Below the pieces are notes generated by a model. It was not told where the DNA came from and searched no databases. It worked only from the letters and a program-made list of their open reading frames with translations. Position numbers and translations under genes: made by a program. From positions 1,550,501 through 1,614,500 of the forward strand of contig OY282457.1 in the NCBI GenBank assembly GCA_958296235.1: a DNA stretch of 64,000 nt, given 5' to 3'. Source of the stretch: an uncultured Candidatus Binatia bacterium. GTDB lineage: Bacteria; Desulfobacterota; Binatia; Bin18. Below are positions 1-64,000 of the stretch, in pieces. Each line of letters starts with the position of its first letter. Positions within the stretch are counted from its first letter, which is position 1.

Positions 1-211
1 GTACCCGCATCTATACCACCTCGGTATCGCTCGGATTGCTCTGCTCAGCGCGAATCTTGATGCCGATGTCCAAACCCTGAAAGAGCACGGAGTCGAATTT
101 ATCTCCGAGCCCGTCCTGCTCGCTCCCCCTGACGCGCCGAGCGCGCGTTTTGTGTGTTTCAAAGACCCGGACGGGACTGTGCTGGAGCTGGTTGAGATGG
201 AACAACCCTAG
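1..211 (+). CDS. VOC (glyoxalase/dioxygenase) family protein, C-terminal part
   Basis: The reading frame is open from the window edge (first whole codon at base 2) to TAG at 209-211, so only about 69 C-terminal residues are present and the start lies outside. The visible part has the end of a vicinal-oxygen-chelate fold: the strand-turn FVCFKDPDGTVLELVEM, in which the Glu of LEL is the usual last metal ligand, preceded by a helix with the motif LKEHGVEFISEP. VOC proteins are small metalloenzymes (glyoxalases, ring-cleaving dioxygenases, epimerases) or antibiotic-binding proteins. The substrate cannot be told from this fragment. Family assignment is good; function is open. Confidence 0.8.
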   Translation, partial: YPHLYHLGIARIALLSANLDADVQTLKEHGVEFISEPVLLAPPDAPSARFVCFKDPDGTVLELVEMEQP

Positions 212-252
212 CGCGTTTCACGCTAAGCTCTAGCCTTGCAGGGGCCGCCCCT

Positions 253-759
253 TTACCACGGCCGGCGAAACTCGCACTTGGGCAGCTTGGCCTGAAGCGC
301 GTCTATGCCACCACGACTGGCCAGCGTGCTGCGCAGATTGAGCACCCGCAGCCCGCTCAGGCTTTGCAGATGGACCAGGCCGGCGTCGCTGATGCGCGTG
401 TCGTATAGCCACAGCACGCGCAGCCCGGTCAGATGGGCCAGATGGGCCAGGCTGTCATTATTCACCCGCGAGGCCGAGAGTTGCAGGTATTGAATGGCGT
501 GGGCGGGGATAGCCCGAAACGGCGAAAGATCGGTGGAGGCTTGCGGGTTGACGTTGAGCCGGAGTTCTTTGCCGACGGGAATGGAAAAACTCCCCTGCGC
601 CCGACCAATCGGCTCCCAGAAGGCATAGTCATCCGCGCGATGCGCGCCATCTCGAATGAACAGCTCCCCCAGGGAGCGGTCGGGGGGGAAGTGAAGGTCT
701 CGGGCTGGAAGGCTGAGGTACTCCTCAGCGCCGCCGTTGTTCATACCAGTCACGGCCAA
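253..759 (-). CDS. Leucine-rich-repeat protein
   Basis: This encodes a protein of up to 168 residues. From about residue 85 to 160 it has successive leucine-rich repeats of the ribonuclease-inhibitor/internalin-like kind (LRVLWLYDTRISDAGLVHL, then LRVLNLRST). The first 80 residues are not recognisable. There is no signal peptide or membrane segment, so it is probably cytoplasmic and likely a protein-binding scaffold. The longest frame begins with TTG at 759 after a weak AAGG; an in-frame ATG lies five codons later at 744, so the start is uncertain. It ends 24 bases before the next gene's stop-side boundary and is probably read from the same strand as the reductase upstream. The binding partner is unknown. 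Confidence 0.7.
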   Translation of the reverse strand: MAVTGMNNGGAEEYLSLPARDLHFPPDRSLGELFIRDGAHRADDYAFWEPIGRAQGSFSIPVGKELRLNVNPQASTDLSPFRAIPAHAIQYLQLSASRVNNDSLAHLAHLTGLRVLWLYDTRISDAGLVHLQSLSGLRVLNLRSTLASRGGIDALQAKLPKCEFRRPW

Positions 760-782
760 GTTACTACCTTTTCCCGTCGAAC

Positions 783-1778
783 TCAGGCATTCACATCAAT
801 GACCACGCGGCCACGGACCTGCCCGCGTAAGATCTGCGGAGCCAGTTCCAACACTTTGGACATGGGTTCCACCACGGTCATGGCGTCCAACTTTTCCAGC
901 GGCAGGTCCTGGGCGAGGCGGTCCCAGGCCGTTTGCCGTTTGGGATTGGGACACATCACCGAGTCCACCCCGATCAGACTGACGTTCCGCAAAATGAACG
1001 GCAGGACCGAGGTCGGCAGATCGGCCCCGCCGGCCAGACCGCAGGCCGCCACCGCCCCGCCATAACACGTCCCCCGCAGCACCGAGGCCAAGGTCTGACC
1101 GCCCACGGAATCGACGCCACCCGCCCAGCGTTCGGCATCCAGGGGACGCCCCGAGGGCTCAGCGAGTGCGGCCCGTTCAACAATGGTCGAGGCGCCCAGG
1201 CCGGTGAGATAGTCACCGAGTTCCGGCCGCCCGGTTGACGCGGCCACTGTATAGCCCAGCTGGGAGAGCGCGGCGACGGCGACGCTGCCGACGCCGCCCG
1301 CGGCGCCGGTCACAATCACTTCTTTCTCTCCGGGCGTTACGCCCATGCGTTCCAGGTCCAGGATGCAGAGCATGGCGGTATAGCCGGCCGTACCCACGGC
1401 CATGGCTTGTTTGAGGCTGAAGGCGTCAGGCACGCGCGTCAGCCATTCGGATTTGACCCGTTGTTTCTGGGCATAGCCGCCGCCGTGGCTCATGCTGAGT
1501 TCCCAGCCGGTGATCAGGACCTTGTCTCCAGGCTGATAGGCGGACGAACTGGAGGACTCGACCGTCCCGGCCAGGTCGATCCCGCCTATCATGGGGTAGG
1601 TACGCGCAATGGGCGCGGTCCCGGTGACGGCCAAACCGTCTTTGTAATTCAGCGTGGAATAGGCAACCTTGACGGTGACATCCCCTTCCGGCAGATCGTC
1701 CAGAGCGATTTCTTTCAGCTCAGACGATATTTTTTTCTCAACCCTGTTGATGACAATCGCGTGTATGGCTTCGCCCAT
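783..1778 (-). CDS. AcuI/YhdH-type MDR NADPH-dependent reductase (acryloyl-CoA reductase-like)
   Basis: The 331-residue protein is a zinc-independent medium-chain dehydrogenase/reductase of the YhdH/AcuI group. Known members reduce acryloyl-CoA to propionyl-CoA or act as quinone oxidoreductases using NADPH. The family opening AIVINRVEKK, the segment STLNYKDGLAVTG typical of AcuI, and the Rossmann motif VTGAAGGVGSVAVAAL are visible, and no structural-zinc cysteine cluster is seen. A start at ATG 1778 is chosen because GAGGAG lies 8-10 bases upstream; the frame runs open another 30 codons but without family similarity. Acryloyl-CoA would fit propionate/3-hydroxypropionate or DMSP catabolism, but no partner genes confirm that here. 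Confidence 0.85.
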   Translation of the reverse strand: MGEAIHAIVINRVEKKISSELKEIALDDLPEGDVTVKVAYSTLNYKDGLAVTGTAPIARTYPMIGGIDLAGTVESSSSSAYQPGDKVLITGWELSMSHGGGYAQKQRVKSEWLTRVPDAFSLKQAMAVGTAGYTAMLCILDLERMGVTPGEKEVIVTGAAGGVGSVAVAALSQLGYTVAASTGRPELGDYLTGLGASTIVERAALAEPSGRPLDAERWAGGVDSVGGQTLASVLRGTCYGGAVAACGLAGGADLPTSVLPFILRNVSLIGVDSVMCPNPKRQTAWDRLAQDLPLEKLDAMTVVEPMSKVLELAPQILRGQVRGRVVIDVNA

Positions 1779-1800
1779 GCGTTTCAACTCCTCACGATAA

Positions 1801-1838
1801 CCCTGTATGGATACAGGGAGGCAGGATATCCAGCCTGC
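1801..1838 (-). promoter_or_regulatory. Two adjacent inverted repeats ahead of the AcuI-like gene
   Basis: In the 113-bp gap between the DUF924 gene and the reductase, bases 1801-1818 read CCCTGTATGGATACAGGG, a perfect inverted repeat. Bases 1821-1838 form GCAGG-8 nt-CCTGC. They lie 23-60 bp upstream of the reductase ATG. No U-tract follows, so an operator or leader structure is likelier than a terminator. No regulator can be named. Confidence 0.4.
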
Positions 1839-1891
1839 GGAGAAAAGGCTACACCCCGCGCCCGGCAAGAAGCGCCAGGGCAGGCAACAGC

Positions 1892-2470
1892 CTAAAATGA
1901 GGAGTCAGGCTGCTTGAGAAACGCCAACTCCGCCGGCGTTGAAACCCGGCCCAGGACGCTATTGCGGTGGGGAAACCGACCGAAACGGTTAATCACTTCC
2001 TGATGTCTCACCGCATAGGAGGTGTCAAAATGGGCGCGTTGTGCGGCCAGCTGCTGAAAGAGCAGCACCGAGCGCTGCTGATGGGCGCGCTGCTCGCTAT
2101 GCATAAACGGGACGTACACGAAATAGCGTTCGACCAGACGCAACTGCCGCTCCAACCCGGCGGCGATCATTTGCTCCGCTATCTGCTGTGCCAATGGGTC
2201 GGTCGCAAAGGCGCGTGGGTCGTTGCGGAACATATTGCGGGGAAACTGATCCAGGACGAGGATAAGCGCTAACCCGCCCCGCCCGGTCTTCGTCCAGTGG
2301 GCAAGCTGGCCCTGAGCGGCCCGCTCGTAGTCGGCCTGGAAACGCTGGACAATCTCCTGGTCGAAGTCCGTATTCTGAGCAAACCAGCGCTGCGAGCATT
2401 CTGCAAAATAGGACGGCTCATCCCGGATGGGACCAAACCAGAAGTGCAGGATTTCTTCGATGTCGGACAT
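1892..2470 (-). CDS. DUF924 family protein
   Basis: The 192-residue protein matches the DUF924 family (TPR-like helical proteins of unknown activity). Recognisable signatures are an N-terminal ILHFWFGP, the central LILVLDQFPRNMFR followed by AFATDPLA, and FVYVPFMHSE in the last third. There is no signal peptide. The ATG at 2470 (MSDIEE) matches the usual family start; the frame extends 30 codons further but that part overlaps the ThDP gene's neighbourhood and looks non-coding. It lies 67 bp downstream of the ThDP enzyme gene on the same strand and may be co-transcribed with it. Biochemical function is unknown for the family. Confidence 0.85.
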   Translation of the reverse strand: MSDIEEILHFWFGPIRDEPSYFAECSQRWFAQNTDFDQEIVQRFQADYERAAQGQLAHWTKTGRGGLALILVLDQFPRNMFRNDPRAFATDPLAQQIAEQMIAAGLERQLRLVERYFVYVPFMHSEQRAHQQRSVLLFQQLAAQRAHFDTSYAVRHQEVINRFGRFPHRNSVLGRVSTPAELAFLKQPDSSF

Positions 2471-2537
2471 ACTCGGACCGTCCTGACAGGGAGTGCAAAC
2501 CAGGGCGGGCCGGAGCGGCCCACCCCGGTTCCGAGGG

Positions 2538-4172
2538 TTAAATCGCCCGGTAGGCGGCAAATGACTGGGTGGACGACCGCGCGGTGGGGTCAGTCACCAC
2601 GTTGACCACTGCCGGCTTGCCCGAGGCAACCGCGCGTTCGAGGGCCGGCCGAATATCCTCCGGCCTTTCGACAAACTCGCCGTGCGCCCCGAATACCTTG
2701 GCCATCTCATCATAACGGCTGAAACCCAGGTCACGTCCGGCGGTCATCACACCCGCGCCGGCCCAGCCGCCATTATTGCTGATGACGATAATGGCCGGGA
2801 TGTTCTTGCGGACCATGGTATCGATTTCCATGCCGTTCATGCCAAACGAACCGTCCCCGCTGAGGACGATGACCTGGGTGTCCGGTTTAGCCACTTTTGC
2901 CCCAAGTCCAAACGGCACGGCCACGCCCATGCAGCCGTTCGGGCCGGCGTTGACCCGATGGCCGGGAGCGTTGGTCGGCACCGATTGGCGCGCAAAATTG
3001 AGAATCTCATGGCCGTCAACAACAATAATGGCATCGCGGTCCATAAAGTCACGGACCTCTTTGCACAAGCGGAGGGGGTGCATGGGCGAGGTGTCCGCCT
3101 GCATGATGGCGCTCATCTTTTCCTGAGAGCGTTGGTCATAGCCGCGCAGCGTATCGATCCAGGCCAGTTCGTCCCGTCCGTGGAAAGAGTCGCTGGCCTC
3201 GTCGATCAGTTGGCGTAAGACCACCTTGGCGTCACCCACGATCCCGACATCAACCGCGCGGTTGCGGCCGATCTCTTCGTCCGCGATATCGACCTGAATC
3301 ATCTTGACATCTTCCGCAAACCGCGGCGCCTGTCCAAAACCCAGAATGAAATTGAAGCGCGTACCGACAACCAGCACCACATCGGCCTCTTTCCAGGCCC
3401 GGTTGCGCGCGCCCAGAAAGCTCAGGGCATGATCCTCAGGAATGACGCCCCGCCCCTGTGGGGTGGTGTAAAAGGGGATGCCGGTCGTTTCCACAAACTC
3501 CTGGAGTTCCTGCATCGCGCCCGACCAGATGATGCCGGTGCCGGTAATCACTAGGGGCCGCTCAGCCGCCTTCAGCAACGCCACCGCCTCCTTGACCAAG
3601 GCCGGATCACCGCCCACCCGCGGGACCTGATGTGGCCGCTTGGGAAACGCGACCTCGTCTTCTTCAACCACCCGGTAGAGCACATCGCCCGGCAGATCGA
3701 CATAGACCGGACCCGGCTGGCCGCTGGTGGCCACGCGAAAGGCTTTATTGATAATTTCCGGAATGCGACGCGCGTCTTTGACCCGCTCGGACATTTTGGT
3801 GATCGGCTTGAACATGCCGACCTGATCCATCTCCTGGAACGCGCCCATGCCGTCCTGGGAAATGGCGCTCGCTCCGCCCAGCGCCACGACCGGAACGGCG
3901 TCCAGATAGGCATTGCCCACACCGGTGATCAGATTCGTAACGCCAGGGCCGGAGGCGGCAAAACACACCCCCGGCTTGCCCAGCACCCGACTATAGGCAT
4001 GGGCCGCCATGGAAGCCCCCTGCTCGTGGCGCACATCGACCGAGTTAAACCCAATCTCAATACATTTGGAGGCCACATCGACCATCGGTCCGCCAGTGAT
4101 ATAGAAAACAGTATCCACGCCCTCGTCTTTGAGCGATTTGACAACTAATGAATTACCATCAACTTTTGCCAT
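2538..4172 (-). CDS. Thiamine-pyrophosphate-dependent enzyme (acetolactate synthase / oxalyl-CoA decarboxylase-like)
   Basis: The 544-residue protein has the three-domain layout of the acetohydroxyacid synthase superfamily. The N-terminal pyrimidine-binding domain has the catalytic Glu50 in RHEQGASMAAHAY and the loop SGPGVTNLITGV. The central domain contains LVITGTGIIWSGA. The C-terminal pyrophosphate domain has the ThDP/Mg motif starting GDGSFGMNGMEIDT and ending with the paired Asn of ISNNGGWAG. Members decarboxylate 2-oxo acids or oxalyl-CoA, or ligate pyruvate. No small regulatory ilvN-like subunit is nearby, which argues against a role in branched-chain synthesis. The ATG at 4172 is preceded by GGGGAG. 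The exact substrate is not determinable; oxalyl-CoA decarboxylase-like is one possibility. Confidence 0.85.
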   Translation of the reverse strand: MAKVDGNSLVVKSLKDEGVDTVFYITGGPMVDVASKCIEIGFNSVDVRHEQGASMAAHAYSRVLGKPGVCFAASGPGVTNLITGVGNAYLDAVPVVALGGASAISQDGMGAFQEMDQVGMFKPITKMSERVKDARRIPEIINKAFRVATSGQPGPVYVDLPGDVLYRVVEEDEVAFPKRPHQVPRVGGDPALVKEAVALLKAAERPLVITGTGIIWSGAMQELQEFVETTGIPFYTTPQGRGVIPEDHALSFLGARNRAWKEADVVLVVGTRFNFILGFGQAPRFAEDVKMIQVDIADEEIGRNRAVDVGIVGDAKVVLRQLIDEASDSFHGRDELAWIDTLRGYDQRSQEKMSAIMQADTSPMHPLRLCKEVRDFMDRDAIIVVDGHEILNFARQSVPTNAPGHRVNAGPNGCMGVAVPFGLGAKVAKPDTQVIVLSGDGSFGMNGMEIDTMVRKNIPAIIVISNNGGWAGAGVMTAGRDLGFSRYDEMAKVFGAHGEFVERPEDIRPALERAVASGKPAVVNVVTDPTARSSTQSFAAYRAI

Positions 4173-4232
4173 AGACTCTACTCCCCTTTCTTCCGAGTTC
4201 TTCGGGGCTCGTCCCGTGTGACGGGGCATCTT

Positions 4233-4271
4233 ATCCTTAGTGCGCCCGAAAATGCCAGAGGCGGTCAGGAG
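4233..4271. repeat. 39-bp direct repeat, left copy
   Basis: Bases 4233-4271 are identical to 5031-5069. The pair brackets the two small plus-strand genes at 4347-4919, which sit between minus-strand neighbours. The left copy lies in the 5' flank of the ThDP enzyme gene. Confidence 0.9.
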
Positions 4272-4346
4272 AATACTGGCGGTTTTGTCTCCGGTGGATG
4301 GATGCTATCGTAATGCCCTTGCCTGTAATCCATAAGGAGAGTGACC

Positions 4347-4640
4347 ATGCAAGCCGCCGCGTTTGACACCCTCGCCACTGCCCATGCTTTGAAAAAAGCG
4401 GGGTTTGAAGACGCCCAAGCCACCGCGATCGTAGACGCCTTGCGCCAAGCTGTGACGGAAGGCCTCGCAACCAAAGCCGACATTGCCGAGGTCCGAGGCG
4501 ACATGAACGAACTCCGGGTGGAACTTAAAGCCGACATTGCTACTCTCCGGGCAGAACTCAAAGCCGACCTGTACCGCGCCTTGTGGATGCAGGCCGCCGG
4601 CATCATCGGGCTGACCGTCGCGCTGGTGAAAATCCTGTGA
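4347..4640 (+). CDS. Small coiled-coil protein with C-terminal membrane anchor (DUF1640/CCDC90-like)
   Basis: The 97-residue protein has three parts. A head begins AAAFDTLATAHALKKAGF. A heptad-rich coiled coil at about residues 38-78 has repeated ATKADIAEVR, ELKADIATLR and ELKADLY units. One membrane helix at the C-terminus reads AAGIIGLTVALVKIL. This layout matches bacterial DUF1640/CCDC90-like proteins, whose role is unknown. ATG 4347 is preferred over GTG 4341 because AAGGAG ends 7 bases before it. It is followed 12 bp later by a HigA-like antitoxin gene, and the pair lies between 39-bp direct repeats. Two clear paralogues occur in tandem at 54105-54615, which share the FDT head and the C-terminal hydrophobic anchor. 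Confidence 0.75.
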   Translation: MQAAAFDTLATAHALKKAGFEDAQATAIVDALRQAVTEGLATKADIAEVRGDMNELRVELKADIATLRAELKADLYRALWMQAAGIIGLTVALVKIL

Positions 4641-4652
4641 GTGAGGAGGGTA

Positions 4653-4919
4653 ATGGCGAGACAACCGAAGAATCCGTTTCACCCCGGCGAAATCCTCTTG
4701 GAGGAATTTCTTGCGCCCAAGGGAATAAGCCAAGCAGCGTTCGCCACTCAGCTCGACTGGACAAAGACCCGACTGAACGAACTCATTCGAGGGAAACGCG
4801 GCGTTACAGCCGCCGCGCTTGACCTCGCCGACGCCCTCGGCACGACCCCGAAGTTATGGCTGAACCTGCAAGCAACTTACGATCTCGATAAAGCCGCACG
4901 GGCCAGGAAAGCAGCTTAG
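4653..4919 (+). CDS. HigA-like XRE-family antitoxin, no HigB partner visible
   Basis: The 88-residue protein is a HigA/VapI-type addiction-module antidote. The family opening NPFHPGEILLEEFLAP is followed by an HTH (ISQAAFATQLDWTKTRLNELIRG) and the typical LADALGTTPKLWLNLQ. These proteins bind DNA as dimers and normally neutralise and repress a HigB mRNA-interferase encoded just upstream. Here the upstream gene is a coiled-coil membrane protein, and no RelE/HigB-like frame is seen within the flanking repeats. The ATG at 4653 follows GAGGAGG at 4642-4648, and an in-frame GTG at 4641 is less likely. It may be an orphan regulator, or the coiled-coil gene may be its functional partner. Confidence 0.85.
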   Translation: MARQPKNPFHPGEILLEEFLAPKGISQAAFATQLDWTKTRLNELIRGKRGVTAAALDLADALGTTPKLWLNLQATYDLDKAARARKAA

Positions 4920-5030
4920 GCGCTCTACCGAGGCAGGCCGCGCACTAAGGCGTCTCACATCAGGCTGTGGCCATGTCGTTCCGCACTCGTCATGCCGGAG
5001 GAGCAGTACCGGAAAAAATTCTTCAAAGCC

Positions 5031-5069
5031 ATCCTTAGTGCGCCCGAAAATGCCAGAGGCGGTCAGGAG
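5031..5069. repeat. 39-bp direct repeat, right copy
   Basis: This is an exact copy of 4233-4271, 798 bp further on. It ends 8 bp before the stop codon of the isoaspartyl peptidase gene. The position suggests that the peptidase gene and the ThDP enzyme gene were once adjacent on the minus strand and that the 4272-5030 segment was inserted between them. Confidence 0.9.
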
Positions 5070-5077
5070 GGCCTCCG

Positions 5078-5992
5078 TCACACCCGCACCACAAGCCGTC
5101 CCTCAGCCCGAAATGCCTGTCCTGAGCCGAGCCGAAGGGCCACACTCATCGACTCCGTAGTATATGCCACACCCCTCCGGCCAAAGGGATCAAGCAGAAT
5201 CAGACCGGCCTCTCCTCGTGTCTGGCGGGTGAGGCGAGCGAGAGCTGTGCGGGCGGCCTGTGCCGGGTCTTTGCCGCCGCGCAGCAATTCCACCGCGGTG
5301 CGGGCCAGGGTCGCCCGAATAATGTCCTCGCCATCGCCCGTTGCCGAGCACGCGCCCATTGCGCTGTCCGCATACGTCCCGGCTCCAATGACGGCGGAGT
5401 CACCCACGCGACCGGCGCGCTTGTCGAACACGCCGCCGGTTGAGGTTGCCGCCGCCAGCCGGCCCGACGAATCTAGGGCAACCGCCCCCACCGTACCGGG
5501 TTCGCTATTGCTTCGTTGCGCCTGTCCTGAGCTTAGTCGAAGGGCCTGCCAACGCTGGTGTTGGCGGGGGGTAATCAGTTCGTCAGCCGCGGCTTGCGGC
5601 AGTCCGTGCTCGCGGGCGAATCGTTCCGCCCCCCGGCCGACGAGAAACACGTGTCGCCCGTCTGTCATGACCTCCCGAGCAAGGCAGATGGCGTTCTTGA
5701 TATGTTTGGCCGCCCCCACGGCGCCAGTCTGAAATGTCGAGCCATCCATGAGGGAGGCGTCAACTTCGACGGTCCCGTCTTCTGTCAGACACGAGCCAAG
5801 GCCGGCGTTGAAGAGAGGATGATCTTCGAGGGTCACGGTGGCTTGCACAACCGCATCGAGCGCGGTCCCGCCCTGAATAAGAATATCCCAGCCGGCCTCA
5901 AAAGCGGCCGTCAATCCTGATCGACGCTCGGCTTGCAGCGCTGATGGTGTCGCGGCTCCAGCGCCGCCGTGAATGAGCAGAGCGGGAGTCAT
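5078..5992 (-). CDS. Isoaspartyl peptidase / L-asparaginase (Ntn hydrolase, family T2) with two repeat insertions
   Basis: The 304-residue protein is a plant-type asparaginase/isoaspartyl aminopeptidase, which self-cleaves and uses the freed Thr as nucleophile. It shows the opening LLIHGGAGAA, FNAGLGSCLTEDGTVEVDAS, the autocleavage site GTVGAVALD with Thr167, and the oxyanion segment AVIGAGTYAD. Two stretches are foreign to the family: LRLSSGQAQR at about residues 151-160, just before the cleavage site, and LRLGSGQAFR near the C-terminus. Both are encoded by copies of a palindromic dispersed repeat. They fall in the linker that is normally disordered and at the chain end, so activity may be retained. 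The start is ATG 5992. Confidence 0.88.
   Translation of the reverse strand: MTPALLIHGGAGAATPSALQAERRSGLTAAFEAGWDILIQGGTALDAVVQATVTLEDHPLFNAGLGSCLTEDGTVEVDASLMDGSTFQTGAVGAAKHIKNAICLAREVMTDGRHVFLVGRGAERFAREHGLPQAAADELITPRQHQRWQALRLSSGQAQRSNSEPGTVGAVALDSSGRLAAATSTGGVFDKRAGRVGDSAVIGAGTYADSAMGACSATGDGEDIIRATLARTAVELLRGGKDPAQAARTALARLTRQTRGEAGLILLDPFGRRGVAYTTESMSVALRLGSGQAFRAEGRLVVRV
5116..5141 (-). repeat. Dispersed CCTTCGRC...CTCAGGACAGG repeat, in-frame copy 1
   Basis: This 26-bp copy is near-palindromic at its core, with GGCTCGGCTC in the middle on the minus strand. It is translated within the peptidase near its C-terminus as part of LRLGSGQAFR. The same element recurs at 5521-5546 and, outside genes, at 45213-45237. 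Confidence 0.8.
5521..5546 (-). repeat. Dispersed CCTTCGAC...CTCAGGACAGG repeat, in-frame copy 2
   Basis: This copy is in the same orientation and reading frame as the one at 5116-5141. It is translated as the core of RLSSGQAQR just upstream of the catalytic Thr167. Only the central bases differ between copies. Confidence 0.8.
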
Positions 5993-6024
5993 GACGGAAA
6001 AGGACGGACGCCGCTGGCGCTTGC

Positions 6025-7164
6025 CTACAGGTCCAGCGTCTGCGCCACCACTTCACGGTGCGTCGGGGCGCTGCCGAAGGCGGCTTCGGACGCCAGGCCG
6101 CGCCGATAAAAGAGGTGCATATCGTGCTCCCAGGTAAACCCGATACCACCGTGGACCTGAATGGCCTCACTGGTCACCGTCTTGCACATATCGCTGCAAT
6201 ACGCCTTGGCCATAGGCACGGCCTGGGACGCTTCGTCCACATTCTCATCGACCGTCCAGGCGGCGTAATAGGTCAGTGAGCGCGCGTTTTCGACCTGGAC
6301 CATCATATCCACACATTTGTGTTTGACAGCTTGAAAGCTGCCTATGGGTTTCCCGAACTGCACCCGCTCTTTGGCGTATTCAACCGCCATATCGAGCGCC
6401 TGCTGTCCGGTTCCGACCATCTCGGTGCATAGCCCGGCGGTGGCTTGATTGAGGACGCGCTTGAGAATCGGCCAGCCCTGGCCCACCTCGCCGATGACCT
6501 GCGAGCCGGCCAGCGCAACGTCCTGGAAAGCGACGTGACACTGGCGACGGGTCATGTCCACGGTTTTCAGTTGGGTGATCTCGACCCCCGGAGACTTGGC
6601 ATCGACCAGAAAAAGCGTAATCCCATCTTCTGGAGCACCAGGGGAACCGGTACGCGCCGCGACCACCATCTGATCGGCTACATGCGCGTCCGGCACAAAG
6701 AGTTTTTCCCCGGACAGCACAAAGTCGCCGCCCCGCGCCGTTGCCGGCATCCCAATGCCGCCGGCGTCATAGCGGCCGCTCTTTTCGGCTTGGGCCAGAG
6801 TCATGACCCATTCACCCGCCGCGACCTTGGGAAGAATGGCGTCCTTTTGCTCGTCCGAGCCACCGGCCAGCACGGCCGCGCTGCCCAGGAGCACGGTCGC
6901 CAGGAACGGGCCGGGCATCAGAGACCTGCCCATCTCTTCCATCACCACAACCAGATCGAGAAAACTCCCGCCTATCCCCCCGTTCTCCTCGGGAATCAAA
7001 ATACCCATCCAGCCCAGCTCCGCGGCTTTTTTCCAGAGTTCTGTCGCGTGGGCACTGTCATCTTCCATCATCTTGCGCACGAAGGTGGTCGGGCATTCCG
7101 CGTCCAGGAATTTTCGGGCCGAGTCGCGCAGCAGTTCTTGATCTTCACTAAAACCGAAATCCAT
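6025..7164 (-). CDS. Acyl-CoA dehydrogenase (second of a pair)
   Basis: The 379-residue FAD flavoprotein belongs to the acyl-CoA dehydrogenase superfamily. The N-terminal helical domain begins DFGFSEDQELLRDSARKFL. The middle beta-domain contains VMTLAQAEKSGRYDAGGIG. The C-terminal helical domain has AVEYAKERVQFGKPIGSFQ and ends with IQVHGGIGFTWEHDMHLFYRR. At the usual catalytic Glu position this chain reads IGFTWEHDMHL, so the base assignment is uncertain. ATG 7164 is chosen by its purine-rich site and lies 10 bp after the stop of the other dehydrogenase. Such adjacent pairs often form heteromeric (FadE-type) steroid or aromatic acyl-CoA dehydrogenases in actinobacteria-like catabolism; that is an analogy, and the substrate is unknown. 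Confidence 0.9.
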   Translation of the reverse strand: MDFGFSEDQELLRDSARKFLDAECPTTFVRKMMEDDSAHATELWKKAAELGWMGILIPEENGGIGGSFLDLVVVMEEMGRSLMPGPFLATVLLGSAAVLAGGSDEQKDAILPKVAAGEWVMTLAQAEKSGRYDAGGIGMPATARGGDFVLSGEKLFVPDAHVADQMVVAARTGSPGAPEDGITLFLVDAKSPGVEITQLKTVDMTRRQCHVAFQDVALAGSQVIGEVGQGWPILKRVLNQATAGLCTEMVGTGQQALDMAVEYAKERVQFGKPIGSFQAVKHKCVDMMVQVENARSLTYYAAWTVDENVDEASQAVPMAKAYCSDMCKTVTSEAIQVHGGIGFTWEHDMHLFYRRGLASEAAFGSAPTHREVVAQTLDL

Positions 7165-7174
7165 GCTTCCCCCT

Positions 7175-8359
7175 TTAACCCTTTGGCAACCGCAGGACGC
7201 GCTCGCCGACGATGTTACGCATGATCTCCGACGTCCCGCCCGCAATCGTGTACAGGCGGGAGCCTAAGGCGCGCCGCGCCCAAAAACCGTTGTCGATGCC
7301 CTGAGTTTCACCCAAGGCGCACTGACTGTACGGACCCAGCAGTTCCATCGCAAAATGCGCCATGCGGATATAGAGTTCACTCCCGGCCAGCTTACTGATC
7401 GAGCCTTCCGGTCCCGGCGGGTTGCCGCGTAACTGTTGGGTCAGTTGCCGATAGCCGTTGAACTTCAGCGCCTGGGTTTCAACATGAAAGGCGGCCAGCT
7501 GCTGGCGCACCTCCGGGTCGTCGGCTGCCGGTTGACCATTGACTTCCAGGTCTTTGACGCACGCCTTCAGTTTGTCCAGCATGGGTTCCAGGTTGTACAC
7601 CATGCCAAAGTTCGCGCGCTCGAACATGAGCGTCGTAATCGCCACCTGCCAGCCGTTGTTCCGTTCGCCAACCAGATGGGCTTTAGGCACCCGGACATCC
7701 TCGAAGAAGACCTCGTTGAATTCCGCATCGCCTGAGATTTGGACCAAGGGCCGGACCGTTACCCCAGGCGCGTGCATATCCACCAGCAGATAGGAGAGTC
7801 CCTTGTGTTTGGGCGCGTCGGGGTCGGTCCGCGCCACAAGAATGCAGTAGTCCGCTTTGTGGGCAAAGCTCGTCCAGACTTTCTGGCCGTTCACAACAAA
7901 GTCGTCGCCATCGTCAACCGCCCGCGTCTGGAGGGAGGCCAGGTCCGAGCCGGAGCCCGGCTCAGAATAGCCCTGACACCACAGTTCGTCGGCGCTGAGA
8001 ATCTTGGGCACAAAACGCTCTTTCTGCTCCTCCGTTCCCCAGTGCATCAAGGTGGGGCCGACCAGCGAAATCCCCAGCGGATTGGCTAATCCGGGCGCGC
8101 GCGCCCGGGCCATCTCCTGCTGGTAGATGGTCTGCTCCATAATCGTAGCGCCCCGACCGCCGTACTCCTGGGGCCAATGAATGCCGACCCAGCCGGCGCC
8201 GTGCAGCTTCTTCTGCCAGTCGAATTTGATCTGAAAGCGGTCTTCCTGGTCGATAATCTCAAAGGTGTCCGCATCGTAGTTGTCCGCCGGATTGGCTTCG
8301 AGCCACGAGCGCAGCTCCTGCCGAAACATTTCTTCCTGTGGAGAATAGTCAAAGTCCAC
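7175..8359 (-). CDS. Acyl-CoA dehydrogenase (first of a pair)
   Basis: The 394-residue FAD-dependent acyl-CoA dehydrogenase has an N-terminal helical domain (DFDYSPQEEMFRQELRSWL). The mid-domain contains WCQGYSEPGSGSDLASLQTR, the usual FAD/substrate loop. The C-terminal domain has the sequence AGGTSEIMRNIVGERVL typical of the FAD-binding end. The start is GTG 8359, preceded by AGGAG at a spacing of 7; no nearby ATG is in frame. It is followed after 10 bp by a second, diverged dehydrogenase, so a two-subunit enzyme translated from one message is likely. The promoter should lie at 8360-8485, where the near-palindrome TATCGCGCGCGAAT (8383-8396) is a possible operator. Confidence 0.9.
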   Translation of the reverse strand: MDFDYSPQEEMFRQELRSWLEANPADNYDADTFEIIDQEDRFQIKFDWQKKLHGAGWVGIHWPQEYGGRGATIMEQTIYQQEMARARAPGLANPLGISLVGPTLMHWGTEEQKERFVPKILSADELWCQGYSEPGSGSDLASLQTRAVDDGDDFVVNGQKVWTSFAHKADYCILVARTDPDAPKHKGLSYLLVDMHAPGVTVRPLVQISGDAEFNEVFFEDVRVPKAHLVGERNNGWQVAITTLMFERANFGMVYNLEPMLDKLKACVKDLEVNGQPAADDPEVRQQLAAFHVETQALKFNGYRQLTQQLRGNPPGPEGSISKLAGSELYIRMAHFAMELLGPYSQCALGETQGIDNGFWARRALGSRLYTIAGGTSEIMRNIVGERVLRLPKG

Positions 8360-8485
8360 GTCGTACTCCTGTCGCGGGAAAATATCGCGCGCGAATTATA
8401 GTTTTTGGCCGGGAGAAAGGAAAGGGGTCGAGGGGGACTGTCTCAGTTCAGGATATAAGCCACAGAATTCACACCCCCCTATGGG

Positions 8486-8833
8486 CTACAAAGGTAAGAA
8501 TTGCACTTGGTTATACAGGTCTTCGGCTTCTCCAGCTTTTGCAATAATCTCCAGGTCGTGGATACACCGGCCCACGGAAATCCGCAGTTGATACGCATAG
8601 ATGACTCCACGAAAAAATATCCCGCCTTTCTGTCGGCGAGTTGCTTCGGCAAGAAAATCATCATCTTGTGTAAATAAGACTCGTTCAAGCGTATTTGCGC
8701 GATCTAGGAGTTGGGGATCATCCTGCTCACTGGCCCCATCCTCATAGGCCGTCATCACGTCAACGCCACGCAGCCGGAGTCCGACGGTAATCGCACGCGG
8801 GACATGGTGATCCATATAGAGGGCGATTGCCAC
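8486..8833 (-). CDS. DUF5615 PIN-like protein (putative toxin)
   Basis: The 115-residue protein is of the DUF5615 family, a compact PIN-like nuclease fold found beside DUF433 proteins. Visible acidic motifs are LYMDHHVPRAI near the N-terminus (Asp8), AYEDGASEQDD, and FTQDDDFLAEA in the centre, which correspond to the metal-binding positions of PIN domains. It starts with GTG at 8833, overlapping the upstream DUF433 stop by one base (TAGTG), so translation is probably coupled. The arrangement is that of a toxin-antitoxin-like module with DUF433 first. RNase activity for this family is inferred from fold, not shown here. Confidence 0.8.
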   Translation of the reverse strand: MAIALYMDHHVPRAITVGLRLRGVDVMTAYEDGASEQDDPQLLDRANTLERVLFTQDDDFLAEATRRQKGGIFFRGVIYAYQLRISVGRCIHDLEIIAKAGEAEDLYNQVQFLPL

Positions 8834-9150
8834 TAAATGAGCCCTTTAGCTTTTAAGCGTCTCTCCAGTGGTGTCGGTCCCGCCGCCCGCTGCATGTGAT
8901 CGACGTGCTGAAGCCTCCGCTCAAGGTCCTGATCGATTTCGTCCCGGTGGTCCCAATAATAGGCGAGGGCAGAGTGAATCTGGCCGAGGGTCAGGTAGGG
9001 ATGCTGAAAGTGCAACTCTTCGGGGCTCCAGCCGTAGGCCCGTATCTCTACTATCAATTCGACAACCTTCGTGTTGGTTCCGGCAATACTGGCGACCGTG
9101 TCCTGGCGGAGCACAATGTGCTCGTAACGTGTTTCAACTGCATCCTGCAT
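8833..9150 (-). CDS. DUF433 domain protein (putative antitoxin)
   Basis: The 105-residue protein has the DUF433 winged-helix-like core: IVLRQDTVASIAGTNTKVVE followed by a helix containing GWSPEELHFQHPYLTLGQIH and SALAYYWDHRDEIDQ. It ends in a basic tail (LERRLKAKGLI). DUF433 proteins are usually first in a two-gene module with a DUF5615 PIN-like partner, as here. ATG 9150 matches the family start; the open frame continues another 62 codons upstream but that part looks non-coding. The site upstream (AGGACAGGG) is modest. Autoregulation through the 9151-9321 intergenic region is likely but no operator was recognised. Confidence 0.8.
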   Translation of the reverse strand: MQDAVETRYEHIVLRQDTVASIAGTNTKVVELIVEIRAYGWSPEELHFQHPYLTLGQIHSALAYYWDHRDEIDQDLERRLQHVDHMQRAAGPTPLERRLKAKGLI

Positions 9151-9321
9151 AAGCCCTGTCCTTTGGTGGATGTTTTCGGGAACAGTATCATGTTGTGGAA
9201 ACCTTCTTCCAGACAACCAGCCGGGTGACTCGAAGGGCGAAAGACTGCGCCCGGCTTGACACCCGACCCGTGGGCTGACTAATTGAGCCCGACATCTTTC
9301 TCTAGCTGATCGGGGGTCCGG

Positions 9322-11040
9322 GTGCGTTATCGCCAAACATTTATCCCAACATTACGTGAAGATCCGACCGAGGCCGAAGTCATCAGCCATAAACTCTTAC
9401 TGCGCGCCGGTATGATGCGCCAGGTGGCGCGCGGCGTGTACGACTTTCTGCCGCTCGGGCTGCGCGTCGTGCGTAAAGTCGAAAACATCGTGCGGGAGGA
9501 AATGAACCGTGCGGGGGCCCAAGAAATTCTCATGCCGGCCGTCTGCCCGGCGGAACTCTGGCAAGAAAGCGGTCGCTGGGATGTGTATGGCAGAGAGCTG
9601 CTGCGCATCAAAGACCGGCACGACCGGGATTTTTGCTTTGGCCCGACCCATGAGGAGGTCGTGACCGATATCGTCCGACGAGAGGTCCGGTCGTACCGAG
9701 ACCTGCCGCTCAATCTGTATCAGATCCAGACCAAGTTTCGGGATGAAGTCCGGCCCCGTTTTGGCTTGATGCGTGGCCGCGAGTTTATCATGAAAGACGC
9801 CTATTCCTTTCATACCGATCTGGAGGACTGCCAGCGCGAATACCGCAATATGTACGATGCCTACCGGCGTATCTTTGATCGGTGCGGGCTCACCTATCGT
9901 CCGGTTGAGGCGGATACGGGCGCAATTGGGGGCAGTCTGTCGCATGAGTTCCAGGTGCTGGCGGATTCCGGCGAAGATGCCCTTGTCAGCTGCGACTCAT
10001 GCGATTATGCCGCCAATGTGGAAAAAGCCGAACTTGTCCCGCCGGCGGCTCCCCTGGCCACACATGGAGCGGCGCTCACCCCAGTCGAGACACCGGACCA
10101 GCGGACCATTGAGGAAGTCTCGATCTTTCTGGGTGAGCCCCCGGAGCGATTTGTCAAAACCCTGCTCTACGAGACCGATACGGGCGCGGTGGTCGCCGCC
10201 CTGGTGCGGGGAGACCATGAACTCAGCGAGCCCAAGCTGAAAAACCTGCTCGGCTGCCAGTGGGTCGCGCTCGCCGCTGAAGAAACCGTCCACAAGGCGA
10301 CTGGTGCCCCAACCGGCTTTGCTGGACCTCTCCAGATCGAGGCCAGGCTGATCAGCGACCAGACCCTGCGGGGGGCAACAGGTCTGGTGTGTGGCGCAAA
10401 CGAGCGGGATACGCATCTGACCGGGCTTGATATCGCACGCGACCTGCCCTCCCTCCAGTTTGCCGACTTGCGTCGGGCGGCCGTGGGCGACACCTGTCCA
10501 CGCTGCGAGCGAGGGAGGTTTACCGCGCATCGCGGTATTGAAGTCGGTCAGACGTTTTATCTTGGCACGAAGTATAGCCAGGCCATGAATGCAACCTATT
10601 TGGATGCCTCAGGCGCACAGCGTCCGATGGAAATGGGCTGCTATGGCATCGGCATTACCCGGACCGTTGCCGCGGCCATTGAACAGCATCATGATGATGC
10701 CGGCATTGTCTGGCCCAAGCCGCTCGCTCCCGCGGACCTCCATATCGTGCCGGTCAATTGGAATGACGCCACCACCCGGAAGGCGGCGGAAGACATCTAT
10801 GCAGAACTCCAGCAAACGGGGACAGACGTCTTATTTGACGATCGGGAAGAGCGTCCGGGGGTGAAATTCAAGGATGCCGACCTCTTGGGCGTTCCGCTCC
10901 GGGCCACTATTGGTGGCAAGTCTTTAGCCCGCGGGGTGATTGAATTAAAGGTCCGCGCGGATGGAGCCATGACGGAAGTACCGGCAGACCGGGCGGTCGA
11001 GGCCATCCAAAACGCACTCAGCAATTCGGAGGCCACCTGA
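9322..11040 (+). CDS. proS: Proline--tRNA ligase
   Basis: The 572-residue class II aminoacyl-tRNA synthetase charges tRNA-Pro. It is the long bacterial form with an editing (INS/YbaK-like) domain. Class II motif 2 is visible in YQIQTKFRDEVRPRFGLMRGREFIMKDAYSF (read in parts: FRDEVRPRFGL, EFIMKDAYSFH). The editing domain runs from about residue 225 to 395, with FVKTLLYETDTGAVVAALV. Motif 3 is GCYGIGITRTVAAAIEQ, and the anticodon-binding domain follows with VLFDDREERPGVKFKDADL. It begins with GTG at 9322 after GGGGG. The pyrF gene follows after 21 bp, so the two are probably co-transcribed. Confidence 0.97.
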   Translation: MRYRQTFIPTLREDPTEAEVISHKLLLRAGMMRQVARGVYDFLPLGLRVVRKVENIVREEMNRAGAQEILMPAVCPAELWQESGRWDVYGRELLRIKDRHDRDFCFGPTHEEVVTDIVRREVRSYRDLPLNLYQIQTKFRDEVRPRFGLMRGREFIMKDAYSFHTDLEDCQREYRNMYDAYRRIFDRCGLTYRPVEADTGAIGGSLSHEFQVLADSGEDALVSCDSCDYAANVEKAELVPPAAPLATHGAALTPVETPDQRTIEEVSIFLGEPPERFVKTLLYETDTGAVVAALVRGDHELSEPKLKNLLGCQWVALAAEETVHKATGAPTGFAGPLQIEARLISDQTLRGATGLVCGANERDTHLTGLDIARDLPSLQFADLRRAAVGDTCPRCERGRFTAHRGIEVGQTFYLGTKYSQAMNATYLDASGAQRPMEMGCYGIGITRTVAAAIEQHHDDAGIVWPKPLAPADLHIVPVNWNDATTRKAAEDIYAELQQTGTDVLFDDREERPGVKFKDADLLGVPLRATIGGKSLARGVIELKVRADGAMTEVPADRAVEAIQNALSNSEAT

Positions 11041-11061
11041 GTCCGAGAGGCACACACCAGG

Positions 11062-11892
11062 ATGGCTCCTCGCTCCGTTAATCAGGCCAGCAACGCTCCG
11101 GCGCGACCTCGGAGTTCCAGAGCGGTGAGCCGGCCGCGCGCACGCCGCCGACTGATCTTTGCGCTCGATGTCGCTTCGCTGAAAGAAGTGGACCGCTACG
11201 TTGCCCTGCTGGCAGACGAGGTCGGCCTGTTCAAGGTCGGCAAGCAACTGTTCGTGCACGCCGGTCCCGAGGTTGTCCGTCGCATTCAAGCCAGGGGCGG
11301 GACGGTTTTTCTCGACCTCAAATTCCACGACATTCCCCAGACCGTGGCTTCCGCTTCAGTTGAAGCCGCCCGTCTCGGGGTAAAGATGTTGACCCTGCAC
11401 GCCTCCGGCGGCACCGAGATGTTGCGGCAGGCCCACAGGGCGGTTCGCGGCGTGTGTCGCGCAGAGCGGCTCACCCGCCCTGCCCTCCTGGCAGTCACTG
11501 TGCTGACGAGTCTGGGCCGAGACGACCTCAAGCATATCGGGGTCAGCGCTGGTCCAGCCACGCAGGTCGTTCGGCTGGCCCAGCTGGCCCAGCAGGCGGG
11601 TATTGACGGTCTGGTGGCCTCTCCTCAAGAAATTACCGCGATCCGGCGCGCCTGTGGAGATAAACTGACCCTCATCATTCCAGGCGTTCGTCCGCAGGGC
11701 AGCGCGACCGACGATCAGAAACGGATTCTGACACCGCACCAGGCCATGCAGGCCGGGGCGAATTATCTGGTTGTTGGCAGACCCATTCGAGATGCCACCG
11801 ACCCGCGCCAGGCCGCGCGCGCTATTGCCGCAGACATGACCCGGGGGCTGAGAGCGCGCCGTTCGACGGAGCAGACACAAGACAACGCTTGA
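11062..11892 (+). CDS. pyrF: Orotidine 5'-phosphate decarboxylase
   Basis: The 276-residue enzyme decarboxylates OMP to UMP in pyrimidine synthesis. It has the TIM-barrel signatures of the family: LIFALDVASLKE at the first strand, the catalytic tetrad motif FLDLKFHDIPQTV, LTLHASGG, and the C-terminal phosphate-binding NYLVVGRPIRDATDP. The first 30 residues are Arg/Ser-rich and extend beyond the usual N-terminus; the ATG at 11062 follows GAGAGG at some distance, so a slightly later start is possible, although no other ATG precedes the barrel. It lies directly downstream of proS. Confidence 0.95.
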   Translation: MAPRSVNQASNAPARPRSSRAVSRPRARRRLIFALDVASLKEVDRYVALLADEVGLFKVGKQLFVHAGPEVVRRIQARGGTVFLDLKFHDIPQTVASASVEAARLGVKMLTLHASGGTEMLRQAHRAVRGVCRAERLTRPALLAVTVLTSLGRDDLKHIGVSAGPATQVVRLAQLAQQAGIDGLVASPQEITAIRRACGDKLTLIIPGVRPQGSATDDQKRILTPHQAMQAGANYLVVGRPIRDATDPRQAARAIAADMTRGLRARRSTEQTQDNA

Positions 11893-11902
11893 GGTCATTC
11901 GT

Positions 11903-13588
<1,686 letters not shown>

Positions 13589-13711
13589 CGGCCTGTTCTC
13601 GTGTATTTTTGTTGCAGCAGAGACAGCGATCTGATAGAAAAACACACAAATGCCCTTCCGCCTTTTTCTATGGACTAAGGGGTTCCCACACTCATAGCGA
13701 AGGAGGTCACT

Positions 13712-13882
13712 ATGCCTGCGAAAAAGAAAGCGGCCAAGAAAACCGTAAAGAAAGCGGCCAAGAAAGCGCCAGCCAGGAAAACCGTGAAAAAAGCGGCTAA
13801 GAAAGCGCCGGCTAAGAAAACCGTGAAGAAAGCCGCCAAGAAAGCGCCAGCCAAGAAGAGAGCGGCCAGGAAGAGAGCGTAG
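13712..13882 (+). CDS. Histone H1-like Lys/Ala-rich small protein (56 aa)
   Basis: A strong AGGAGGT at 13701-13707 precedes ATG 13712. The 56-residue product has almost only Lys, Ala, Pro, Thr, Val and Arg. It consists of three tandem copies of a 13-residue unit TVKKAAKKAPA(K/R)K flanked by MPAKKKAAKK and KRAARKRA. This composition is that of the C-terminal tail of histone H1 and of bacterial H1-like nucleoid proteins (HctA, AlgP-type tails); binding to DNA or polyphosphate is the likely role. The tandem 39-bp coding repeats make it prone to length variation. A rho-independent terminator follows at 13928-13956, so it is probably a single-gene transcript. Confidence 0.85.
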   Translation: MPAKKKAAKKTVKKAAKKAPARKTVKKAAKKAPAKKTVKKAAKKAPAKKRAARKRA

Positions 13883-13927
13883 CGTCGCTCAGCGCGGCGG
13901 CGAGACACGAGGCGGAGGATTTCCAGG

Positions 13928-13956
13928 AAAAGGCCCCAAAGCGGGCCTTTTCTTTT
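13928..13956 (+). terminator. Rho-independent terminator of the H1-like gene
   Basis: A 9-bp perfect stem AAAAGGCCC (13928-13936) pairs with GGGCCTTTT (13943-13951) around a 6-nt loop, followed by CTTTT. It ends immediately before the GTG at 13957 of the next gene, leaving that gene without room for its own promoter or a normal ribosome-binding site downstream of the hairpin. Confidence 0.85.
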
Positions 13957-14784
13957 GTGCCCATGAAACAGCGACTTGCCGCGTACACGGCTGAGGTGCT
14001 CTTCCCGGAACGCGAGAAATTTACCGCTCCATTGCTCTTGCTGCCGGGTTTATGGACGGGAAGCTGGATATGGCAGGAAGTCGCGTGGGGATTTTCTCAA
14101 CGTGGCTGGACATGCTGGGCGCTTGACCTGTACGAGCCGCACGCAGCCCACCGGCGAGGCAACATCTCTCTTGACGATCATCTCACGACCATTACCACCG
14201 CCACCGCTGCGTTCGACTGCCCGCCCATTGTGATCGGTTTTGATCTGGGTAGCCTCCTCACGCTGCTCGCCGCCGCCGCCGTACAACCGCGCGCCCTCGT
14301 CTGCATCTCTCCCCTGCTGCCCTGTCACTGGCAACCTGACCTGCGCCCGGCCCTCCCTCTTACTCGACTCGCAGCCCTGCCCGCGCTCCTGTGGAATCGC
14401 GCCCATCCCCCTCCGTCCCGTCGTCTGGCCCACGATTTTCTTTTCCATACGCTTCCGGCAGGGCTGCACGACCAGTTATACGCTCGGCTTGAGCCTGACT
14501 CCGGCAGAGTCGTCCGTACCCTCACCCGGGGCCAGACCGATTTTCCAGCCACCTCCCTGCCCTGTCCTGGCCTGGTTGTCTGGGGGCAGGCAGACCGCAT
14601 GGTGCCTGCTCCGGTCGTGAGTTGGCTCGCTGATACTCTACACGCGACCGGCTTGTCCTACCCGGACCAAGGGCACTGGCTCCTGGCTGGTCCACAGGCG
14701 ACGCCCCTTGTCGGGGATATCCATCGCTGGTTGATACGCTCGCTGGGAGAAGCGCTGCTATTACCCCCGGAAGAAGACGCATAG
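13957..14784 (+). CDS. Alpha/beta hydrolase with Asp at the nucleophile elbow
   Basis: The protein of up to 275 residues has an alpha/beta-hydrolase layout: an early strand-turn LLLLPGLWTGSWIW (oxyanion region), LDLYEPH, the nucleophile elbow VIGFDLGSL, the acid region VVWGQADRMVP (Asp213) and the terminal catalytic His in PDQGHWLLAG (His240). The elbow has Asp96 where lipases and esterases have Ser. Asp is the nucleophile in haloalkane dehalogenases and epoxide hydrolases, so a C-O or C-halogen hydrolase is possible, though overall similarity to them is weak. The start is GTG 13957 or ATG 13963; both abut the preceding terminator and no Shine-Dalgarno is seen, so the true start may differ. 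Confidence 0.75.
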   Translation: MPMKQRLAAYTAEVLFPEREKFTAPLLLLPGLWTGSWIWQEVAWGFSQRGWTCWALDLYEPHAAHRRGNISLDDHLTTITTATAAFDCPPIVIGFDLGSLLTLLAAAAVQPRALVCISPLLPCHWQPDLRPALPLTRLAALPALLWNRAHPPPSRRLAHDFLFHTLPAGLHDQLYARLEPDSGRVVRTLTRGQTDFPATSLPCPGLVVWGQADRMVPAPVVSWLADTLHATGLSYPDQGHWLLAGPQATPLVGDIHRWLIRSLGEALLLPPEEDA

Positions 14785-14842
14785 TCATAGCCGCTCAGCG
14801 TATGAGTTGAACCGGCCTGGATCGTCCTCTCCCATCCCTGAT

Positions 14843-14905
14843 ATATAAGAACACCTAGGTCAACAGCAGTCTCTCACCGACCGAGCCATATAAGAACAGA
14901 GTTCT
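14843..14905 (+). promoter_or_regulatory. Repeated ATATAAGAACA boxes and palindrome ahead of the R-M genes
   Basis: The 11-bp sequence ATATAAGAACA occurs at 14843-14853 and 14888-14898. The second copy runs into the inverted repeat AGAAC-AGA-GTTCT at 14893-14905. They lie 40-100 bp before the methyltransferase ATG. They may be promoter or operator elements controlling the restriction-modification genes. No separate controller (C-protein) gene is seen. Confidence 0.4.
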
Positions 14906-14944
14906 CCCGCCGGACCGGAGACCCCTTCAAGGAATAAGTGAGCA

Positions 14945-15919
14945 ATGAAAGACATGGCTCCAAAAAACCGAACGCTGCAATGCAACTCGACTGATATCAA
15001 ACGCCTGTCCGGTCAAATCCTCTCAATCGAGAAATCCGTAGGAGAAGACGAACTGGAAGGCAGAGTCATCTGCGGCAATACGCTTAATGTGCTGCCACAT
15101 TTGCCCACCGATTTTGTTGACCTGCTCATCCTGGACCCACCCTATAATCTTTCCAAGAACTACAACGGCAATCAGTTTAAGGAGAAGGGGAAACGAGCAT
15201 ATCAGAAATGGTTTCAAAGTGTCCTCGAAGCCGTAAAACCGACCCTGAAACCAAACGCAACCGTATATGTGTGTGCCGACTGGAAGACTTCCGTTCTGAT
15301 GGCTCCCCTGCTTGAATCGCAACTGCAGATTCGCAATCGCATTACGTGGGAAAGAGAAAAAGGACGCGGGGCGAAGACAAACTGGAAAAATAACACGGAA
15401 GATATCTGGTTTTGCACCGCATCGGACTCGTACTATTTTAATGTTGACGCCGTCAAGCTCAAGCGCAAAGTTATTGCTCCCTATACTGTAGACGGAAAGC
15501 CAAAAGACTGGCAGCCAGAAGAGCAGGGTAACTATCGTCTGACTCACCCATCAAACATTTGGACGGACATTACTGTCCCGTTTTGGTCCATGCCTGAGAA
15601 CACAGACCATCCGACTCAGAAGCCCGAGAAACTTATCGCTAAGCTTATTCTTGCCAGCTCAAGAGAGAACGATTTCATTCTCGATCCATTTCTGGGCAGT
15701 GGCACTACAGCGGTCGTTGCGCGAAAGTTAGGCCGACGTTTCTGCGGCATAGAACTTAATCGAGAATACTGCTGTTGGGCGTTGAAACGTCTCGAACGAG
15801 CCGCTGATGACCCGATTATTCAGGGATATACGGGAGGGGTCTTCTGGGAAAGAAACTCGCTGAGCGCTCAGCCAAAATCGGTCGAGTCTCGTATACAACA
15901 GAAAGAGCTTTTCGTATGA
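14945..15919 (+). CDS. Type II DNA methyltransferase (beta-class amino-MTase)
   Basis: The 324-residue SAM-dependent methyltransferase would modify an amino group in DNA. The catalytic motif IV LLILDPPYNLSKNY (DPPY at about residues 64-67) comes first. The SAM-binding motif I DPFLGSGTTAVVARKLGRR is near residue 245, followed by FCGIELNREY. This order with a DPPY motif is the beta class, usually N6-adenine and sometimes N4-cytosine. It would protect the host from the nuclease encoded next: its stop overlaps the nuclease start as ATGA, so expression is coupled with methylase first. Bases are visibly AT-richer than in neighbouring genes, which suggests horizontal gain. Confidence 0.92.
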   Translation: MKDMAPKNRTLQCNSTDIKRLSGQILSIEKSVGEDELEGRVICGNTLNVLPHLPTDFVDLLILDPPYNLSKNYNGNQFKEKGKRAYQKWFQSVLEAVKPTLKPNATVYVCADWKTSVLMAPLLESQLQIRNRITWEREKGRGAKTNWKNNTEDIWFCTASDSYYFNVDAVKLKRKVIAPYTVDGKPKDWQPEEQGNYRLTHPSNIWTDITVPFWSMPENTDHPTQKPEKLIAKLILASSRENDFILDPFLGSGTTAVVARKLGRRFCGIELNREYCCWALKRLERAADDPIIQGYTGGVFWERNSLSAQPKSVESRIQQKELFV

Positions 15920-16584
15920 AGTCACAATTCTACTATGGCGGTGATTATTTGAAGGTTGCCGAGAAAATCAAGGAGTATATCAACACCGCACCAGATTTCC
16001 TTTCCCCGCAAACGGCTCGCAGTACCCGCGCTGTAGGCGATGCCCTTGAGTCTTTAATCTCAGATCAATTTGACTCCTTTCTTGGCGATTGGTGTGTTGA
16101 ATACTCAAACGACTTTGCACGCCGCGCGATGGCGGACCTCGCATTCACCGACAGAGAGGGCTTCTATTCGGTCATTGATGTTAAGACACACCGAACAGAT
16201 ACGAAGTTCAACATGCCCAATCTCACCTCGGTCGAGCGACTGGCGAGATTCTACGAATCGGACGCAAATGTGTTTTCTCTAATCTTGGTCAAATATGACA
16301 TTGAAGGCATGAAGGTTATTGCAACCGAAGTCACATTCACGCCCATCGAGTTTCTGGATTGGGACTGCTTAACGGTAGGCGCATTGGGTTGGGGCCAGAT
16401 TCAAATTTCCAACTCGAATGTTATCAAGCTGCTTGAGGGCAACTCTCGAAAGAAATGGATGCTCCAGCTATGCGACGCCATGCTTGAATTTTACCCTAAA
16501 GAAATTCTCAAGATACAAGATCGAATCGGTAGATTCGACGCAGTGAAGACATACTGGGAGTCCCGAGAAGATATATGGCGCTGA
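15916..16584 (+). CDS. Type II restriction endonuclease, HincII-like PD-(D/E)xK
   Basis: The 222-residue protein directly follows and overlaps the methyltransferase gene. Residues 72-103 resemble the active-site region of HincII: Asp74 in RAMADLAFTD, then FYSVIDVKTHRTDTKF with Asp88 and Lys90, then NMPNLTSVERL. This gives the metal-binding D-x13-D-x-K arrangement of the EcoRV/HincII branch of PD-(D/E)xK nucleases. HincII is somewhat longer (about 258 residues) and cuts GTYRAC; whether this enzyme shares that site is unknown. The likeness is from recalled motif similarity, not an alignment. Base composition matches the methyltransferase and differs from the flanks. Confidence 0.75.
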   Translation: MKSQFYYGGDYLKVAEKIKEYINTAPDFLSPQTARSTRAVGDALESLISDQFDSFLGDWCVEYSNDFARRAMADLAFTDREGFYSVIDVKTHRTDTKFNMPNLTSVERLARFYESDANVFSLILVKYDIEGMKVIATEVTFTPIEFLDWDCLTVGALGWGQIQISNSNVIKLLEGNSRKKWMLQLCDAMLEFYPKEILKIQDRIGRFDAVKTYWESREDIWR

Positions 16585-16905
16585 CAAGACCTTACAGCGG
16601 ACGATAATTCTGCGGTGCTTCACAATCGCCGGTAAGCGTGGATGTTGGCTGTAGAACAAGAAAACGCTAACAACTAACCAACCGACCTATCCCGCCCCGG
16701 AGTTCAACGGCCATCTTTCGAGAGTTTGTCAATAGACACACTGCCTTCGTCCCACCGCCGCGGGACGTGCGATCACGGCAACCTATACGCCGCCGACCGT
16801 CTGCTGTAAGTTCCACACAGAAACTTTTTTCTTGCCGCCTGAAGCGTCACCCCCTCTTCCCTGAGCGACGGACAAGGATGCGCGGCCTGAACGTTACCGG
16901 GATAT
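16585..16905. other. Intergenic stretch between the R-M genes and the ABC-F gene
   Basis: There is no convincing gene, repeat or RNA in these 321 bp. Composition shifts from AT-richer next to the nuclease gene to GC-rich near the ABC-F gene, which may mark the right edge of the acquired segment. Confidence 0.6.
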
Positions 16906-18912
16906 ATGCTGCAACTCATCAATCTGTCCCTCGCCTTTGGCGGACAGGAACTGTTTCGCAATCTCAACTGGCATATTCGGCAAGGCGACCGGGTGGGTTT
17001 GGTTGGCCCTAACGGCGCCGGGAAGACAACCCTTTTTCGCCTCTTGACCGGACGCATTGAGCCCGATGCGGGCCGAGTCCAGCGCGGCCGGGACCTCAGC
17101 ATGGGCTATCTGCCCCAGGAGGGGATCGACATTTCCGGCCGTGACCTCTTTGCTGAGACGCGCTCTGCTTTACCGGAGCTGACCGCGCTGCAGCAAGAGC
17201 TGGAAACGATTCAGGCCGCGCTCGACAGCGCTGATGGAACGCCCTCCGATACGCTGGCGCAAGAGGCACTGCTCTCACGCTACGGAGACCTCCAGCATCG
17301 TCTCGAAGAACTCGACGGGTTTCAGGCCGACGCCCAGGTCGCTAAAGTCCTGACCGGTCTGGGCTTTCACGAAGCGCAGTTTACAGCACGCACCGAGACG
17401 TTCAGTGGGGGCTGGCAAATGCGGATCGCGCTGGCCAAGCTCTTGCTCCAGCAGCCCGATGTCTTGCTGCTCGATGAGCCAACCAATCACCTCGATCTCG
17501 ACTCGCTGCTGTGGCTGGAGTCGTATCTGCACAAGTATCGCGGCAGCATTGTCATTGTGTCGCACGACCGGGCCTTTCTGGATCGTATGGTCAATCGTGT
17601 TGTCGCCCTGCATCGCTCTGCCCTGACCGAATATACGGGCAACTACTCGACTTTTGAGCGCGTATTTGAGGAACGCCTGGAGTCGTATCGAAAAGCCTAT
17701 GACACGCAGCAGGAAGAGATTGAGCGCCTCACCCGCTTTATCAATGCGTTTCGCTATAACGCCCGGAAAGCTCCGCAGGTCCAGAGTCGGGTCAAACAGC
17801 TTGAGAAGATGGAACAGCTCGACCCACCCCAAACCGTGCCCAAGGGTGTCCGCTTCCATTTTCCTCAGGCCCCTCGGAGCGGACGACGAGTGATTGAGTT
17901 GCAGGGGGTCAGCAAACGCTACGCCAGCCTGTCGGTGTTTGAGAATCTGAATTTGGTGATTGAGCGTGGAGATCGGGTGGCGGTGGTCGGCGTCAACGGG
18001 GCGGGCAAGTCCACCCTCAGCCGTATCCTGTCCGGGGTTGAAGAGCCCACCTCGGGCAGCCGGCAGCTCGGTCATCAGGTCATCCTTGATTACTACGCCC
18101 AGCAGCAGGCTGAACGCTTACAGACCAACAATACGGTGTACGAAGAGATCGTCCGGGAAGCGGCGACCGATGTCGTCCCCCAGCTCCGCACCCTGCTGGG
18201 GGCCTTCCTCTTTTCCGGGGATGCGATTGAAAAGCGCGTTGCCGTGCTCAGCGGCGGGGAAAAAAGCCGCCTGGCGTTGGCAAAAATGCTGCTGCAGGCC
18301 TCGAATCTGCTTATTCTGGATGAGCCGACCAACCATCTCGATATCCGCACCAAAGACATCGTGAAGGAAGCCCTGTTGCAGTATGGGGGAACTTTTGTCG
18401 TTGTGTCGCACGACCGCTATTTTCTCAACGGTCTGGTCACAAAAGTGCTCGAACTCCAAGATGGATACTGCACCACCTACCCCGGAACGTTTGAGGAGTT
18501 TCTGGACCGGAAAGAACGACAGACAGACTCGTCTCCACGCCAGGAACAGGCCCGCCCCCAGGGAACAGCACAGCCGGCCGCGGTTTCTCCGTCTACGGCA
18601 AGCGCGGCCGGCATTGAAGGGACGCTGGCGGCCATTCGTGACGCCAAGCGCGGCAAGCTCTCCTATCAACAGCAAAAAGCCGCCCGGGCCGAACGGCAAA
18701 AACGGGTCAAACGGTTGACCGCGCTGGAGCGGCACATCGCCACGCTGGAGGACCACAAAGAAAAACTCGAACGCCGCCTTGCGGATGAAAAGACATTTCA
18801 AGACCGAGAAAAAGCGCGCGAGGTGACCGGCCAGTATGAGCAGGTCAAACAGCAGCTCGACGAGCAGTATGCGGAGTGGGCTGTATTAGCCGAAGAACAC
18901 GAAAGCGATTAG
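16906..18912 (+). CDS. ABC-F family ATPase (Uup/YheS-like)
   Basis: The 668-residue soluble protein has two ABC ATPase domains in one chain and no membrane segments. Domain 1 has Walker A GPNGAGKTT at about residue 34, signature FSGGWQMR and Walker B VLLLDEPTNHLDLDS. A charged linker (EERLESYRKAYDTQQEEIE) follows. Domain 2 has Walker A GVNGAGKST, signature LSGGEKSR and LLILDEPTNHLDIRT. The last 100 residues are a coiled-coil arm rich in Lys/Glu/Gln (AARAERQKRVKRLTALERH). ABC-F proteins act on the ribosome or, for Uup, on DNA structures; the C-terminal coiled coil favours the Uup/YheS side. ATG 16906 has no strong Shine-Dalgarno. Confidence 0.93.
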   Translation: MLQLINLSLAFGGQELFRNLNWHIRQGDRVGLVGPNGAGKTTLFRLLTGRIEPDAGRVQRGRDLSMGYLPQEGIDISGRDLFAETRSALPELTALQQELETIQAALDSADGTPSDTLAQEALLSRYGDLQHRLEELDGFQADAQVAKVLTGLGFHEAQFTARTETFSGGWQMRIALAKLLLQQPDVLLLDEPTNHLDLDSLLWLESYLHKYRGSIVIVSHDRAFLDRMVNRVVALHRSALTEYTGNYSTFERVFEERLESYRKAYDTQQEEIERLTRFINAFRYNARKAPQVQSRVKQLEKMEQLDPPQTVPKGVRFHFPQAPRSGRRVIELQGVSKRYASLSVFENLNLVIERGDRVAVVGVNGAGKSTLSRILSGVEEPTSGSRQLGHQVILDYYAQQQAERLQTNNTVYEEIVREAATDVVPQLRTLLGAFLFSGDAIEKRVAVLSGGEKSRLALAKMLLQASNLLILDEPTNHLDIRTKDIVKEALLQYGGTFVVVSHDRYFLNGLVTKVLELQDGYCTTYPGTFEEFLDRKERQTDSSPRQEQARPQGTAQPAAVSPSTASAAGIEGTLAAIRDAKRGKLSYQQQKAARAERQKRVKRLTALERHIATLEDHKEKLERRLADEKTFQDREKAREVTGQYEQVKQQLDEQYAEWAVLAEEHESD

Positions 18913-18947
18913 ACCCGGAACGCCATGCTGGAAAAGGGAGAGACACT

Positions 18948-19931
18948 ATGCGCATAGGATTGAGCCTGCCGCCGACCGGACATCATTTCGAGGTATATCA
19001 GCAGGTCGCGCGCCAGGCCGAGGAATGCGGCTTCGAGAGCCTGTGGGTCGGCGAGGCCTGGGGCACAGAGACGAGTACGCTGGTCACCGCCTTTCTGGCC
19101 ACCACGCAACGCATTCATGTCGGTACGGGCATCATCTCGCTCTACCTCCGTCCGCCCACGCTCACCGCCATGCAGGCCGCCAGCATAGACCTGGTCGCGC
19201 CCGGCCGGGCGCGGTTGGGCCTCGGCGTGAGCACGCGCAATATCAACACCTTTCACGGCATTGCCTGGGACCGGCCCGTGGCCCGCACGCGCGAGTATGT
19301 GGACATTGTCCGCGGCGTGCTGGCCGGCGAGCGGGTCACGCGTACTGACGGATTTTACCGGCCCCAAGGCTTTCGTCTCAGCCTGCGCCTGTCGGGGGCC
19401 ATGCCGATCTATCTGGCGGCCGTGAATCCGCGCATGCTCCAGTTAGCCGGGGAGATCGCGGACGGGGTGCTGCTGGCCTGGCTGCCGGCGCGGCAGATTC
19501 CCCATTCGCTGGCCGAGATTGCCAAAGGGGCGGAGCGTGCCGGCCGCAGTCTGAGCGATATCGATATCGGCTGCTATGTGCATACGCTGGTCAAACAGGA
19601 CCGGGAACAGGCCCTACGGCAACTGCGTCACGTGTTGGTTAGCTACTGTCAGGCCAACACCTATATCCAGGGTTTCCGTCGTTTTGGCTATAGCGATATT
19701 CTGGACGAAGTGCATGCCCGCTGGCAGGCTGGCGACCGGAAGGGAGCGGAGGAAGCCATTCCGGATTCCATGGTTGAAGAGTTATTCGTCTTCGGTCCGC
19801 CCGAAGACTGCCGCGCCCAACTCGGTCACTTTATCGACGCCGGCGTGGAGCAGCCCATCGTCGCCTCTCCACCCACGAGCCAGATCACCGGGGAAGATAT
19901 GCATATGCTGGTTGAGACGTTCGGGCAGTGA
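18948..19931 (+). CDS. LLM-class flavin/F420-dependent oxidoreductase (1)
   Basis: The 327-residue luciferase-like TIM-barrel protein opens with MRIGLSLPPTG, has the early motif LWVGEAWGTETSTLVTAFLA, the family hallmark RIHVGTGIISLYLRPP, and ARLGLGVSTRNINTFHGIAW. Relatives bind F420 or FMN and oxidise or reduce small carbonyls, alcohols or nitrogenous compounds. ATG 18948 follows GGGAGAG. It begins 35 bp after the ABC-F gene and ends 12 bp before a DUF2283 gene, so all three may share a transcript. It is most similar within this window to the gene at 22516-23511. The substrate is unknown. Confidence 0.88.
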   Translation: MRIGLSLPPTGHHFEVYQQVARQAEECGFESLWVGEAWGTETSTLVTAFLATTQRIHVGTGIISLYLRPPTLTAMQAASIDLVAPGRARLGLGVSTRNINTFHGIAWDRPVARTREYVDIVRGVLAGERVTRTDGFYRPQGFRLSLRLSGAMPIYLAAVNPRMLQLAGEIADGVLLAWLPARQIPHSLAEIAKGAERAGRSLSDIDIGCYVHTLVKQDREQALRQLRHVLVSYCQANTYIQGFRRFGYSDILDEVHARWQAGDRKGAEEAIPDSMVEELFVFGPPEDCRAQLGHFIDAGVEQPIVASPPTSQITGEDMHMLVETFGQ

Positions 19932-19943
19932 AGAGGAGGGTCC

Positions 19944-20141
19944 GTGAGAGTCATCTATGACGAAGAGACCGACTCCTTGGTCATTACGCTTCGAGATGAT
20001 CGTATCAAGGAAAGTGACGAGGTTCGCCCTGGAGTCATTGCCGACTTTGGTTACGATGGAGGAATCGTCCGCTTTGAGATCATGCAGGCTTCAAGGGTCG
20101 TAGGCAATACAAAAGAAATGCAATTCGAGGTTAGTGAGTAA
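19944..20141 (+). CDS. DUF2283 small protein
   Basis: The 65-residue protein is of the DUF2283 family: it begins RVIYDEETDSLVITLRDD and continues through GVIADFGYDGGIVRFEIMQAS. DUF2283 proteins are commonly paired with DUF4258 proteins in toxin-antitoxin-like modules, DUF2283 being the presumed antitoxin. No DUF4258 gene is seen on either side. A short open stretch downstream ends at 20248 with TGWDKEQRIAFQKELIALIN but has no start codon, so it could be the remnant of a lost partner. The start is GTG 19944 with GAGGAGG upstream. Confidence 0.8.
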   Translation: MRVIYDEETDSLVITLRDDRIKESDEVRPGVIADFGYDGGIVRFEIMQASRVVGNTKEMQFEVSE

Positions 20142-20427
20142 GCTCCCATTGTCCAGGAGGATTAAGGCGAGGAGAGGATACAGGCTGGGATAAGGAACAG
20201 CGTATAGCATTTCAAAAGGAACTGATTGCTCTCATAAACAAAGCGTAAGGCACGGTGCTTAATCAACGTGGTATAAAATATATGTTAGGCGAAATGGCAC
20301 AGTTTCACACCGCTTATTCCCTTCTTCCGTAACGCAAACTCCCGCGCCTCGTTTTGCCGGAGAAGCGGTCTTGGGAATCTCCCAGGGCCGCTATTACTGG
20401 TGGTGTAGAGTCGAGTCCTTCTCCTGC
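20142..20427. other. Intergenic region with a possible gene remnant
   Basis: This region holds no complete gene. A start-less open stretch ends at TAA 20246-20248. A TA-rich TATAAAATATAT box at 20272-20283 resembles a -10 region but has no gene to serve on the plus strand. Confidence 0.4.
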
Positions 20428-21495
20428 CTACTCCACCGCCCCAATCGCAAAGTTCTGCACGCGCTCATCCCACACAATAAGCGCATCAAGGCCAGCACTC
20501 GGAAAGTTCGGGAGGCGATACACGCCCTCCGCCCCCCGGTAAAACTCCTGACCGAACGTCGTGACCTTGAACTCAGCGGGCGGGCCTACCGCCGCCCCAT
20601 CTACCACCAGACGGGCCGTATGCACCCCATCGCCCAGCCGATTCCAATTAACTAAGGTCACAAATCCATTATTCGTATCCCCACATACTGAAAGCGTGTC
20701 AGGACGATCCGTTCCATAAACCACACCAACCCGTTGAGTTCCAATAAGTACCTCCACCCTCTGAGCACGACAGACCCATCCCGAAATCACACCAATCCCA
20801 CTCTTAAAAGTCCCATGACCAGGATTCCCCAGCGCGCCTTTACTAGGGGGGGATGTGCTGCCATAGATGGCCCGAATCCCGGCGATATCATCCGCTTGGA
20901 GGCGGTCCACCCCGCCGCCACTGCTGTTCATGATAGCAGTGACACGCTGGCCGTGATCGTCCGGGTGATTGAGACCGAGGACATGGCCGAATTCATGGAT
21001 CGCCACCCGGTGGAAATCGATCGCACCGGAGCGCCGTGGACCCGAGTAGGTGGTCCAGTCCTTGTTGGTATTAAAAAGTACGTCACCATCGAGGAATGCG
21101 CCTGTACTGCGGCGGAACCAATACTGCGTAACAGCCACCGAGTCGCCAAATGCCATGCCACAGTGCGTGTCTGCCCAGACGACAGTGTTGATGCCATCCA
21201 CATCGGCACTGGTACACGACACGGCAGCCGGCTGACTCGGAGACTGAATGCGAAATGTAAACTGAGCCCCCGCCGCGTTCCACTGCGCTGCCGCGTCCTC
21301 CGCGGCATCATCCCAACACGGTCCCCACGCGGTGAGCGGTCTGTTCGGGGGACAACCGACGCGCAGGTTGAGCGTGGCACGTTTTTGTGACCAATGCGCC
21401 TTGGCCCCCTGTTCGGTGATTTGCACCCAGGCATGACTGAGGCTGGTCAGGAGCAGCAGAAACGTCAGGACGAAGAGTATTTGCTTACTGCGCAT
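20428..21495 (-). CDS. Secreted matrixin-family zinc metalloprotease with C-terminal accessory domain
   Basis: The 355-residue precursor has a signal peptide (QILFVLTFLLLLTSLSHA). Its catalytic domain has the complete zinc motif HEFGHVLGLNH (His167, Glu168, His171, His177) followed by an IMNSSGGG Met-turn, as in matrixins. Residues about 215-355 form a separate beta-rich domain beginning GTFKSGIGVISGWVCRAQRV and including VCGDTNNGFVTLVNWNRLGDG, a module seen in other exported bacterial proteins. ATG 21495 is preferred because GGAGGAGG stands just before it. It overlaps the end of the upstream secreted-protein gene by 11 bp, so the two are co-expressed and may act together outside the cell. 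Confidence 0.88.
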   Translation of the reverse strand: MRSKQILFVLTFLLLLTSLSHAWVQITEQGAKAHWSQKRATLNLRVGCPPNRPLTAWGPCWDDAAEDAAAQWNAAGAQFTFRIQSPSQPAAVSCTSADVDGINTVVWADTHCGMAFGDSVAVTQYWFRRSTGAFLDGDVLFNTNKDWTTYSGPRRSGAIDFHRVAIHEFGHVLGLNHPDDHGQRVTAIMNSSGGGVDRLQADDIAGIRAIYGSTSPPSKGALGNPGHGTFKSGIGVISGWVCRAQRVEVLIGTQRVGVVYGTDRPDTLSVCGDTNNGFVTLVNWNRLGDGVHTARLVVDGAAVGPPAEFKVTTFGQEFYRGAEGVYRLPNFPSAGLDALIVWDERVQNFAIGAVE

Positions 21496-22087
21496 TGCGA
21501 ACCTCCTCCTCAATCAATTGAAGAAAGGTCTCCAGCGACATGGCCGCGTCCTGTGTCATCTGATGTGTCTGACTGCCGAAGGGTTCGTCATGCACGATGC
21601 CGCCCTGGGTCTGGACCATCGGGAGCGCCGTGACCGGCTGCCCGCTGTGGGTGGCGATGGTCTCCATCTCCCGCTCCGGGTCAAATGTCACCCGATACAC
21701 GCCTTGCCACAGGCCGACGAGCGGTACCGCATTGGTTTCATTGCCCGTCACGAACACGACCACGCGGTCGCCTAAGTGGAACTGCGGCGTCCCGGCAATC
21801 TGCATGACCAGGCCGTCCGGCGTGGGACCACCAAGGACATGCAGGGTCAGTTCGGTCTGGCCGGTGTCGCCTTTCGAGACTTCGAGGTCAGAGAAGGTGA
21901 TGAGGGTGAAGGGCGCTGCTTTCTCGGCGTCCCACGCCGACTCAATGGCAGTGACGGTGCCGACGGCAATGGTGTCAGCCTCCTGCACAAGATCGGGAAA
22001 TGTTTTTTCCAGGACCGTGGTCGCCCCGACGGGCAGACTGATAAGATAGGCCATCCCGAGGATGGCCGCACTGAGACGCAGAACCAT
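21485..22087 (-). CDS. Secreted protein of unknown function, partner of the matrixin
   Basis: The 200-residue precursor has an N-terminal signal peptide (LRLSAAILGMAYLISLPVGA). The mature part looks beta-rich: FPDLVQEADTIAVGTVTAIE, FSDLEVSKGDTGQTELTLHV, FHLGDRVVVFVTGN. The pattern of an exported protein with a repeated 'DxIAVGTV...V..VLKG' layout is often found beside matrixin-like proteases. I do not recognise a named family. ATG 22087 follows AAGGAG. It overlaps the matrixin start by 11 bp. It might be an inhibitor, chaperone or substrate of the protease; this is a guess from position. Confidence 0.7.
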   Translation of the reverse strand: MVLRLSAAILGMAYLISLPVGATTVLEKTFPDLVQEADTIAVGTVTAIESAWDAEKAAPFTLITFSDLEVSKGDTGQTELTLHVLGGPTPDGLVMQIAGTPQFHLGDRVVVFVTGNETNAVPLVGLWQGVYRVTFDPEREMETIATHSGQPVTALPMVQTQGGIVHDEPFGSQTHQMTQDAAMSLETFLQLIEEEVRNAQ

Positions 22088-22105
22088 AGACACACTCCTT
22101 TCCGA

Positions 22106-22145
22106 AAGCACGGCCCAGGCAGAGTAGAGCTGCCAGGCCGTGCTT
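22106..22145 (-). promoter_or_regulatory. Strong hairpin in the 5' leader of the secreted-protein/matrixin operon
   Basis: AAGCACGGCC (22106-22115) is perfectly complementary to GGCCGTGCTT (22136-22145), and inside it GGCAG (22118-22122) pairs with CTGCC (22130-22134) in the plus-strand reading. On the minus-strand message this is a two-part stem ending about 18 bases before the ATG and close to the AAGGAG. No U-tract follows. It could mask the ribosome-binding site, stabilise the message, or be part of a larger structured leader. Confidence 0.6.
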
Positions 22146-22515
22146 CCTTCGCAGCAGTGAATGTGTGAAGTCCTGCGTATTCGCCTCAACACGGGTAGCT
22201 ACTCCCGCGTCGGGATAATGGCTGTGGTATTCCGCAGGCGGCCCGACTCAGCGGGCTCACTGCCTGAAGGAAGCGTATAGGAGGGTAATGGAGTGACGAA
22301 AATTGTCAACCAAAGTGGGAAGGGTTCAAACGTGAAGACCTTAAATCAGGAAATTCTGAAAGAAGAAAAGGGCGCACCGAGAGCGGGGTGTCAGGTGGGG
22401 CGGGCTAACCTGGCCTACTCTTTTGAGCGGTGGCTGGCGGTGAGGGGCAAGGGCAAGAGCCGTGAGAGGGGACCAGAGAATAGATAAGGGCGATCACGCA
22501 GACCGCCCCGACCCA
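22146..22515. other. Long leader/intergenic region
   Basis: No convincing gene is present. On the minus strand a second, GU-containing hairpin (ACGCGGG...CCCGTGT around 22183-22203) lies upstream of the main leader hairpin. A GTG-initiated plus-strand frame of 64 codons (22293-22487) has a good AGGAGGG but an implausible, low-complexity C-terminal half and is not called. Confidence 0.5.
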
Positions 22516-23511
22516 TCACCCGACCAGCTTCGTCAAAATCCGCTCGTACTCTTTGTCGTTATCTGCCTGCACATTGACCTGATGCAGGTCCACTCCGCAC
22601 TCGGCCTGAGCTTGCAGACGCTCAATGCCCGCTTCCACTGACCCCACGCAGCCGGTTGCGTCAACCAACTGAGCCGGCACGGCTTCGCCGGCGGCGCGTG
22701 AGCCAGCGGCCCAGGCTTTTTTGACGGTTTCGACCGTTTCTCCGTAGCCCAGCCGGGTAAGTTGGGCGGCGTAGAACGTCCCCATGCGGCCAATGTAAAA
22801 GGCCAGCATACCGGCTGAGGCGGCGCGAGCTTTGTCAACCTGTGAAGTCACCCTGATAATGCCGGGCGAACGGACAGCGACCGCGTCGGCCGGACGTCCG
22901 GCGGTCACGCTGGCCTGACGCAGATTGTCAATTTCGTTCTTGAGATGTTCGAGTGGAATCAGAATCGGTAGCCAGCCGTCGGCCAGCTCGGCGGTCATTT
23001 TCACACTCCTGGCATTCATCGTTGCCAGATAAATCGGAATATGGGCGCGAACGGGCTGGAAGCGCAACGTAAAGCCGCGTTGCAGCTCGAACAGCCTGCC
23101 TGAGTATTTGAGCGGCTCGCCCTTCATAATGGTGTTAATGATTTCCACATACTCCCGCATGCGCTGGAGTGGAGGATTGAACGCAACCCCATGAAAATGC
23201 TCAATTACCTGCGGGCCACTCGTCCCCAGGCCGAGCAGCATCCGCCCGCCAGAGACCTCATCCAGGGTGGCAAAGTGCTGGGCCAGCGCCGCGGGGGTGC
23301 GGGAGTAGGTATTCACAATCGCCGTGCCGAGGTTGATAGTCTTCGTCTTGTCGGCCAACAGGGTCAAAATGGTGAACGCATCCCGCCCCCAGGCTTCCGG
23401 CACCCAGGCCGAATGCACCCCGGCCGCCTCCGCGATTTGCACCTTTTCACACAGCGCCCGGTAGTCGAGCTTGCCCTGCCAATCGATGCCAATGGAAATT
23501 TTATAGGCCAT
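22516..23511 (-). CDS. LLM-class flavin/F420-dependent oxidoreductase (2)
   Basis: The 331-residue luciferase-like protein begins YKISIGIDWQGKLDYRAL and shows HSAWVPEAWGRDAFTILTLL, INLGTAIVNTYSRTPAALAQ and GRMLLGLGTSGPQVIEHFHG, all typical of F420-dependent methylenetetrahydromethanopterin-reductase-like enzymes. It shares the EAWG and FHG motifs with the protein at 18948-19931, so the two are probably paralogues. The start ATG 23511 sits behind AAAGGATAAAGAAT. It stands alone between intergenic regions. The substrate is unknown. Confidence 0.88.
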   Translation of the reverse strand: MAYKISIGIDWQGKLDYRALCEKVQIAEAAGVHSAWVPEAWGRDAFTILTLLADKTKTINLGTAIVNTYSRTPAALAQHFATLDEVSGGRMLLGLGTSGPQVIEHFHGVAFNPPLQRMREYVEIINTIMKGEPLKYSGRLFELQRGFTLRFQPVRAHIPIYLATMNARSVKMTAELADGWLPILIPLEHLKNEIDNLRQASVTAGRPADAVAVRSPGIIRVTSQVDKARAASAGMLAFYIGRMGTFYAAQLTRLGYGETVETVKKAWAAGSRAAGEAVPAQLVDATGCVGSVEAGIERLQAQAECGVDLHQVNVQADNDKEYERILTKLVG

Positions 23512-23721
23512 ATTCTTTATCCTTTCTTGGGCTCAGTTCAGTCGCGCGACTCTAGCATGTCCCCTTTTGACCGTCAGCTATTCGCCGTGTCTGTTCTGCC
23601 GGGACGACGCTTGACAACAAAACGCGCGCCCGTGCTCGCCGTATATGCGTGTGGCATTTATATGGGTGTGGGTCCGGGCTTCTGGTTGGCAAGCAGCGGC
23701 GCGGCTGATTGCCGACAGCAA

Positions 23722-24324
23722 CTACAGCTGCACAGAAACGGCGTAATAGCCCATCTCAGTTGGAGCGGAAAAATATTCCGCCAGCCGGGATAAGACCCGC
23801 GGAAAAAATTCACCCTCCCGGTCCGCGGCCTGCATCTGTTCCCGGCTGGTCCAAAAACTCAACCCCCATCCGCTGCCGCGCGCGCGATTGGCCAGCCACA
23901 GCACGCCCTGAAAGCCAGGCTGCCGCCTGAGGACAGGCAGATATTCTTGCTCATAAACGGCCCGTGCCGGCTCAAGCTGCGCTTCGGGAACGGGCAGAGT
24001 AATCATCCGGGCGAAAAGCCCGCCAACATGCTGGCCGGCTCGTACCAGGACTTCGTATTGTTCAGGCTGCGGGTGTGCAGTCAGAAACGGCAATAGCATG
24101 GCGGCGACGGCCTTGCGGCTCTTCAGCTCGGATTGGGCCAGCGCAGCTTCGGAGTTCCATAAGGTGACGATGAAGCCCGTCTGCGCCTCCGGGTCGGATA
24201 ACACCAGGGTTCCATGGAATCCGGGCTCCCGGACCAGCGGCGGCAGCACCGCGCTCCGGTACACGGACAGGAAGTCAGTCAGGAGGTCGGGCCGGCATTG
24301 GATGGGAATAACACGCGCGTACAT
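23722..24324 (-). CDS. Tandem ABM-like (dimeric alpha/beta-barrel) protein
   Basis: The 200-residue protein has two halves of similar layout. Each begins with an 'ARVIPIQC...' or 'ARMITLPV...' strand, then a helix, then PGFHGTLVLSDPEAQTGFIVTLW in the first half and PGFQGVLWLANRARGSGWGLSFW in the second. This is a duplicated antibiotic-biosynthesis-monooxygenase (ABM) fold; single ABM domains dimerise, so the duplication would make an internal dimer. ABM proteins are small cofactor-free monooxygenases or heme-binding proteins. The start ATG 24324 is preceded by AAAGGAAC. It follows the peptidase gene by 15 bp on the same strand. Confidence 0.75.
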   Translation of the reverse strand: MYARVIPIQCRPDLLTDFLSVYRSAVLPPLVREPGFHGTLVLSDPEAQTGFIVTLWNSEAALAQSELKSRKAVAAMLLPFLTAHPQPEQYEVLVRAGQHVGGLFARMITLPVPEAQLEPARAVYEQEYLPVLRRQPGFQGVLWLANRARGSGWGLSFWTSREQMQAADREGEFFPRVLSRLAEYFSAPTEMGYYAVSVQL

Positions 24325-24339
24325 GGGATGATGTTCCTT

Positions 24340-26130
24340 TTAGAGCGTTGCCCGGAGGTCGGTCAGGAAGCCCTGAATGACCTGAAAGCCCCGGTCCCAG
24401 AATGCGGGCTGATTGATGTCTATACGCATCTGCGCCAGGGCGCGCTCCGGCCGTTGTGAACCCCCGCTTTCCAAAAGGTGTAAATACCCAGGCACAAAGT
24501 CTTCTCCCTGGTCGAGATAGCGCTGATACAGGGCCAGGGTAAGCAGCTCGCCAAACGGATAGGAATAGCAGTAGAAGCGGCTGTGAATAAAATGCGGGAT
24601 ATACGACCAGCCCCAGCGATAGACGGGCAACAGTTCAACACTCTCGCCAAAGAGCTTGCCCTGTTCGGTCATCCATAGCTCGCCCAGGTCGTCGGCGCTG
24701 AGTGGCCCGTCCCGGCGTCTGGCGTGCGCCGCCATCTCAAAACGGGTGAGGGCGGTCTGTCGAAAGACTGTGCCGTACATTTCCTCCAAGACCTCGCACA
24801 GCAGGGCGCGGCGCGTCTCCGGCTGCTCGGCCCTGTCCAGCAGGTGCCGGGTCAGAACGATTTCCGCAAAGACCGAGGCCGTCTCCGCAAGCACCAGGGG
24901 AGCGTCGTAGTGCAGGAATTTCTGACGCCGCGCCAGCAGGTAATGAATGCCGTGACCCAGCTCGTGAGCCACAGTCGAGACGGCGCGTCCAGTGCCGGTA
25001 TAGCTGCACAACACATACGGATGATGGGCGGGCGACAGAGCCGCACAAAAGGCGCCCCCGCGTTTCCCGGCCCGGACCTCGGCATCAATCCAACGCTTCT
25101 GGAAAAACTCCTCGGCCAGGGTCGCAAACTGTTCGTTAAAATTTCCAAAGGCGGTCAGGATCAAATCCCGCGCGTCCGCAAAGGGGATTTCCTCTGCCGC
25201 GGTTTCAATCGGCGCGTACAAATCTGTATTCTTGAGCCGTTCCACCCCGAGCAATTCCGCCTTCAGCCGAAAATATTCCTGCGCCAGGGGATAATGGCGT
25301 TCGACGGCCCGCATCATGGCCCCGACCGTTGGCGGGGCAATCTCGTTCGACAGGTGGGCAGGCAGCGTTACATCGTCATACTGACGCTGCTCGCACTCAA
25401 TTTTATGATCGAGCAGCAGGTTGTTAAAAATCGAAGTCAGGACGAGCGCGTGCTGGGCATAGGTTTCCAGAAATATGGTCAGGGCCCGCTGGCGCAACTC
25501 GCTGTCCGGCTGGCGCAGTAGCGCCATAATCTCACCATCGGTGAGCAGTTGTTCTTTGCCGTCTCTGGTAAGCGGAAAGCGGAGCGAGCCGCTGAGTTCG
25601 TCGTAGAGCTGCGCAAATGCCTGTTTGCCCGACAGGTTTTTGTGGTTCAGGAGTTGTTCCTCTTTTTCACTCAAGGTATGCGGCCTAAAGCGTCGGACCG
25701 CTTCCAGATAGTGTTGATAGGCTTGCAACGCCGGGACGGTGAGGAGACGGGCGAGCTGCTCGTCCGGTAACGCAATGAGTTCCAAAGAGAAGAAGACTAA
25801 CAGATTCTCAATACTGGTAACGGCTTCGCGCGTGCGCTGCACAAGCTGCTGGGCCGGCTGGTTCTGGGTGTCAGCCGCGAACAGGAGCGAGGCATAAAAG
25901 GCCGGGCGATGCTGGAGCTCGGCGATAGCTTCATATTCGGCCAACGCTTGGGCGAGTGCCGGTCCATCAATCTGCCCGTTTTCAATTCTGCCGCGGTACG
26001 CCTCCGCAAAGACTTCCGCACGACGGCGCGCTTCCGCCAGGTCGGCCTCAAGCCGAGGGTCGTCCGGGCTGGCATACAGCCCTCCCAGGTCCCAGCGTAC
26101 ACCTTCCGCTTTGAGTTTGGATTGCTGCAT
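24340..26130 (-). CDS. M3-family oligoendopeptidase F (PepF-like)
   Basis: The 596-residue cytosolic zinc metallopeptidase would degrade oligopeptides. It has the M3 zinc motif in VAHELGHGIHYLLARRQ at about residue 388, followed by the downstream Glu ligand region ETASVFAEIVL. The N-terminal domain (LKAEGVRWDLGGLYASPDD) and the C-terminal YSYPFGELLTLALYQRY are characteristic of the PepF/M3B group. Length is normal for PepF. The start ATG 26130 is behind AAAGGATAAG. It is followed closely by the tandem ABM-like gene. Confidence 0.93.
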   Translation of the reverse strand: MQQSKLKAEGVRWDLGGLYASPDDPRLEADLAEARRRAEVFAEAYRGRIENGQIDGPALAQALAEYEAIAELQHRPAFYASLLFAADTQNQPAQQLVQRTREAVTSIENLLVFFSLELIALPDEQLARLLTVPALQAYQHYLEAVRRFRPHTLSEKEEQLLNHKNLSGKQAFAQLYDELSGSLRFPLTRDGKEQLLTDGEIMALLRQPDSELRQRALTIFLETYAQHALVLTSIFNNLLLDHKIECEQRQYDDVTLPAHLSNEIAPPTVGAMMRAVERHYPLAQEYFRLKAELLGVERLKNTDLYAPIETAAEEIPFADARDLILTAFGNFNEQFATLAEEFFQKRWIDAEVRAGKRGGAFCAALSPAHHPYVLCSYTGTGRAVSTVAHELGHGIHYLLARRQKFLHYDAPLVLAETASVFAEIVLTRHLLDRAEQPETRRALLCEVLEEMYGTVFRQTALTRFEMAAHARRRDGPLSADDLGELWMTEQGKLFGESVELLPVYRWGWSYIPHFIHSRFYCYSYPFGELLTLALYQRYLDQGEDFVPGYLHLLESGGSQRPERALAQMRIDINQPAFWDRGFQVIQGFLTDLRATL

Positions 26131-26244
26131 ATCTTATCCTTTTTTTCGTTTTGCGCCTTTGAAACGTGGCGGCGCTTTACGTGTCTTCTTGTATGTCTCC
26201 TCCATACCTGTCAAGAATAGGGCAGACACAAGGAGGGATAATTC

Positions 26245-26703
26245 ATGGTGACAAACGGTGTATCCCATATTGCGGTTGGCGTGCGTGACATGGACGCCTC
26301 GCTCCAGTTTTATCGCGATCTGCTCGGCTTTGAGGTAGTCCGGGATGAAGTGCAAAAAACACAGGGGACGGTCCTGCCGGCCTTGTATCAAGAGCCGCAC
26401 GACCAGCGGCGGGTGGCGACCCTGTACTGGAAAAAGGGCCCACACGAGGCATTTCTGGTCTTATCCGAACATACGGATAAGCCGGTCAGCGGCGAGCCTA
26501 TCAAACTCGATCAGATCGGCATCCATCACTACGCCTTTTGGGTGGAAAACCTCCCCCAGGTCTACGAGGAATTGAAGGCCAAGGGCGCCGACTTTGTCGT
26601 GCCGCCGACCGTTACCAAAACACAGGACGGCAACTTTAACAGTGCGTTCCTGCGCGACCCGGATGGCATTCTGGTTCAGCTTGACGAGTTGGTGGAAGAC
26701 TAA
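26245..26703 (+). CDS. VOC family protein
   Basis: The 152-residue protein has a two-module vicinal-oxygen-chelate fold: VSHIAVGVRDMDASLQFYRDL opens module 1 and IGIHHYAFWVENLPQVYEEL opens module 2, which ends FLRDPDGILVQLDEL. The first-module His and second-module His are present. The usual terminal Glu ligand is read as Gln in ILVQLDE, so metal chemistry may differ from classical glyoxalases. AAGGAGGG lies 8 bases before ATG 26245. It may be a dioxygenase or isomerase; the substrate is unknown. It is convergent with the DNA methyltransferase gene. Confidence 0.85.
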   Translation: MVTNGVSHIAVGVRDMDASLQFYRDLLGFEVVRDEVQKTQGTVLPALYQEPHDQRRVATLYWKKGPHEAFLVLSEHTDKPVSGEPIKLDQIGIHHYAFWVENLPQVYEELKAKGADFVVPPTVTKTQDGNFNSAFLRDPDGILVQLDELVED

Positions 26704-26756
26704 TGCGCGGATGATAGAGTGCGACCGCGGACACGCCAATGGGGTGCGGCAAGGCG

Positions 26757-28103
26757 TCAGGGGTAGCGGCTTGTGGGCCGCTGCTTCCCCAGATATTTCG
26801 CCTCCGACTCCAGCAGCCGCAGTTGTTCATACTGAGGTTCGTACGGCTGCTCCCGTGGATGCTCTGGCGCGGTCTGATGGTACGTTCTTTTTGTCCAGCC
26901 ATACGTCGCGGAAGTACAGTACTCAAACAACTCCTTTTTGCTGTTTCTTTTTCGGATGACTCTTGAGGAAACATTTTTGAACCCGTGTGCAAGAAGAGAC
27001 TCCTCATATAAGTCGGGTGTGGCGACAGGGACATCATAGAAAGTGCTGTTGCCTATAATGTAGTGCACTTCAGCACTGGGTTTCAGCATGGATTGAATTG
27101 AGCGGATGTGTTTGTCCATATCGTAAAAATACTTTTTCACGTAAAGCGCCAGCAGCTCGCTATTCTTTTCCCCGGCGCTTTTAATTTTTTCCACAATCGC
27201 CTCTAAGGAAGGCATCGCGCACTCATGGGCGGGCGACCAGGTGGTGAGGCGGCTGGTCGCAACCCCCCAGGTGCCTCCTATTGCCTGCCAGTCCAGTTCG
27301 CCCGCCTCTCGCGCCTCACCCAGGAAACCAAGCCAAAACATATAGGGACGAAGCTCCCGGATGTAGCTTATACGGTTGGGGTAGGGGGGAGAGGTCACAA
27401 CAGCACCGAATGGCAACTCCTCGGGAAAGGGCGAGGAACTATCGTGCAAGTGAACGACCCCTTTTTCCGGCAAGGGCGTTATCGCACTGGCAATGAAGGC
27501 TTCTGCATAACTCTCGAAAGCCAGCAGAATTTCCTGTTTGGAGTGAGACACGGGGTCAGCATGAAAGGAAACTGAAACGTGATTAAACGCCGCTGCCGAA
27601 TGTTCGATGGCAACCCTGGCGAACGCTATCCAGAGGAGGGCAAGAAAGCCGGCATTCTTCGGCTCGTCGATTATTTTGACGAGCGAAGAGCGAAGTTGAG
27701 CAAGTATGGTCAGCGTCTCTCTACTCCACCATCTCTCGATGTTCTTGAGTGGCGGAAACCACTCAGGCGCGGCCTGGCTGTCTGTGGCACTCAGAACAGC
27801 CTGCCGCAGAGCGTCTCGAAGGGCCGCTATATCGTCTCTGGACACATTCGCGAGCTTGATGTTACCGAACCAGACCAGAAAAGGATTAATATCGAACAGC
27901 GTACTTTTGTGGCCGCGTTCCGCGGCCACAACGCCAGTCGTAGCCGTTCCTGAGAACGGATCGAGAATGTTACGGGCGTCCGGCAAGGTATCGATGATCT
28001 CGCCGACAAGTTTGACCGAGTAAGCGGGGGTCAACCGCAACCATCCGTGCCGTCCCAGCGACCGATTATATTTGAAGGTATAGTCCGAGCGCTGAGATAT
28101 CAT
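26757..28103 (-). CDS. DNA N4-cytosine-type methyltransferase, apparently orphan
   Basis: The 448-residue DNA methyltransferase has the SAM-binding motif ILDPFSGTATTGVVAAERGHK at about residues 46-66, followed by LFDINPFLVWFGN. The catalytic motif VVTSPPYPNRISYIRELRP lies in the centre. The TSPPY form is characteristic of N4-cytosine methyltransferases, and motif I preceding motif IV places it in the alpha or gamma arrangement. No restriction nuclease is adjacent, because its neighbours are a VOC gene and an amidase gene. It could be an orphan (regulatory or phage-defence) methylase. ATG 28103 lacks a good Shine-Dalgarno. Bases are slightly AT-richer than the flanks, hinting at transfer. Confidence 0.88.
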   Translation of the reverse strand: MISQRSDYTFKYNRSLGRHGWLRLTPAYSVKLVGEIIDTLPDARNILDPFSGTATTGVVAAERGHKSTLFDINPFLVWFGNIKLANVSRDDIAALRDALRQAVLSATDSQAAPEWFPPLKNIERWWSRETLTILAQLRSSLVKIIDEPKNAGFLALLWIAFARVAIEHSAAAFNHVSVSFHADPVSHSKQEILLAFESYAEAFIASAITPLPEKGVVHLHDSSSPFPEELPFGAVVTSPPYPNRISYIRELRPYMFWLGFLGEAREAGELDWQAIGGTWGVATSRLTTWSPAHECAMPSLEAIVEKIKSAGEKNSELLALYVKKYFYDMDKHIRSIQSMLKPSAEVHYIIGNSTFYDVPVATPDLYEESLLAHGFKNVSSRVIRKRNSKKELFEYCTSATYGWTKRTYHQTAPEHPREQPYEPQYEQLRLLESEAKYLGKQRPTSRYP

Positions 28104-28223
28104 TCCGGCTGGCTAACACCGGGCTAAGCGAACTGCAAGCCTCTTGGATGGAGCGGACAGATTGACCACGCTTCATTTCGTTTGCTACGAGGGACGCTCT
28201 TCCCTGTACGAAAGGTTTCTAGC

Positions 28224-29576
28224 ATGACACAACCGTATGCGCTCACTATCGCCACAGCCGCCGAACGCCTGCGCACCCAGCAGCTCTCTCCCGTGACTCT
28301 GGTCCAGTCCTGTCTGGACCGACTGGACCAGCTTGAACCGCAGCTCCGGGCATGGGTGACGGTTGACCGGGAGGGCGCCTTAGCCACCGCCCGGCAGTAC
28401 GAAACGGAAATCAAGAGCGGGCAATACCGGGGTCCGCTGCACGGCGTCCCGCTCGGCCTCAAAGACATTTTCTTTACCGCGGGGATGAAGACGACTATGG
28501 GGTCGCCTATCTATGCCGACTATGTCCCGGACTATGACGCCACAGCCGTTCGCCGCCTCAAGCAAGCTGGAGCGATCATTCTGGGCAAAGTCCAGACCAC
28601 GGAGTTTGCCGCCCTGGCTCCGTCGCCAACCCGCAACCCCTGGCATCTTGAACACACGCCGGGCGGTTCCAGCAGCGGGTCCGCGGCTGCGGTAGCCGCG
28701 CAGATGTGCTTTGGCGCCCTGGGCTCTCAGACCTATGGCTCGACCATACGTCCGGCGGCCTACTGCGGCTGCGTCGGCCTCAAGCCAACCTTTGGCCGAA
28801 TCAGCGCCTACGGCGTCTATCCCCTGGCCGGCAGCCTGGACCATGTGGGAATTTTTTCCCGTAGCGTGGCAGACACGGCCCTGCTGCTTCAGGCCCTGGC
28901 CGGCGAGGACGCCAACGACCCGATGAGTGCGGCGCAACCGATCCCGGACTACACCGCCGCTCTGGCCGACCCGCGGCCACCCCGTATCGGTCTGGTCCGG
29001 GATTTTTTTCTTGAAAAAGCCGAGGCGGAAACCCAACGGCATATTGAAGCAGTGGTAGAGCAACTGACTCAGGCCGGGGCGCAGATCACCGAAGTTTCGC
29101 TCCCGGAGAGCTTCAAAGGCGAGCCCGAAGCCCACTTCACGATGATGTTCGTTGAATCGGCCTATTCGCATAGCGAGGTCTACGACCGCTATAAAGAGCA
29201 GTACAGCCCGCAGATGAAGGATTTGATCGAGAAGGGCCGACAGGTCTCCGGCGTGGAGTATCTGGAGACCCAACGCCACCAACACGCGTTTCGGAATGAG
29301 ATGGACGCGCTCTGCCGGACAGTAGACGCTCTGCTGACTCCAGCAACGCCGGCCCCTGCTCCCAAAGGCTTCACCACCACTGGTGATCCGACCTTTAATG
29401 GTCCGGCAACCTTTTCCGGCCTGCCGAGCCTGGCCCTGCCCTCAGGTCTGAGTCAAACCGGCCTGCCCTTAGGTCTTCAACTCATGGGAGCGGCCTTTGT
29501 CGAAGAGAAGCTGCTGGCGGTGGGCGAGTGGTGTGCGGACGTGCTGGCCTTCTCGGAGACACCGTCAGGCGCATAG
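28224..29576 (+). CDS. Amidase (amidase-signature family, GatA-like)
   Basis: The 450-residue enzyme is of the amidase-signature family with the Ser-cisSer-Lys triad all visible: Lys80 in VPLGLKDIFFT, Ser149 in TPGGSSSGSAAAVAAQ and Ser173 in SQTYGSTIRPAAY. Members hydrolyse amides, including carbon-nitrogen bonds in xenobiotics, or act as GatA. No gatB or gatC is nearby, so a stand-alone catabolic amidase is likelier. ATG 28224 is chosen since AAAGG precedes it and it matches the family N-terminus; an upstream GTG at 28182 would add 14 atypical residues. It is divergent from the methyltransferase and convergent with the DMT half-genes. Confidence 0.9.
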   Translation: MTQPYALTIATAAERLRTQQLSPVTLVQSCLDRLDQLEPQLRAWVTVDREGALATARQYETEIKSGQYRGPLHGVPLGLKDIFFTAGMKTTMGSPIYADYVPDYDATAVRRLKQAGAIILGKVQTTEFAALAPSPTRNPWHLEHTPGGSSSGSAAAVAAQMCFGALGSQTYGSTIRPAAYCGCVGLKPTFGRISAYGVYPLAGSLDHVGIFSRSVADTALLLQALAGEDANDPMSAAQPIPDYTAALADPRPPRIGLVRDFFLEKAEAETQRHIEAVVEQLTQAGAQITEVSLPESFKGEPEAHFTMMFVESAYSHSEVYDRYKEQYSPQMKDLIEKGRQVSGVEYLETQRHQHAFRNEMDALCRTVDALLTPATPAPAPKGFTTTGDPTFNGPATFSGLPSLALPSGLSQTGLPLGLQLMGAAFVEEKLLAVGEWCADVLAFSETPSGA

Positions 29577-29600
29577 TCATCGGGGCGGCTGGTCCGTCTC

Positions 29601-30032
29601 TCAACTGACCAACAGCGCGATCCCCCCGACAATGAAAATTGTCCCGGCCACGTCGGCCCCGGTGATGCGTTCACTATCGTGCAGCGCCAGATGGCTCAGG
29701 ATGAGCGTGACGAGCGGCACGACTGAGGTGAAGGGAGCGGCAACGACCGCGGGCAGATATTCCAGCGCAAAAAAAAGCGAAAAGATGGCCAGGGTTGAGG
29801 CCAGGCCGGCTAGGCCAAAATAGACGCCCGCCCGCCGTGGCAAAGAAAACAATTGCCCGGCCTGGCCACTCGCAAAAAAGTAGGCCGTATACACTACCAC
29901 ACCGGCAATAATGCCGATGCACGCCCCAAACACCGGCTCGTTGCTCGACTGCAAACCAAGCTTGGCGAGAATGGGATTCATCCCATAACAAAAGGCGGCA
30001 AGAAACGGATAGAGGATATGGCTCGGCCTCAT
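29601..30032 (-). CDS. EamA/DMT transporter, C-terminal half-gene
   Basis: The 143-residue membrane protein has about five hydrophobic helices (ILYPFLAAFCYGMNPILAKL through GTIFIVGGIALLVS) and one EamA domain. EamA transporters of the drug/metabolite superfamily normally carry two such domains in one chain of about 300 residues. Here the first domain is encoded by the upstream gene and this is the second. Its ATG overlaps the upstream stop as ATGA. It may be a natural two-subunit transporter or a single gene split by a frameshift; the clean coupled start favours the former. The substrate is unknown. Confidence 0.78.
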   Translation of the reverse strand: MRPSHILYPFLAAFCYGMNPILAKLGLQSSNEPVFGACIGIIAGVVVYTAYFFASGQAGQLFSLPRRAGVYFGLAGLASTLAIFSLFFALEYLPAVVAAPFTSVVPLVTLILSHLALHDSERITGADVAGTIFIVGGIALLVS

Positions 30033-30472
30033 CTCCGCCCTGCCCCTCGGTTTTGTCCGGTCAGAATCACCACCCCGGCCACGACGCTCAGGATGCCGCT
30101 CAGAATCTTGAGGCTGATGTCCTCCTGCAAAAAGAGCAGCGCAAAAATCGTTGTAAAAAGCGGCGCGGTATTCACCAGGGGCGTACTCTTGGCCGCCCCA
30201 AGATGCGCAACTCCCAAGTAATTACACATCCGGCCCAAACATGGGCCAACGATGCCCGCGGCGATAAACCACAGCGCAGCCTGGGGTGTCACAACCTGTG
30301 TTACCGAGCGCGGATGAAGCGCAAAGACCAGGACCATCAACGGCAGGCTGGCGCCCAACCCACACAGCAGCCCGACCGAGACACTCGCGTACGGCAGCCC
30401 CTTGCGGATAAAGATGGGCGTTAGCCCCCACAGACAGGCCGCGGTGAGAGCAAAAATTTCACCGTAGAACAC
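30029..30472 (-). CDS. EamA/DMT transporter, N-terminal half-gene
   Basis: The protein of about 147 residues has five hydrophobic segments and one EamA domain, recognisable from EIFALTAACLWGLTPIFIRKG and the C-terminal APLFTTIFALLFLQEDISL. GTG 30472 is favoured as the start because GGAGGTGGT lies just before it; the frame is open from TTG 30490. It ends TGA at 30029-30031 inside the ATG region of the second half. The pair would assemble as a heterodimer resembling small-multidrug-resistance-type organisation. Confidence 0.75.
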   Translation of the reverse strand: MFYGEIFALTAACLWGLTPIFIRKGLPYASVSVGLLCGLGASLPLMVLVFALHPRSVTQVVTPQAALWFIAAGIVGPCLGRMCNYLGVAHLGAAKSTPLVNTAPLFTTIFALLFLQEDISLKILSGILSVVAGVVILTGQNRGAGRR

Positions 30473-30642
30473 ACCACCTCCACGCCTCAATTATCCTCAC
30501 AAACGCAACAAGGAAATGCTTGCAGAAAATTTCACCCGCGAGTCTTCCCGCAGGGATAAGAACAGGAAATGGAGATGGGGACAACTCGGCCCAGTCCCTC
30601 TACCTCGTTCAGACTAAGGAGGGGTGTTTGGCTGTGGTTCAG

Positions 30643-30671
30643 TTGACACAGCGGACCAGACAGGCATACAC
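30643..30671 (+). promoter_or_regulatory. Candidate promoter upstream of the cupin gene
   Basis: A perfect -35 hexamer TTGACA (30643-30648) is followed at about 17-18 bp by the weak -10 candidate ATACAC/TACACG. It lies about 95 bp before the cupin ATG. The rest of the 270-bp gap 30491-30760 shows no gene. Confidence 0.3.
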
Positions 30672-30760
30672 GCAAGGGACGAACAGCCCATTCACAGCAA
30701 GAGGGCCTGAGAAGAACAAGCGCCAGAGCCCGGACAGACGGAAGGACACAGGAGAAACTG

Positions 30761-31291
30761 ATGCCGACATTCAGACGCGTTGTTACTGGCCACCGAGCGG
30801 ACGGCAAATCCATTATTGCGAGCGATGGAGACGTTACCGGCATCGAGGTCCCCGGCCTGCCTGGCGCTACGCTAACCACGCTGTGGGGCGCAGACGAGAC
30901 GCTCTCCTATCCCGACGCTGGGAGCGAGCCGCGGCATCACGACTGGTTTCCGCCGGTCGGCGGGTTTCGCTTTGCCTCATTTGTTTTAGCTCCGGACAGC
31001 ACCCCGCCCGTGGACGGCGACCCGGCAGAAGCCGCGGCCGAAGCCGAGCGCCTGTTCCCGGGCTTGTTGGCGACCATGCAGCCGGATGATCCCGGCATGC
31101 ACCGCTCAGCCACAGTCGATACGCTGTATATCGTGTCCGGGCGCTGTGTGCTCGAACTCGACGATGGCTCAAAAACCGAGCTGGGCGCAGGGGATGTGAT
31201 CGTTCAGAGCGGGACCATGCACCGTTGGCACAACCCTTGGGATGAGCCCTGCCACGTCATCGCCTTTCTGGCCGGCGCGCATATGAAGTAG
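30761..31291 (+). CDS. Cupin-domain protein
   Basis: The 176-residue protein has a single cupin (beta-barrel) domain in its C-terminal half: DTLYIVSGRCVLELDDGS is cupin motif 1, and AGDVIVQSGTMHRWHNPWDE, with His residues for metal binding, is motif 2. The N-terminal half (GIEVPGLPGATLTTLWG, PVGGFRFASFVLAP) is a preceding beta segment seen in 'cupin with N-terminal arm' proteins near catabolic genes. It may be a dioxygenase, isomerase or binding protein. AGGAGAAACTG precedes ATG 30761. The MFS transporter gene starts 15 bp after it, so uptake and metabolism of one compound is a reasonable inference. Confidence 0.82.
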   Translation: MPTFRRVVTGHRADGKSIIASDGDVTGIEVPGLPGATLTTLWGADETLSYPDAGSEPRHHDWFPPVGGFRFASFVLAPDSTPPVDGDPAEAAAEAERLFPGLLATMQPDDPGMHRSATVDTLYIVSGRCVLELDDGSKTELGAGDVIVQSGTMHRWHNPWDEPCHVIAFLAGAHMK

Positions 31292-31306
31292 GAGTATAGG
31301 CTGTTC

Positions 31307-32602
31307 ATGGCTGGCACGGCCTTTCCCGTCCGCTATCGGCTGGTCGGTTTGCTGACCGCGGGTAGCATGATCAACTATCTCGATCGGGTCAATATCGCGG
31401 TTGCCGCGCCGGTCATGATGGAATCCCTGGGCTGGGACGAGGGCCGCTTCGGGGTGATCTTCTCGGCTTTTCTGGTCGGCTATGCCCTGCTCCAGTTTCC
31501 TGGGGGTGTCCTGGCCGATCGCTGGAATCCGCATAAACTGCTTATTCTGGTCTGTATCGGCTTTTCCGTTTTTACGGCCCTCACCCCCGTGGGACAGCTG
31601 GCGTTTGGCCTGATGTTGGCCATCCGCTTTGGGGTAGGCATGTTTGAATCCATCACCTTCCCAGCCTATGCCGCCCTGAATGCGCGCTGGATTCCCCGTC
31701 AGGAATACAGCCGGGCGCAAACCCTCAGCATCTCCGGCGCCTATCTCGGACAGGCCATAGCCTACCCGCTAACGACGTGGCTGCTGACCCTGTTTGCCTG
31801 GCCTATGGTCTTTTATTGCAATGCCCTGCTCGGCGGGGTGTGGCTGATTGCCTGGATGGCTTTTGCGACCCACACGCCGGCAGAGCATCCCGGAATCAGC
31901 CGGCGAGAGCTGCGGTATATCGAGTCCAATCTCGCCCCACGTCAGGCGCAAAAGTTTTCTCCCTGGGCGGTCGCCAAAGAGCGCCAGGTCGTGCTGCTGT
32001 CCGTGTCGTATTTGCTGTTGGTCTATGGCCTGTGGATGATCGTGTTGTGGCTGCCGACCTATATGGTCAAAGTCCGCGGCTTTACCCTGCAACAGATGGG
32101 CTGGGTGGGTATGATTCCAACCTTCGCCAGTTTCGCCGGGCTGGTCGGCGGCGGTACGCTTTCGGACCTGCTGTTACAGCGCGGCTTCAGTGTCCGTTTT
32201 GCCCGCGCGCAGGCCCCCTCGCTGTGTATTGCGCTCGGTGTTCCTTTTTTAGTTGCGGCGGTGCTGGTTTCCTCGGGCGGCGCGTCGGTGGCCTGTTTTG
32301 CGGCCTATCTGTTTCTGATGAATATTGCCGGCGGAGGCTATTGGGCCCTGCCGTTGGAACTGAACCCCCAGCTGGTCGGCGCGATATCCGGGGTGATGAA
32401 CGGCTCGGGAAACTTTGCGGGAATTTTTGGGCCAATGACAGCCGGCTTTCTGGTTGCCGCCACAGGCAACTGGGCGCTGCCCTTTCTGGTGGCCGCAGGT
32501 CTGGCCGCGGTGTCATTTATGATTTTCTTCTTTCTGGTCGTACCGGAGCCGATTCGGATTGCAGAGTCAGACCTTGGCAGCCGCGCCACGCGCGTGACAT
32601 GA
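31307..32602 (+). CDS. MFS transporter (anion:cation symporter-like)
   Basis: The 431-residue membrane protein has about 12 hydrophobic helices. The N-terminus YRLVGLLTAGSMINYLDRVNIA, the loop GGVLADRWNPHKLL between helices 2 and 3, and the middle charged loop with SPWAVAKERQVVLL are typical of the ACS subfamily that imports organic acids such as glucarate, hexuronates or phthalate. A C-terminal half segment GYWALPLELNPQLVGAISGV shows the later conserved proline-rich helix. It follows the cupin gene by 15 bp and likely brings in the substrate handled by the cupin protein. The ligand is unknown. Confidence 0.9.
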   Translation: MAGTAFPVRYRLVGLLTAGSMINYLDRVNIAVAAPVMMESLGWDEGRFGVIFSAFLVGYALLQFPGGVLADRWNPHKLLILVCIGFSVFTALTPVGQLAFGLMLAIRFGVGMFESITFPAYAALNARWIPRQEYSRAQTLSISGAYLGQAIAYPLTTWLLTLFAWPMVFYCNALLGGVWLIAWMAFATHTPAEHPGISRRELRYIESNLAPRQAQKFSPWAVAKERQVVLLSVSYLLLVYGLWMIVLWLPTYMVKVRGFTLQQMGWVGMIPTFASFAGLVGGGTLSDLLLQRGFSVRFARAQAPSLCIALGVPFLVAAVLVSSGGASVACFAAYLFLMNIAGGGYWALPLELNPQLVGAISGVMNGSGNFAGIFGPMTAGFLVAATGNWALPFLVAAGLAAVSFMIFFFLVVPEPIRIAESDLGSRATRVT

Positions 32603-32670
32603 GGGGCCGGCAGGAATAAGGGCGCGTCTGGCGGCCGTCGCTGCAACCAACAGAATCAGGGATATTCCAG

Positions 32671-32699
32671 TTGTCTTCACAGGAGCGATCTGCTAGTTT
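32671..32699 (+). promoter_or_regulatory. Candidate promoter of infA
   Basis: TTGTCT (32671-32676) and TAGTTT (32694-32699) are separated by exactly 17 bp, 110 bp before the infA ATG. This would start a leader of roughly 100 nt that contains the hairpin at 32749-32782. Confidence 0.45.
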
Positions 32700-32748
32700 C
32701 CGCTACTGTTACTGGGACTCTCTCGTTTGGGCCGATTGTGAACAACGC

Positions 32749-32789
32749 AACCCCGGAGGCCGTGCACACGTCACCCGGGGTTTCTTTTT
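32749..32789 (+). terminator. Intrinsic terminator/attenuator in the infA leader
   Basis: AACCCCGG (32749-32756) pairs with CCGGGGTT (32775-32782), an 8-bp perfect stem with an 18-nt loop, followed by TCTTTTTA. It stands 11-18 bp before the infA ribosome-binding site, so it could end read-through from the MFS gene or act as an attenuator of infA itself. Confidence 0.7.
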
Positions 32790-32810
32790 ATTGTGTACAG
32801 AGGAGGTTTT

Positions 32811-33098
32811 ATGGCTGGACCACGTCGAAGAGGCGGCGGGGGCGGCAAGCGGCGGCGGAAGGAGCGGAAGACCGAGCCCGCGGCTGAAAAGGATGTCATT
32901 GAAATGAATGGGACCGTCACCGAAGTGTTACCCAACGCCTTCTTCCGGGTTGAGCTTGAGAACGGCCACTCCATCCTCGCCCATGTTGCCGGCAAGATGC
33001 GCAAGTTTTTTATCAAAATCATTCAGGGTGACAGCGTCACGGTGCAGCTCTCCCCGTACGATCTCGAACGCGGCCGGATCACCTTCCGCCATCGCTAA
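32811..33098 (+). CDS. infA: Translation initiation factor IF-1, with basic N-terminal extension
   Basis: The 95-residue protein has an S1-like OB fold of IF-1 at residues 25-95: [39 protein letters not shown] and [15 protein letters not shown]-1 binds the 30S A site during initiation. Ordinary IF-1 is about 72 residues; here a Gly/Arg/Lys-rich extension ([19 protein letters not shown]) precedes the fold. ATG 32811 is well supported by GAGGAGG at 32800-32806. The gene stands alone, not in a ribosomal protein operon, with its own candidate promoter and leader terminator. Confidence 0.93.
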
Positions 33099-33107
33099 CG
33101 CGCCCTT

Positions 33108-34457
33108 CTAGCCGAAGTGTCGGAGCAGGTGACACAGGATGCGAAAGCCGTCCTGCATATGGGACAGTTCGGCAAATTCGTTCGGCGCATGGTAGGCTTC
33201 ATTTCTGCCGAAACCGGTAATCTGCACGTCAAAGTCGTGCTCCTGCAGAAAGCGGACATAGGGCAGACTGCCCGTCAGGGCGAAGGGCTGAGCGTCGGGT
33301 CGTACGGCCGCAACCGCTTGGGCCAGGGCCGCATAGCCGGCTGAGGTCCGGTCACACGCCATTCCGCCGGACGGCGTTCCCAACATCTCAAACCGGGCCG
33401 TTCCGACCTGTCCGTTGCAGGCATAACGGCCCGGACCAAAGACCGGCAGTTGGCTGACATCCAGCCTTTCCATAAAGGCTGTCAGCCCTTTTTTCACCTC
33501 GTCGGGGTCATACCACGGCGTCAGACGAATATCGCCTTCAATACGGGCTGTAGACGGAATTTTCGTCAGCGTATCATTCTCAACCTGTACCCGCGTCGGT
33601 TTGAGTGACGACGGCGCTCGAAAACCGTACTCCCGCTCCTTTGGGTGAACGGGATAGTGGGTGTAAAACCACTGCTGGAGGGCGCGGGTCACTTCCGTGG
33701 CCAGTTCTGCGGCGTTAATCCCGTTTTGCGGCAGTCCCGAATGGCTGCCCCTGCCTTCAATAGCCAGTCGCCACAGGGCCATCCCGGCGGTTGCCGTTGT
33801 TGGTCCGAAGTCCGCGCTATCGATCCAATACAGCGGGCCGTTCTTGAGGCGATTGAGCCGGCCGTCCTTGACCAGCCGGCCGATCCCGACGCCGTGCGTG
33901 TTGGAGAGTTCTTCATCGGCAATAATGACCCCGACCACACTGTGGTCGAGTTCCACCTCAGATTCGGCGAGCTGGGCAAAGAGGTCGGTCAGAACGGCCA
34001 CATGGCCCAGGCAGTCGGTGACACCCCGCCCGTACAAACGGTCTCCCTCGACCTGCAACGCAAAGGGCGGGCGCTGCCAGTCTTTTGGGTCGGCCGGCAC
34101 CACATCGAGATGGGCGCCCACAAAAGCAACGGTCTGGTTGGCGCGTCCAGCAGAACGGCCCGGATAGCTCAGGATCAGATTGCCGCGGCCCTTCGCATAA
34201 CTCACCCGTTCCACCTGCAAGCGGCCGCGGGCGGTATAGGCGGATAGTTCGTCGAGAACGATATCTCCGGCAAGGTCTTCCTGTGGGGGCGGCTGCGCCT
34301 GAGACGGGGAATTCTGTAAGCGCTCCCCATTGGCGACCAGGGCCCGCAGGAGCCGCAGAAAACGCTCCGTATTCAGCCGCCACTGACCGAGGTCCGGGGG
34401 CGGAACGGGTTGGTGAGCGGCGCGCTGCCGGCTCCAGCGGCTCCAGGGCCAGGCCAT
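33108..34457 (-). CDS. M20 family metallopeptidase/deacylase
   Basis: The 449-residue enzyme is a two-zinc amidohydrolase of the M20 (ArgE/DapE/CPG2) family. The metal ligand and catalytic motif AFVGAHLDVVPADP is followed by LYGRGVTDCLGHVAVL and IIADEELSNTHGVGIG, carrying the bridging Asp and the catalytic Glu-Glu. The dimerisation lid domain contains EGRGSHSGLPQNGINAAE, and the last His ligand lies in NEAYHAPNEFAEL. ATG 34457 is chosen at the family start, 16 bp after the upstream carboxymuconolactone-decarboxylase-like gene's stop. The substrate, probably an N-acyl or dipeptide-like amide, is unknown. Confidence 0.9.
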   Translation of the reverse strand: MAWPWSRWSRQRAAHQPVPPPDLGQWRLNTERFLRLLRALVANGERLQNSPSQAQPPPQEDLAGDIVLDELSAYTARGRLQVERVSYAKGRGNLILSYPGRSAGRANQTVAFVGAHLDVVPADPKDWQRPPFALQVEGDRLYGRGVTDCLGHVAVLTDLFAQLAESEVELDHSVVGVIIADEELSNTHGVGIGRLVKDGRLNRLKNGPLYWIDSADFGPTTATAGMALWRLAIEGRGSHSGLPQNGINAAELATEVTRALQQWFYTHYPVHPKEREYGFRAPSSLKPTRVQVENDTLTKIPSTARIEGDIRLTPWYDPDEVKKGLTAFMERLDVSQLPVFGPGRYACNGQVGTARFEMLGTPSGGMACDRTSAGYAALAQAVAAVRPDAQPFALTGSLPYVRFLQEHDFDVQITGFGRNEAYHAPNEFAELSHMQDGFRILCHLLRHFG

Positions 34458-34473
34458 ATTGGGAGGCTGCTCC

Positions 34474-34851
34474 TTATACGCCCTCGGCTTCAAAGACTTC
34501 TTTGGCGACCTGAAACGCGTTGACGGCGGTTGGCGCGCCGGCATAAAAGGCCATCTGGATTAAAATCTCAATAATTTCTTCCTTGGTCAGACCGGCGTTC
34601 AGGCCATTGGCGATATGGCTCTTGAGCTGGGGCAGCCGCTGCAGGGCCGTCAGGGCCGCAATCACGGCCACGCTGCGCATTTTGAGCTCAAGCCCCGGTC
34701 GGGTCCAGACCCGTCCGAAGACGACTTCGTTCAACATCTCGTCAAGGTCCGGGGCAAGTTCGGCGAGCGCGCTGGCCGACTGCCCAAAGCGGTCTCCGCT
34801 CAGCTTTTTTCGGATTTCGATTCCCTTTTCCAGATCACTTTGGTTCGCCAT
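34474..34851 (-). CDS. Carboxymuconolactone decarboxylase family protein
   Basis: The 125-residue protein resembles PcaC-type CMD proteins: EKGIEIRKKLSGDRFGQSA, LNEVVFGRVWTRPGLELKMR and IANGLNAGLTKEEIIEILIQMAFYAG all match the family consensus. No CxxC pair typical of AhpD peroxidases is seen, so a decarboxylase or binding role is likelier. PcaC works in the protocatechuate branch of the beta-ketoadipate pathway, but no other pca genes are nearby. The ATG is at 34851 with AAGGAGGG before it. It is followed after 16 bp by the M20 gene. Confidence 0.87.
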   Translation of the reverse strand: MANQSDLEKGIEIRKKLSGDRFGQSASALAELAPDLDEMLNEVVFGRVWTRPGLELKMRSVAVIAALTALQRLPQLKSHIANGLNAGLTKEEIIEILIQMAFYAGAPTAVNAFQVAKEVFEAEGV

Positions 34852-35065
34852 CGCATCCCTCCTTGCCGCAGATATGTGGCCTGGGGACTATACCGCAGGG
34901 CCAGCGGCCGGCACAAGAGCGGCCCCGGCCGGCTGCTCTTCTTGCCGCCCTTCCCCGCGCCTGCTCTTGCCTGCTCCCGGCCTTGTTCTTGACAGACCCA
35001 CTCCGGGCATGCTCAACACAAACAGAGACTCAGCAGGGGCGTGGGTGGAGCACAGGAGGGAATAC

Positions 35066-36151
35066 GTGAGATTTGGCCTTTTCTACCAGTTACCGTGCGC
35101 GGATACTCAGACACAGGCAGCGCGCTATCAAGATACCATTGAACAGATCGTTCACGCTGAGCAGCTGGGTTTCGATTGTGCCTGGCTGGCGGAGCTGCAC
35201 TTTTACAAGCACTTCTCGATTATGTCGTCGCCCCTGATTGTGGCCACGGCTATTGCCCAACGGACCCAGCGCATTCGTCTGGGCATTGCCGTCAACCTGC
35301 TGCCGCTCTGGCACCCGGTCCGCAACGCCGAAGAGGGCGCGACGGTCGATCTGTTGAGTAACGGCCGCCTGGAGTTCGGCGTCGGACGCGGGACGATCCC
35401 GCTCCATTTTGCCGGCTTTGATCGCTCCCGGGACGACAGCCGGGAGCGCTTTGAAGAAAGCCTGGAGATCATCAAACGGGCCTGGACGAATGAGTCGTTT
35501 TCCTATGACGGCAGCTATTATACAATTCCAGAAACCAGTGTCGTACCCAGACCGCTGCAACAGCCCCATCCGCCCATCAGGATCGCCGCAAACAGCCCGG
35601 AGACCGCGGTGTTTGCCGGGAAAATCGGCCATCCGATCTTTGTGGCCTCGGTCACCAATCCCCTGCCCAAGATGTTTGAGCAAGTCGCGACCTATCGCCA
35701 CGCCTGGGACGAACACACCCCCCATGACGGACAGGCCACCCATCCCATGTATCCACCCCAGGATGTCTCAACCATGTTTTTTATGCATCCGGGTGAAAGC
35801 CTGGAGCAGGTCCGCCAGACGCTAGAGCCGAGTATTCGACATTACTTCGGGAGCGTCCTGGGCATGATGACAAGCGGCACAACAAAACAAGAAGACATGC
35901 AGTCGTATCGCTATACCGCGGAGATCCGCAAAAACCTGGAGAGCATCACCTTTGAGCAAGTCGTCGACAGCATGGCCATTTTCGGCCCCGCCGACGCCTG
36001 TGTGGACCGGATTCGCCAGCTCCATCAAAAGCTCAACATGAACGAGCTGATCTGCTGGTTTAATCCGGGCGGCCTGGTGCCACATGAGCAGGTCAAGGCC
36101 GCCATGACCCGTTTTGCGCAGACCGTCATTCCTGAGGTCAAAGATCTCTAG
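35066..36151 (+). CDS. LLM-class flavin-dependent monooxygenase (3)
   Basis: The protein of about 361 residues is of the alkanal monooxygenase alpha-like LLM group. It begins VRFGLFYQLPCADTQTQAAR, has FDCAWLAELHFYKHFSIMSS, RIRLGIAVNLLPLWHPVRNA and RLEFGVGRGTIPLHFAGFD. The start is GTG 35066 with AGGAGGG at 35054-35060; the frame is open upstream but unlike the family. It leads the plus-strand group with two amidohydrolases, a SnoaL-like protein and hydantoinase genes and may oxidise the starting compound. FMN rather than F420 is suggested by the luciferase-like N-terminus, but this is not certain. Confidence 0.87.
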   Translation: MRFGLFYQLPCADTQTQAARYQDTIEQIVHAEQLGFDCAWLAELHFYKHFSIMSSPLIVATAIAQRTQRIRLGIAVNLLPLWHPVRNAEEGATVDLLSNGRLEFGVGRGTIPLHFAGFDRSRDDSRERFEESLEIIKRAWTNESFSYDGSYYTIPETSVVPRPLQQPHPPIRIAANSPETAVFAGKIGHPIFVASVTNPLPKMFEQVATYRHAWDEHTPHDGQATHPMYPPQDVSTMFFMHPGESLEQVRQTLEPSIRHYFGSVLGMMTSGTTKQEDMQSYRYTAEIRKNLESITFEQVVDSMAIFGPADACVDRIRQLHQKLNMNELICWFNPGGLVPHEQVKAAMTRFAQTVIPEVKDL

Positions 36152-36245
36152 GCCAAAAATCCGTTTTGTCTTGGGTCAGAAATACGCTAGATAAGAGCAA
36201 TACTGCTTAACACCAGGTTTGAGAACACTATAGAGGAGGGTCGCT

Positions 36246-37520
36246 ATGGGACGTATATTTTTTCGCGGGGTGAATCTGATTGACGGTGAGCATAAGCCAC
36301 AACCCAACTCCACCGTGGTGGTGCAGGGACAGCGCATCAAGGCGGTTGGGAAAAATGGCAATGTGCCCAACCCCACAGCCAGGGATGTGGTGTATGATCT
36401 CGGTGGGAAATCCCTCATGCCGGGTATGGTCCAGTGCCACTATCATGTCGCCTACGCCAATGTCGGCGACATGAACGATATTGACATGAAATATCCGCCG
36501 ACCTATTTGACGCTCATCGCGGCCAAGAATGCGGAGCTGCTGCTGAGTTGTGGCTACACGGGGGCGGCTGGCGCGGGCACGATGCACAACATCGATGTCA
36601 CGCTGAAAAAGGCCATTAACTCAGGCATGATTCCGGGCCCGCGGTTTCTGGCCTGCGGCCGGGATGTGGTAACCACCGGCGATTCGGTCGATTGTCATCC
36701 CAGCTTCTGGAAGATGGGCATGGACGGCCTGGCCCGCGTGTGCGACGGACCGGACGATTTTCGCAAGGCCGTGCGTGAAGAAATCAAGCTGGGCGTGGAT
36801 ATCATTAAGCTCTACCCGACCGGCGGACATGGCCTGATGTGGGACGAGGACACCATGACCATGAGCCAGGACGAAATCGATGCGGCAACTACAGCCGCCC
36901 ATGAACGGGGCCGGAAAATACGGGGCCACATCATTTCCAAGAAAGGCATCCTGGCCGCCCTCAAAGCCGGCATGGACGTCATTGACCACGGCGACCGGAT
37001 GGACGACGAGTGCATTGAGGGCATGCTCGAACAAGAGACTTTTGTGGTGCCGAGCTTATACTTCCCGTGGAAGGTCGTCGAGGAAAAACGCCGCACGGGT
37101 TCGAGTGAGTGGGGCGGTGTTGACAGCATGGAGCGGAATCTGGAGCACTCGTATGAGGTCCTGCCCAAGGCCAACAAGGCCGGGGTGAAACTGGTCATCG
37201 GGGACGATTTCGGTATCGCCGCCATGCCCCACGGCGAGTACGCCTGCGAGTTGGAAGCCTATGTCAAAGGTGCCGGCATCCCGGCCAACGAAGTCCTGCG
37301 CTGGGCCACCAAGAACGGCGCAGAGTTGCTCGGTCGGGGCGATGAGCTGGGGACCATCGAGCCGGGCAAGATCGCCGACCTCCTCATCGTCAAAGGCAAT
37401 CCGGCCAGAGACATCACCATCCTGCAGGACAAAAAGAACCTGCACGCCATCATGAAGGAGGGGGAGTTTTACCGGAACGAGTTGACCCCAAGCCGAGCCA
37501 GACTCCAGAAAGCCGCGTAG
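36246..37520 (+). CDS. Amidohydrolase (imidazolonepropionase/prolidase-like)
   Basis: The 424-residue metal-dependent amidohydrolase has a small beta-sandwich plus TIM barrel. Metal-binding motifs are visible in order: MVQCHYHVAYANV (HxH), the Lys of DIIKLYPTGGHGL, RKIRGHIISK, DVIDHGDRMDDE, and the final Asp in VIGDDFGIAAMPHG. The closing segment GTIEPGKIADLLIVKGNP is typical of cyclic-amidohydrolase, imidazolonepropionase-like proteins. ATG 36246 follows GAGGAGGG. A strong terminator follows, so it may be transcribed with the LLM gene upstream rather than the genes downstream. The substrate is unknown. Confidence 0.9.
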   Translation: MGRIFFRGVNLIDGEHKPQPNSTVVVQGQRIKAVGKNGNVPNPTARDVVYDLGGKSLMPGMVQCHYHVAYANVGDMNDIDMKYPPTYLTLIAAKNAELLLSCGYTGAAGAGTMHNIDVTLKKAINSGMIPGPRFLACGRDVVTTGDSVDCHPSFWKMGMDGLARVCDGPDDFRKAVREEIKLGVDIIKLYPTGGHGLMWDEDTMTMSQDEIDAATTAAHERGRKIRGHIISKKGILAALKAGMDVIDHGDRMDDECIEGMLEQETFVVPSLYFPWKVVEEKRRTGSSEWGGVDSMERNLEHSYEVLPKANKAGVKLVIGDDFGIAAMPHGEYACELEAYVKGAGIPANEVLRWATKNGAELLGRGDELGTIEPGKIADLLIVKGNPARDITILQDKKNLHAIMKEGEFYRNELTPSRARLQKAA

Positions 37521-37545
37521 TCGCCAGCAGGCAATACACTTCCAG

Positions 37546-37577
37546 AGGGGCACGGCCTGCCGTGCCCCTTTTTGTTT
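37546..37577 (+). terminator. Strong rho-independent terminator
   Basis: AGGGGCACGGC (37546-37556) and GCCGTGCCCCT (37559-37569) form a near-perfect 11-bp inverted repeat followed by TTTTGTTT. It ends the transcript of the imidazolonepropionase-like gene and separates it from the next amidohydrolase. Confidence 0.9.
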
Positions 37578-37636
37578 GTGTCCAGGCTTTTCAAGTCGTC
37601 CGTCTTTCGCTACGAGAAGAGGAGGAGAGGAAGCGT

Positions 37637-38770
37637 ATGAGCCGGATTGTTGACGCGGACAGCCATTTCATGGAGCCGCTCGATTTATGGGAGCGCTATA
37701 TTGAACCGGAGTTTCGAGAGCGCTGCCTGCGCTTCACCCAGGACCCGCAGACCGGCACGCATGCCATGCTCGTCAACAAATCAAAACGGATTCGTGGGGT
37801 GGGTGAGTTCAGCATGGAAGACATGCTTGGCGTCGGCGTGGGCTACGGCCAGAAGGAGGCCGGCTCCGGGCTGGGTTCTTTTGACTTTTCCAGTGCGTTT
37901 AATAATACCCTCGAAGACATGGACCGGCGGATCGCCTATTTGGACAACGAGGGCTTTGAATGCCAGTTTATCTATCCGACGCTGGGGCTGATGTGGGAGG
38001 GCCAGGTGACCGACCCGGATTTGGCCGCCGCCCATTGTCGCGCCTATAACACCTGGACGCTGGAGGTGTGCGCCAATCACCGCAGCCGGCTGTATCCGGT
38101 CGGACATGTTTCTCTGCGCCACCCCGCGCACGCCGTGCGCGAGATCGAACGCCTGGCCAAGGCCGGCGTCCGCACGATCTTTGTGGGCGCCCTGCCGGTT
38201 GACGGCAAGAGTTTCGGCAGTCCGGATTTTGACCCGGTCTGGGACGCCGCCCAGCATCACGACCTGGCGGTCGGCATCCATCTGGTCGTACACCGTAACT
38301 ACCTGGGTCACGACTGGTATACGGACCGCCGACCGGGCTTCATGTTCCTGAGTATGAATGGCATTCAGGACCCCCGCATGGCCCTCACCACTATGGTCTA
38401 CGACGGGGTGTTTGAGCGCTTTCCCAGGCTCCGCGTCGCCACTATTGAATCCGCCAGCGGCTGGGTCGTGGAATGGCTCGACCGCCTCGATTACCGCTAC
38501 AGCTATATGGGCCACTCGTGCCAGATGGAGCGGCCGGCCAGCGAGTATTTTGAGCGGAACATCTGGATTGCGGCCGACCCGGATGAGCGCCTGCTGCCCT
38601 ATATGGTTGAGTTGCTCGGCGACCACAAGTTTTTTATTGGCTCGGACTATCCGCATGCGGAGGGCTTTACCGATCCGGTTGCCAAAGCGCGGAACGCCTT
38701 ACACCGCCTGCCGGCGGCCTCGGTCAACAAAATATTGGGAGAAAACGCGGTCCAGTTTTTTGGGCTCTAA
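37637..38770 (+). CDS. Amidohydrolase family 2 protein (ACMSD-like TIM barrel)
   Basis: The 377-residue protein is of the amidohydrolase-2 (PF04909-type) family that includes decarboxylases and lactone or ring hydrolases. The N-terminal metal motif reads RIVDADSHFMEPLDLW, the centre has GIHLVVHRNYLGHDW, and the C-terminal Asp ligand lies in FIGSDYPHAEGFTD. ATG 37637 has GGAGGAGAGGAAGCGT just before it. A SnoaL-like gene follows after 19 bp. Proteins of this type with flanking SnoaL and hydantoinase genes appear in catabolic islands; whether this one hydrolyses or decarboxylates is not clear. Confidence 0.88.
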   Translation: MSRIVDADSHFMEPLDLWERYIEPEFRERCLRFTQDPQTGTHAMLVNKSKRIRGVGEFSMEDMLGVGVGYGQKEAGSGLGSFDFSSAFNNTLEDMDRRIAYLDNEGFECQFIYPTLGLMWEGQVTDPDLAAAHCRAYNTWTLEVCANHRSRLYPVGHVSLRHPAHAVREIERLAKAGVRTIFVGALPVDGKSFGSPDFDPVWDAAQHHDLAVGIHLVVHRNYLGHDWYTDRRPGFMFLSMNGIQDPRMALTTMVYDGVFERFPRLRVATIESASGWVVEWLDRLDYRYSYMGHSCQMERPASEYFERNIWIAADPDERLLPYMVELLGDHKFFIGSDYPHAEGFTDPVAKARNALHRLPAASVNKILGENAVQFFGL

Positions 38771-38789
38771 ACCAAGTCAGGAGGGAACT

Positions 38790-39260
38790 ATGAATCTCGA
38801 AGACATCGCCCAACGCGTCCAAACGCTCGAAGACGTCGAGGCTATAAAAAAGCTCAAGGCCCGCTACTGTGCCGGGGCGGACGAGCGTGATGAAGACAAG
38901 TTTGTCGGCTGCTTCACGGAAGATGCCGTCTGGGACGGCGGCAATTTCGGCCACTATGAGGGCAAGGCAGCCATTCGGGAATTTTTTGGCACTATTCCTC
39001 AGGTCCTGTCATTTGCCATCCACTACGTGATGAATCCCCGCATTGAGGTCAACGGGGACAAGGCGACCGGCTATTGGTATCTGCTGGAGCCCTGCACCAT
39101 GCTCGAAGGCGGCGAACAAGCGGTCTGGGGGATAGCCAAATACGAAGAAGAATACGTCCGGGTGGACGGCGAGTGGAAAATACGCAACCTGATCCTCGCT
39201 CCAGAATGCTGGACCCCGTTTGAACAAGGCTGGGTCAATCAGCAGTTTCTCGAGCAGTAG
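38790..39260 (+). CDS. SnoaL-like (NTF2-fold) protein
   Basis: The 156-residue protein has a nuclear-transport-factor-2-like cone fold, as in SnoaL polyketide cyclases, scytalone dehydratase and ring-hydroxylating dioxygenase beta subunits. Visible signatures are VEAIKKLKARYCAGADERDED, FTEDAVWDGGNFGHYEG and YVRVDGEWKIRNLIL. Such proteins are cofactor-free lyases, isomerases or binding subunits. ATG 38790 has AGGAGGG 4-10 bases before it. It is sandwiched between the amidohydrolase-2 gene and the hyuA-like gene, so it probably acts on an intermediate of the same pathway. Confidence 0.85.
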   Translation: MNLEDIAQRVQTLEDVEAIKKLKARYCAGADERDEDKFVGCFTEDAVWDGGNFGHYEGKAAIREFFGTIPQVLSFAIHYVMNPRIEVNGDKATGYWYLLEPCTMLEGGEQAVWGIAKYEEEYVRVDGEWKIRNLILAPECWTPFEQGWVNQQFLEQ

Positions 39261-39302
39261 TCAGAGGGGCGCGCCCCCGGCAGGCAGCGCCCATAACAGA
39301 CC

Positions 39303-41378
39303 ATGACAACCTACAGCTTAGGCGTCGACGTCGGCGGGACCTTCACCGATCTCGTGTGCGCGGACGAGGCCGGACAGACGCAGACCGAGAAAGTCCTGAC
39401 AACTGGAGAGAACCAGGCCCTGGGCGTGCTCAACGGCATCGGCAAGCTGGCCCTCAAATACGGACTGGCCGAACAGGATTTTCTCAGCCGGATAGCGGTT
39501 GTTGTCCACGGCACAACGGTCGCCACCAACACCATGCTGGAATACACCGGCGCCACCACCGGGCTGATCACCACCGCCGGCTTTCGCGACACCATAGAGA
39601 TCCGTCGCAACTATAAAGAGGCGGCTTTTGATATTCACCTCCCGGCCCCGTATCAGATCGTCCCGCGCCGCCGGCGTCTCGGCGTGACCGAGCGGATTGA
39701 TTACGCCGGTCAGGTCGTCAAACCCCTGGCGGAAGCCGAGGTCCGCGCAGCCGTACAGCGCCTGGCGGACATGCAGGTCGAAGCCATAGCCGTGTGTTAT
39801 CTGTTTGCGTTTTTGAATCCCGTTCACGAGCTTCGGACGCGTGCGCTTATTCGGGAGCGCCTGCCCGAGGTCCATATCTCACTGTCGTCAGAGGTTCTGC
39901 CCCAGGTCCGCGAATTCGAGCGCCTGAGCACAACCCTGGTCGATGCCTATGTCACCCCGCGTTTACAAAAGTATGTGGAGCGGCTGGACACGGAGTTTCG
40001 TCAGCGCGGATTTCAGGGCGACATCTTCATCATGCAGGGCAATGGCGGCATCGTGGGCCTGGAACAGGCCGGCGCCCACGGCGTCCAGGCCCTCCTGTCC
40101 GGGCCGGCCAGCGGCGTGGTGGCCGGCGCGTATCTGGGCCAGGCGTCCGGCTTTAAGGATGTCATCACCGTTGATATGGGGGGCACGAGCTTCGACGTCT
40201 GCCTGGTGCAGGACGGGCGACCCAAAACCGGCACCGATCAATGGATGAGTCGCTACCGGATTGCAGTGCCGTTTATTGATATTCACACCATCGGCGCTGG
40301 TGGCGGCAGTATCGCCTGGGTCGATGAGGGAGGCGCGCTGCGCGTTGGCCCACAGAGCGCGGGCGCCCATCCGGGTCCGGCGTGTTATGGCTTTGGCGGC
40401 CAGGAGGCCACGGTCACGGATGCGGACGTGGTACTGGGTTATATCAGCCCCGAGTCTTTCTTGGGCGGCGCAATGCGGCTGGACGCTGAGGCCGCCCGAC
40501 AGGCAATCGAGACCAGGGTTGCTCAGCCGCTGGAGATGAGCCTGCTGGAAGCGGCCAGCGGTATTTTTCGCATTGTCAATAACGGTATGAGCAATAGCGT
40601 TCGGCGGGTTTCTCTGGCAAAAGGCTATGACCCACGTGACTTCGCGCTGACCGCGTTCGGCGGCGCCGGGGCCATTCATGCCGGGGCGCTGGTCGAAGAC
40701 CTTGGCATTCAGACCATTCTGATTCCCAAAGGCACAGCGCCCGTCCTGTGCGCCCTGGGCGACCTCTTGTCCGACCTGCGGGTGAGTCGGGTCCGGAGTT
40801 TCTATGCGCGTGGGAGCGCCCTGGACCTGGAGGCCATGAACGCCCAGTTCCGGCATATGCGCGAGGAAGCCCTGGGGTTGTTCGGGAGTCAGCAGCGCCA
40901 CCTGGGCCAGACTTTTGCCCAATTCTCGCTTGAGATGCGCTATATCGGCCAGACACACGAAGTGACGGTTCCCGTTGCCAGGCAGGCAGAACAGCTCAAT
41001 ACCACAGATATAGCCATGACTATCCAGGGCTTTCACAATCTGCATGAACAATTATACACCTTTCAGAAACCCGAGGACGAAGTCGAAATTCTCAATATCC
41101 ACCTCGACCTCGTTGGACACAGAGCAAAACCGAGCTTGCAAACAGCCCCCCGGGGCAGTCGGGCGGCTCAGGTTGCATTGCAGGGCACTCGGCCGGTCTA
41201 TGCGGCCTCGGCCCAAGACTATATTGAGACGGATATTTACAATGGAGAGCAACTCGCGCCGGGGCATTGCGTTGTCGGCCCGGCCATCATCGAAGAGGCC
41301 CGCACCTCCATCGTCCTTTTTGCCGGCCAGCGGGCAACCCTCGACGAGCATCTCACCTATGTGATTGAGGTCGAGTGA
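39303..41378 (+). CDS. Hydantoinase A / oxoprolinase family (ATP-dependent, HyuA)
   Basis: The 691-residue protein is of the hydantoinase/oxoprolinase/acetone carboxylase alpha family. The first nucleotide-binding motif is YSLGVDVGGTFTDLVCADE, then HGTTVATNTMLEYTGAT and, at about residue 285, VDMGGTSFDVCLVQDG in the ASKHA-like second phosphate loop. It also contains GPQSAGAHPGPACYGFGG, a family signature. With HyuB it hydrolyses or carboxylates cyclic amides (hydantoins, oxoproline) or ketones using ATP. Its stop is one base from the next ATG, so it is in one operon with two HyuB genes. Confidence 0.93.
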   Translation: MTTYSLGVDVGGTFTDLVCADEAGQTQTEKVLTTGENQALGVLNGIGKLALKYGLAEQDFLSRIAVVVHGTTVATNTMLEYTGATTGLITTAGFRDTIEIRRNYKEAAFDIHLPAPYQIVPRRRRLGVTERIDYAGQVVKPLAEAEVRAAVQRLADMQVEAIAVCYLFAFLNPVHELRTRALIRERLPEVHISLSSEVLPQVREFERLSTTLVDAYVTPRLQKYVERLDTEFRQRGFQGDIFIMQGNGGIVGLEQAGAHGVQALLSGPASGVVAGAYLGQASGFKDVITVDMGGTSFDVCLVQDGRPKTGTDQWMSRYRIAVPFIDIHTIGAGGGSIAWVDEGGALRVGPQSAGAHPGPACYGFGGQEATVTDADVVLGYISPESFLGGAMRLDAEAARQAIETRVAQPLEMSLLEAASGIFRIVNNGMSNSVRRVSLAKGYDPRDFALTAFGGAGAIHAGALVEDLGIQTILIPKGTAPVLCALGDLLSDLRVSRVRSFYARGSALDLEAMNAQFRHMREEALGLFGSQQRHLGQTFAQFSLEMRYIGQTHEVTVPVARQAEQLNTTDIAMTIQGFHNLHEQLYTFQKPEDEVEILNIHLDLVGHRAKPSLQTAPRGSRAAQVALQGTRPVYAASAQDYIETDIYNGEQLAPGHCVVGPAIIEEARTSIVLFAGQRATLDEHLTYVIEVE

Positions 41379-41379
41379 T

Positions 41380-42543
41380 ATGGCCTCCTCCCTCGACCCA
41401 GCCAAAGAAGTGAGCGCGGCCATAGGGGCGACCCTCGGACGGGCGCGGCCAGCGCTCCTGCGCCGCCTGGCCTCTTTAGCCTTAATCGATCGTCGGCATG
41501 TCAGCGTCGCACTCGCAACAGCAGACGGCCGCGTGGTGGGGATAGACCCAGCGGCGCGCCTGGGCATTGTCCGGGCGGTGGCCCGGACGGTCTGTGACGC
41601 CTTTTCCGACAACATCGCTGAGGGAGACGCCATCCTCACCAACGACCCGTTTTCGGGCGGGACGCATATTCAGGACCTGACGCTGCTGCGTCCCCTCTTT
41701 GTTGCCGGGCAACTCGTCGGCTGGGCCATTGTCCAGGCGCCTCTGCCCGACCTGGGAGGGATGGCTCTTGGCGGATATTATCCTTTTGCCCTCGAAATCT
41801 GGGCGGAGGGTATTCGGGTCACGCCAGTCAAGCTCTACCGCAAGGGTGCTCTGCAACGCGACGCGCTCACCATGCTGACCCTCAACAGCCGGCTGCCGCA
41901 TCTGGTCGGAAAAGACGTGCAGCATATGGTCGATATTCTGGAGTTAGCCAATACGGCCCTGGCCGTCCTGGCCGCCCGCCAGACTCCAGCGGTCTACACC
42001 CAGGCCCTTGACCGTATCATCACCGCCACTGCCGCTCGAACTCAGGCGGCCCTGTCTGAGCTGCCGCCCGGCGAGTGGCGGGGGGAGAGTGGGCCCATAC
42101 ACTGCTGTCTGGAAGAAGCGGATTTGCGCGTCACAGTCCGTCTGACCGTTTCAGACCAGTCGGTCGCACTCGATTTCTCCGGCAGTTCCCCCGCAGCCAA
42201 AGGCTTTGTGAATACCACCGCAGCCACTACTCAGGCCGCGGCAGCGCTTCCTTTTTTCGCTCTCTGGCCCTCCCTGCCTGCCAATGAGGGTATATTCCAG
42301 CGCCTCCACATATCAATTCCTGACGACACTTTTTTACACGCCAAGCTACCGATGTCTGTGGGCTGGTCGCCCTACCAACCGAGCCAGGCTGTCGTTCAGG
42401 CCGTTACGGCCGCCCTCGGTCAGACGCACCAGGCCCTGCCGCCCGCAGAGCAGTTGGCCGCGCCGGTCGCCTCACCGCCATTGCCTTTTGCTGTCACCGG
42501 GTGTGGCCGGCCCGGCTGTCCGTTCCCGACGCAGCCAGACTGA
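41380..42543 (+). CDS. Hydantoinase B family protein, C-terminally short
   Basis: The 387-residue protein is of the HyuB family, recognisable from ILTNDPFSGGTHIQDLTLL, DLGGMALGGYYPFALEIWAEG and LDFSGSSPAAKGFVNTTAA. Full-length HyuB is typically 500-650 residues, and the next gene encodes 579. This chain stops after the segment FQRLHISIPDDTFLHAKLP and a Pro-rich tail, lacking the C-terminal third. It may be a truncated paralogue or a naturally short subunit. ATG 41380 overlaps HyuA's end region with a 1-bp spacing. It has an unusually Ala/Leu-rich composition compared with the second HyuB. Confidence 0.85.
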   Translation: MASSLDPAKEVSAAIGATLGRARPALLRRLASLALIDRRHVSVALATADGRVVGIDPAARLGIVRAVARTVCDAFSDNIAEGDAILTNDPFSGGTHIQDLTLLRPLFVAGQLVGWAIVQAPLPDLGGMALGGYYPFALEIWAEGIRVTPVKLYRKGALQRDALTMLTLNSRLPHLVGKDVQHMVDILELANTALAVLAARQTPAVYTQALDRIITATAARTQAALSELPPGEWRGESGPIHCCLEEADLRVTVRLTVSDQSVALDFSGSSPAAKGFVNTTAATTQAAAALPFFALWPSLPANEGIFQRLHISIPDDTFLHAKLPMSVGWSPYQPSQAVVQAVTAALGQTHQALPPAEQLAAPVASPPLPFAVTGCGRPGCPFPTQPD

Positions 42544-42576
42544 AGGACTAGAATAAGGGAAGACCCCTCCCCCTGG

Positions 42577-42599
42577 CCCTCTCCCCTTGAGGAAGAGGG
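42577..42599 (+). repeat. Imperfect hairpin of CCCTCT...AGAGGG type
   Basis: CCCTCT (42577-42582) pairs with AGAGGG (42594-42599), with CC/GG also pairing inside. It lies 27 bp before the second HyuB start. C-rich/G-rich sequence of this kind is also seen near 45190-45260, so it may be part of a dispersed repeat family. Confidence 0.4.
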
Positions 42600-42625
42600 A
42601 AACGACGGAGCAAAGGAGAACACGC

Positions 42626-44365
42626 ATGATCGACCGTATTACCGCCCTGGTAATCAAAGATTCTTTAGAGGCCATCTCTGAAGAAATGAGCAAAACGGTT
42701 GAGCGGACAGCCGTGCACCCGCTGTTTAACGAGGTGCACGACTACTCGACCGGGGTGTTCTTTTATGATGGCAGCGATGTGCGCCTGGTCGCCCGAGCCA
42801 CGGCGATTCCCGTCCATATCTTCGCCTCCATCCTGTCGGTTGAAGCCCTGATGGAGTCGTTTCAGGACGACCTGCACGAGGGCGATATCGTCATGCTGAA
42901 CGACCCGTATTACGGCGGCACGCATCACGCCGACTGGACCGTCATGAAACCCGTCTTCTTTGACGGCAAGCCGGTGCTGTTTCCCTCGGTCCGCGCTCAC
43001 ATGGCCGATTTTGGCGGGCCGGTGGCGGGCGGCTATAACCCCGAAGCCAAAGATATCTGGCAGGAAGCCCTGCGTATTCCGCCGATCAAACTCTTTGAGA
43101 AGGGCGTCCTGCGCCAGGATGTACTCGACTGGATCCTGGCCAACTCTCGCATTCCCAATGTGTTGCGGGGCGATCTGGCCGCCATGTTCGGGGCGTGCAA
43201 TCTGGCCGAGCAGCGTGTCCATGCCTTGTTCGCCAAGTATGGGGGGGATGTGGTCAATGAAAGTATCGAATACACGCTCGACTATGCGGAAAAACGCTTT
43301 CGGGCCGAGGTCGCCAAGTGGCCGGACGGAGAATACCGGGGCAAGGCGACTTTGGACCACGACAGTCTGGGCAACTATGATGTCGAAGTGCAAACAACTG
43401 TCACCATCAAGGGCTCTGACCTGAGCGTTGACCTGAGCGGCTCAAGCCCGGAAACGCCCGGCTTTGTGAATAGTCCGTTTGGCAATACGGCCTCGTGGGT
43501 CTATACCGCCCTGTGTTCGGTGCTGCCCGAAGACATCCCGATCAACTCCGGCGTGTTTCGAGCTGTGACCATCACCGCGCCGGAAGGCACGGTCGTGAAC
43601 CCGCTCCCGCCCGCCCCGTGCATGTTCAGCACAGTCGTCATTGGCGGAGATGTCGGCACGGCCACCATGCAGGCATTAGAGCAGGCCATTCCCGACAAAG
43701 TCGGCTCGGTGTCGCTCAACTACTGTCTATGCACCACCTACGGGCATGACTCGCGGTACGGCGAAATGTTTGTGACCATTGAGTACGGGAATACGCTCGT
43801 GGCGGCGGGCGGGACCCAGGGTCAGGATGGCTGGGGCGGCTGGCCGGCCCCCATGTGCGGACTGATTTACTCCACTGTTGAGATGAGTGAGATTCAATTC
43901 CCCTTTTTCTACCATCAGTATGAATACGTTGGGGATACGGCCGCCCCAGGCCAGTGGCGCGGGGTGCCCGGTTTTGCCATGAAGCGGGAAAGTGTCCGGG
44001 ACACGTCCATGATCAACGTGGCGCTGACAGGCGTGCGCCACTCCTCGCCCGGCTTTGCCGGTGGAAAGAACGGGGCGAGCAGTCGCTATGTCCTGAACTG
44101 GGGCACGGAGCATGAGGAAGAAGTCCTGGAGTCAGCCGCGAATCGCCCCTCGCCGCCGGGCTCGATTATCGCCACCTTCAAGGGCGGCGGGGGCGGCTGG
44201 GGCAACCCCTTTGCCCGCGACCCGCAAAAAGTTCTCAATGACGTGCTGGATGAATTTATCACCCTGGACAGCGCCGAGCGTGACTACGGCGTCGTGATCC
44301 AGCCCGACAGCATGACCATCGATACCGACGAAACCCTGCGCCGCCGGGCACTCGCCGCAAAGTAA
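42626..44365 (+). CDS. Hydantoinase B / oxoprolinase family (HyuB), full length
   Basis: The 579-residue protein has the complete HyuB layout: IVMLNDPYYGGTHHADWTVM and AHMADFGGPVAGGYNPEAKD near the N-terminus, VDLSGSSPETPGFVNSPFGN in the middle and the glycine-rich C-terminal segment IIATFKGGGGGWGNPFARDP typical of acetophenone carboxylase and hydantoinase B subunits. ATG 42626 follows AAGGAG. It would be the catalytic partner of HyuA (39303-41378) and form an alpha-beta complex. In ATP-dependent hydantoinases the pair opens cyclic imides; in related carboxylases it carboxylates ketones. Confidence 0.93.
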   Translation: MIDRITALVIKDSLEAISEEMSKTVERTAVHPLFNEVHDYSTGVFFYDGSDVRLVARATAIPVHIFASILSVEALMESFQDDLHEGDIVMLNDPYYGGTHHADWTVMKPVFFDGKPVLFPSVRAHMADFGGPVAGGYNPEAKDIWQEALRIPPIKLFEKGVLRQDVLDWILANSRIPNVLRGDLAAMFGACNLAEQRVHALFAKYGGDVVNESIEYTLDYAEKRFRAEVAKWPDGEYRGKATLDHDSLGNYDVEVQTTVTIKGSDLSVDLSGSSPETPGFVNSPFGNTASWVYTALCSVLPEDIPINSGVFRAVTITAPEGTVVNPLPPAPCMFSTVVIGGDVGTATMQALEQAIPDKVGSVSLNYCLCTTYGHDSRYGEMFVTIEYGNTLVAAGGTQGQDGWGGWPAPMCGLIYSTVEMSEIQFPFFYHQYEYVGDTAAPGQWRGVPGFAMKRESVRDTSMINVALTGVRHSSPGFAGGKNGASSRYVLNWGTEHEEEVLESAANRPSPPGSIIATFKGGGGGWGNPFARDPQKVLNDVLDEFITLDSAERDYGVVIQPDSMTIDTDETLRRRALAAK

Positions 44366-44453
44366 GAAAAAATAAACAGCGCAATAAAAGCAGGATACAG
44401 TAGACCTTCTTTCCGAGGCTCAGCAAATTCGTTATCTCAGAAAACAAGCGGGA

Positions 44454-44660
44454 TTGACCCAGACCGCGCTCGCAAAAAAGGCAGGCATGGCCCGCCCGAA
44501 CCTGACCCGTCTCGAAGCCGGTCGCTGTCGTCCTGCCTTAGAAACGCTTGAGCGGGTCGCCGCCGCTCTGGGCCAGCCGGTGAGCCGGCTTGTTTCCGCT
44601 CATGGAACTTCGCAGAAAGAAAGACAGAAGAAGGCGCCTCGGAGAACCAGAGCGGCATAG
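44454..44660 (+). CDS. XRE-family HTH regulator with no canonical start (possible remnant)
   Basis: The translated stretch MTQTALAKKAGMARPNLTRL begins inside a Cro/C1-type HTH and continues to EAGRCRPALETLERVAAALGQ, then a basic tail. The sequence upstream in the same frame (44403-44453) reads DLLSEAQQIRYLRKQAGL, which completes the normal first helix, but no ATG, GTG or TTG occurs between the stop at 44385-44387 and TTG 44454. The gene therefore either starts at an unusual codon (ATT at 44427), uses TTG inside the domain, or has lost its start by frameshift. It lies between HyuB and a VOC gene and may once have regulated them. Confidence 0.6.
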   Translation: MTQTALAKKAGMARPNLTRLEAGRCRPALETLERVAAALGQPVSRLVSAHGTSQKERQKKAPRRTRAA

Positions 44661-44669
44661 GGGGGAATC

Positions 44670-45146
44670 ATGACCGACCTCAACGCCTGTCAAACGCGTC
44701 GAGAAGCGCTCAGGCAAAAATATCTCACAGATGATAGACCAGCAGCGCCGCCGCAATATACCGGCGGAGTTGACCATCTGGCGCTGATCAGCCTGGACCT
44801 TGAGAAGACGATTCAGTTCTATACTGAGGTCATCGGCATGCGACTGACCAGGATCGTAACGAATCGTGACGAGCCAACATCCACCCATATCTTTCTGGAC
44901 ATGGGTGGCGGGAACCAGCTCGCATTCTTTGATTTTCCGCAGAAAAACACCGAGCCAACCATCCGGGGCGTGGGCAGCATGCATCATGTTGCGCTCAAGG
45001 CCACGGCCGAGCAGTTCCAGGCATTATTAGCCAACCTGGATGAAAAGCGCCTGCCCTACTCTCTGCACGGTTCCCGCGAGAAAGGCTCGGTGTATATGCG
45101 CGACCCGGATAATATCCAGGTCGAAGTCACGACGGGGTATGGATGA
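44670..45146 (+). CDS. VOC family protein (glyoxalase/dioxygenase-like)
   Basis: The 158-residue protein has a 30-residue N-terminal arm and one VOC domain: VDHLALISLDLEKTIQFYTE opens the first half, MHHVALKATAEQFQALLANL opens the second, and YMRDPDNIQVEVTTGYG closes with the terminal metal-ligand Glu. The His of each half is present. It begins 9 bp after the HTH gene. A role in ring cleavage or isomerisation within the neighbouring catabolic genes is possible but unproven. Confidence 0.85.
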   Translation: MTDLNACQTRREALRQKYLTDDRPAAPPQYTGGVDHLALISLDLEKTIQFYTEVIGMRLTRIVTNRDEPTSTHIFLDMGGGNQLAFFDFPQKNTEPTIRGVGSMHHVALKATAEQFQALLANLDEKRLPYSLHGSREKGSVYMRDPDNIQVEVTTGYG

Positions 45147-45400
45147 TACCCCCCAGACGTGTGCTGCCCATTGTGTCGCCGGCCCCCAGGCGGTCCGTCG
45201 GCCCCCTCACCCGGCCCTTCGACCGGCTCAGGACAGGCCTCCAGGGGAGAGGGAAAGACAAGGGAAAGACAAGAGGCCCGACAGAAGAATCTCCCACGCC
45301 TCTCCCATTGTGCAAGAGAACTGTGCTAGGACCAAAGAAATCCACGCTGGCGCTGTGCGCCATCCCCTTCACCGGGGAATAGGATAAGGAGGGATTGAGT
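45147..45400. other. Intergenic region carrying a dispersed repeat
   Basis: No gene is seen. The centre holds a C-rich/G-rich inverted structure: CCCCTCACCCGGCCC on the left and GGGGAGAGGGAAAG on the right, around the repeat at 45213-45237. Confidence 0.5.
45213..45237 (+). repeat. Dispersed CCTTCGAC...CTCAGGACAGG repeat, intergenic copy 3
   Basis: GGCCCTTCGACCGGCTCAGG followed by ACAGG is the same element as the two in-frame copies in the isoaspartyl peptidase, here one base shorter in the centre and lying between genes. Confidence 0.75.
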
Positions 45401-45862
45401 ATGCTCGGAGCTGTTGCGCACGTTGGTATTACGGTTCGGGATATGGATCGGGCCGTCGAGTTTTATCGGGATATGCTGGGGCTCAAGGTCATTGGTGATG
45501 TGACCATTCAGGGGGAAGAGGCCAGCACGGTCACTCAGGTGCCGCATACAAAGCTGCGCGCCGTCTACCTGCGTTACGAAGACGACCCCAAAGGTCCACC
45601 GATCGAACTCCTGCACTTTATTGAGCCCGGCGACACGGGCAAACCGTATCCAGGATTGGCCAACCCCGGCATTACAGAGGTTGCGTTTTGGGTCAAAGAC
45701 ATTGAAAAGACCTACCAGGACCTGAGCGCCAAGGGCGTTGAGTTTTATTCGCCGCCACAGATGTTCGATCTGGAGGGGGAAGGCTACGGGAAGGTCAAGG
45801 CCGTCTATTTTCGCGATCCGGACGGCACGACCTTGGAGTTAATGCAGGACTGCTCAGGTTGA
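45401..45862 (+). CDS. VOC family protein
   Basis: The 153-residue protein has a two-module VOC fold: VAHVGITVRDMDRAVEFYRDM, PIELLHFIEPGDTGKPY, then ITEVAFWVKDIEKTYQDLSA and VYFRDPDGTTLELMQD. The expected metal ligands are present as His in AHVGI, Glu in IELLHF and Glu in TLELMQ; the third-position His is Glu here (ITEVAF). It resembles methylmalonyl-CoA-epimerase/glyoxalase-like members. AAGGAGGG at 45386-45393 precedes ATG 45401. It is convergent with the PrpF gene. Confidence 0.85.
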   Translation: MLGAVAHVGITVRDMDRAVEFYRDMLGLKVIGDVTIQGEEASTVTQVPHTKLRAVYLRYEDDPKGPPIELLHFIEPGDTGKPYPGLANPGITEVAFWVKDIEKTYQDLSAKGVEFYSPPQMFDLEGEGYGKVKAVYFRDPDGTTLELMQDCSG

Positions 45863-45889
45863 CCAGCTGGTCTTGGCAAAGCCGACTGG

Positions 45890-45912
45890 GGGGCGGCGTT
45901 GGCCGTCGCCCC
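45890..45912. terminator. Hairpin between convergent VOC and prpF-like genes
   Basis: GGGGCGGC and GTCGCCCC can pair (one G-U) around a short loop at 45890-45912, directly at the ends of two convergent genes. There is no clear U-tract, so it may act only as an RNA-end stabiliser. Confidence 0.4.
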
Positions 45913-47105
45913 TACACTTCTCCGCTCTCTATTCCCTCAAACCAGACGGCGCTCTCCAGATATTTCTGTGGCACCAGAATCGCCCCTTCCATAATACGCC
46001 GCGCCGTCCGCTTCGTTGTCACCCGCTCGGCGTACCACTCCCCGCCCCGGCGTGAGACCGTTGCCCCGACCGCCATGACGCCGGCGGGATGCCCGATTCG
46101 GATGTCGTGTGTGGCCGTCCGCCGGGCCACTGCGTGCACGACCGTGCCTTCAACCTGAGCGGCAAGAGCGGTACACATCGCGACCGTTCCCGGAAAGGTG
46201 CGATGCGTGTTCCGCATGGAAATCGCGCGGGCCACCAGGTCCAGACTTTCCGCCTCCAGCCTTTTCCCACTACTTGCGGTATACGCTGCTGCTGGGGCGA
46301 CCAGCACGACCTTGGGCGTATGTTGAAACTTCTCGTGAGCCTCCTCAAGACTCGGGGTGAGGCCAAGCAGAATAGCCGATTTGCACCGAATCTCTTCTAA
46401 GGTCTGCTGCAAGGCCGGCGCTGCATCGAGTGTGGGCGCGAGCTGCGTGGCGTCGGCCCCCAGTTCGCCGGCGCGAACGAAGACGGTCGGAATCGTGGCG
46501 TCCACAACCGAGATCGTCACAATACGTGAGTCCGCCAGCTCGCACCGCTGGCGGGGCAGGCCGGTGGGCAACAACCCTCCGCCGAGCGAGCCGCCAGGGT
46601 CCGGGTATTCCAGGGTGATACACGCCCCTGGAGCAGGTACGCCATCAATACGATACGCGCCTTCAACCGCAGCCTGGCCGGCGCAGACCGGGACACGGGC
46701 GATATAGCGTTTCCCCGTATTCGTCGAGAACACCCGGACGGTGGTCACTGGCTCTAGCGCAGGAACAATACCCTCATCAATGGCAAACGGACCGACCGCC
46801 GCCGACATATTGCCGCAGGTCCCGCTCCAGTCGATGTGTGGCGTCCGCACGTCAACCTGGCCAAAGGTAAAGGTGACGTCGCTGTCCGACTGCGGACTGC
46901 GGCCCACAATCACGACTTTGCTGAGAGAAGAAATCCCACCGCCGAGGCCGTCTATCTGACGCCCGTGGACATCGGGGCTGCCCAGGGCCGCCAGGATGAT
47001 GCGTTCACGCACCGGCAGCGAATAGGGAGCCAGTACATCTTCTCGGAAGCAGACCGCCCGGCTGGTCCCGCCCCGCATAAAAACCGCCGGTATTTTCGTT
47101 TGCAT
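45912..47105 (-). CDS. PrpF family isomerase
   Basis: The 397-residue protein is of the PrpF family (diaminopimelate-epimerase-like fold), whose members isomerise unsaturated tricarboxylates: PrpF in the methylcitrate cycle and 4-oxalomesaconate tautomerase (GalD-type). Signatures are KIPAVFMRGGTSRAVCFRE, GLGGGISSLSKVVIVGRS, DWSGTCGNMSAAVGPFA and, near the end, AVARRTATHDIRIGHPAGVM. The SGTCGN Cys is the usual active-site cysteine region. It is last in a five-gene minus-strand operon, 6 bp after a Tat-exported LLM gene. The substrate is probably an unsaturated di- or tricarboxylate. Confidence 0.9.
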   Translation of the reverse strand: MQTKIPAVFMRGGTSRAVCFREDVLAPYSLPVRERIILAALGSPDVHGRQIDGLGGGISSLSKVVIVGRSPQSDSDVTFTFGQVDVRTPHIDWSGTCGNMSAAVGPFAIDEGIVPALEPVTTVRVFSTNTGKRYIARVPVCAGQAAVEGAYRIDGVPAPGACITLEYPDPGGSLGGGLLPTGLPRQRCELADSRIVTISVVDATIPTVFVRAGELGADATQLAPTLDAAPALQQTLEEIRCKSAILLGLTPSLEEAHEKFQHTPKVVLVAPAAAYTASSGKRLEAESLDLVARAISMRNTHRTFPGTVAMCTALAAQVEGTVVHAVARRTATHDIRIGHPAGVMAVGATVSRRGGEWYAERVTTKRTARRIMEGAILVPQKYLESAVWFEGIESGEV

Positions 47106-47111
47106 ACGCTC

Positions 47112-48089
47112 CTACGCCGGCCGGAATGCCGGCATGACTTCTTTGGCAAAGCGACGGAAGGACGCCATATCGTAGTCGGGATACATCGACACAATGAAAT
47201 ACTGCACGCCAGCGTCCGCATACGCCTGGACCGCGGCTCTGATAGCGTCAGGCGACTGTTTGAGCTGCTCAGCATTGAGCGATGTCGACTTCTGTATCTC
47301 GGCGGGGTCGCGTCCGACCTCTTTGCAGATAGCGTCAAATTTTACCGCGATCTTTTTGGCCGCTGCGGCCCCTCCCTGACGCACAAAGAAATGCCAGATG
47401 TCGGCATGGCGAGCGACCAGCGGCTGGACGACCTTGGGTCCCATTCCACCAATCAAAATCGGCGGATAGGGTTTCTGGAGCGGCTTGGGCTCGAACGGGG
47501 CATCTTTGACCTGATAGTATTTGCCCGCATACGTTGTCTTTTCCTGGGTGAACAGCATTTTGATGAGTTCGACCGATTCGACGAGCCGGCGCGCCCGCCC
47601 GCCCGGCGTGTAAAACGGGATTCCAAACGCCTCGTGTTCCAGCTTAAACCAGCCGGCGCCCATCCCCAGAATCAGGCGTCCGCCACTCACATGATCGACC
47701 GTTGCCGCCATTTTGGCGAGCAATGCCGGATTACGATACGTGTTGCCAGTGACGAGCAGGCCGGTTTTCAACCGCTTCGTCTGAGCGGCAAGCGCGGCGA
47801 GCAAGGTCCAGCCTTCCAAACACGGGCCGGCTGGATCGGAAAAGATCGGCAGAAAGTGATCAAAACCAAAAGCGCTGTCATAGCCAAGTTCATCAGCTTC
47901 CAGCCAGACGTCTTGCACTTGACTGTAGGGTACATGCTGCGGCGGGGTTTGCACTCCGAACCGGAGCCGACCGCTCGCTTGTGCCGCGGCGGGGCGCGGC
48001 TGAGTAAAATTGCCGGCTAATGCGGCTGCGGTCACTACTGCGCTGGTACTCTTGAGAAAGGTCCGACGCGATATCTGCTCTTTCGCCAT
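47112..48089 (-). CDS. LLM-class flavin/F420-dependent oxidoreductase with Tat signal (4)
   Basis: The 325-residue protein starts with a twin-arginine leader: ISRRTFLKSTSAVVTAAALA then FTQPRPAAAQA, with a likely cleavage after AQA. The mature part is a luciferase-like TIM barrel: RFGVQTPPQHVPYSQVQDVW, GYDSAFGFDHFLPIFSD, RLKTGLLVTGNTYRNPALLA and RLILGMGAGWFKLEHEAFGI. It would be exported folded with its flavin or F420 bound. ATG 48089 is the start with AGGACACC upstream. It stands between another LLM gene (43 bp before) and the prpF-like gene (6 bp after). Confidence 0.88.
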   Translation of the reverse strand: MAKEQISRRTFLKSTSAVVTAAALAGNFTQPRPAAAQASGRLRFGVQTPPQHVPYSQVQDVWLEADELGYDSAFGFDHFLPIFSDPAGPCLEGWTLLAALAAQTKRLKTGLLVTGNTYRNPALLAKMAATVDHVSGGRLILGMGAGWFKLEHEAFGIPFYTPGGRARRLVESVELIKMLFTQEKTTYAGKYYQVKDAPFEPKPLQKPYPPILIGGMGPKVVQPLVARHADIWHFFVRQGGAAAAKKIAVKFDAICKEVGRDPAEIQKSTSLNAEQLKQSPDAIRAAVQAYADAGVQYFIVSMYPDYDMASFRRFAKEVMPAFRPA

Positions 48090-48132
48090 ACGGTGTCCTC
48101 CACTTGGTATCACGACTGCGTTGAGCCGTCCG

Positions 48133-49020
48133 TCACAGTTTGGCCATCACCTCGTTGGCAAAGGCCTCCATCTGCGGGTACAGGTCGGTCTGAAATTTCC
48201 GGCGCGGCACCCAGCCTGGGGCAAACACGAACAGGCGGTGTACCCCGGCGTCTTCAAACTGTTTCACCGTATCCAGCGTCGGCTGAACGCCGGGCTCAAG
48301 CCCCACCGTAATTTCAAATTGAGAGAAATCCCGCCCGGCCTGCCGGGTCAATTCTCTGAGTTGGCTCACATACGGTTCGACGCTCTTGGGCGTATAGCGA
48401 ATTCCGCACCAGCCGTCGGCCAATTCAGCCGCGCGCTTGAGGGCGGCCCTGCTCTCTCCTCCAAAAACGAGCGGCGGGCAAGGGTCCTGGACGGGCTTGG
48501 GATTAAATCCGACCGGCTTGAAATCGTGAAATTTCCCTGAAAACCGCGGAGTCTCTTCAGTCCACAAGGCTCGCATGACTTTGACTGCCTCGCGCGTCCG
48601 CGCGGCCCGGTCACGAAACGGCATGCCCACCGCCTCAAACTCTTCTTCGCACCAGCCCACGCCAATGCCAAAAATTACCCGGCCCTGCGACAAGACGTCC
48701 AGGCTCGCCACCGCTTTAGCCACCGCCAGCGTATTGCGGAGTGGGAGCACAAAGACGCCGGTTCCAAGCTTAATCGTTGTGGTATGCGCCGCCACAAAGG
48801 ACAGGGCCACAAACGGGTCGTGCAAATTGACTCCCGGCCCACCGGGAAATTTGCCGTCCGCAGAACCCGGATAGCGGGCTTGCATGTCAACCGGCACAGC
48901 CAAATGTTCGGGAATCCAGACAGATTCATAGCCGAGGGTTTCTGCCTGTTGAGCCACTTGGGTCAAGGGCTCGGGGCGCACGGTTGACCCGCTGCCAACG
49001 CCGACTAATGCGAATTTCAT
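48133..49020 (-). CDS. LLM-class F420-dependent oxidoreductase (5), TIGR03619-like
   Basis: The 295-residue protein has the LLM barrel without a signal peptide. It begins KFALVGVGSGSTVRPEPLTQ, with YESVWIPEHLAVPVDMQARY and IKLGTGVFVLPLRNTLAVAK, RVIFGIGVGWCEEEFEAVGM and PLVFGGESRAALKRAAELAD, which fits the TIGR03619 F420-dependent subgroup. It is followed by the Tat-type LLM and PrpF genes and preceded by upp and an M20 deacylase. ATG 49020 has GAAAGGAAGAAT upstream. The reaction is unknown. Confidence 0.88.
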   Translation of the reverse strand: MKFALVGVGSGSTVRPEPLTQVAQQAETLGYESVWIPEHLAVPVDMQARYPGSADGKFPGGPGVNLHDPFVALSFVAAHTTTIKLGTGVFVLPLRNTLAVAKAVASLDVLSQGRVIFGIGVGWCEEEFEAVGMPFRDRAARTREAVKVMRALWTEETPRFSGKFHDFKPVGFNPKPVQDPCPPLVFGGESRAALKRAAELADGWCGIRYTPKSVEPYVSQLRELTRQAGRDFSQFEITVGLEPGVQPTLDTVKQFEDAGVHRLFVFAPGWVPRRKFQTDLYPQMEAFANEVMAKL

Positions 49021-49059
49021 GTATTCTTCCTTTCTCCTGGCGTCACGCCCGGTCTGACT

Positions 49060-49698
49060 TCAGCCGCCATGCGGCGTCCCGAAAATCCGATCACCCGCAT
49101 CGCCAAGGCCGGGGACGATATAGCCAATGTCGTTGAGGCGGTCATCAACGGCTGCCGTATACACGTCAACGTCCGGGTGGGTGGCCGCCAGGCGCGTCAG
49201 CCCTTCCGGGACAGCGACCAGACAGATTGCCCGTATAGACCGGCAGCCGGCTTTTTTTAATATATCAACTGTCGCGCGGCAGGTGCCGCCGGTTCCCAAC
49301 ATCGGATCAATAATAAGCGCGGTCCGCTCACGCAGGCGGTCAACCAGCTTTTCAAAATAGGGTACGGGCTCCAAAGTTTTTTCATTCCGATACATCCCAA
49401 CAAGACTCACTTCGATGTGGGGGATAATCTGAAGCACACCGGGCAAGAGGCCCAGGCCGGCCCGTAAAATTGGGACAGCCGTCAACAGGTCCACTCTCAG
49501 ATGATCCACCTCGACCGCGCCGGCCCAGCCCTGGATCATTTTCCTCTCAGTCGCAACATCCCGCAGCGCTTCATATGCGAGCAGCGCCGCGATTTCTGCG
49601 CTCAGCTCACGAAAGAGCTTGGGCCCGGTTTCGGCCTGTCGCAGCAAACCTATTTTATGCCGAACCAAAGGGTGGCGTATCTCGTGCACCGGCATCAT
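49060..49698 (-). CDS. upp: Uracil phosphoribosyltransferase
   Basis: The 212-residue enzyme joins uracil and PRPP to give UMP. Visible are [34 protein letters not shown], the PRPP-binding loop [20 protein letters not shown] and the uracil-binding end [16 protein letters not shown]. All are standard for bacterial Upp. Two adjacent ATGs (49698 and 49695) follow AGGAG; the second has the better spacing. Its start is 6 bp from the stop of an M20 deacylase gene. Its place in a catabolic operon, rather than near uraA or pyr genes, is notable. Confidence 0.97.
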
Positions 49699-49704
49699 TC
49701 GCTC

Positions 49705-50898
49705 CTAGGACCGCTCAGCCATACAGAGTTTTTCAATGACAGACAGAATACGGCCGGTCCCGTTCTCGAAGGTCTCTCGCCGTATACTCTCATTGGGCTG
49801 GTGGGCCTGGTCAAGGTCGCCAGGCCCACAGATCAGAGACACGATCCCGCCGGAGGCAAACTGACAGCCGTCGGTCGCAAACGGCGCCCCGCCGCTGGTC
49901 TGTTGGCCGGCCACCTCAAACAATGCGCCTTCGAGGGGGGTTTCCCGAGGCGAAAACAGCTGCGGCACCACGAGCGGCTTCGAGAACTCGACACTGGCCT
50001 GATGTGAGGAGCCGCTGAAGTCAAGCAGGTCAAGGGCCCGGACCCGACGGGCAATCTCGTGCAGGCAATCAAGCGGGTCGGCTTTGGGCAGGGGCCGGTA
50101 GCTGACCTGAATCGTGCATTGCTCGGCAATCATATTGCCCGCCGTCCCGCCGCGCACCAGTCCGAAGTTCAGCGTCGGATAGGGTGAGTCCGGGAACAGC
50201 TCGGCAAATTCGGCAGACGGGGCGGCGCGCAGTTCGGCCTGATACTGGCCAATTGCGTTGATGACCTTGCCGGCAACCGCAATCGCGTTCACTCCGGTCT
50301 CGGGTGTACTGCTGTGGCCGCCCAGGCCGCGGACGCTAATCGAGAAAACCGCCACCCCCTTATGGGTATGAAAAACCTTGTAGGAGGTTGGCTCACCGAT
50401 CCAGGCCAGGTGGGGCTGAGGGATATCACCCAACAGGTCGGACAGCTCGGGCACGAGGCGTGCCGCTCCCAGACAGCCCACTTCCTCATCTGCGGTAAAC
50501 AAAAAGACGACTGGGCGTGTGAGCCGCTTGAGGTCAAGGGCCGCCGCGGCATCCACACACTGCGCCAAAAAAATTTTCATATCCGAGGCGCCGCGCCCGT
50601 AGACACGATCATCTTCCACGCCAAGGGCCAGCGGATCGCGCGTCCAGCCGGGCTGGTCGAGAAACGGGACCGTATCCACATGGCCGGAGAGAATCAGGCC
50701 GTCCGGCTCGGGCGGACCGGCAAACGCAATCAGATTGGCTTTGGGCACCCCGGCGACTTCGGTTTGCTGCAAGGCAACCTGAAAGCCATGCTCCTCCAAA
50801 TGATTGCCGAGGTAGGCCATAGCTTCGACATTGCTCTTTTGACTCACGGTGTCATAGCCAACCAAACGGCCGGCAAGTTCTTGCAGATAGTCACTCAT
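49705..50898 (-). CDS. M20 family deacylase (acetylornithine deacetylase ArgE-like)
   Basis: The 397-residue two-zinc hydrolase is of the ArgE type: DGLILSGHVDTVPFLDQPGW, VYGRGASDMKIFLAQCVDAA, VVFLFTADEEVGCLGAARLV and, in the lid domain, SVRGLGGHSSTPETGVNAIA. The metal and catalytic residues are all in place. ArgE removes acetyl groups from acetylornithine, and relatives act on N-carbamoyl or other N-acyl amino acids. The start is ATG 50898 with GAAGGGG upstream. It is first in the operon with upp, two LLM genes and PrpF, and diverges from pdxJ. A true arginine-pathway role is doubtful given that context. Confidence 0.9.
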   Translation of the reverse strand: MSDYLQELAGRLVGYDTVSQKSNVEAMAYLGNHLEEHGFQVALQQTEVAGVPKANLIAFAGPPEPDGLILSGHVDTVPFLDQPGWTRDPLALGVEDDRVYGRGASDMKIFLAQCVDAAAALDLKRLTRPVVFLFTADEEVGCLGAARLVPELSDLLGDIPQPHLAWIGEPTSYKVFHTHKGVAVFSISVRGLGGHSSTPETGVNAIAVAGKVINAIGQYQAELRAAPSAEFAELFPDSPYPTLNFGLVRGGTAGNMIAEQCTIQVSYRPLPKADPLDCLHEIARRVRALDLLDFSGSSHQASVEFSKPLVVPQLFSPRETPLEGALFEVAGQQTSGGAPFATDGCQFASGGIVSLICGPGDLDQAHQPNESIRRETFENGTGRILSVIEKLCMAERS

Positions 50899-51000
50899 AG
50901 CGTTATGACCCCTTCCAGTTTGATACGGGAAACATAATACTAGAAAAATCGAGACGAGCCGTACAGCCCTGTGAATTGAGTAACAACAATCGGAACCGCC

Positions 51001-51738
51001 ATGATCAAACTCAGCGTCAACGTCAATAAAATCGCCACTCTGCGCAACGCCCGGGGCGGCGATCAGCCGAATGTCGTCCGGGCCGCCCAAACCTGCATCG
51101 CCGCCGGCTGTCACGGCATCACCGCGCATCCACGCCCGGACGGTCGCCATATTCGCTATCAGGACGTGAGAGACCTCGCCGCCCTGCTCGTCGGCCATCC
51201 TGGCGTTGAATTCAATATCGAGGGCTATCCTTCGGCTGAGTTTCTGGACCTGGTCTGCCAGGTGCGACCAACCCAGTGCACCCTGGTCCCCGACCCGCCC
51301 GACGCGCTTACCTCAAACGCCGGCTGGAACCTCAGCGGCGATGTCGCTTGGCTCGGTCAGGTCTTGCGGCGTTTACACGACAACGGCATCAGAACCAGTC
51401 TTTTTCTTGAGCCGAATAGCGACCAGGTGAGACGCGCAAAAGAGCTCGGCGCAGACCGGATTGAACTCTATACGGAACGCTATGCCCGTCTGTTTGGCAG
51501 TGCCGAGCAAGCCCAGGTCTATGCCGCGTATCACACCGCAGCCCAAACGGTCCAAGAAGTTAGTCTGGGTCTGAATGCCGGACACGATCTCAACTTGGAT
51601 AATCTGCCTTACTTTGCGGAACATTTACCCGGTTTGCTCGAAGTGTCCATCGGCCACGCCCTGATTTGCGACGCGCTCTACATGGGGCTGGTATCAAGCA
51701 TACAAGCCTATCTGAACGCGCTCGGGTATAAGGCGTAG
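51001..51738 (+). CDS. pdxJ: Pyridoxine 5'-phosphate synthase
   Basis: The 245-residue enzyme makes pyridoxine phosphate from deoxyxylulose 5-phosphate and 3-amino-2-oxopropyl phosphate. It has LSVNVNKIATLRNARGG, the family motif GITAHPRPDGRHI, CTLVPDPPDALTSNAGW and the C-terminal VSIGHALICDALYMGL. Full-length. ATG 51001 has little Shine-Dalgarno match. It is divergent from the M20 gene; no acpS or recO is adjacent as in some other bacteria. Confidence 0.96.
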   Translation: MIKLSVNVNKIATLRNARGGDQPNVVRAAQTCIAAGCHGITAHPRPDGRHIRYQDVRDLAALLVGHPGVEFNIEGYPSAEFLDLVCQVRPTQCTLVPDPPDALTSNAGWNLSGDVAWLGQVLRRLHDNGIRTSLFLEPNSDQVRRAKELGADRIELYTERYARLFGSAEQAQVYAAYHTAAQTVQEVSLGLNAGHDLNLDNLPYFAEHLPGLLEVSIGHALICDALYMGLVSSIQAYLNALGYKA

Positions 51739-51808
51739 CCCTAGGTCGCCCTTCCCCTCAATCCCCAACAAGATTGACGCGGCTTGAGTCCAACAATACA
51801 TTACCCAC

Positions 51809-52093
51809 ATGGCTACACAAACCATCAAATCGACATATTCGCTGGATGTCGAATCCGTAAAAACATTGGAGGCGTTGGCACAACGCTGGAAGGTGTCAAA
51901 GTCCGAAGTGTTGCGGCGCGCTATTCGGAGAGTAGCGATGGAGTGGGAGCCGGAGAGCGGTGTGGCGCTCAGCGCTCTTGACCAGTTGCAGGCTTCTCTG
52001 CGCAAGCGCAAGATCAATGTCACACAATGGGCGCGGACTCTCAATGCTGAGCGCCAAGCGGCTGCTCTGCGGCTATCTTCCAAGTCTCAATGA
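51809..52093 (+). CDS. Ribbon-helix-helix antitoxin (VapB/CopG-like)
   Basis: The 94-residue protein has an RHH DNA-binding segment STYSLDVESVKTLEALAQRW followed by KVSKSEVLRRAIRRVAME at the N-terminus and a longer C-terminal tail (ASLRKRKINVTQWARTLNAE) likely to bind the toxin. It precedes a PIN-domain gene whose ATG overlaps its stop as ATGA, the usual vapBC layout, so translation is coupled. The Shine-Dalgarno is weak. It would repress its own operon. Confidence 0.88.
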   Translation: MATQTIKSTYSLDVESVKTLEALAQRWKVSKSEVLRRAIRRVAMEWEPESGVALSALDQLQASLRKRKINVTQWARTLNAERQAAALRLSSKSQ

Positions 52094-52461
52094 TCCACTT
52101 GGACACGAGCTTTCTGATCCAAGCCCTGAAACTAGGATCACCTGAAGATCGCAAACTGCGAATCTGGATTAAAGAGGGCGAAACACTGATAATGAGTACA
52201 GTCGCCTGGGCAGAGTTCCTGTGCGGTCCACTTGACCGCTCCGAGATGGAATTGGCCGCTGAGATCATCGGACGGCACCGTGACTTCACACCGGAGCACG
52301 CTACGATTGCCGCCCGTTTGTTTAATGAGTCGGGCAGGCGGCGTGGCTCATTGATTGACTGCATGATTGCAGCAACGGCGCTCGTCGATGGCGCGCCCGT
52401 AGCGACTGCGAATATGGCGGACTTTCGCCGATTCGGGGACTCTGGCCTGACTATAGCATAA
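52090..52461 (+). CDS. PIN-domain ribonuclease toxin (VapC-like)
   Basis: The 123-residue protein shows all four acidic positions of VapC toxins: Asp5 in MIHLDTSFLI, Glu42 in VAWAEFLCGP, Asp90 in SLIDCMIAATA and Asp111 in TANMADFRRF. VapC proteins cleave tRNA or rRNA in a Mg-dependent way until neutralised by VapB. It overlaps the RHH antitoxin gene by four bases. Length is normal. It is followed by an AT-rich gene of unknown function that may belong to the same acquired piece. Confidence 0.92.
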   Translation: MIHLDTSFLIQALKLGSPEDRKLRIWIKEGETLIMSTVAWAEFLCGPLDRSEMELAAEIIGRHRDFTPEHATIAARLFNESGRRRGSLIDCMIAATALVDGAPVATANMADFRRFGDSGLTIA

Positions 52462-52505
52462 GGCGTTCTAAGGAAAAGCATAATGCAATCTGAGGCGTAA
52501 CGCTC

Positions 52506-52967
52506 ATGATTAATATATATGCCCGTCTTGCAAAAAAAGAGAACGCTGGAACCGAGGCATTAGTCGATCTCTTGGAACGGATTCTCAAAAAAGACCGAGA
52601 GGCAAAGATTCCAAGGTTTAGGGATTTCATTTCAGAAGTCCTGCTCAACAAACCGACGGCTGAAGAAGAGAAGACAAGCTTCCTGAAGACATTGGCGAAC
52701 ATTCCAGGATATTCGACTAATCAATGGTATAAACGGTCTGGACAGAATTTAGTCCAAGCCGAAAACAGTCCAAATATTGATTCGACGGGATGGTACTATT
52801 ATTGCGGCGCTCACAGAGGCAGCTACGCGAAAATATGTCCAATACAGGAACTACTCGATGATGAAGGCCGGCTCTACAGGCTACAGGAATGGACACACCC
52901 AAGGTTAGCCGAGGCCATTCAACTCTGGAATGTACTTTTTGAAGGAAGGATTATGGGTATACGCTGA
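52506..52967 (+). CDS. Unknown protein next to the VapBC module
   Basis: The 153-residue protein is not recognised. The N-terminus MINIYARLAKKENAGTEALV followed by DLLERILKKDREAKI resembles the opening of some large PD-(D/E)xK-like nuclease families ('ENxxTEAL'), but no catalytic D-ExK is visible. Later parts include GWYYYCGAHRGSYAKIC, with two Cys, and EWTHPRLAEAIQLWNVLF. It is AT-richer than its neighbours, which suggests horizontal gain with the toxin-antitoxin pair. It might be the N-terminal fragment of a defence nuclease or an independent small protein. Confidence 0.6.
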   Translation: MINIYARLAKKENAGTEALVDLLERILKKDREAKIPRFRDFISEVLLNKPTAEEEKTSFLKTLANIPGYSTNQWYKRSGQNLVQAENSPNIDSTGWYYYCGAHRGSYAKICPIQELLDDEGRLYRLQEWTHPRLAEAIQLWNVLFEGRIMGIR

Positions 52968-53035
52968 CAGATTGACCGACCACAACGCACCCCAGAATGG
53001 GCAACGATTGACGCACCGATAAAGGAGGACTCGAC

Positions 53036-54043
53036 ATGCCAGAGCATAAGATTTTTTCGTTAGGGGATTTTCCGCTCGAATGTGGTCTGGTGTTACGCAA
53101 GGCCCAACTCGCCTATCAGGTCTACGGCGAACTCAACAGCCGCAAAGACAACGCCATCCTGCTGTGCTCGTGGTATTCCGGCGATCATACCGGCTATGAA
53201 TTTTTGATCCGGGAAGGCAAGTGTTTCGACCCAAGTAAATATTATGTCATCGCCGTCAATATGTTCACCAACGGGCTGTCTTCTTCTCCCAGCACGACGC
53301 CCGTTCCCATGAATGGCCCGCATTTTCCGGCAACGACCATTCGCGACAATGTACGAGCCCAGCACGCCCTGGTTCAGAGCCTTGGCATTGAGTCGCTCGC
53401 CCTGGTCTCCGGCTACTCAATGGGCGCGCAGCAGTGCTTTCAGTGGGCGGTCAGTTATCCGGCTATGGTCGAACGGATTGCGCCGTGGTGCGGCGCGGCG
53501 CGGACCACTCCGCACACCCATGTCTTTATCGAAGGCTTTACTTCCGCGCTCCGAGCAGACGCGGCCTGGAACCACGGCCATTACGCCCAACCGCCGGCCA
53601 CAGGCGTTCGCGCCATGGCCCGGGTGTATGCCGGCTGGGGCCTGTCGCAGGCCTGGTATCGTGAAGAGCTGTATAAGCAGCTCGGCCATCCGAGCGTCGA
53701 AGATTTCCTGGTCTATTTTTGGGAGAACTTTTTTCTCCAGTGTGACGCAAACAACCTCCTCGCCCAGGCAAAGACCTGGCAGGATCATAATGTCGGTGAC
53801 TCGCCGGGATTTGATGGAGACTGGCGCAAAGCGCTGGCCACCGTTTCCGCCAAGGCCATGATTCTGCCGGGTCAGACCGATCTCTACTTTCCACCAGAAG
53901 ACAGCCAGGCAGAGGCAGACTGCCTGCCGAACGCCGTGTATCGGCCAATCCCGTCCATCTGGGGACATCTGGCGGGAATTGGCATGCATCAGGAGGATAA
54001 CGATTTTATTGACGCGGCGATTCAGGAGTGTCTGGCGTCGTAG
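53036..54043 (+). CDS. MetX-like alpha/beta hydrolase (homoserine acetyltransferase family)
   Basis: The 335-residue protein has the catalytic triad of the homoserine O-acetyltransferase family: Ser in LVSGYSMGAQQCFQWA, Asp in LPGQTDLYFPPED and His in IWGHLAGIG. The early segment LAYQVYGELNSRKDNAILL and the 'SWYSGDHTGYEFLI' stretch replace the usual HALTGDSHV region of true MetX. It may therefore be a hydrolase or acyltransferase with another substrate rather than methionine synthesis. AAAGGAGGA precedes ATG 53036. No met genes are close. Confidence 0.87.
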   Translation: MPEHKIFSLGDFPLECGLVLRKAQLAYQVYGELNSRKDNAILLCSWYSGDHTGYEFLIREGKCFDPSKYYVIAVNMFTNGLSSSPSTTPVPMNGPHFPATTIRDNVRAQHALVQSLGIESLALVSGYSMGAQQCFQWAVSYPAMVERIAPWCGAARTTPHTHVFIEGFTSALRADAAWNHGHYAQPPATGVRAMARVYAGWGLSQAWYREELYKQLGHPSVEDFLVYFWENFFLQCDANNLLAQAKTWQDHNVGDSPGFDGDWRKALATVSAKAMILPGQTDLYFPPEDSQAEADCLPNAVYRPIPSIWGHLAGIGMHQEDNDFIDAAIQECLAS

Positions 54044-54103
54044 GACGGACCTTACAGTCCACCGTCAAGAACACACGACAGGAAAGGCACTCCTGCTCCT
54101 GAC

Positions 54104-54431
54104 CTCACAGCAGTTTCACCAACGCGGCGACCACGCCGATGGCGACGACCATCATCGAGCCGAGGCGGATCGTCAGCCGTAGTTCCAGCTCTTTCAGATC
54201 CTGCTTGGTAGCCAGTTTTTCATCGATCAAGGTCGCCTGCGAGCGCGCCAGCACCTCGGCCTGCGCTTCCGGCATCCCGGCTTGGGTCAGCTCTTTCACA
54301 AAGGCGTGGGTATCGAAGACAATGGTGCTCATGCGCGGTCCGTATGTTCCACACTCACAGCAGTTTCACCAACGCGGCGACCACGCCGATGGCGACGACC
54401 ATCATCGAGCCGAGGCGGATCGTCAGCCGTA
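54104..54431. repeat. Tandem gene duplication: identical 78-bp blocks 250 bp apart
   Basis: Bases 54104-54181 are identical to 54354-54431. Further near-identical sequence continues in both copies. This is a recent tandem duplication giving the two small genes at 54105-54332 and 54355-54615. Confidence 0.9.
54105..54332 (-). CDS. Small coiled-coil membrane-anchored protein (DUF1640-like), short copy
   Basis: The 75-residue protein begins STIVFDTHAFVKELTQAGMP, followed by EAQAEVLARSQATLIDEKLA, a short heptad region TKQDLKELELRLTIRL and the hydrophobic C-terminus MMVVAIGVVAALVKLL. It is nearly identical to the gene just upstream except for loss of an 11-residue heptad stretch (ARLRHDMKELE). 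It shares the FDT head and the anchored coiled coil with the protein at 4347-4640. The role is unknown. The start is ATG 54332. Confidence 0.75.
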   Translation of the reverse strand: MSTIVFDTHAFVKELTQAGMPEAQAEVLARSQATLIDEKLATKQDLKELELRLTIRLGSMMVVAIGVVAALVKLL

Positions 54432-54615
54432 ATTCCAACTCTTTCATATCGTGGCGAAGGCGCGCTTCGAGTTCCTTCAGGTCCTGCTTGGTAGCCAGTT
54501 TTTCATCGATCAAGGTCGCTTGCGAGCGCGCCAGCACCTCGGCCTGCGCCTCCGGCATCCCGGCCTGGGTCAATTCTTTCACAAAGGCGTGAGTGTCGAA
54601 CGCGAGAGTCGCCAT
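54355..54615 (-). CDS. Small coiled-coil membrane-anchored protein (DUF1640-like), long copy
   Basis: The 86-residue protein is ATLAFDTHAFVKELTQAGMP at the head, then EAQAEVLARSQATLIDEKLA, TKQDLKELEARLRHDMKELE and the membrane end. The coiled coil is one 11-residue unit longer than in its tandem neighbour. The anchor implies a membrane-attached trimer or higher oligomer, as for DUF1640/CCDC90-like proteins. It lies 22 bp from its paralogue and is probably co-transcribed. The start is ATG 54615. Function is unknown; the separate relative at 4347 sits next to a HigA-like antitoxin. Confidence 0.75.
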   Translation of the reverse strand: MATLAFDTHAFVKELTQAGMPEAQAEVLARSQATLIDEKLATKQDLKELEARLRHDMKELELRLTIRLGSMMVVAIGVVAALVKLL

Positions 54616-54803
54616 GTTTGTATCCGCACCCTGGTTTCAAGCATACTCACGCCTGCCGGTCAATCAAACAGCCGCAACCGCCCTGTTGTTGTGGCGGGTG
54701 GGTCTGATATGGAAATACCCGCACGCGAAGCCAGCATATTCGTGTACCCCCGACAATCCGTCAAGCGAGGCAAAGCGCAAGAAAGAAGAAAGAGGAGAAT
54801 ACG

Positions 54804-55595
54804 ATGGAAGAAGCCGTTTATTGGAGTCGTGAGGGCAGTATTGCAACCATTACCCTGAACCGTCCGGCCCAGTTTAACGTGATGAACCATGAACTCTCAG
54901 CCGGCTTACGCACGGCCCTGATGGAGTGCTGGGATGATGACGAGGTGCGGGCGGTGGTTCTCACCGGGAATGGCAAGGCGTTTAGCGGGGGCGGCGATAT
55001 CAAGTTCTTTGTCGAAGCCCTGGCCCAGCAGCGTATTATTCCAAGCCTGGAGAAAATGATGCCCGTCCTGCACGCGGCCATTGCCACGGTCCGTGAAATT
55101 CCCAAACCCGTCATTGCCGCGCTCAACGGCGTGGCCGCCGGCGGCGGGTTCGGTTTGGCGCTCGCTTGCGATTTCCGCATTGCCTCGCCTCAGGTCAATC
55201 TTGTCACCGCCTTTCTGGGTATTGGCGCAAGCCCGGACTCCAGCTCAACCTTTTTCCTGCCCCGTTACGTGGGACTGGCCAAGGCAACCGAAATGTTTTT
55301 GCGCAACAAGCCCGTTCCAGCTGAAGAAGCGCTGAACCTGGGACTGCTGACCGCGGTGGTCGAGCCCAACCAGGTGATGGCCGAGGCGAAAAAACTAGCC
55401 GAAGAATTGGCCCAGGGTCCGACTGCCGCGTTTGGACGGACCAAACTGCTGCTCAATCAAAGCCTTGGCAACTCCCTACACGAACAATTGCACAGCGAAG
55501 CCCGCTCAATCACCCTGTCGATGGGGACACCGGATTTCGCGGAGGGAATTACCGCCTTTGTCGAGAAACGCAAAGCCCGCTTCACAGGCAAGTAA
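54804..55595 (+). CDS. Enoyl-CoA hydratase/isomerase
   Basis: The 263-residue crotonase-fold protein has the oxyanion-hole segments GNGKAFSGGGDIKFFV and NGVAAGGGFGLALACDFRI. At the catalytic Glu positions it reads FLGIGASPDSSSTFFLPRYV: Asp209-type (SPDSS) as in 2-(1,2-epoxy-1,2-dihydrophenyl)acetyl-CoA isomerase PaaG, suggesting an isomerase rather than a hydratase. ATG 54804 follows AGAGGAGAA. A quinone oxidoreductase gene follows after 20 bp. Confidence 0.88.
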   Translation: MEEAVYWSREGSIATITLNRPAQFNVMNHELSAGLRTALMECWDDDEVRAVVLTGNGKAFSGGGDIKFFVEALAQQRIIPSLEKMMPVLHAAIATVREIPKPVIAALNGVAAGGGFGLALACDFRIASPQVNLVTAFLGIGASPDSSSTFFLPRYVGLAKATEMFLRNKPVPAEEALNLGLLTAVVEPNQVMAEAKKLAEELAQGPTAAFGRTKLLLNQSLGNSLHEQLHSEARSITLSMGTPDFAEGITAFVEKRKARFTGK

Positions 55596-55615
55596 CTCCG
55601 CGCTCGGGGAGCAAT

Positions 55616-56596
55616 ATGCAGGCTATTACCATTGCAGCGCCGGGCGGCCCGGACGTTCTCAAGTTGGGCGCCGTCCCTGATCCAATACCCCGCCCGGAAC
55701 AGATTCTTGTGCGGGTTCGTGCAACCGCACTCAACCGGGCGGATACGCTCCAGCGCCAGGGCCTATATCCACCACCGCCGGGTGAGTCCGATATTCTCGG
55801 GCTCGAACTCGCCGGAGAGGTGGAAGCCGTGGGCTCGGCAGTGACCACGGTTGCCGTTGGCGAGCGTGTCTTCGGTCTGGTTGGTGGGGGCGGCTACGCA
55901 GAAAAGGCGGTCATTGACGCTCGCATGGCTATGCCGATTCCCGAGGGTTGGAGCTTTGCCCAAGCCGCGGCCGTGCCGGAGGTGTATTTCACCGCTCAGG
56001 AAACGATATTTACCCTGGCCGGTCTGAAGCGGGGCGAAACCATCCTGATCCACGCCGGGGCGAGCGGAGTGGGGACGGCGGCTATTCAGATGGCCCGCGA
56101 GACCGGGGCAACCGCGCTGGTCACAGCCGGCTCGGCCGAAAAGATTCAGCGTTGTGTGGACCTCGGCGCAACTGCCGGCTGCAACTATAAAGAGCAGAAC
56201 TTCGCCGAGTGGGTGCAACGCGCCACCAAGGGAAGAGGCGTTGATGTTATAGAAGATTTTATTGGCGCGGCGTATTGGGACAAGAACCTCACAAGTCTCA
56301 CGCCGGGCGGACGCCTGGTCCTCGTCGGCGTGATGGGCGGAGTCAAAGTGGAAACGAATCTGGGCTTGATTCTGAGAAAACGCCTCCAGGTGTTTGGCTC
56401 CGTGCTGCGCACTCGAACCCTGGCCGATAAAATCGACATCACCCGCCGCTTTCAGGCGAGCTGGCTGCCGCCTTTAGCCGCCGGCAGGATCAGGCCCATT
56501 ATTGATTGCCGCTTTCCCTTGGAGCGGGCCGGCGAGGCGCATCAGTACATGGAGGACAATAGGAATTTCGGCAAGATTATTCTGGAAGTCCCCTAA
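55616..56596 (+). CDS. NAD(P)H quinone oxidoreductase, PIG3-type MDR
   Basis: The 326-residue protein is a zinc-free medium-chain reductase of the PIG3/quinone oxidoreductase group: QAITIAAPGGPDVLKLGAVP at the start, RADTLQRQGLYPPPPGESD, LGLELAGEVEAVGSAV and the cofactor motif LIHAGASGVGTAAIQMARET. It would use NADPH to reduce quinones or enones. It follows the crotonase gene by 20 bp and may process its product. A hairpin terminator follows, convergent with the beta-propeller gene. Confidence 0.92.
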   Translation: MQAITIAAPGGPDVLKLGAVPDPIPRPEQILVRVRATALNRADTLQRQGLYPPPPGESDILGLELAGEVEAVGSAVTTVAVGERVFGLVGGGGYAEKAVIDARMAMPIPEGWSFAQAAAVPEVYFTAQETIFTLAGLKRGETILIHAGASGVGTAAIQMARETGATALVTAGSAEKIQRCVDLGATAGCNYKEQNFAEWVQRATKGRGVDVIEDFIGAAYWDKNLTSLTPGGRLVLVGVMGGVKVETNLGLILRKRLQVFGSVLRTRTLADKIDITRRFQASWLPPLAAGRIRPIIDCRFPLERAGEAHQYMEDNRNFGKIILEVP

Positions 56597-56611
56597 GCGC
56601 AGCCTCAGGCA

Positions 56612-56631
56612 GGGACGGCCTCAGCCGTCCC
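56612..56631. terminator. Hairpin between convergent genes
   Basis: GGGACGGC (56612-56619) and GCCGTCCC (56624-56631) form an 8-bp perfect stem with a CTCA loop, extended by CAG/CTG outside. It sits between two convergent genes; there is no U-tract on the plus strand. Confidence 0.55.
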
Positions 56632-56641
56632 CTGTCCAGGT

Positions 56642-58234
56642 CTAGGCCCGCTTGAGTGTCAGCACGCTCCCCTCGCCATCGGCAGCAATATAGACCGTCC
56701 CATCTCCACCCACGGCCAAGCCGGAGAATGGGGTGAGCGGCCCCTGAATCAGACCGGCAATCCCCATGAGTATTTGTGGGGTCACGCCAGGCTGAGCGCC
56801 GACCGGCAGGCCGGAAGCAATCGTCTGTTGCTGTTTTGCACCAAGCGACACGGCGATGAGTTCTTTGCTGCCGGCGTCAACAATCAGGAGTTGATCGCCA
56901 AGCAGGCCGAGACCCTGGGGCGACGACAGGCCCTCGACCACGGCTGAGCTGCCACCATTCACATGTGACACCTGACCTTTGTCAGGCTCGCTGACATAGC
57001 ACGACCCATCACCGGCCACGACCACGCCATTCGGGCGGCCAAGACCGCGGGCTAAGACGCTGACGTTGCCGTCTGCGGTCACTTTGAGCAGGCGTCCTTC
57101 GCCGCCCTCTGCGACCACAACCGCGCCGTCCTGGGTCGGCGCGAGGCTATAGAGTTCGTTGAGTTCGCTGACCAGGGTCTGCGGTTCGCGTGTGCTGAAA
57201 TCATACAGGACAACTTCACCGGCTGAGGTCGTCACATACACGCTATTGGCCGGACCGGCGGCAATGCCGCGGATAAAGCCGGGATAGCCTTCTTGGGTGA
57301 ACATCGTCGGACGGCTGACCTGTCCGTCCCGGCTGACGGATATCATACTCATGCCATCAGCCGCATAGACAGCGCCGTCGCCGGTCACGGTGATGCCGAA
57401 CGGGCCGAGCAGACCCGCGGGCGCCAGGATGCGCTCAGTTCCGTCCGCCAGAATCTCGGCGACCCCACCGTCCACAAAGTGGGAAATAAAGAGCCGGTTG
57501 TCATCCGCAAAGGCGAGATTGTCGATCCCCGGTCGGACCTTTGCCACAACGGTCTTTTCTCCGCTCTGGATATCGACCCTTGTCACTTCCCCGCTGGCGG
57601 CCTGGGTTGTTGTCAGCAGGCCGTTCTGGTCAAACTTGACCGCAGTTGGAACAGCAAAGCCAGACATAAAGCGTTCAGGCGCTCCACCTTCGAGCGGGCA
57701 GCGCCAGATCTCACCCGCCGCGATTTGCGGGAAATACAGCTTGCCGTCAGGCCCAACCGAGAGCGCGTTGGGCAGCGGCAGGTTCTCGGCTATCACCCGT
57801 GGCTCTCGACCGTCTGGATACAGTTCAAACAGGCGGCCGCCGGGGCGGCATTCGTCCATGAACAAGCGGTCCTGGTAGGCGGTGATGCCGTTTGCCGCCG
57901 GCACATTATCCGCAATGACCCGGACCTCACCGCTGGGCGTGCGGGCGCTGACCCGCGCGCTCATCACCTCGGTCACATACATGACGTCGTGCGAGTCAAA
58001 GGCGATATCGTCTGGCGCAACGATCGGCCCACCAACCGGCGAGATCGTTGCGCACGCGCCGCTGCCAGTATCGACCGCGCTCACCTGACTGCCAAACGCC
58101 TGGACCACATAGAGTTGCCCGTCCGAACCCATGCGCATCCCGTTCGCCCCGAACAGCGCGCTGGGCGACGAGAGACGCGCCAACTGCCAGCCGGCTGCGG
58201 CCTGGGGCTGGGTGTTTTCTCCGTACCGATTCAT
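56642..58234 (-). CDS. SMP-30/NHL-type beta-propeller protein
   Basis: The 530-residue protein is built of many similar beta-blades, such as GMRMGSDGQLYVVQAFGSQV, LSVGPDGKLYFPQIAAGEIW, ITVTGDGAVYAADGMSMISV and LAVGGDGTVYIAADGEGSVL, a two-propeller layout of about 10-12 blades. Relatives are gluconolactonases, streptogramin lyases (Vgb) and NHL proteins. No signal peptide is seen. The SMP-30-like metal ligands cannot be assigned with confidence. ATG 58234 has GGAGGGGA upstream. It follows an enoyl-CoA hydratase gene by 28 bp on the same strand and may act on a lactone in the same route. Confidence 0.82.
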   Translation of the reverse strand: MNRYGENTQPQAAAGWQLARLSSPSALFGANGMRMGSDGQLYVVQAFGSQVSAVDTGSGACATISPVGGPIVAPDDIAFDSHDVMYVTEVMSARVSARTPSGEVRVIADNVPAANGITAYQDRLFMDECRPGGRLFELYPDGREPRVIAENLPLPNALSVGPDGKLYFPQIAAGEIWRCPLEGGAPERFMSGFAVPTAVKFDQNGLLTTTQAASGEVTRVDIQSGEKTVVAKVRPGIDNLAFADDNRLFISHFVDGGVAEILADGTERILAPAGLLGPFGITVTGDGAVYAADGMSMISVSRDGQVSRPTMFTQEGYPGFIRGIAAGPANSVYVTTSAGEVVLYDFSTREPQTLVSELNELYSLAPTQDGAVVVAEGGEGRLLKVTADGNVSVLARGLGRPNGVVVAGDGSCYVSEPDKGQVSHVNGGSSAVVEGLSSPQGLGLLGDQLLIVDAGSKELIAVSLGAKQQQTIASGLPVGAQPGVTPQILMGIAGLIQGPLTPFSGLAVGGDGTVYIAADGEGSVLTLKRA

Positions 58235-58262
58235 ATTCCCCTCCTTCGGTCGTGCTGTGTAG

Positions 58263-59060
58263 CTATTGTCCTTTGAATACGGGTTTTCGTCGCTCCCGCC
58301 AAGCTTGATGGGCTTCGTGACTATCTTCAGTCTGACCGAGCAGCATGAAGCGGTAGATGTCGGTCTGCGCCGCCTCTTTGAGCGAGGCGATATCGAGCCC
58401 TTTATTCAGCGACTCTTTGGCCAGCCGCACTGCCAGCGGCGGCAGGGCGGCCAGCCGCTGGGCATAGTCTTGCGCCAAGGGCCTGAGTTTCGGGAGCGAC
58501 ACGACTTTATTGACCAACCCGACCCGGTAGGCTTCCTGGGCGCTCATGCGTTCTCCAAGCAGCACCATTTCCATGGCTTTCCCACGCCCGACATAGCGCG
58601 CGAGTCGCACCGCTCCGCCATAGGCCGGCAGGATGCCGAGCGGAACCTGGGGCAGGCCGAGCTCGGCATTGTCCGAGGCAAGCAGAATATCGCAGCACAG
58701 CGTAATCAGACAGCCAATCCCGACGGCAAAACCGTTAATCGCGGCAACAACGGGTTTGGGATAGTCGGCGACCGCATTAAATACGGGGAAGCCTTTGGGC
58801 GAGACAGAGGCCAGGTGCGCGCCAACGGTGGTGACCTTGTGGGTCTTGGCATTACCCAAATCCGCGCCGGCAGAAAACGCCTTGTCCCCGCTGCCAGTCA
58901 GAATGGTGACCAGAACCTCCGGGTCGTCTTCCATCCTACCGAAGACGGCGATGATCTCTTCCGACATCTGGGTGGTCCACGCGTTGCGTTTCTCGGGGCG
59001 ATTAATCGTGACAGTCGCTATCCCGTCCTGCTTTTCGTAGATCAGCGTTTCGTATGACAT
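58263..59060 (-). CDS. Enoyl-CoA hydratase/isomerase (second)
   Basis: The 265-residue crotonase-fold enzyme has NRPEKRNAWTTQMSEE at the start, oxyanion segments GSGDKAFSAGADLGNAK and NGFAVGIGCLITLCCDI, and NAELGLPQVPLGILPAYGGA. The latter reads Glu in SDNAELGLPQVPLG and Gly-rich PAYGGA where hydratases have a second Glu; hydratase or isomerase activity is likely. ATG 59060 follows AGGAGGGCCGCCC. It lies between the HpaB-family gene (113 bp upstream) and the propeller gene and shares their strand. Confidence 0.88.
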   Translation of the reverse strand: MSYETLIYEKQDGIATVTINRPEKRNAWTTQMSEEIIAVFGRMEDDPEVLVTILTGSGDKAFSAGADLGNAKTHKVTTVGAHLASVSPKGFPVFNAVADYPKPVVAAINGFAVGIGCLITLCCDILLASDNAELGLPQVPLGILPAYGGAVRLARYVGRGKAMEMVLLGERMSAQEAYRVGLVNKVVSLPKLRPLAQDYAQRLAALPPLAVRLAKESLNKGLDIASLKEAAQTDIYRFMLLGQTEDSHEAHQAWRERRKPVFKGQ

Positions 59061-59173
59061 GGGCGGCCCTCCTGTGTCATGTGGCTCGGTTCCAACTGAT
59101 TGCCAAACAAAACGGGGCGGCTCCCCAGCCACCCCGGCTATAGTACTGACCTGCTAACGGGAAGAGACAGACC

Positions 59174-60625
59174 TTATTCCTTGCCTATCCGTGCCATTTT
59201 GCTGGCGTAATCGCGCACCCGCGGCCAGTCATACTCCCGATAGAGCTGCATCTTTTCCGCTTCCATGGAGCCTTCGGCGTGCAGGGCCAGCACCGCGTTA
59301 TAGCCCCCAAAGTCTGAGGTGGTGATGTCCTGAATCAGGTTAATCACCTGGAGGCGTTCCTTGCCCGAGGTGCCCTTCTTGCCCTTCATATATTTCTCGA
59401 TCAACGGTCCGGTCTCTTCGCTCCGCAGGTCTTCCACCGCCGGCGCAGTCACCAGAATACCGCCGGCCAGGTCCTGGACGTGCGACAGGGCCTGGTGGAA
59501 ATCGGCCGCAAAATGGTGCTTGGCGATATTCACGGTCGGGGGGTCGGGGATGACCATGTTGGAGTCGGTCGCGCGTGCCTTCAGACACGCCATATGGGTC
59601 AACGACCGGGTGGTCTCGGCATAACTGGCCAGCCAGAAGAGTTTTTCTTTGACATGGGCGGCTCTTTCAATGCCGTTGTATTCGGCCATCAGGCGCCCGG
59701 CGCCGGCCAAAAGGTCCAGAAAGGGCAGTTTATACGAAATCGCGGTCAGGCGATGATACTCAACAAACGACAGCGCCAAGGGACCGGCAAACTGCCATTC
59801 GCCTTGGAGGAAAATCCGTTCGTTGGGCACGAACACATCATCAAAGATAGTCAGCGTTTCGGTCATTTTTACGCCCGAGCTGACCGGATGATCGAAGCTA
59901 TTGCGCTGGGTGTATGAACCGTAGCCGCTCATCAGCAGCTTGAGCCCCGGAGTATTCAGCGGAATCGCAAAGGAGACCGCGTAGTCCTTGTCTTCTTCAC
60001 CCATAGCCCGCGTGGGCAGGACGATCATCTCATTGGCGTGGGTGGTATTTGAGGTATGGACCTTGGCCCCGCGCACCACAATGCCGTCCGGGCGTTCTTC
60101 GACAATGCGCAGATACAAGTCCGGGTCTTCCTGTTCCGAGGGACGCAACGCCCGGTCGCCTTTGGTATCGGTCTGAGCCAGGGCAAAGCTGACGTCTTCT
60201 TGACAGCAGTAGTCATAAAAGGCTTTGACCCGCTGGTGGTAGGAGGTGCCACACGCGGCATCTATTTGCTGAGAAGTCCGCAACAGGCCAAACAGCGCAT
60301 CGCTGCCCACCACTTTGGCCAGCACGACCAGCGTCCCGCCCTCCCGGCAGGCGGTTTCAATCAGCTCACTCCGTTTGAGCAGTTGGTCGGCATTCTGCGG
60401 CGGCAGAAAATAGCGGCTCATCTCCTCGCCGGTTTCGGGGTTTTGGACAACCGCCAATTCCCGGTATTGCGGGTCGTGCATAAGGCGATAGTCCGTCGCT
60501 TCGTGATCGATGGCGGTTTGAACGAGCGGGTGCGCGGTCACGTCGGGGATACGCTGGCCACGAAAGTATACCAGCCGGTCGTCTTTCAAGCTGTGTTTGT
60601 ATTGCTCAACCGTGCGTAGCGGCAT
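59174..60625 (-). CDS. HpaB-family flavoprotein without the iron-sulfur cysteines
   Basis: The 483-residue protein is of the 4-hydroxyphenylacetate 3-monooxygenase (HpaB) / 4-hydroxybutyryl-CoA dehydratase family: YCCQEDVSFALAQTDTKGDR, IVVRGAKVHTSNTTHANEMI, FDDVFVPNERIFLQGEWQF and LVTAPAVEDLRSEETGPLIE are visible. The dehydratases bind a [4Fe-4S] cluster with Cys99, Cys103, His292 and Cys299. Here the corresponding segment reads TLVVLAKVVGSDAL with no Cys, so a FADH2-using monooxygenase is likelier. No hpaC reductase is adjacent. ATG 60625 has AGGAGTATCCT upstream. Flanking crotonase genes suggest a CoA-linked aromatic or fatty route. Confidence 0.85.
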   Translation of the reverse strand: MPLRTVEQYKHSLKDDRLVYFRGQRIPDVTAHPLVQTAIDHEATDYRLMHDPQYRELAVVQNPETGEEMSRYFLPPQNADQLLKRSELIETACREGGTLVVLAKVVGSDALFGLLRTSQQIDAACGTSYHQRVKAFYDYCCQEDVSFALAQTDTKGDRALRPSEQEDPDLYLRIVEERPDGIVVRGAKVHTSNTTHANEMIVLPTRAMGEEDKDYAVSFAIPLNTPGLKLLMSGYGSYTQRNSFDHPVSSGVKMTETLTIFDDVFVPNERIFLQGEWQFAGPLALSFVEYHRLTAISYKLPFLDLLAGAGRLMAEYNGIERAAHVKEKLFWLASYAETTRSLTHMACLKARATDSNMVIPDPPTVNIAKHHFAADFHQALSHVQDLAGGILVTAPAVEDLRSEETGPLIEKYMKGKKGTSGKERLQVINLIQDITTSDFGGYNAVLALHAEGSMEAEKMQLYREYDWPRVRDYASKMARIGKE

Positions 60626-60669
60626 AGGATACTCCTCGCTTTCAAAATTGCCCTTTTGTCATAATCGTG

Positions 60670-61035
60670 ATGCAGCCAAAGCTCAAGGAGGCCATTCGGC
60701 TTTTTAACCGTCGGAACTATTTTGACAGCCACCAGGCGCTCGAAGAGGTCTGGCAGGAAGCCGACGCAGCAGACAGGGCCTTGTACGAAGCCCTGATCCG
60801 CCTGGCCACCGGCCTCCACCTGCGTTTCAACCGGGGTGGCTCACAGGGCGCGATTAACCTGTTGACCCAAGCCCTCATGCGGCTTGAAGACTTTCGCCCC
60901 ACCTCACACGGGATTGATGTCGCCCGGCTGTACCAGGACATTGAGGCCCATGTCACAGACCTCAAGGCAGAGGAGAAACCCAAGGCTGGTTTCTTCGAGC
61001 GCTGGAAAGTTCCCCGGATTTACCTGGCCGATTGA
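60670..61035 (+). CDS. DUF309 protein
   Basis: The 121-residue all-helical protein has the DUF309 signature: AIRLFNRRNYFDSHQALEEV, then WQEADAADRALYEALIRLAT and GLHLRFNRGGSQGAINLLTQ. The family, common in cyanobacteria and other bacteria, has no assigned activity; the conserved N-x-x-x-x-x-x-x-H-x-x-x-E-x-x-W pattern suggests a metal or nucleotide site. GTG 60667 and ATG 60670 are adjacent; ATG is chosen. It diverges from the HpaB-family gene and converges with the next. Confidence 0.85.
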   Translation: MQPKLKEAIRLFNRRNYFDSHQALEEVWQEADAADRALYEALIRLATGLHLRFNRGGSQGAINLLTQALMRLEDFRPTSHGIDVARLYQDIEAHVTDLKAEEKPKAGFFERWKVPRIYLAD

Positions 61036-61037
61036 TC

Positions 61038-61592
61038 TCAGCGCCGGAGCTGTGCAATCGAATATGTCCCAGCCGTAGGTTCCAGCTCGACCTCGAACGA
61101 TTCCATAACCCGCGCCACCATACCGTAGAAACCAATCGCCAGGGCCAGCTCGACCATTTGGCGCGGCCCCAAATCCTTCTCTAATGCAGAGAACGTCTCA
61201 GCGGAGGCTTTGACATCCTGCGTGACCTCATCAGTAAAACGGAGCACCCGCTTTTCCACTTCGTTAAAAGCGTCAGCGCCAGCCCCGTCCGCTCCGTGCC
61301 GAATGGCCTCTACCTGAGCGTCCGTGACCCCGGTCTCTTTGGCGAGCGGCACATGCTGGGTCCACTCATAGTTGGCCCCAGTCAGATGCGCCACCCGCAG
61401 AATAGCCAGCTCCCGCAGCTGGGCGTCCAGCTCTTGTTTCGTCAGGATGGACTGGCCAAAAGACAACAGCGGTATGGCGTTCGTCGGCGCATTCAGAAAC
61501 ATCTTCATTATGTTGAGCGGCGGGAGCTTCTCCGCGGCGACGCGAACCTTTTCCGGTAAGTCTTCAAGATTGGGATAGGGAATACGAGCCAT
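61038..61592 (-). CDS. Carboxymuconolactone decarboxylase/AhpD-like protein
   Basis: The 184-residue protein belongs to the CMD/AhpD-like superfamily: LSFGQSILTKQELDAQLREL, ILRVAHLTGANYEWTQHVPL, FTDEVTQDVKASAETFSALE and MVELALAIGFYGMVARVMES. The AhpD CxxC motif is absent; GANYEWTQH takes its place, as in the many CMD proteins of unknown reaction. ATG 61592 follows AAAGGAGGAAGC. It is on the opposite strand from ilvE, and converges with the DUF309 gene with only 2 bp between stops. Confidence 0.87.
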   Translation of the reverse strand: MARIPYPNLEDLPEKVRVAAEKLPPLNIMKMFLNAPTNAIPLLSFGQSILTKQELDAQLRELAILRVAHLTGANYEWTQHVPLAKETGVTDAQVEAIRHGADGAGADAFNEVEKRVLRFTDEVTQDVKASAETFSALEKDLGPRQMVELALAIGFYGMVARVMESFEVELEPTAGTYSIAQLRR

Positions 61593-61712
61593 GCTTCCTC
61601 CTTTCAAACAGGCACCGACCCTAGCGCGCCCAGCCAGCCGAAGTCAATGCGCGAGCCGGCTTCGATAGAACTCCTATCTCTGTTACACTCCGCTCTCCTG
61701 CAGAGAGTTATC

Positions 61713-62786
61713 ATGAGTATGCACATCCCTGTCAGCCAGAGCACTCGGCCTAAACCCAAACCGCGCGACGACGCCCTCGGGTTTGGCCAGATTTTTACCG
61801 ATCATATGTTTCTCCTGGATGGTGCGGCCGATACGGGCTGGTCCAACCCGCGTATCGTTCCGTACGGACCCCTGGCGCTGGAACCGGCTACCGTCGGACT
61901 CCACTATGCCCAGGCCATCTTTGAAGGTCTCAAGGCCTATCGTTCGCCGGACGATAAAATTCTACTCTTTCGACCAGACCGCAATATCGCCCGCTTTAAT
62001 CGCTCTGCCGGCCGGCTGTGTATCCCGCCGATTGACCCGGCCCTCTTTCTCTCAGCGCTCAAGCAGTTGGTGAAACTGGACCAGGGCTGGGTGCCGCGTG
62101 CGCCCGGCACTTCGCTCTACATCCGCCCGGTTGCTTTTGCCTGCGATCCCGACCTGCGGGTGCGACCGTCTCACACCTACCAGTTCTTTATTATTCTTTC
62201 GCCGGTCGCCGCCTATTATGCCGAGGGCTCCAAGCCGCTCCGTATCCGAGTTGAAGACCGCTATGTGCGGGCCGTGCGCGGCGGAACCGGGGCCGCGAAA
62301 ACCGCGGGGAATTATGCCGGCAGTTTATTCGCCGGTGAAGAAGCCCACAAAGACGGTTTTGCCCAAGTGTTGTGGCTCGATGGCGTCGAGCAGCAATACA
62401 TCGAGGAAGTCGGCTCCATGAATATTGCCTTTGTGATTGGCGATGAACTCGTCACCCCACCAGTCACCGGGACTATTCTCGAAGGTGTGACCCGCGCCTC
62501 CGTACTCCAGCTCGCCCAGGACTTTGGGATGCAGGTGGCAGAGCGACCCATTACCATCACCGAAGTATTGACTGCGGCGCGCAATGGCCTGTTGCGTGAG
62601 GTGTTTGGGGCTGGAACCGCGGCCGTTATCTCGCCGGTCAGCGAGCTGTCGTATAAAGACGAGAGCATTGTCATCAATGCCGGCCAGGTCGGCCCGCTGT
62701 CCCAACGCCTGTTTGACGAGTTGTCCGCTATCCAGCGCGGCCTGACGCCGGACCGACACGGCTGGATGGTGGAGGTTGATTCGTAA
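61713..62786 (+). CDS. ilvE: Branched-chain amino acid aminotransferase
   Basis: The 357-residue PLP enzyme is of fold-type IV. It transfers amino groups between Leu/Ile/Val and 2-oxoglutarate. It has YGPLALEPATVGLHYAQAIF, FRPDRNIARFNRSAGRLCIP, the catalytic Lys196 in VRGGTGAAKTAGNYAGSLFA, and the closing EEVGSMNIAFVIGDELVTPP. This is the type II (eukaryote/Gram-positive-like) BCAT form with the KTAGNYA loop. ATG 61713 is chosen; a second ATG is two codons on. A weak hairpin follows. Confidence 0.95.
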   Translation: MSMHIPVSQSTRPKPKPRDDALGFGQIFTDHMFLLDGAADTGWSNPRIVPYGPLALEPATVGLHYAQAIFEGLKAYRSPDDKILLFRPDRNIARFNRSAGRLCIPPIDPALFLSALKQLVKLDQGWVPRAPGTSLYIRPVAFACDPDLRVRPSHTYQFFIILSPVAAYYAEGSKPLRIRVEDRYVRAVRGGTGAAKTAGNYAGSLFAGEEAHKDGFAQVLWLDGVEQQYIEEVGSMNIAFVIGDELVTPPVTGTILEGVTRASVLQLAQDFGMQVAERPITITEVLTAARNGLLREVFGAGTAAVISPVSELSYKDESIVINAGQVGPLSQRLFDELSAIQRGLTPDRHGWMVEVDS

Positions 62787-62788
62787 GG

Positions 62789-62812
62789 TCCTGACCGTTG
62801 GTCAGAACATTT
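62789..62812 (+). terminator. Weak hairpin after ilvE
   Basis: CTGACC (62791-62796) and GGTCAG (62800-62805) pair around GTT, extendable by two bases with a mismatch, followed by ACATTTCTT. It lies between convergent ilvE and the permease gene. Confidence 0.4.
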
Positions 62813-62813
62813 C

Positions 62814-64000
62814 TTAATCCAGGCCGTGCGCGGCCCGCTGGGTAACGGCGAAGTCTTCTTCGGGCGAGTAGACAAGAGTTTTACGACCGTAAACGGCAAA
62901 ATAGAGTACCGCTGCGGCATACCATATCGCACAGCCCCAGACGCCGACCCGGTAGTCCGGGTTAAGGAATAAAAAGATCAGCGTAATCAGCGCAATGACA
63001 AAAGCGGTCCATGCGCCAGGCACGCCGACCGGGCTGCGATACGGGCGCTCAATATTTGGCAGATTTTTCCGCAACAGGATGAACGACAGCATTTGCAGCA
63101 TGTACGAGATCACTGCTCCGAATACGGCCATATTGAGCAGCACCGCCCCCACCGGAACGTCGCCGAAGATGGCCTCGGAGTAATGAATAGTCAATGCCAC
63201 AACGTAGCCGATAATCGCGCCAATAATGAGCGCGATATGGGGCGTTTGACGGGTGCCGTGGGTGAGCGACATCCAGTGGGGGAAATAGCCCGCTCGGGAC
63301 AGAGAGTAGATGTTGCGCCCATAGGCAAAGATGATGGTGTGAAAGCTGGCGATCAAACCGGCCACAGCAATAAGGGCTAACAGCTTTGTGCCTATCCCCT
63401 GGCCAAAGATCGTCCGAAAGCCCAAGAACAGCGGTTCGTCAGACAACCCGACCTCTTTGGCTCCGGGTGCTATACCCGCATTCAGAAAGAGAATCGCGAA
63501 AGCGGTGAAGATGAGGGTCAGCAAGCCCAGCAGAATGCTTTTCGGCATGTCCCGTTTTGGGTCGTGAGACTCTTCTGCCGCCAAAGGCAGTTCCTCAATC
63601 GCCAGATAAAACCAGATCGCAAACGGCAAGGCCCACGCAATTCCCAACCAGCCTTTGGGCAGAACCCGGCTCGCCCCTCCTTCCGGTTCGATGTTCAGCA
63701 GCCACTCCCAGGAGAAATGGGACACAGCCCCGATACAGAAAATCAGTAAGATAGCCAAAGCAACGAGCGTCACGAAGACGGCAAACCGAAACGTGATTTC
63801 TACCCCCCAGATGTTCAGGCCAACAAAGAGCACATACGCCAGCAGCCACCACACCGGAGCAAAAGCCTCAGGCGTCTCAAAGATCGCGCCCAGATAACCG
63901 CCAATGCCGACCACAATCACCGCTGGGGTCAGCACATACTCGATGTTCTCCCCAAGCCCGGTGATAAAGCCCCCCCAAGGTCCTATGGCTGACCGACCAA
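62814..64000 (-). CDS. Amino acid/ethanolamine permease (APC family), N-terminus beyond the window
   Basis: The reading frame is open to the right edge of the window, so the N-terminus is missing; about 395 residues are visible. The residues just inside the edge (GPWGGFITGLGENIEY) followed by VLTPAVIVVGIGGYLGAIFE are characteristic of ethanolamine permeases of the APC superfamily. About ten membrane helices follow, including WLGIAWALPFAIWFYLAIEE, FNRTIFGQGIGTKL-like loops and ISYMLQMLSFILLRKNLPNI. It would import ethanolamine or a related amine by proton exchange. No eut genes are visible in the window. Confidence 0.88.
   Translation of the reverse strand, partial: GRSAIGPWGGFITGLGENIEYVLTPAVIVVGIGGYLGAIFETPEAFAPVWWLLAYVLFVGLNIWGVEITFRFAVFVTLVALAILLIFCIGAVSHFSWEWLLNIEPEGGASRVLPKGWLGIAWALPFAIWFYLAIEELPLAAEESHDPKRDMPKSILLGLLTLIFTAFAILFLNAGIAPGAKEVGLSDEPLFLGFRTIFGQGIGTKLLALIAVAGLIASFHTIIFAYGRNIYSLSRAGYFPHWMSLTHGTRQTPHIALIIGAIIGYVVALTIHYSEAIFGDVPVGAVLLNMAVFGAVISYMLQMLSFILLRKNLPNIERPYRSPVGVPGAWTAFVIALITLIFLFLNPDYRVGVWGCAIWYAAAVLYFAVYGRKTLVYSPEEDFAVTQRAAHGLD

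Follow-up and report, generated by a model that had tools for sequence, protein, structure and literature searches.

The 3′ half of a seven-gene cluster from a Candidatus Binatia bacterium appears, on balance, to encode a member of the hydantoinase/oxoprolinase/caprolactamase family: an ATP-dependent cyclic-amide hydrolase with three subunits, one of which, a short HyuB, serves as a non-catalytic pseudo-beta. The gene for HyuA (alpha) is followed by genes for two different HyuBs, the first short and the second full-length; we refer to the three as the triad. HyuA and HyuB genes are common and often annotated at the family level only. If our reading is correct, a natural complex containing a beta subunit that has neither metal site nor barrel would separate the parts of HyuB devoted to assembly or tunnelling from those devoted to chemistry.

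The window (the whole 64,000-nucleotide stretch analyzed, G000:C1:1550501-1614500) lies within a single-contig genome of 4.62 Mb that contains 14 matches each to HyuA and HyuB. The source organism belongs to the Binatota, a mostly sponge-associated group whose order Bin18 has been tied to sponges (PMC8262859). An earlier note, made from the letters of this DNA, described seven plus-strand genes between positions 35066 and 44365, and open reading frames and Pfam matches bear out every one of them. The genes are separated by gaps of ~1–116 bp:

35066..36151, + strand: LLM-class (luciferase-like) flavin/F420-type monooxygenase, 361 aa (Bac_luciferase PF00296, E 4.5e-64)
36246..37520, + strand: AH1, metal-dependent hydrolase, 424 aa (Amidohydro_1 PF01979, E 1.2e-34)
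37637..38770, + strand: AH2, 377 aa (Amidohydro_2 PF04909, E 1.1e-24)
38790..39260, + strand: SnoaL_4-domain protein, 156 aa (PF13577, E 1.5e-34)
39303..41378, + strand: HyuA (alpha), ATP-binding, 691 aa, triad subunit 1 (PF01968, PF05378, PF19278)
41380..42543, + strand: short HyuB (putative pseudo-beta), 387 aa, triad subunit 2 (PF02538, E 1.7e-69, profile positions 22-351 of 519)
42626..44365, + strand: full HyuB (beta), 579 aa, triad subunit 3 (PF02538, E 2.1e-143, profile positions 1-519 of 519)

The coordinates of AH2, SnoaL, short HyuB, and full HyuB begin at the more likely start codons (37637, 38790, 41380, and 42626, respectively). The best named relative of AH1, the Caulobacter Xaa-Pro dipeptidase model NF051886, scores 228 bits, which is below its cut-off of 500. 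Scans of the window for tRNAs and Rfam families found nothing.

HyuA contains Hydantoinase_A (PF01968, E 2.3e-96) together with its N and C domains in Pfam. Two phosphate motifs (DVGGTFTD at residue 9 and DMGGTSFD at 291) and the adenosine motif (GAHPGP at 354) are intact; these are the ASKHA-type motifs required in the hydantoinase/oxoprolinase/ketone carboxylase family. Because HyuA keeps all three, ATP-dependent activation of a carbonyl is expected. Full HyuB retains the metal ligands Asp-His-Asp-His and spans the entire family profile, barrel included. The closest characterized comparison is CapAB, the caprolactamase of Pseudomonas jessenii (PDB 6YRA), to which HyuA (chain A, E 6.4e-162) and full HyuB (chain B, E 1.1e-94) are related over their full lengths and with which they share the ATP motifs and metal ligands. 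Both proteins fall short of the NCBIfam cut-offs for caprolactamase equivalogs, scoring 717 and 394 bits where 1000 is required. The vicinal Cys410-Cys411 lining the pocket of CapB corresponds to a single Cys in full HyuB, in a part of the 6YRA alignment that is gapped. Given the intact HyuA motifs and full-HyuB ligands, ATP-dependent hydrolysis of a cyclic amide, which the earlier note had proposed, would be the best family-level reading. No feature of the sequences that discriminates among hydantoin, oxoproline, diketopiperazine, and lactam as substrate was found. A ureidoglycolate-lyase-like protein (PF04115) is encoded upstream of the triad of a relative from another genus (G015; L048:4115-4645), which hints weakly at substrates of the ureido or hydantoin type.

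Comparison of the region with relatives by tblastn revealed that the seven genes comprise two modules. The order LLM-AH1-AH2-SnoaL-HyuA-short HyuB-full HyuB is kept at ~81–99% identity in three sister genomes (G001, G003, and G004); in three others (G002, G005, and G006), contig ends interrupt the region. Thus, a single HyuA accompanied by two distinct HyuBs is a conserved feature, and so are the SnoaL and AH2 neighbors that the earlier note had called fixed, but the latter hold only inside the genus. In other genera, the triad alone is in place (G007: HyuA 74%, short HyuB 58%, full HyuB 88% identical; G009: 75%, 49%, and 87%). HyuA (75%) and short HyuB (58%) precede a contig end in G012, and in G015 they are 74% and 54% identical, full HyuB is cut by a contig end, and the flanks are short. 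Orthologues of LLM, AH1, AH2, or SnoaL adjoin the triad in none of these four genomes within the flanks present.

The 5′ half has a distribution of its own. Nearly every member of the family has an AH1 orthologue, mostly 69–79% identical, and LLM orthologues (~64–67% identical) lie beside or near AH1 in other genera; across the family, an MFS transporter and/or an M20 peptidase is often encoded nearby. LLM and AH1 also occur in G008, G011, G013, and G014, where no short-HyuB orthologue was found and the best matches are ordinary HyuBs (E 1e-27 to 1e-31), an absence that is less sure in G013 and G014, which are 84% complete. AH2 and SnoaL say little about a specific pathway because both come from multicopy families (23 AH2-type and 5 SnoaL-type matches in the window’s genome at the limits used). 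Judged by gene order, LLM-AH1 is a separate, family-wide module that is linked to the triad only in the genus of the window.

These findings bear on the idea that all seven genes form a single route, in which the LLM enzyme oxidizes a ring that the two amidohydrolases and HyuAB then open and hydrolyze. The tight spacing of the genes on one strand and their conserved order within the genus are consistent with such a route, as is a different LLM gene (27% identical) 3′ of the triad in G007. We consider it doubtful, however, in view of the separate occurrence of the two halves in other genera, the four genomes with LLM and AH1 but no short-HyuB orthologue, and the abundant paralogue families from which AH2 and SnoaL are drawn. 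The earlier note’s view of the genes as one fixed pathway is therefore not upheld: the triad and LLM-AH1 are found separately in other genera. Scattering in relatives, which it had regarded as telling against its reading, is present in part, for each half holds together and the whole set does not. A “catabolic island” that a single genome suggests can thus prove to be two modules joined in one genus only.

The 3′ flank of the cluster differs between the window and its sisters. An amidase gene (PF01425) lies 3′ of full HyuB in G001, G003, G004, and G006. At window positions 44366-44660, ~2.1 kb has been lost relative to the sisters; the amidase is gone, and an XRE-type regulator gene has lost its first half, with only the HTH half (~44397-44660) remaining. 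The nearest amidases left in the window’s genome are 41–44% identical. Beyond this point, a minus-strand run at 45912-51198 (M20 peptidase, uracil phosphoribosyltransferase-like protein, two LLM-type proteins, and a PrpF-like isomerase) is kept in the sister genomes. Full HyuB of G003 is in two frames (L041:11085-12862), probably a frameshift or an assembly error in that MAG.

We now return to the triad and its unusual second subunit. Short HyuB is one intact open reading frame of ~386–398 aa in all eight complete copies, which come from four genera of one family. CapB binds its metal through Asp41, His99, Asp102, and His124, and the corresponding alanine mutants are inactive (PMC8453981). An alignment of ten short-HyuB orthologues, two of them cut by contig ends, reads His-His-Asp-Pro at these positions in all ten; the 91 other HyuBs examined without exception read (Asp/Glu)-(His/Gln)-Asp-His. 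Short HyuB covers domains 1 and 2 of CapB and stops after the second, and the same partial profile coverage is seen in all orthologues examined. It has no counterpart of the polyglycine-helix barrel (CapB 358-531) or of the C-terminal domain (533-581); over half of the pocket residues listed for CapB lie in these two parts. An AlphaFold model built from 79 sequences (mean pLDDT 91.9) resembles 6YRA chain B, 5L9W, and 9H03, the TM score on the query being ~0.8. By its sequence, short HyuB is a relative of the family and not a catalytic beta subunit.

Many full-length HyuBs of the phylum (e.g., L081, L082, L087, L089, and L095) carry Gln instead of the ligand His99; they number 24 among the 101 HyuBs tabulated. 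Such D-Q-D-H proteins were considered as triad members and rejected, since their readable short flanks look like plain, apparently ordinary HyuA-HyuB pairs. A 366-aa “short” match from another family (L080 in G169) was also set aside; its frame breaks a few codons before a contig end and it is not the short form.

Several residues never vary among short HyuBs but are seldom seen in other HyuBs, including R21, H40, P121, T148, C243, W329, C375, and C380; H241 is likewise invariant among short HyuBs, and C375 and C380 sit in a conserved tail, GCGRxxCPF. His40, His96, and Asp99 might still bind a metal. These residues raise the question of whether short HyuB has acquired an active or metal site of its own, formed by His40, His96, and Asp99 or by the conserved cysteines and His241, for example a structural zinc site in the role of the zinc-finger gamma subunit of acetone/acetophenone carboxylase. 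His40 never varies in the short form and is new to it, H241, C243, C375, and C380 are likewise constant, and the gamma subunit of acetophenone carboxylase (Apc) bears a Cys4 site (PMC5214803). Nevertheless, no sequence relation of short HyuB to Apc-gamma was seen, and we judge a new site of this kind rather improbable.

Short HyuB is under purifying selection, which is weaker than that acting on HyuA and full HyuB. Pairwise Nei-Gojobori comparisons within the genus of the window gave dN/dS values of 0.20–0.29 for short HyuB, 0.09–0.10 for HyuA, 0.02–0.03 for full HyuB, and 0.05–0.12 for LLM, AH1, AH2, and SnoaL; compared with its triad partners, short HyuB changes several times faster. The intact frames and these ratios led us to reject a pseudogene or a frameshift as the origin of the short form. 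That the protein is nonetheless a decaying, functionless remnant, which its faster evolution and its retention of only two of the four domains and only two of the four metal ligands might suggest, is very improbable given a frame that is intact in every complete copy across four genera, a dN/dS well below 1, and new invariant residues such as Cys243, Cys375, Cys380, and the GCGRxxCPF tail.

The three-subunit hydrolase with a non-catalytic pseudo-beta would operate as follows. HyuA would use ATP to phosphorylate, and thereby activate, the substrate carbonyl, and full HyuB would hydrolyze the activated intermediate at its Asp-His-Asp-His metal site, as in CapAB. Short HyuB, a degenerate beta paralogue that presumably no longer performs the hydrolytic step, would most likely fill a beta position, either paired with full HyuB at the beta-beta contact or bound to HyuA, and thereby shape assembly, tunnel access, or regulation. 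The CapAB tetramer is built as CapA-CapB-CapB-CapA, with the CapB-CapB contact at residues 129-174. The equivalent stretch of short HyuB (126-171) ranks at or near the top of the protein for conservation: 31 of its 46 residues are invariant, and only 6 of 342 segments of short HyuB, this one included, reach its score. Ordinary HyuBs also conserve this stretch best, although less clearly, so its retention is not specific proof of beta-beta pairing. We infer a physical association of the three subunits, an asymmetric beta-beta′ arrangement, the reaction, and the class of substrate. It is tempting to go further and propose an obligately asymmetric hydrolase, arisen in one Binatia family, in which the catalytic beta is partnered by a pseudo-beta that has lost both its barrel and its metal site; we offer this stronger version tentatively, as a possibility short of an even chance.

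The known architectures of the family are alpha-beta (hydantoinase, oxoprolinase, and caprolactamase), alpha-beta-gamma (acetone carboxylase), and alpha-alpha′-beta-gamma-epsilon (acetophenone carboxylase) (PMC5214803). CapAB consists of CapA and CapB only, whereas the triad adds short HyuB. Apc (PDB 5L9W) shows that a diverged second core subunit can exist in one complex of this family, as alpha and alpha′ (PMC5214803). However, it is the HyuA-like subunit that is duplicated in Apc, which also has gamma and epsilon subunits; in the window, the HyuB-like subunit is duplicated and one copy is degenerate. Acetone carboxylase (AcxABC; PDB 5M45 and 5SVB) likewise has three subunits, two of them HyuA- or HyuB-like, but its third is the small gamma common to Apc (zinc-finger type in Apc) and not a HyuB paralogue. 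A small gamma subunit of the acetone/acetophenone carboxylase type is absent from the seven genes and ten scanned neighbors. The literature that we searched contained nothing relevant on a truncated or doubled HyuB, which agrees with the earlier note’s failure to recognize the pairing. As far as that literature goes, a duplicated, degenerate beta is new to the hydantoinase/ketone-carboxylase family. Its spread is narrow, one family of Binatia.

An exact-pattern scan of 84,980 species genomes, which could miss distant orthologues, identified close short-HyuB orthologues only in Binatota-type MAGs. Among 395 sampled genomes of the phylum, the window’s own was the only one with an orthologue, and a plasmid collection yielded matches below 60% identity only, ordinary HyuBs as far as annotated. 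Short HyuB, or the triad, may serve to mark a trait in relatives among the Binatota, some of which are found with sponges.

A second triad in G001 (L121) suggests how the set arose. Its genes, HyuA-HyuB1-HyuB2, have the same order as those of the window, and the products are 54%, 33%, and 46% identical to HyuA, short HyuB, and full HyuB, respectively. HyuB1 (530 aa) keeps the ligands Asp-Gln-Asp-His and a worn, degenerate barrel; short HyuB, in contrast, has no barrel and has lost two ligands. Orthologues of HyuB1 are present in all six sister genomes but not in the window’s own genome, and none was found beyond the six sisters among 148 genomes of the class. In a quick maximum-likelihood tree, for which the program warns of two long branches meeting, HyuB1 groups with the short HyuBs (SH-aLRT 99.5) and HyuB2 with the full HyuBs (SH-aLRT 99), which indicates that the three-subunit set is older than the truncation. 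The shared gene order and the 54% identity of the two HyuAs, compared with at most 42% for any other HyuA compared, point the same way. A HyuA-HyuB1-HyuB2 set was probably already in place when the two triads diverged, and the first HyuB degenerated later. Two other unusual sets occur in the window’s genome (L122, G000:C1:244000-258000, and L123, G000:C1:4298000-4312000); one is HyuA-HyuB-HyuB-HyuA and the other has one HyuB with two HyuAs.
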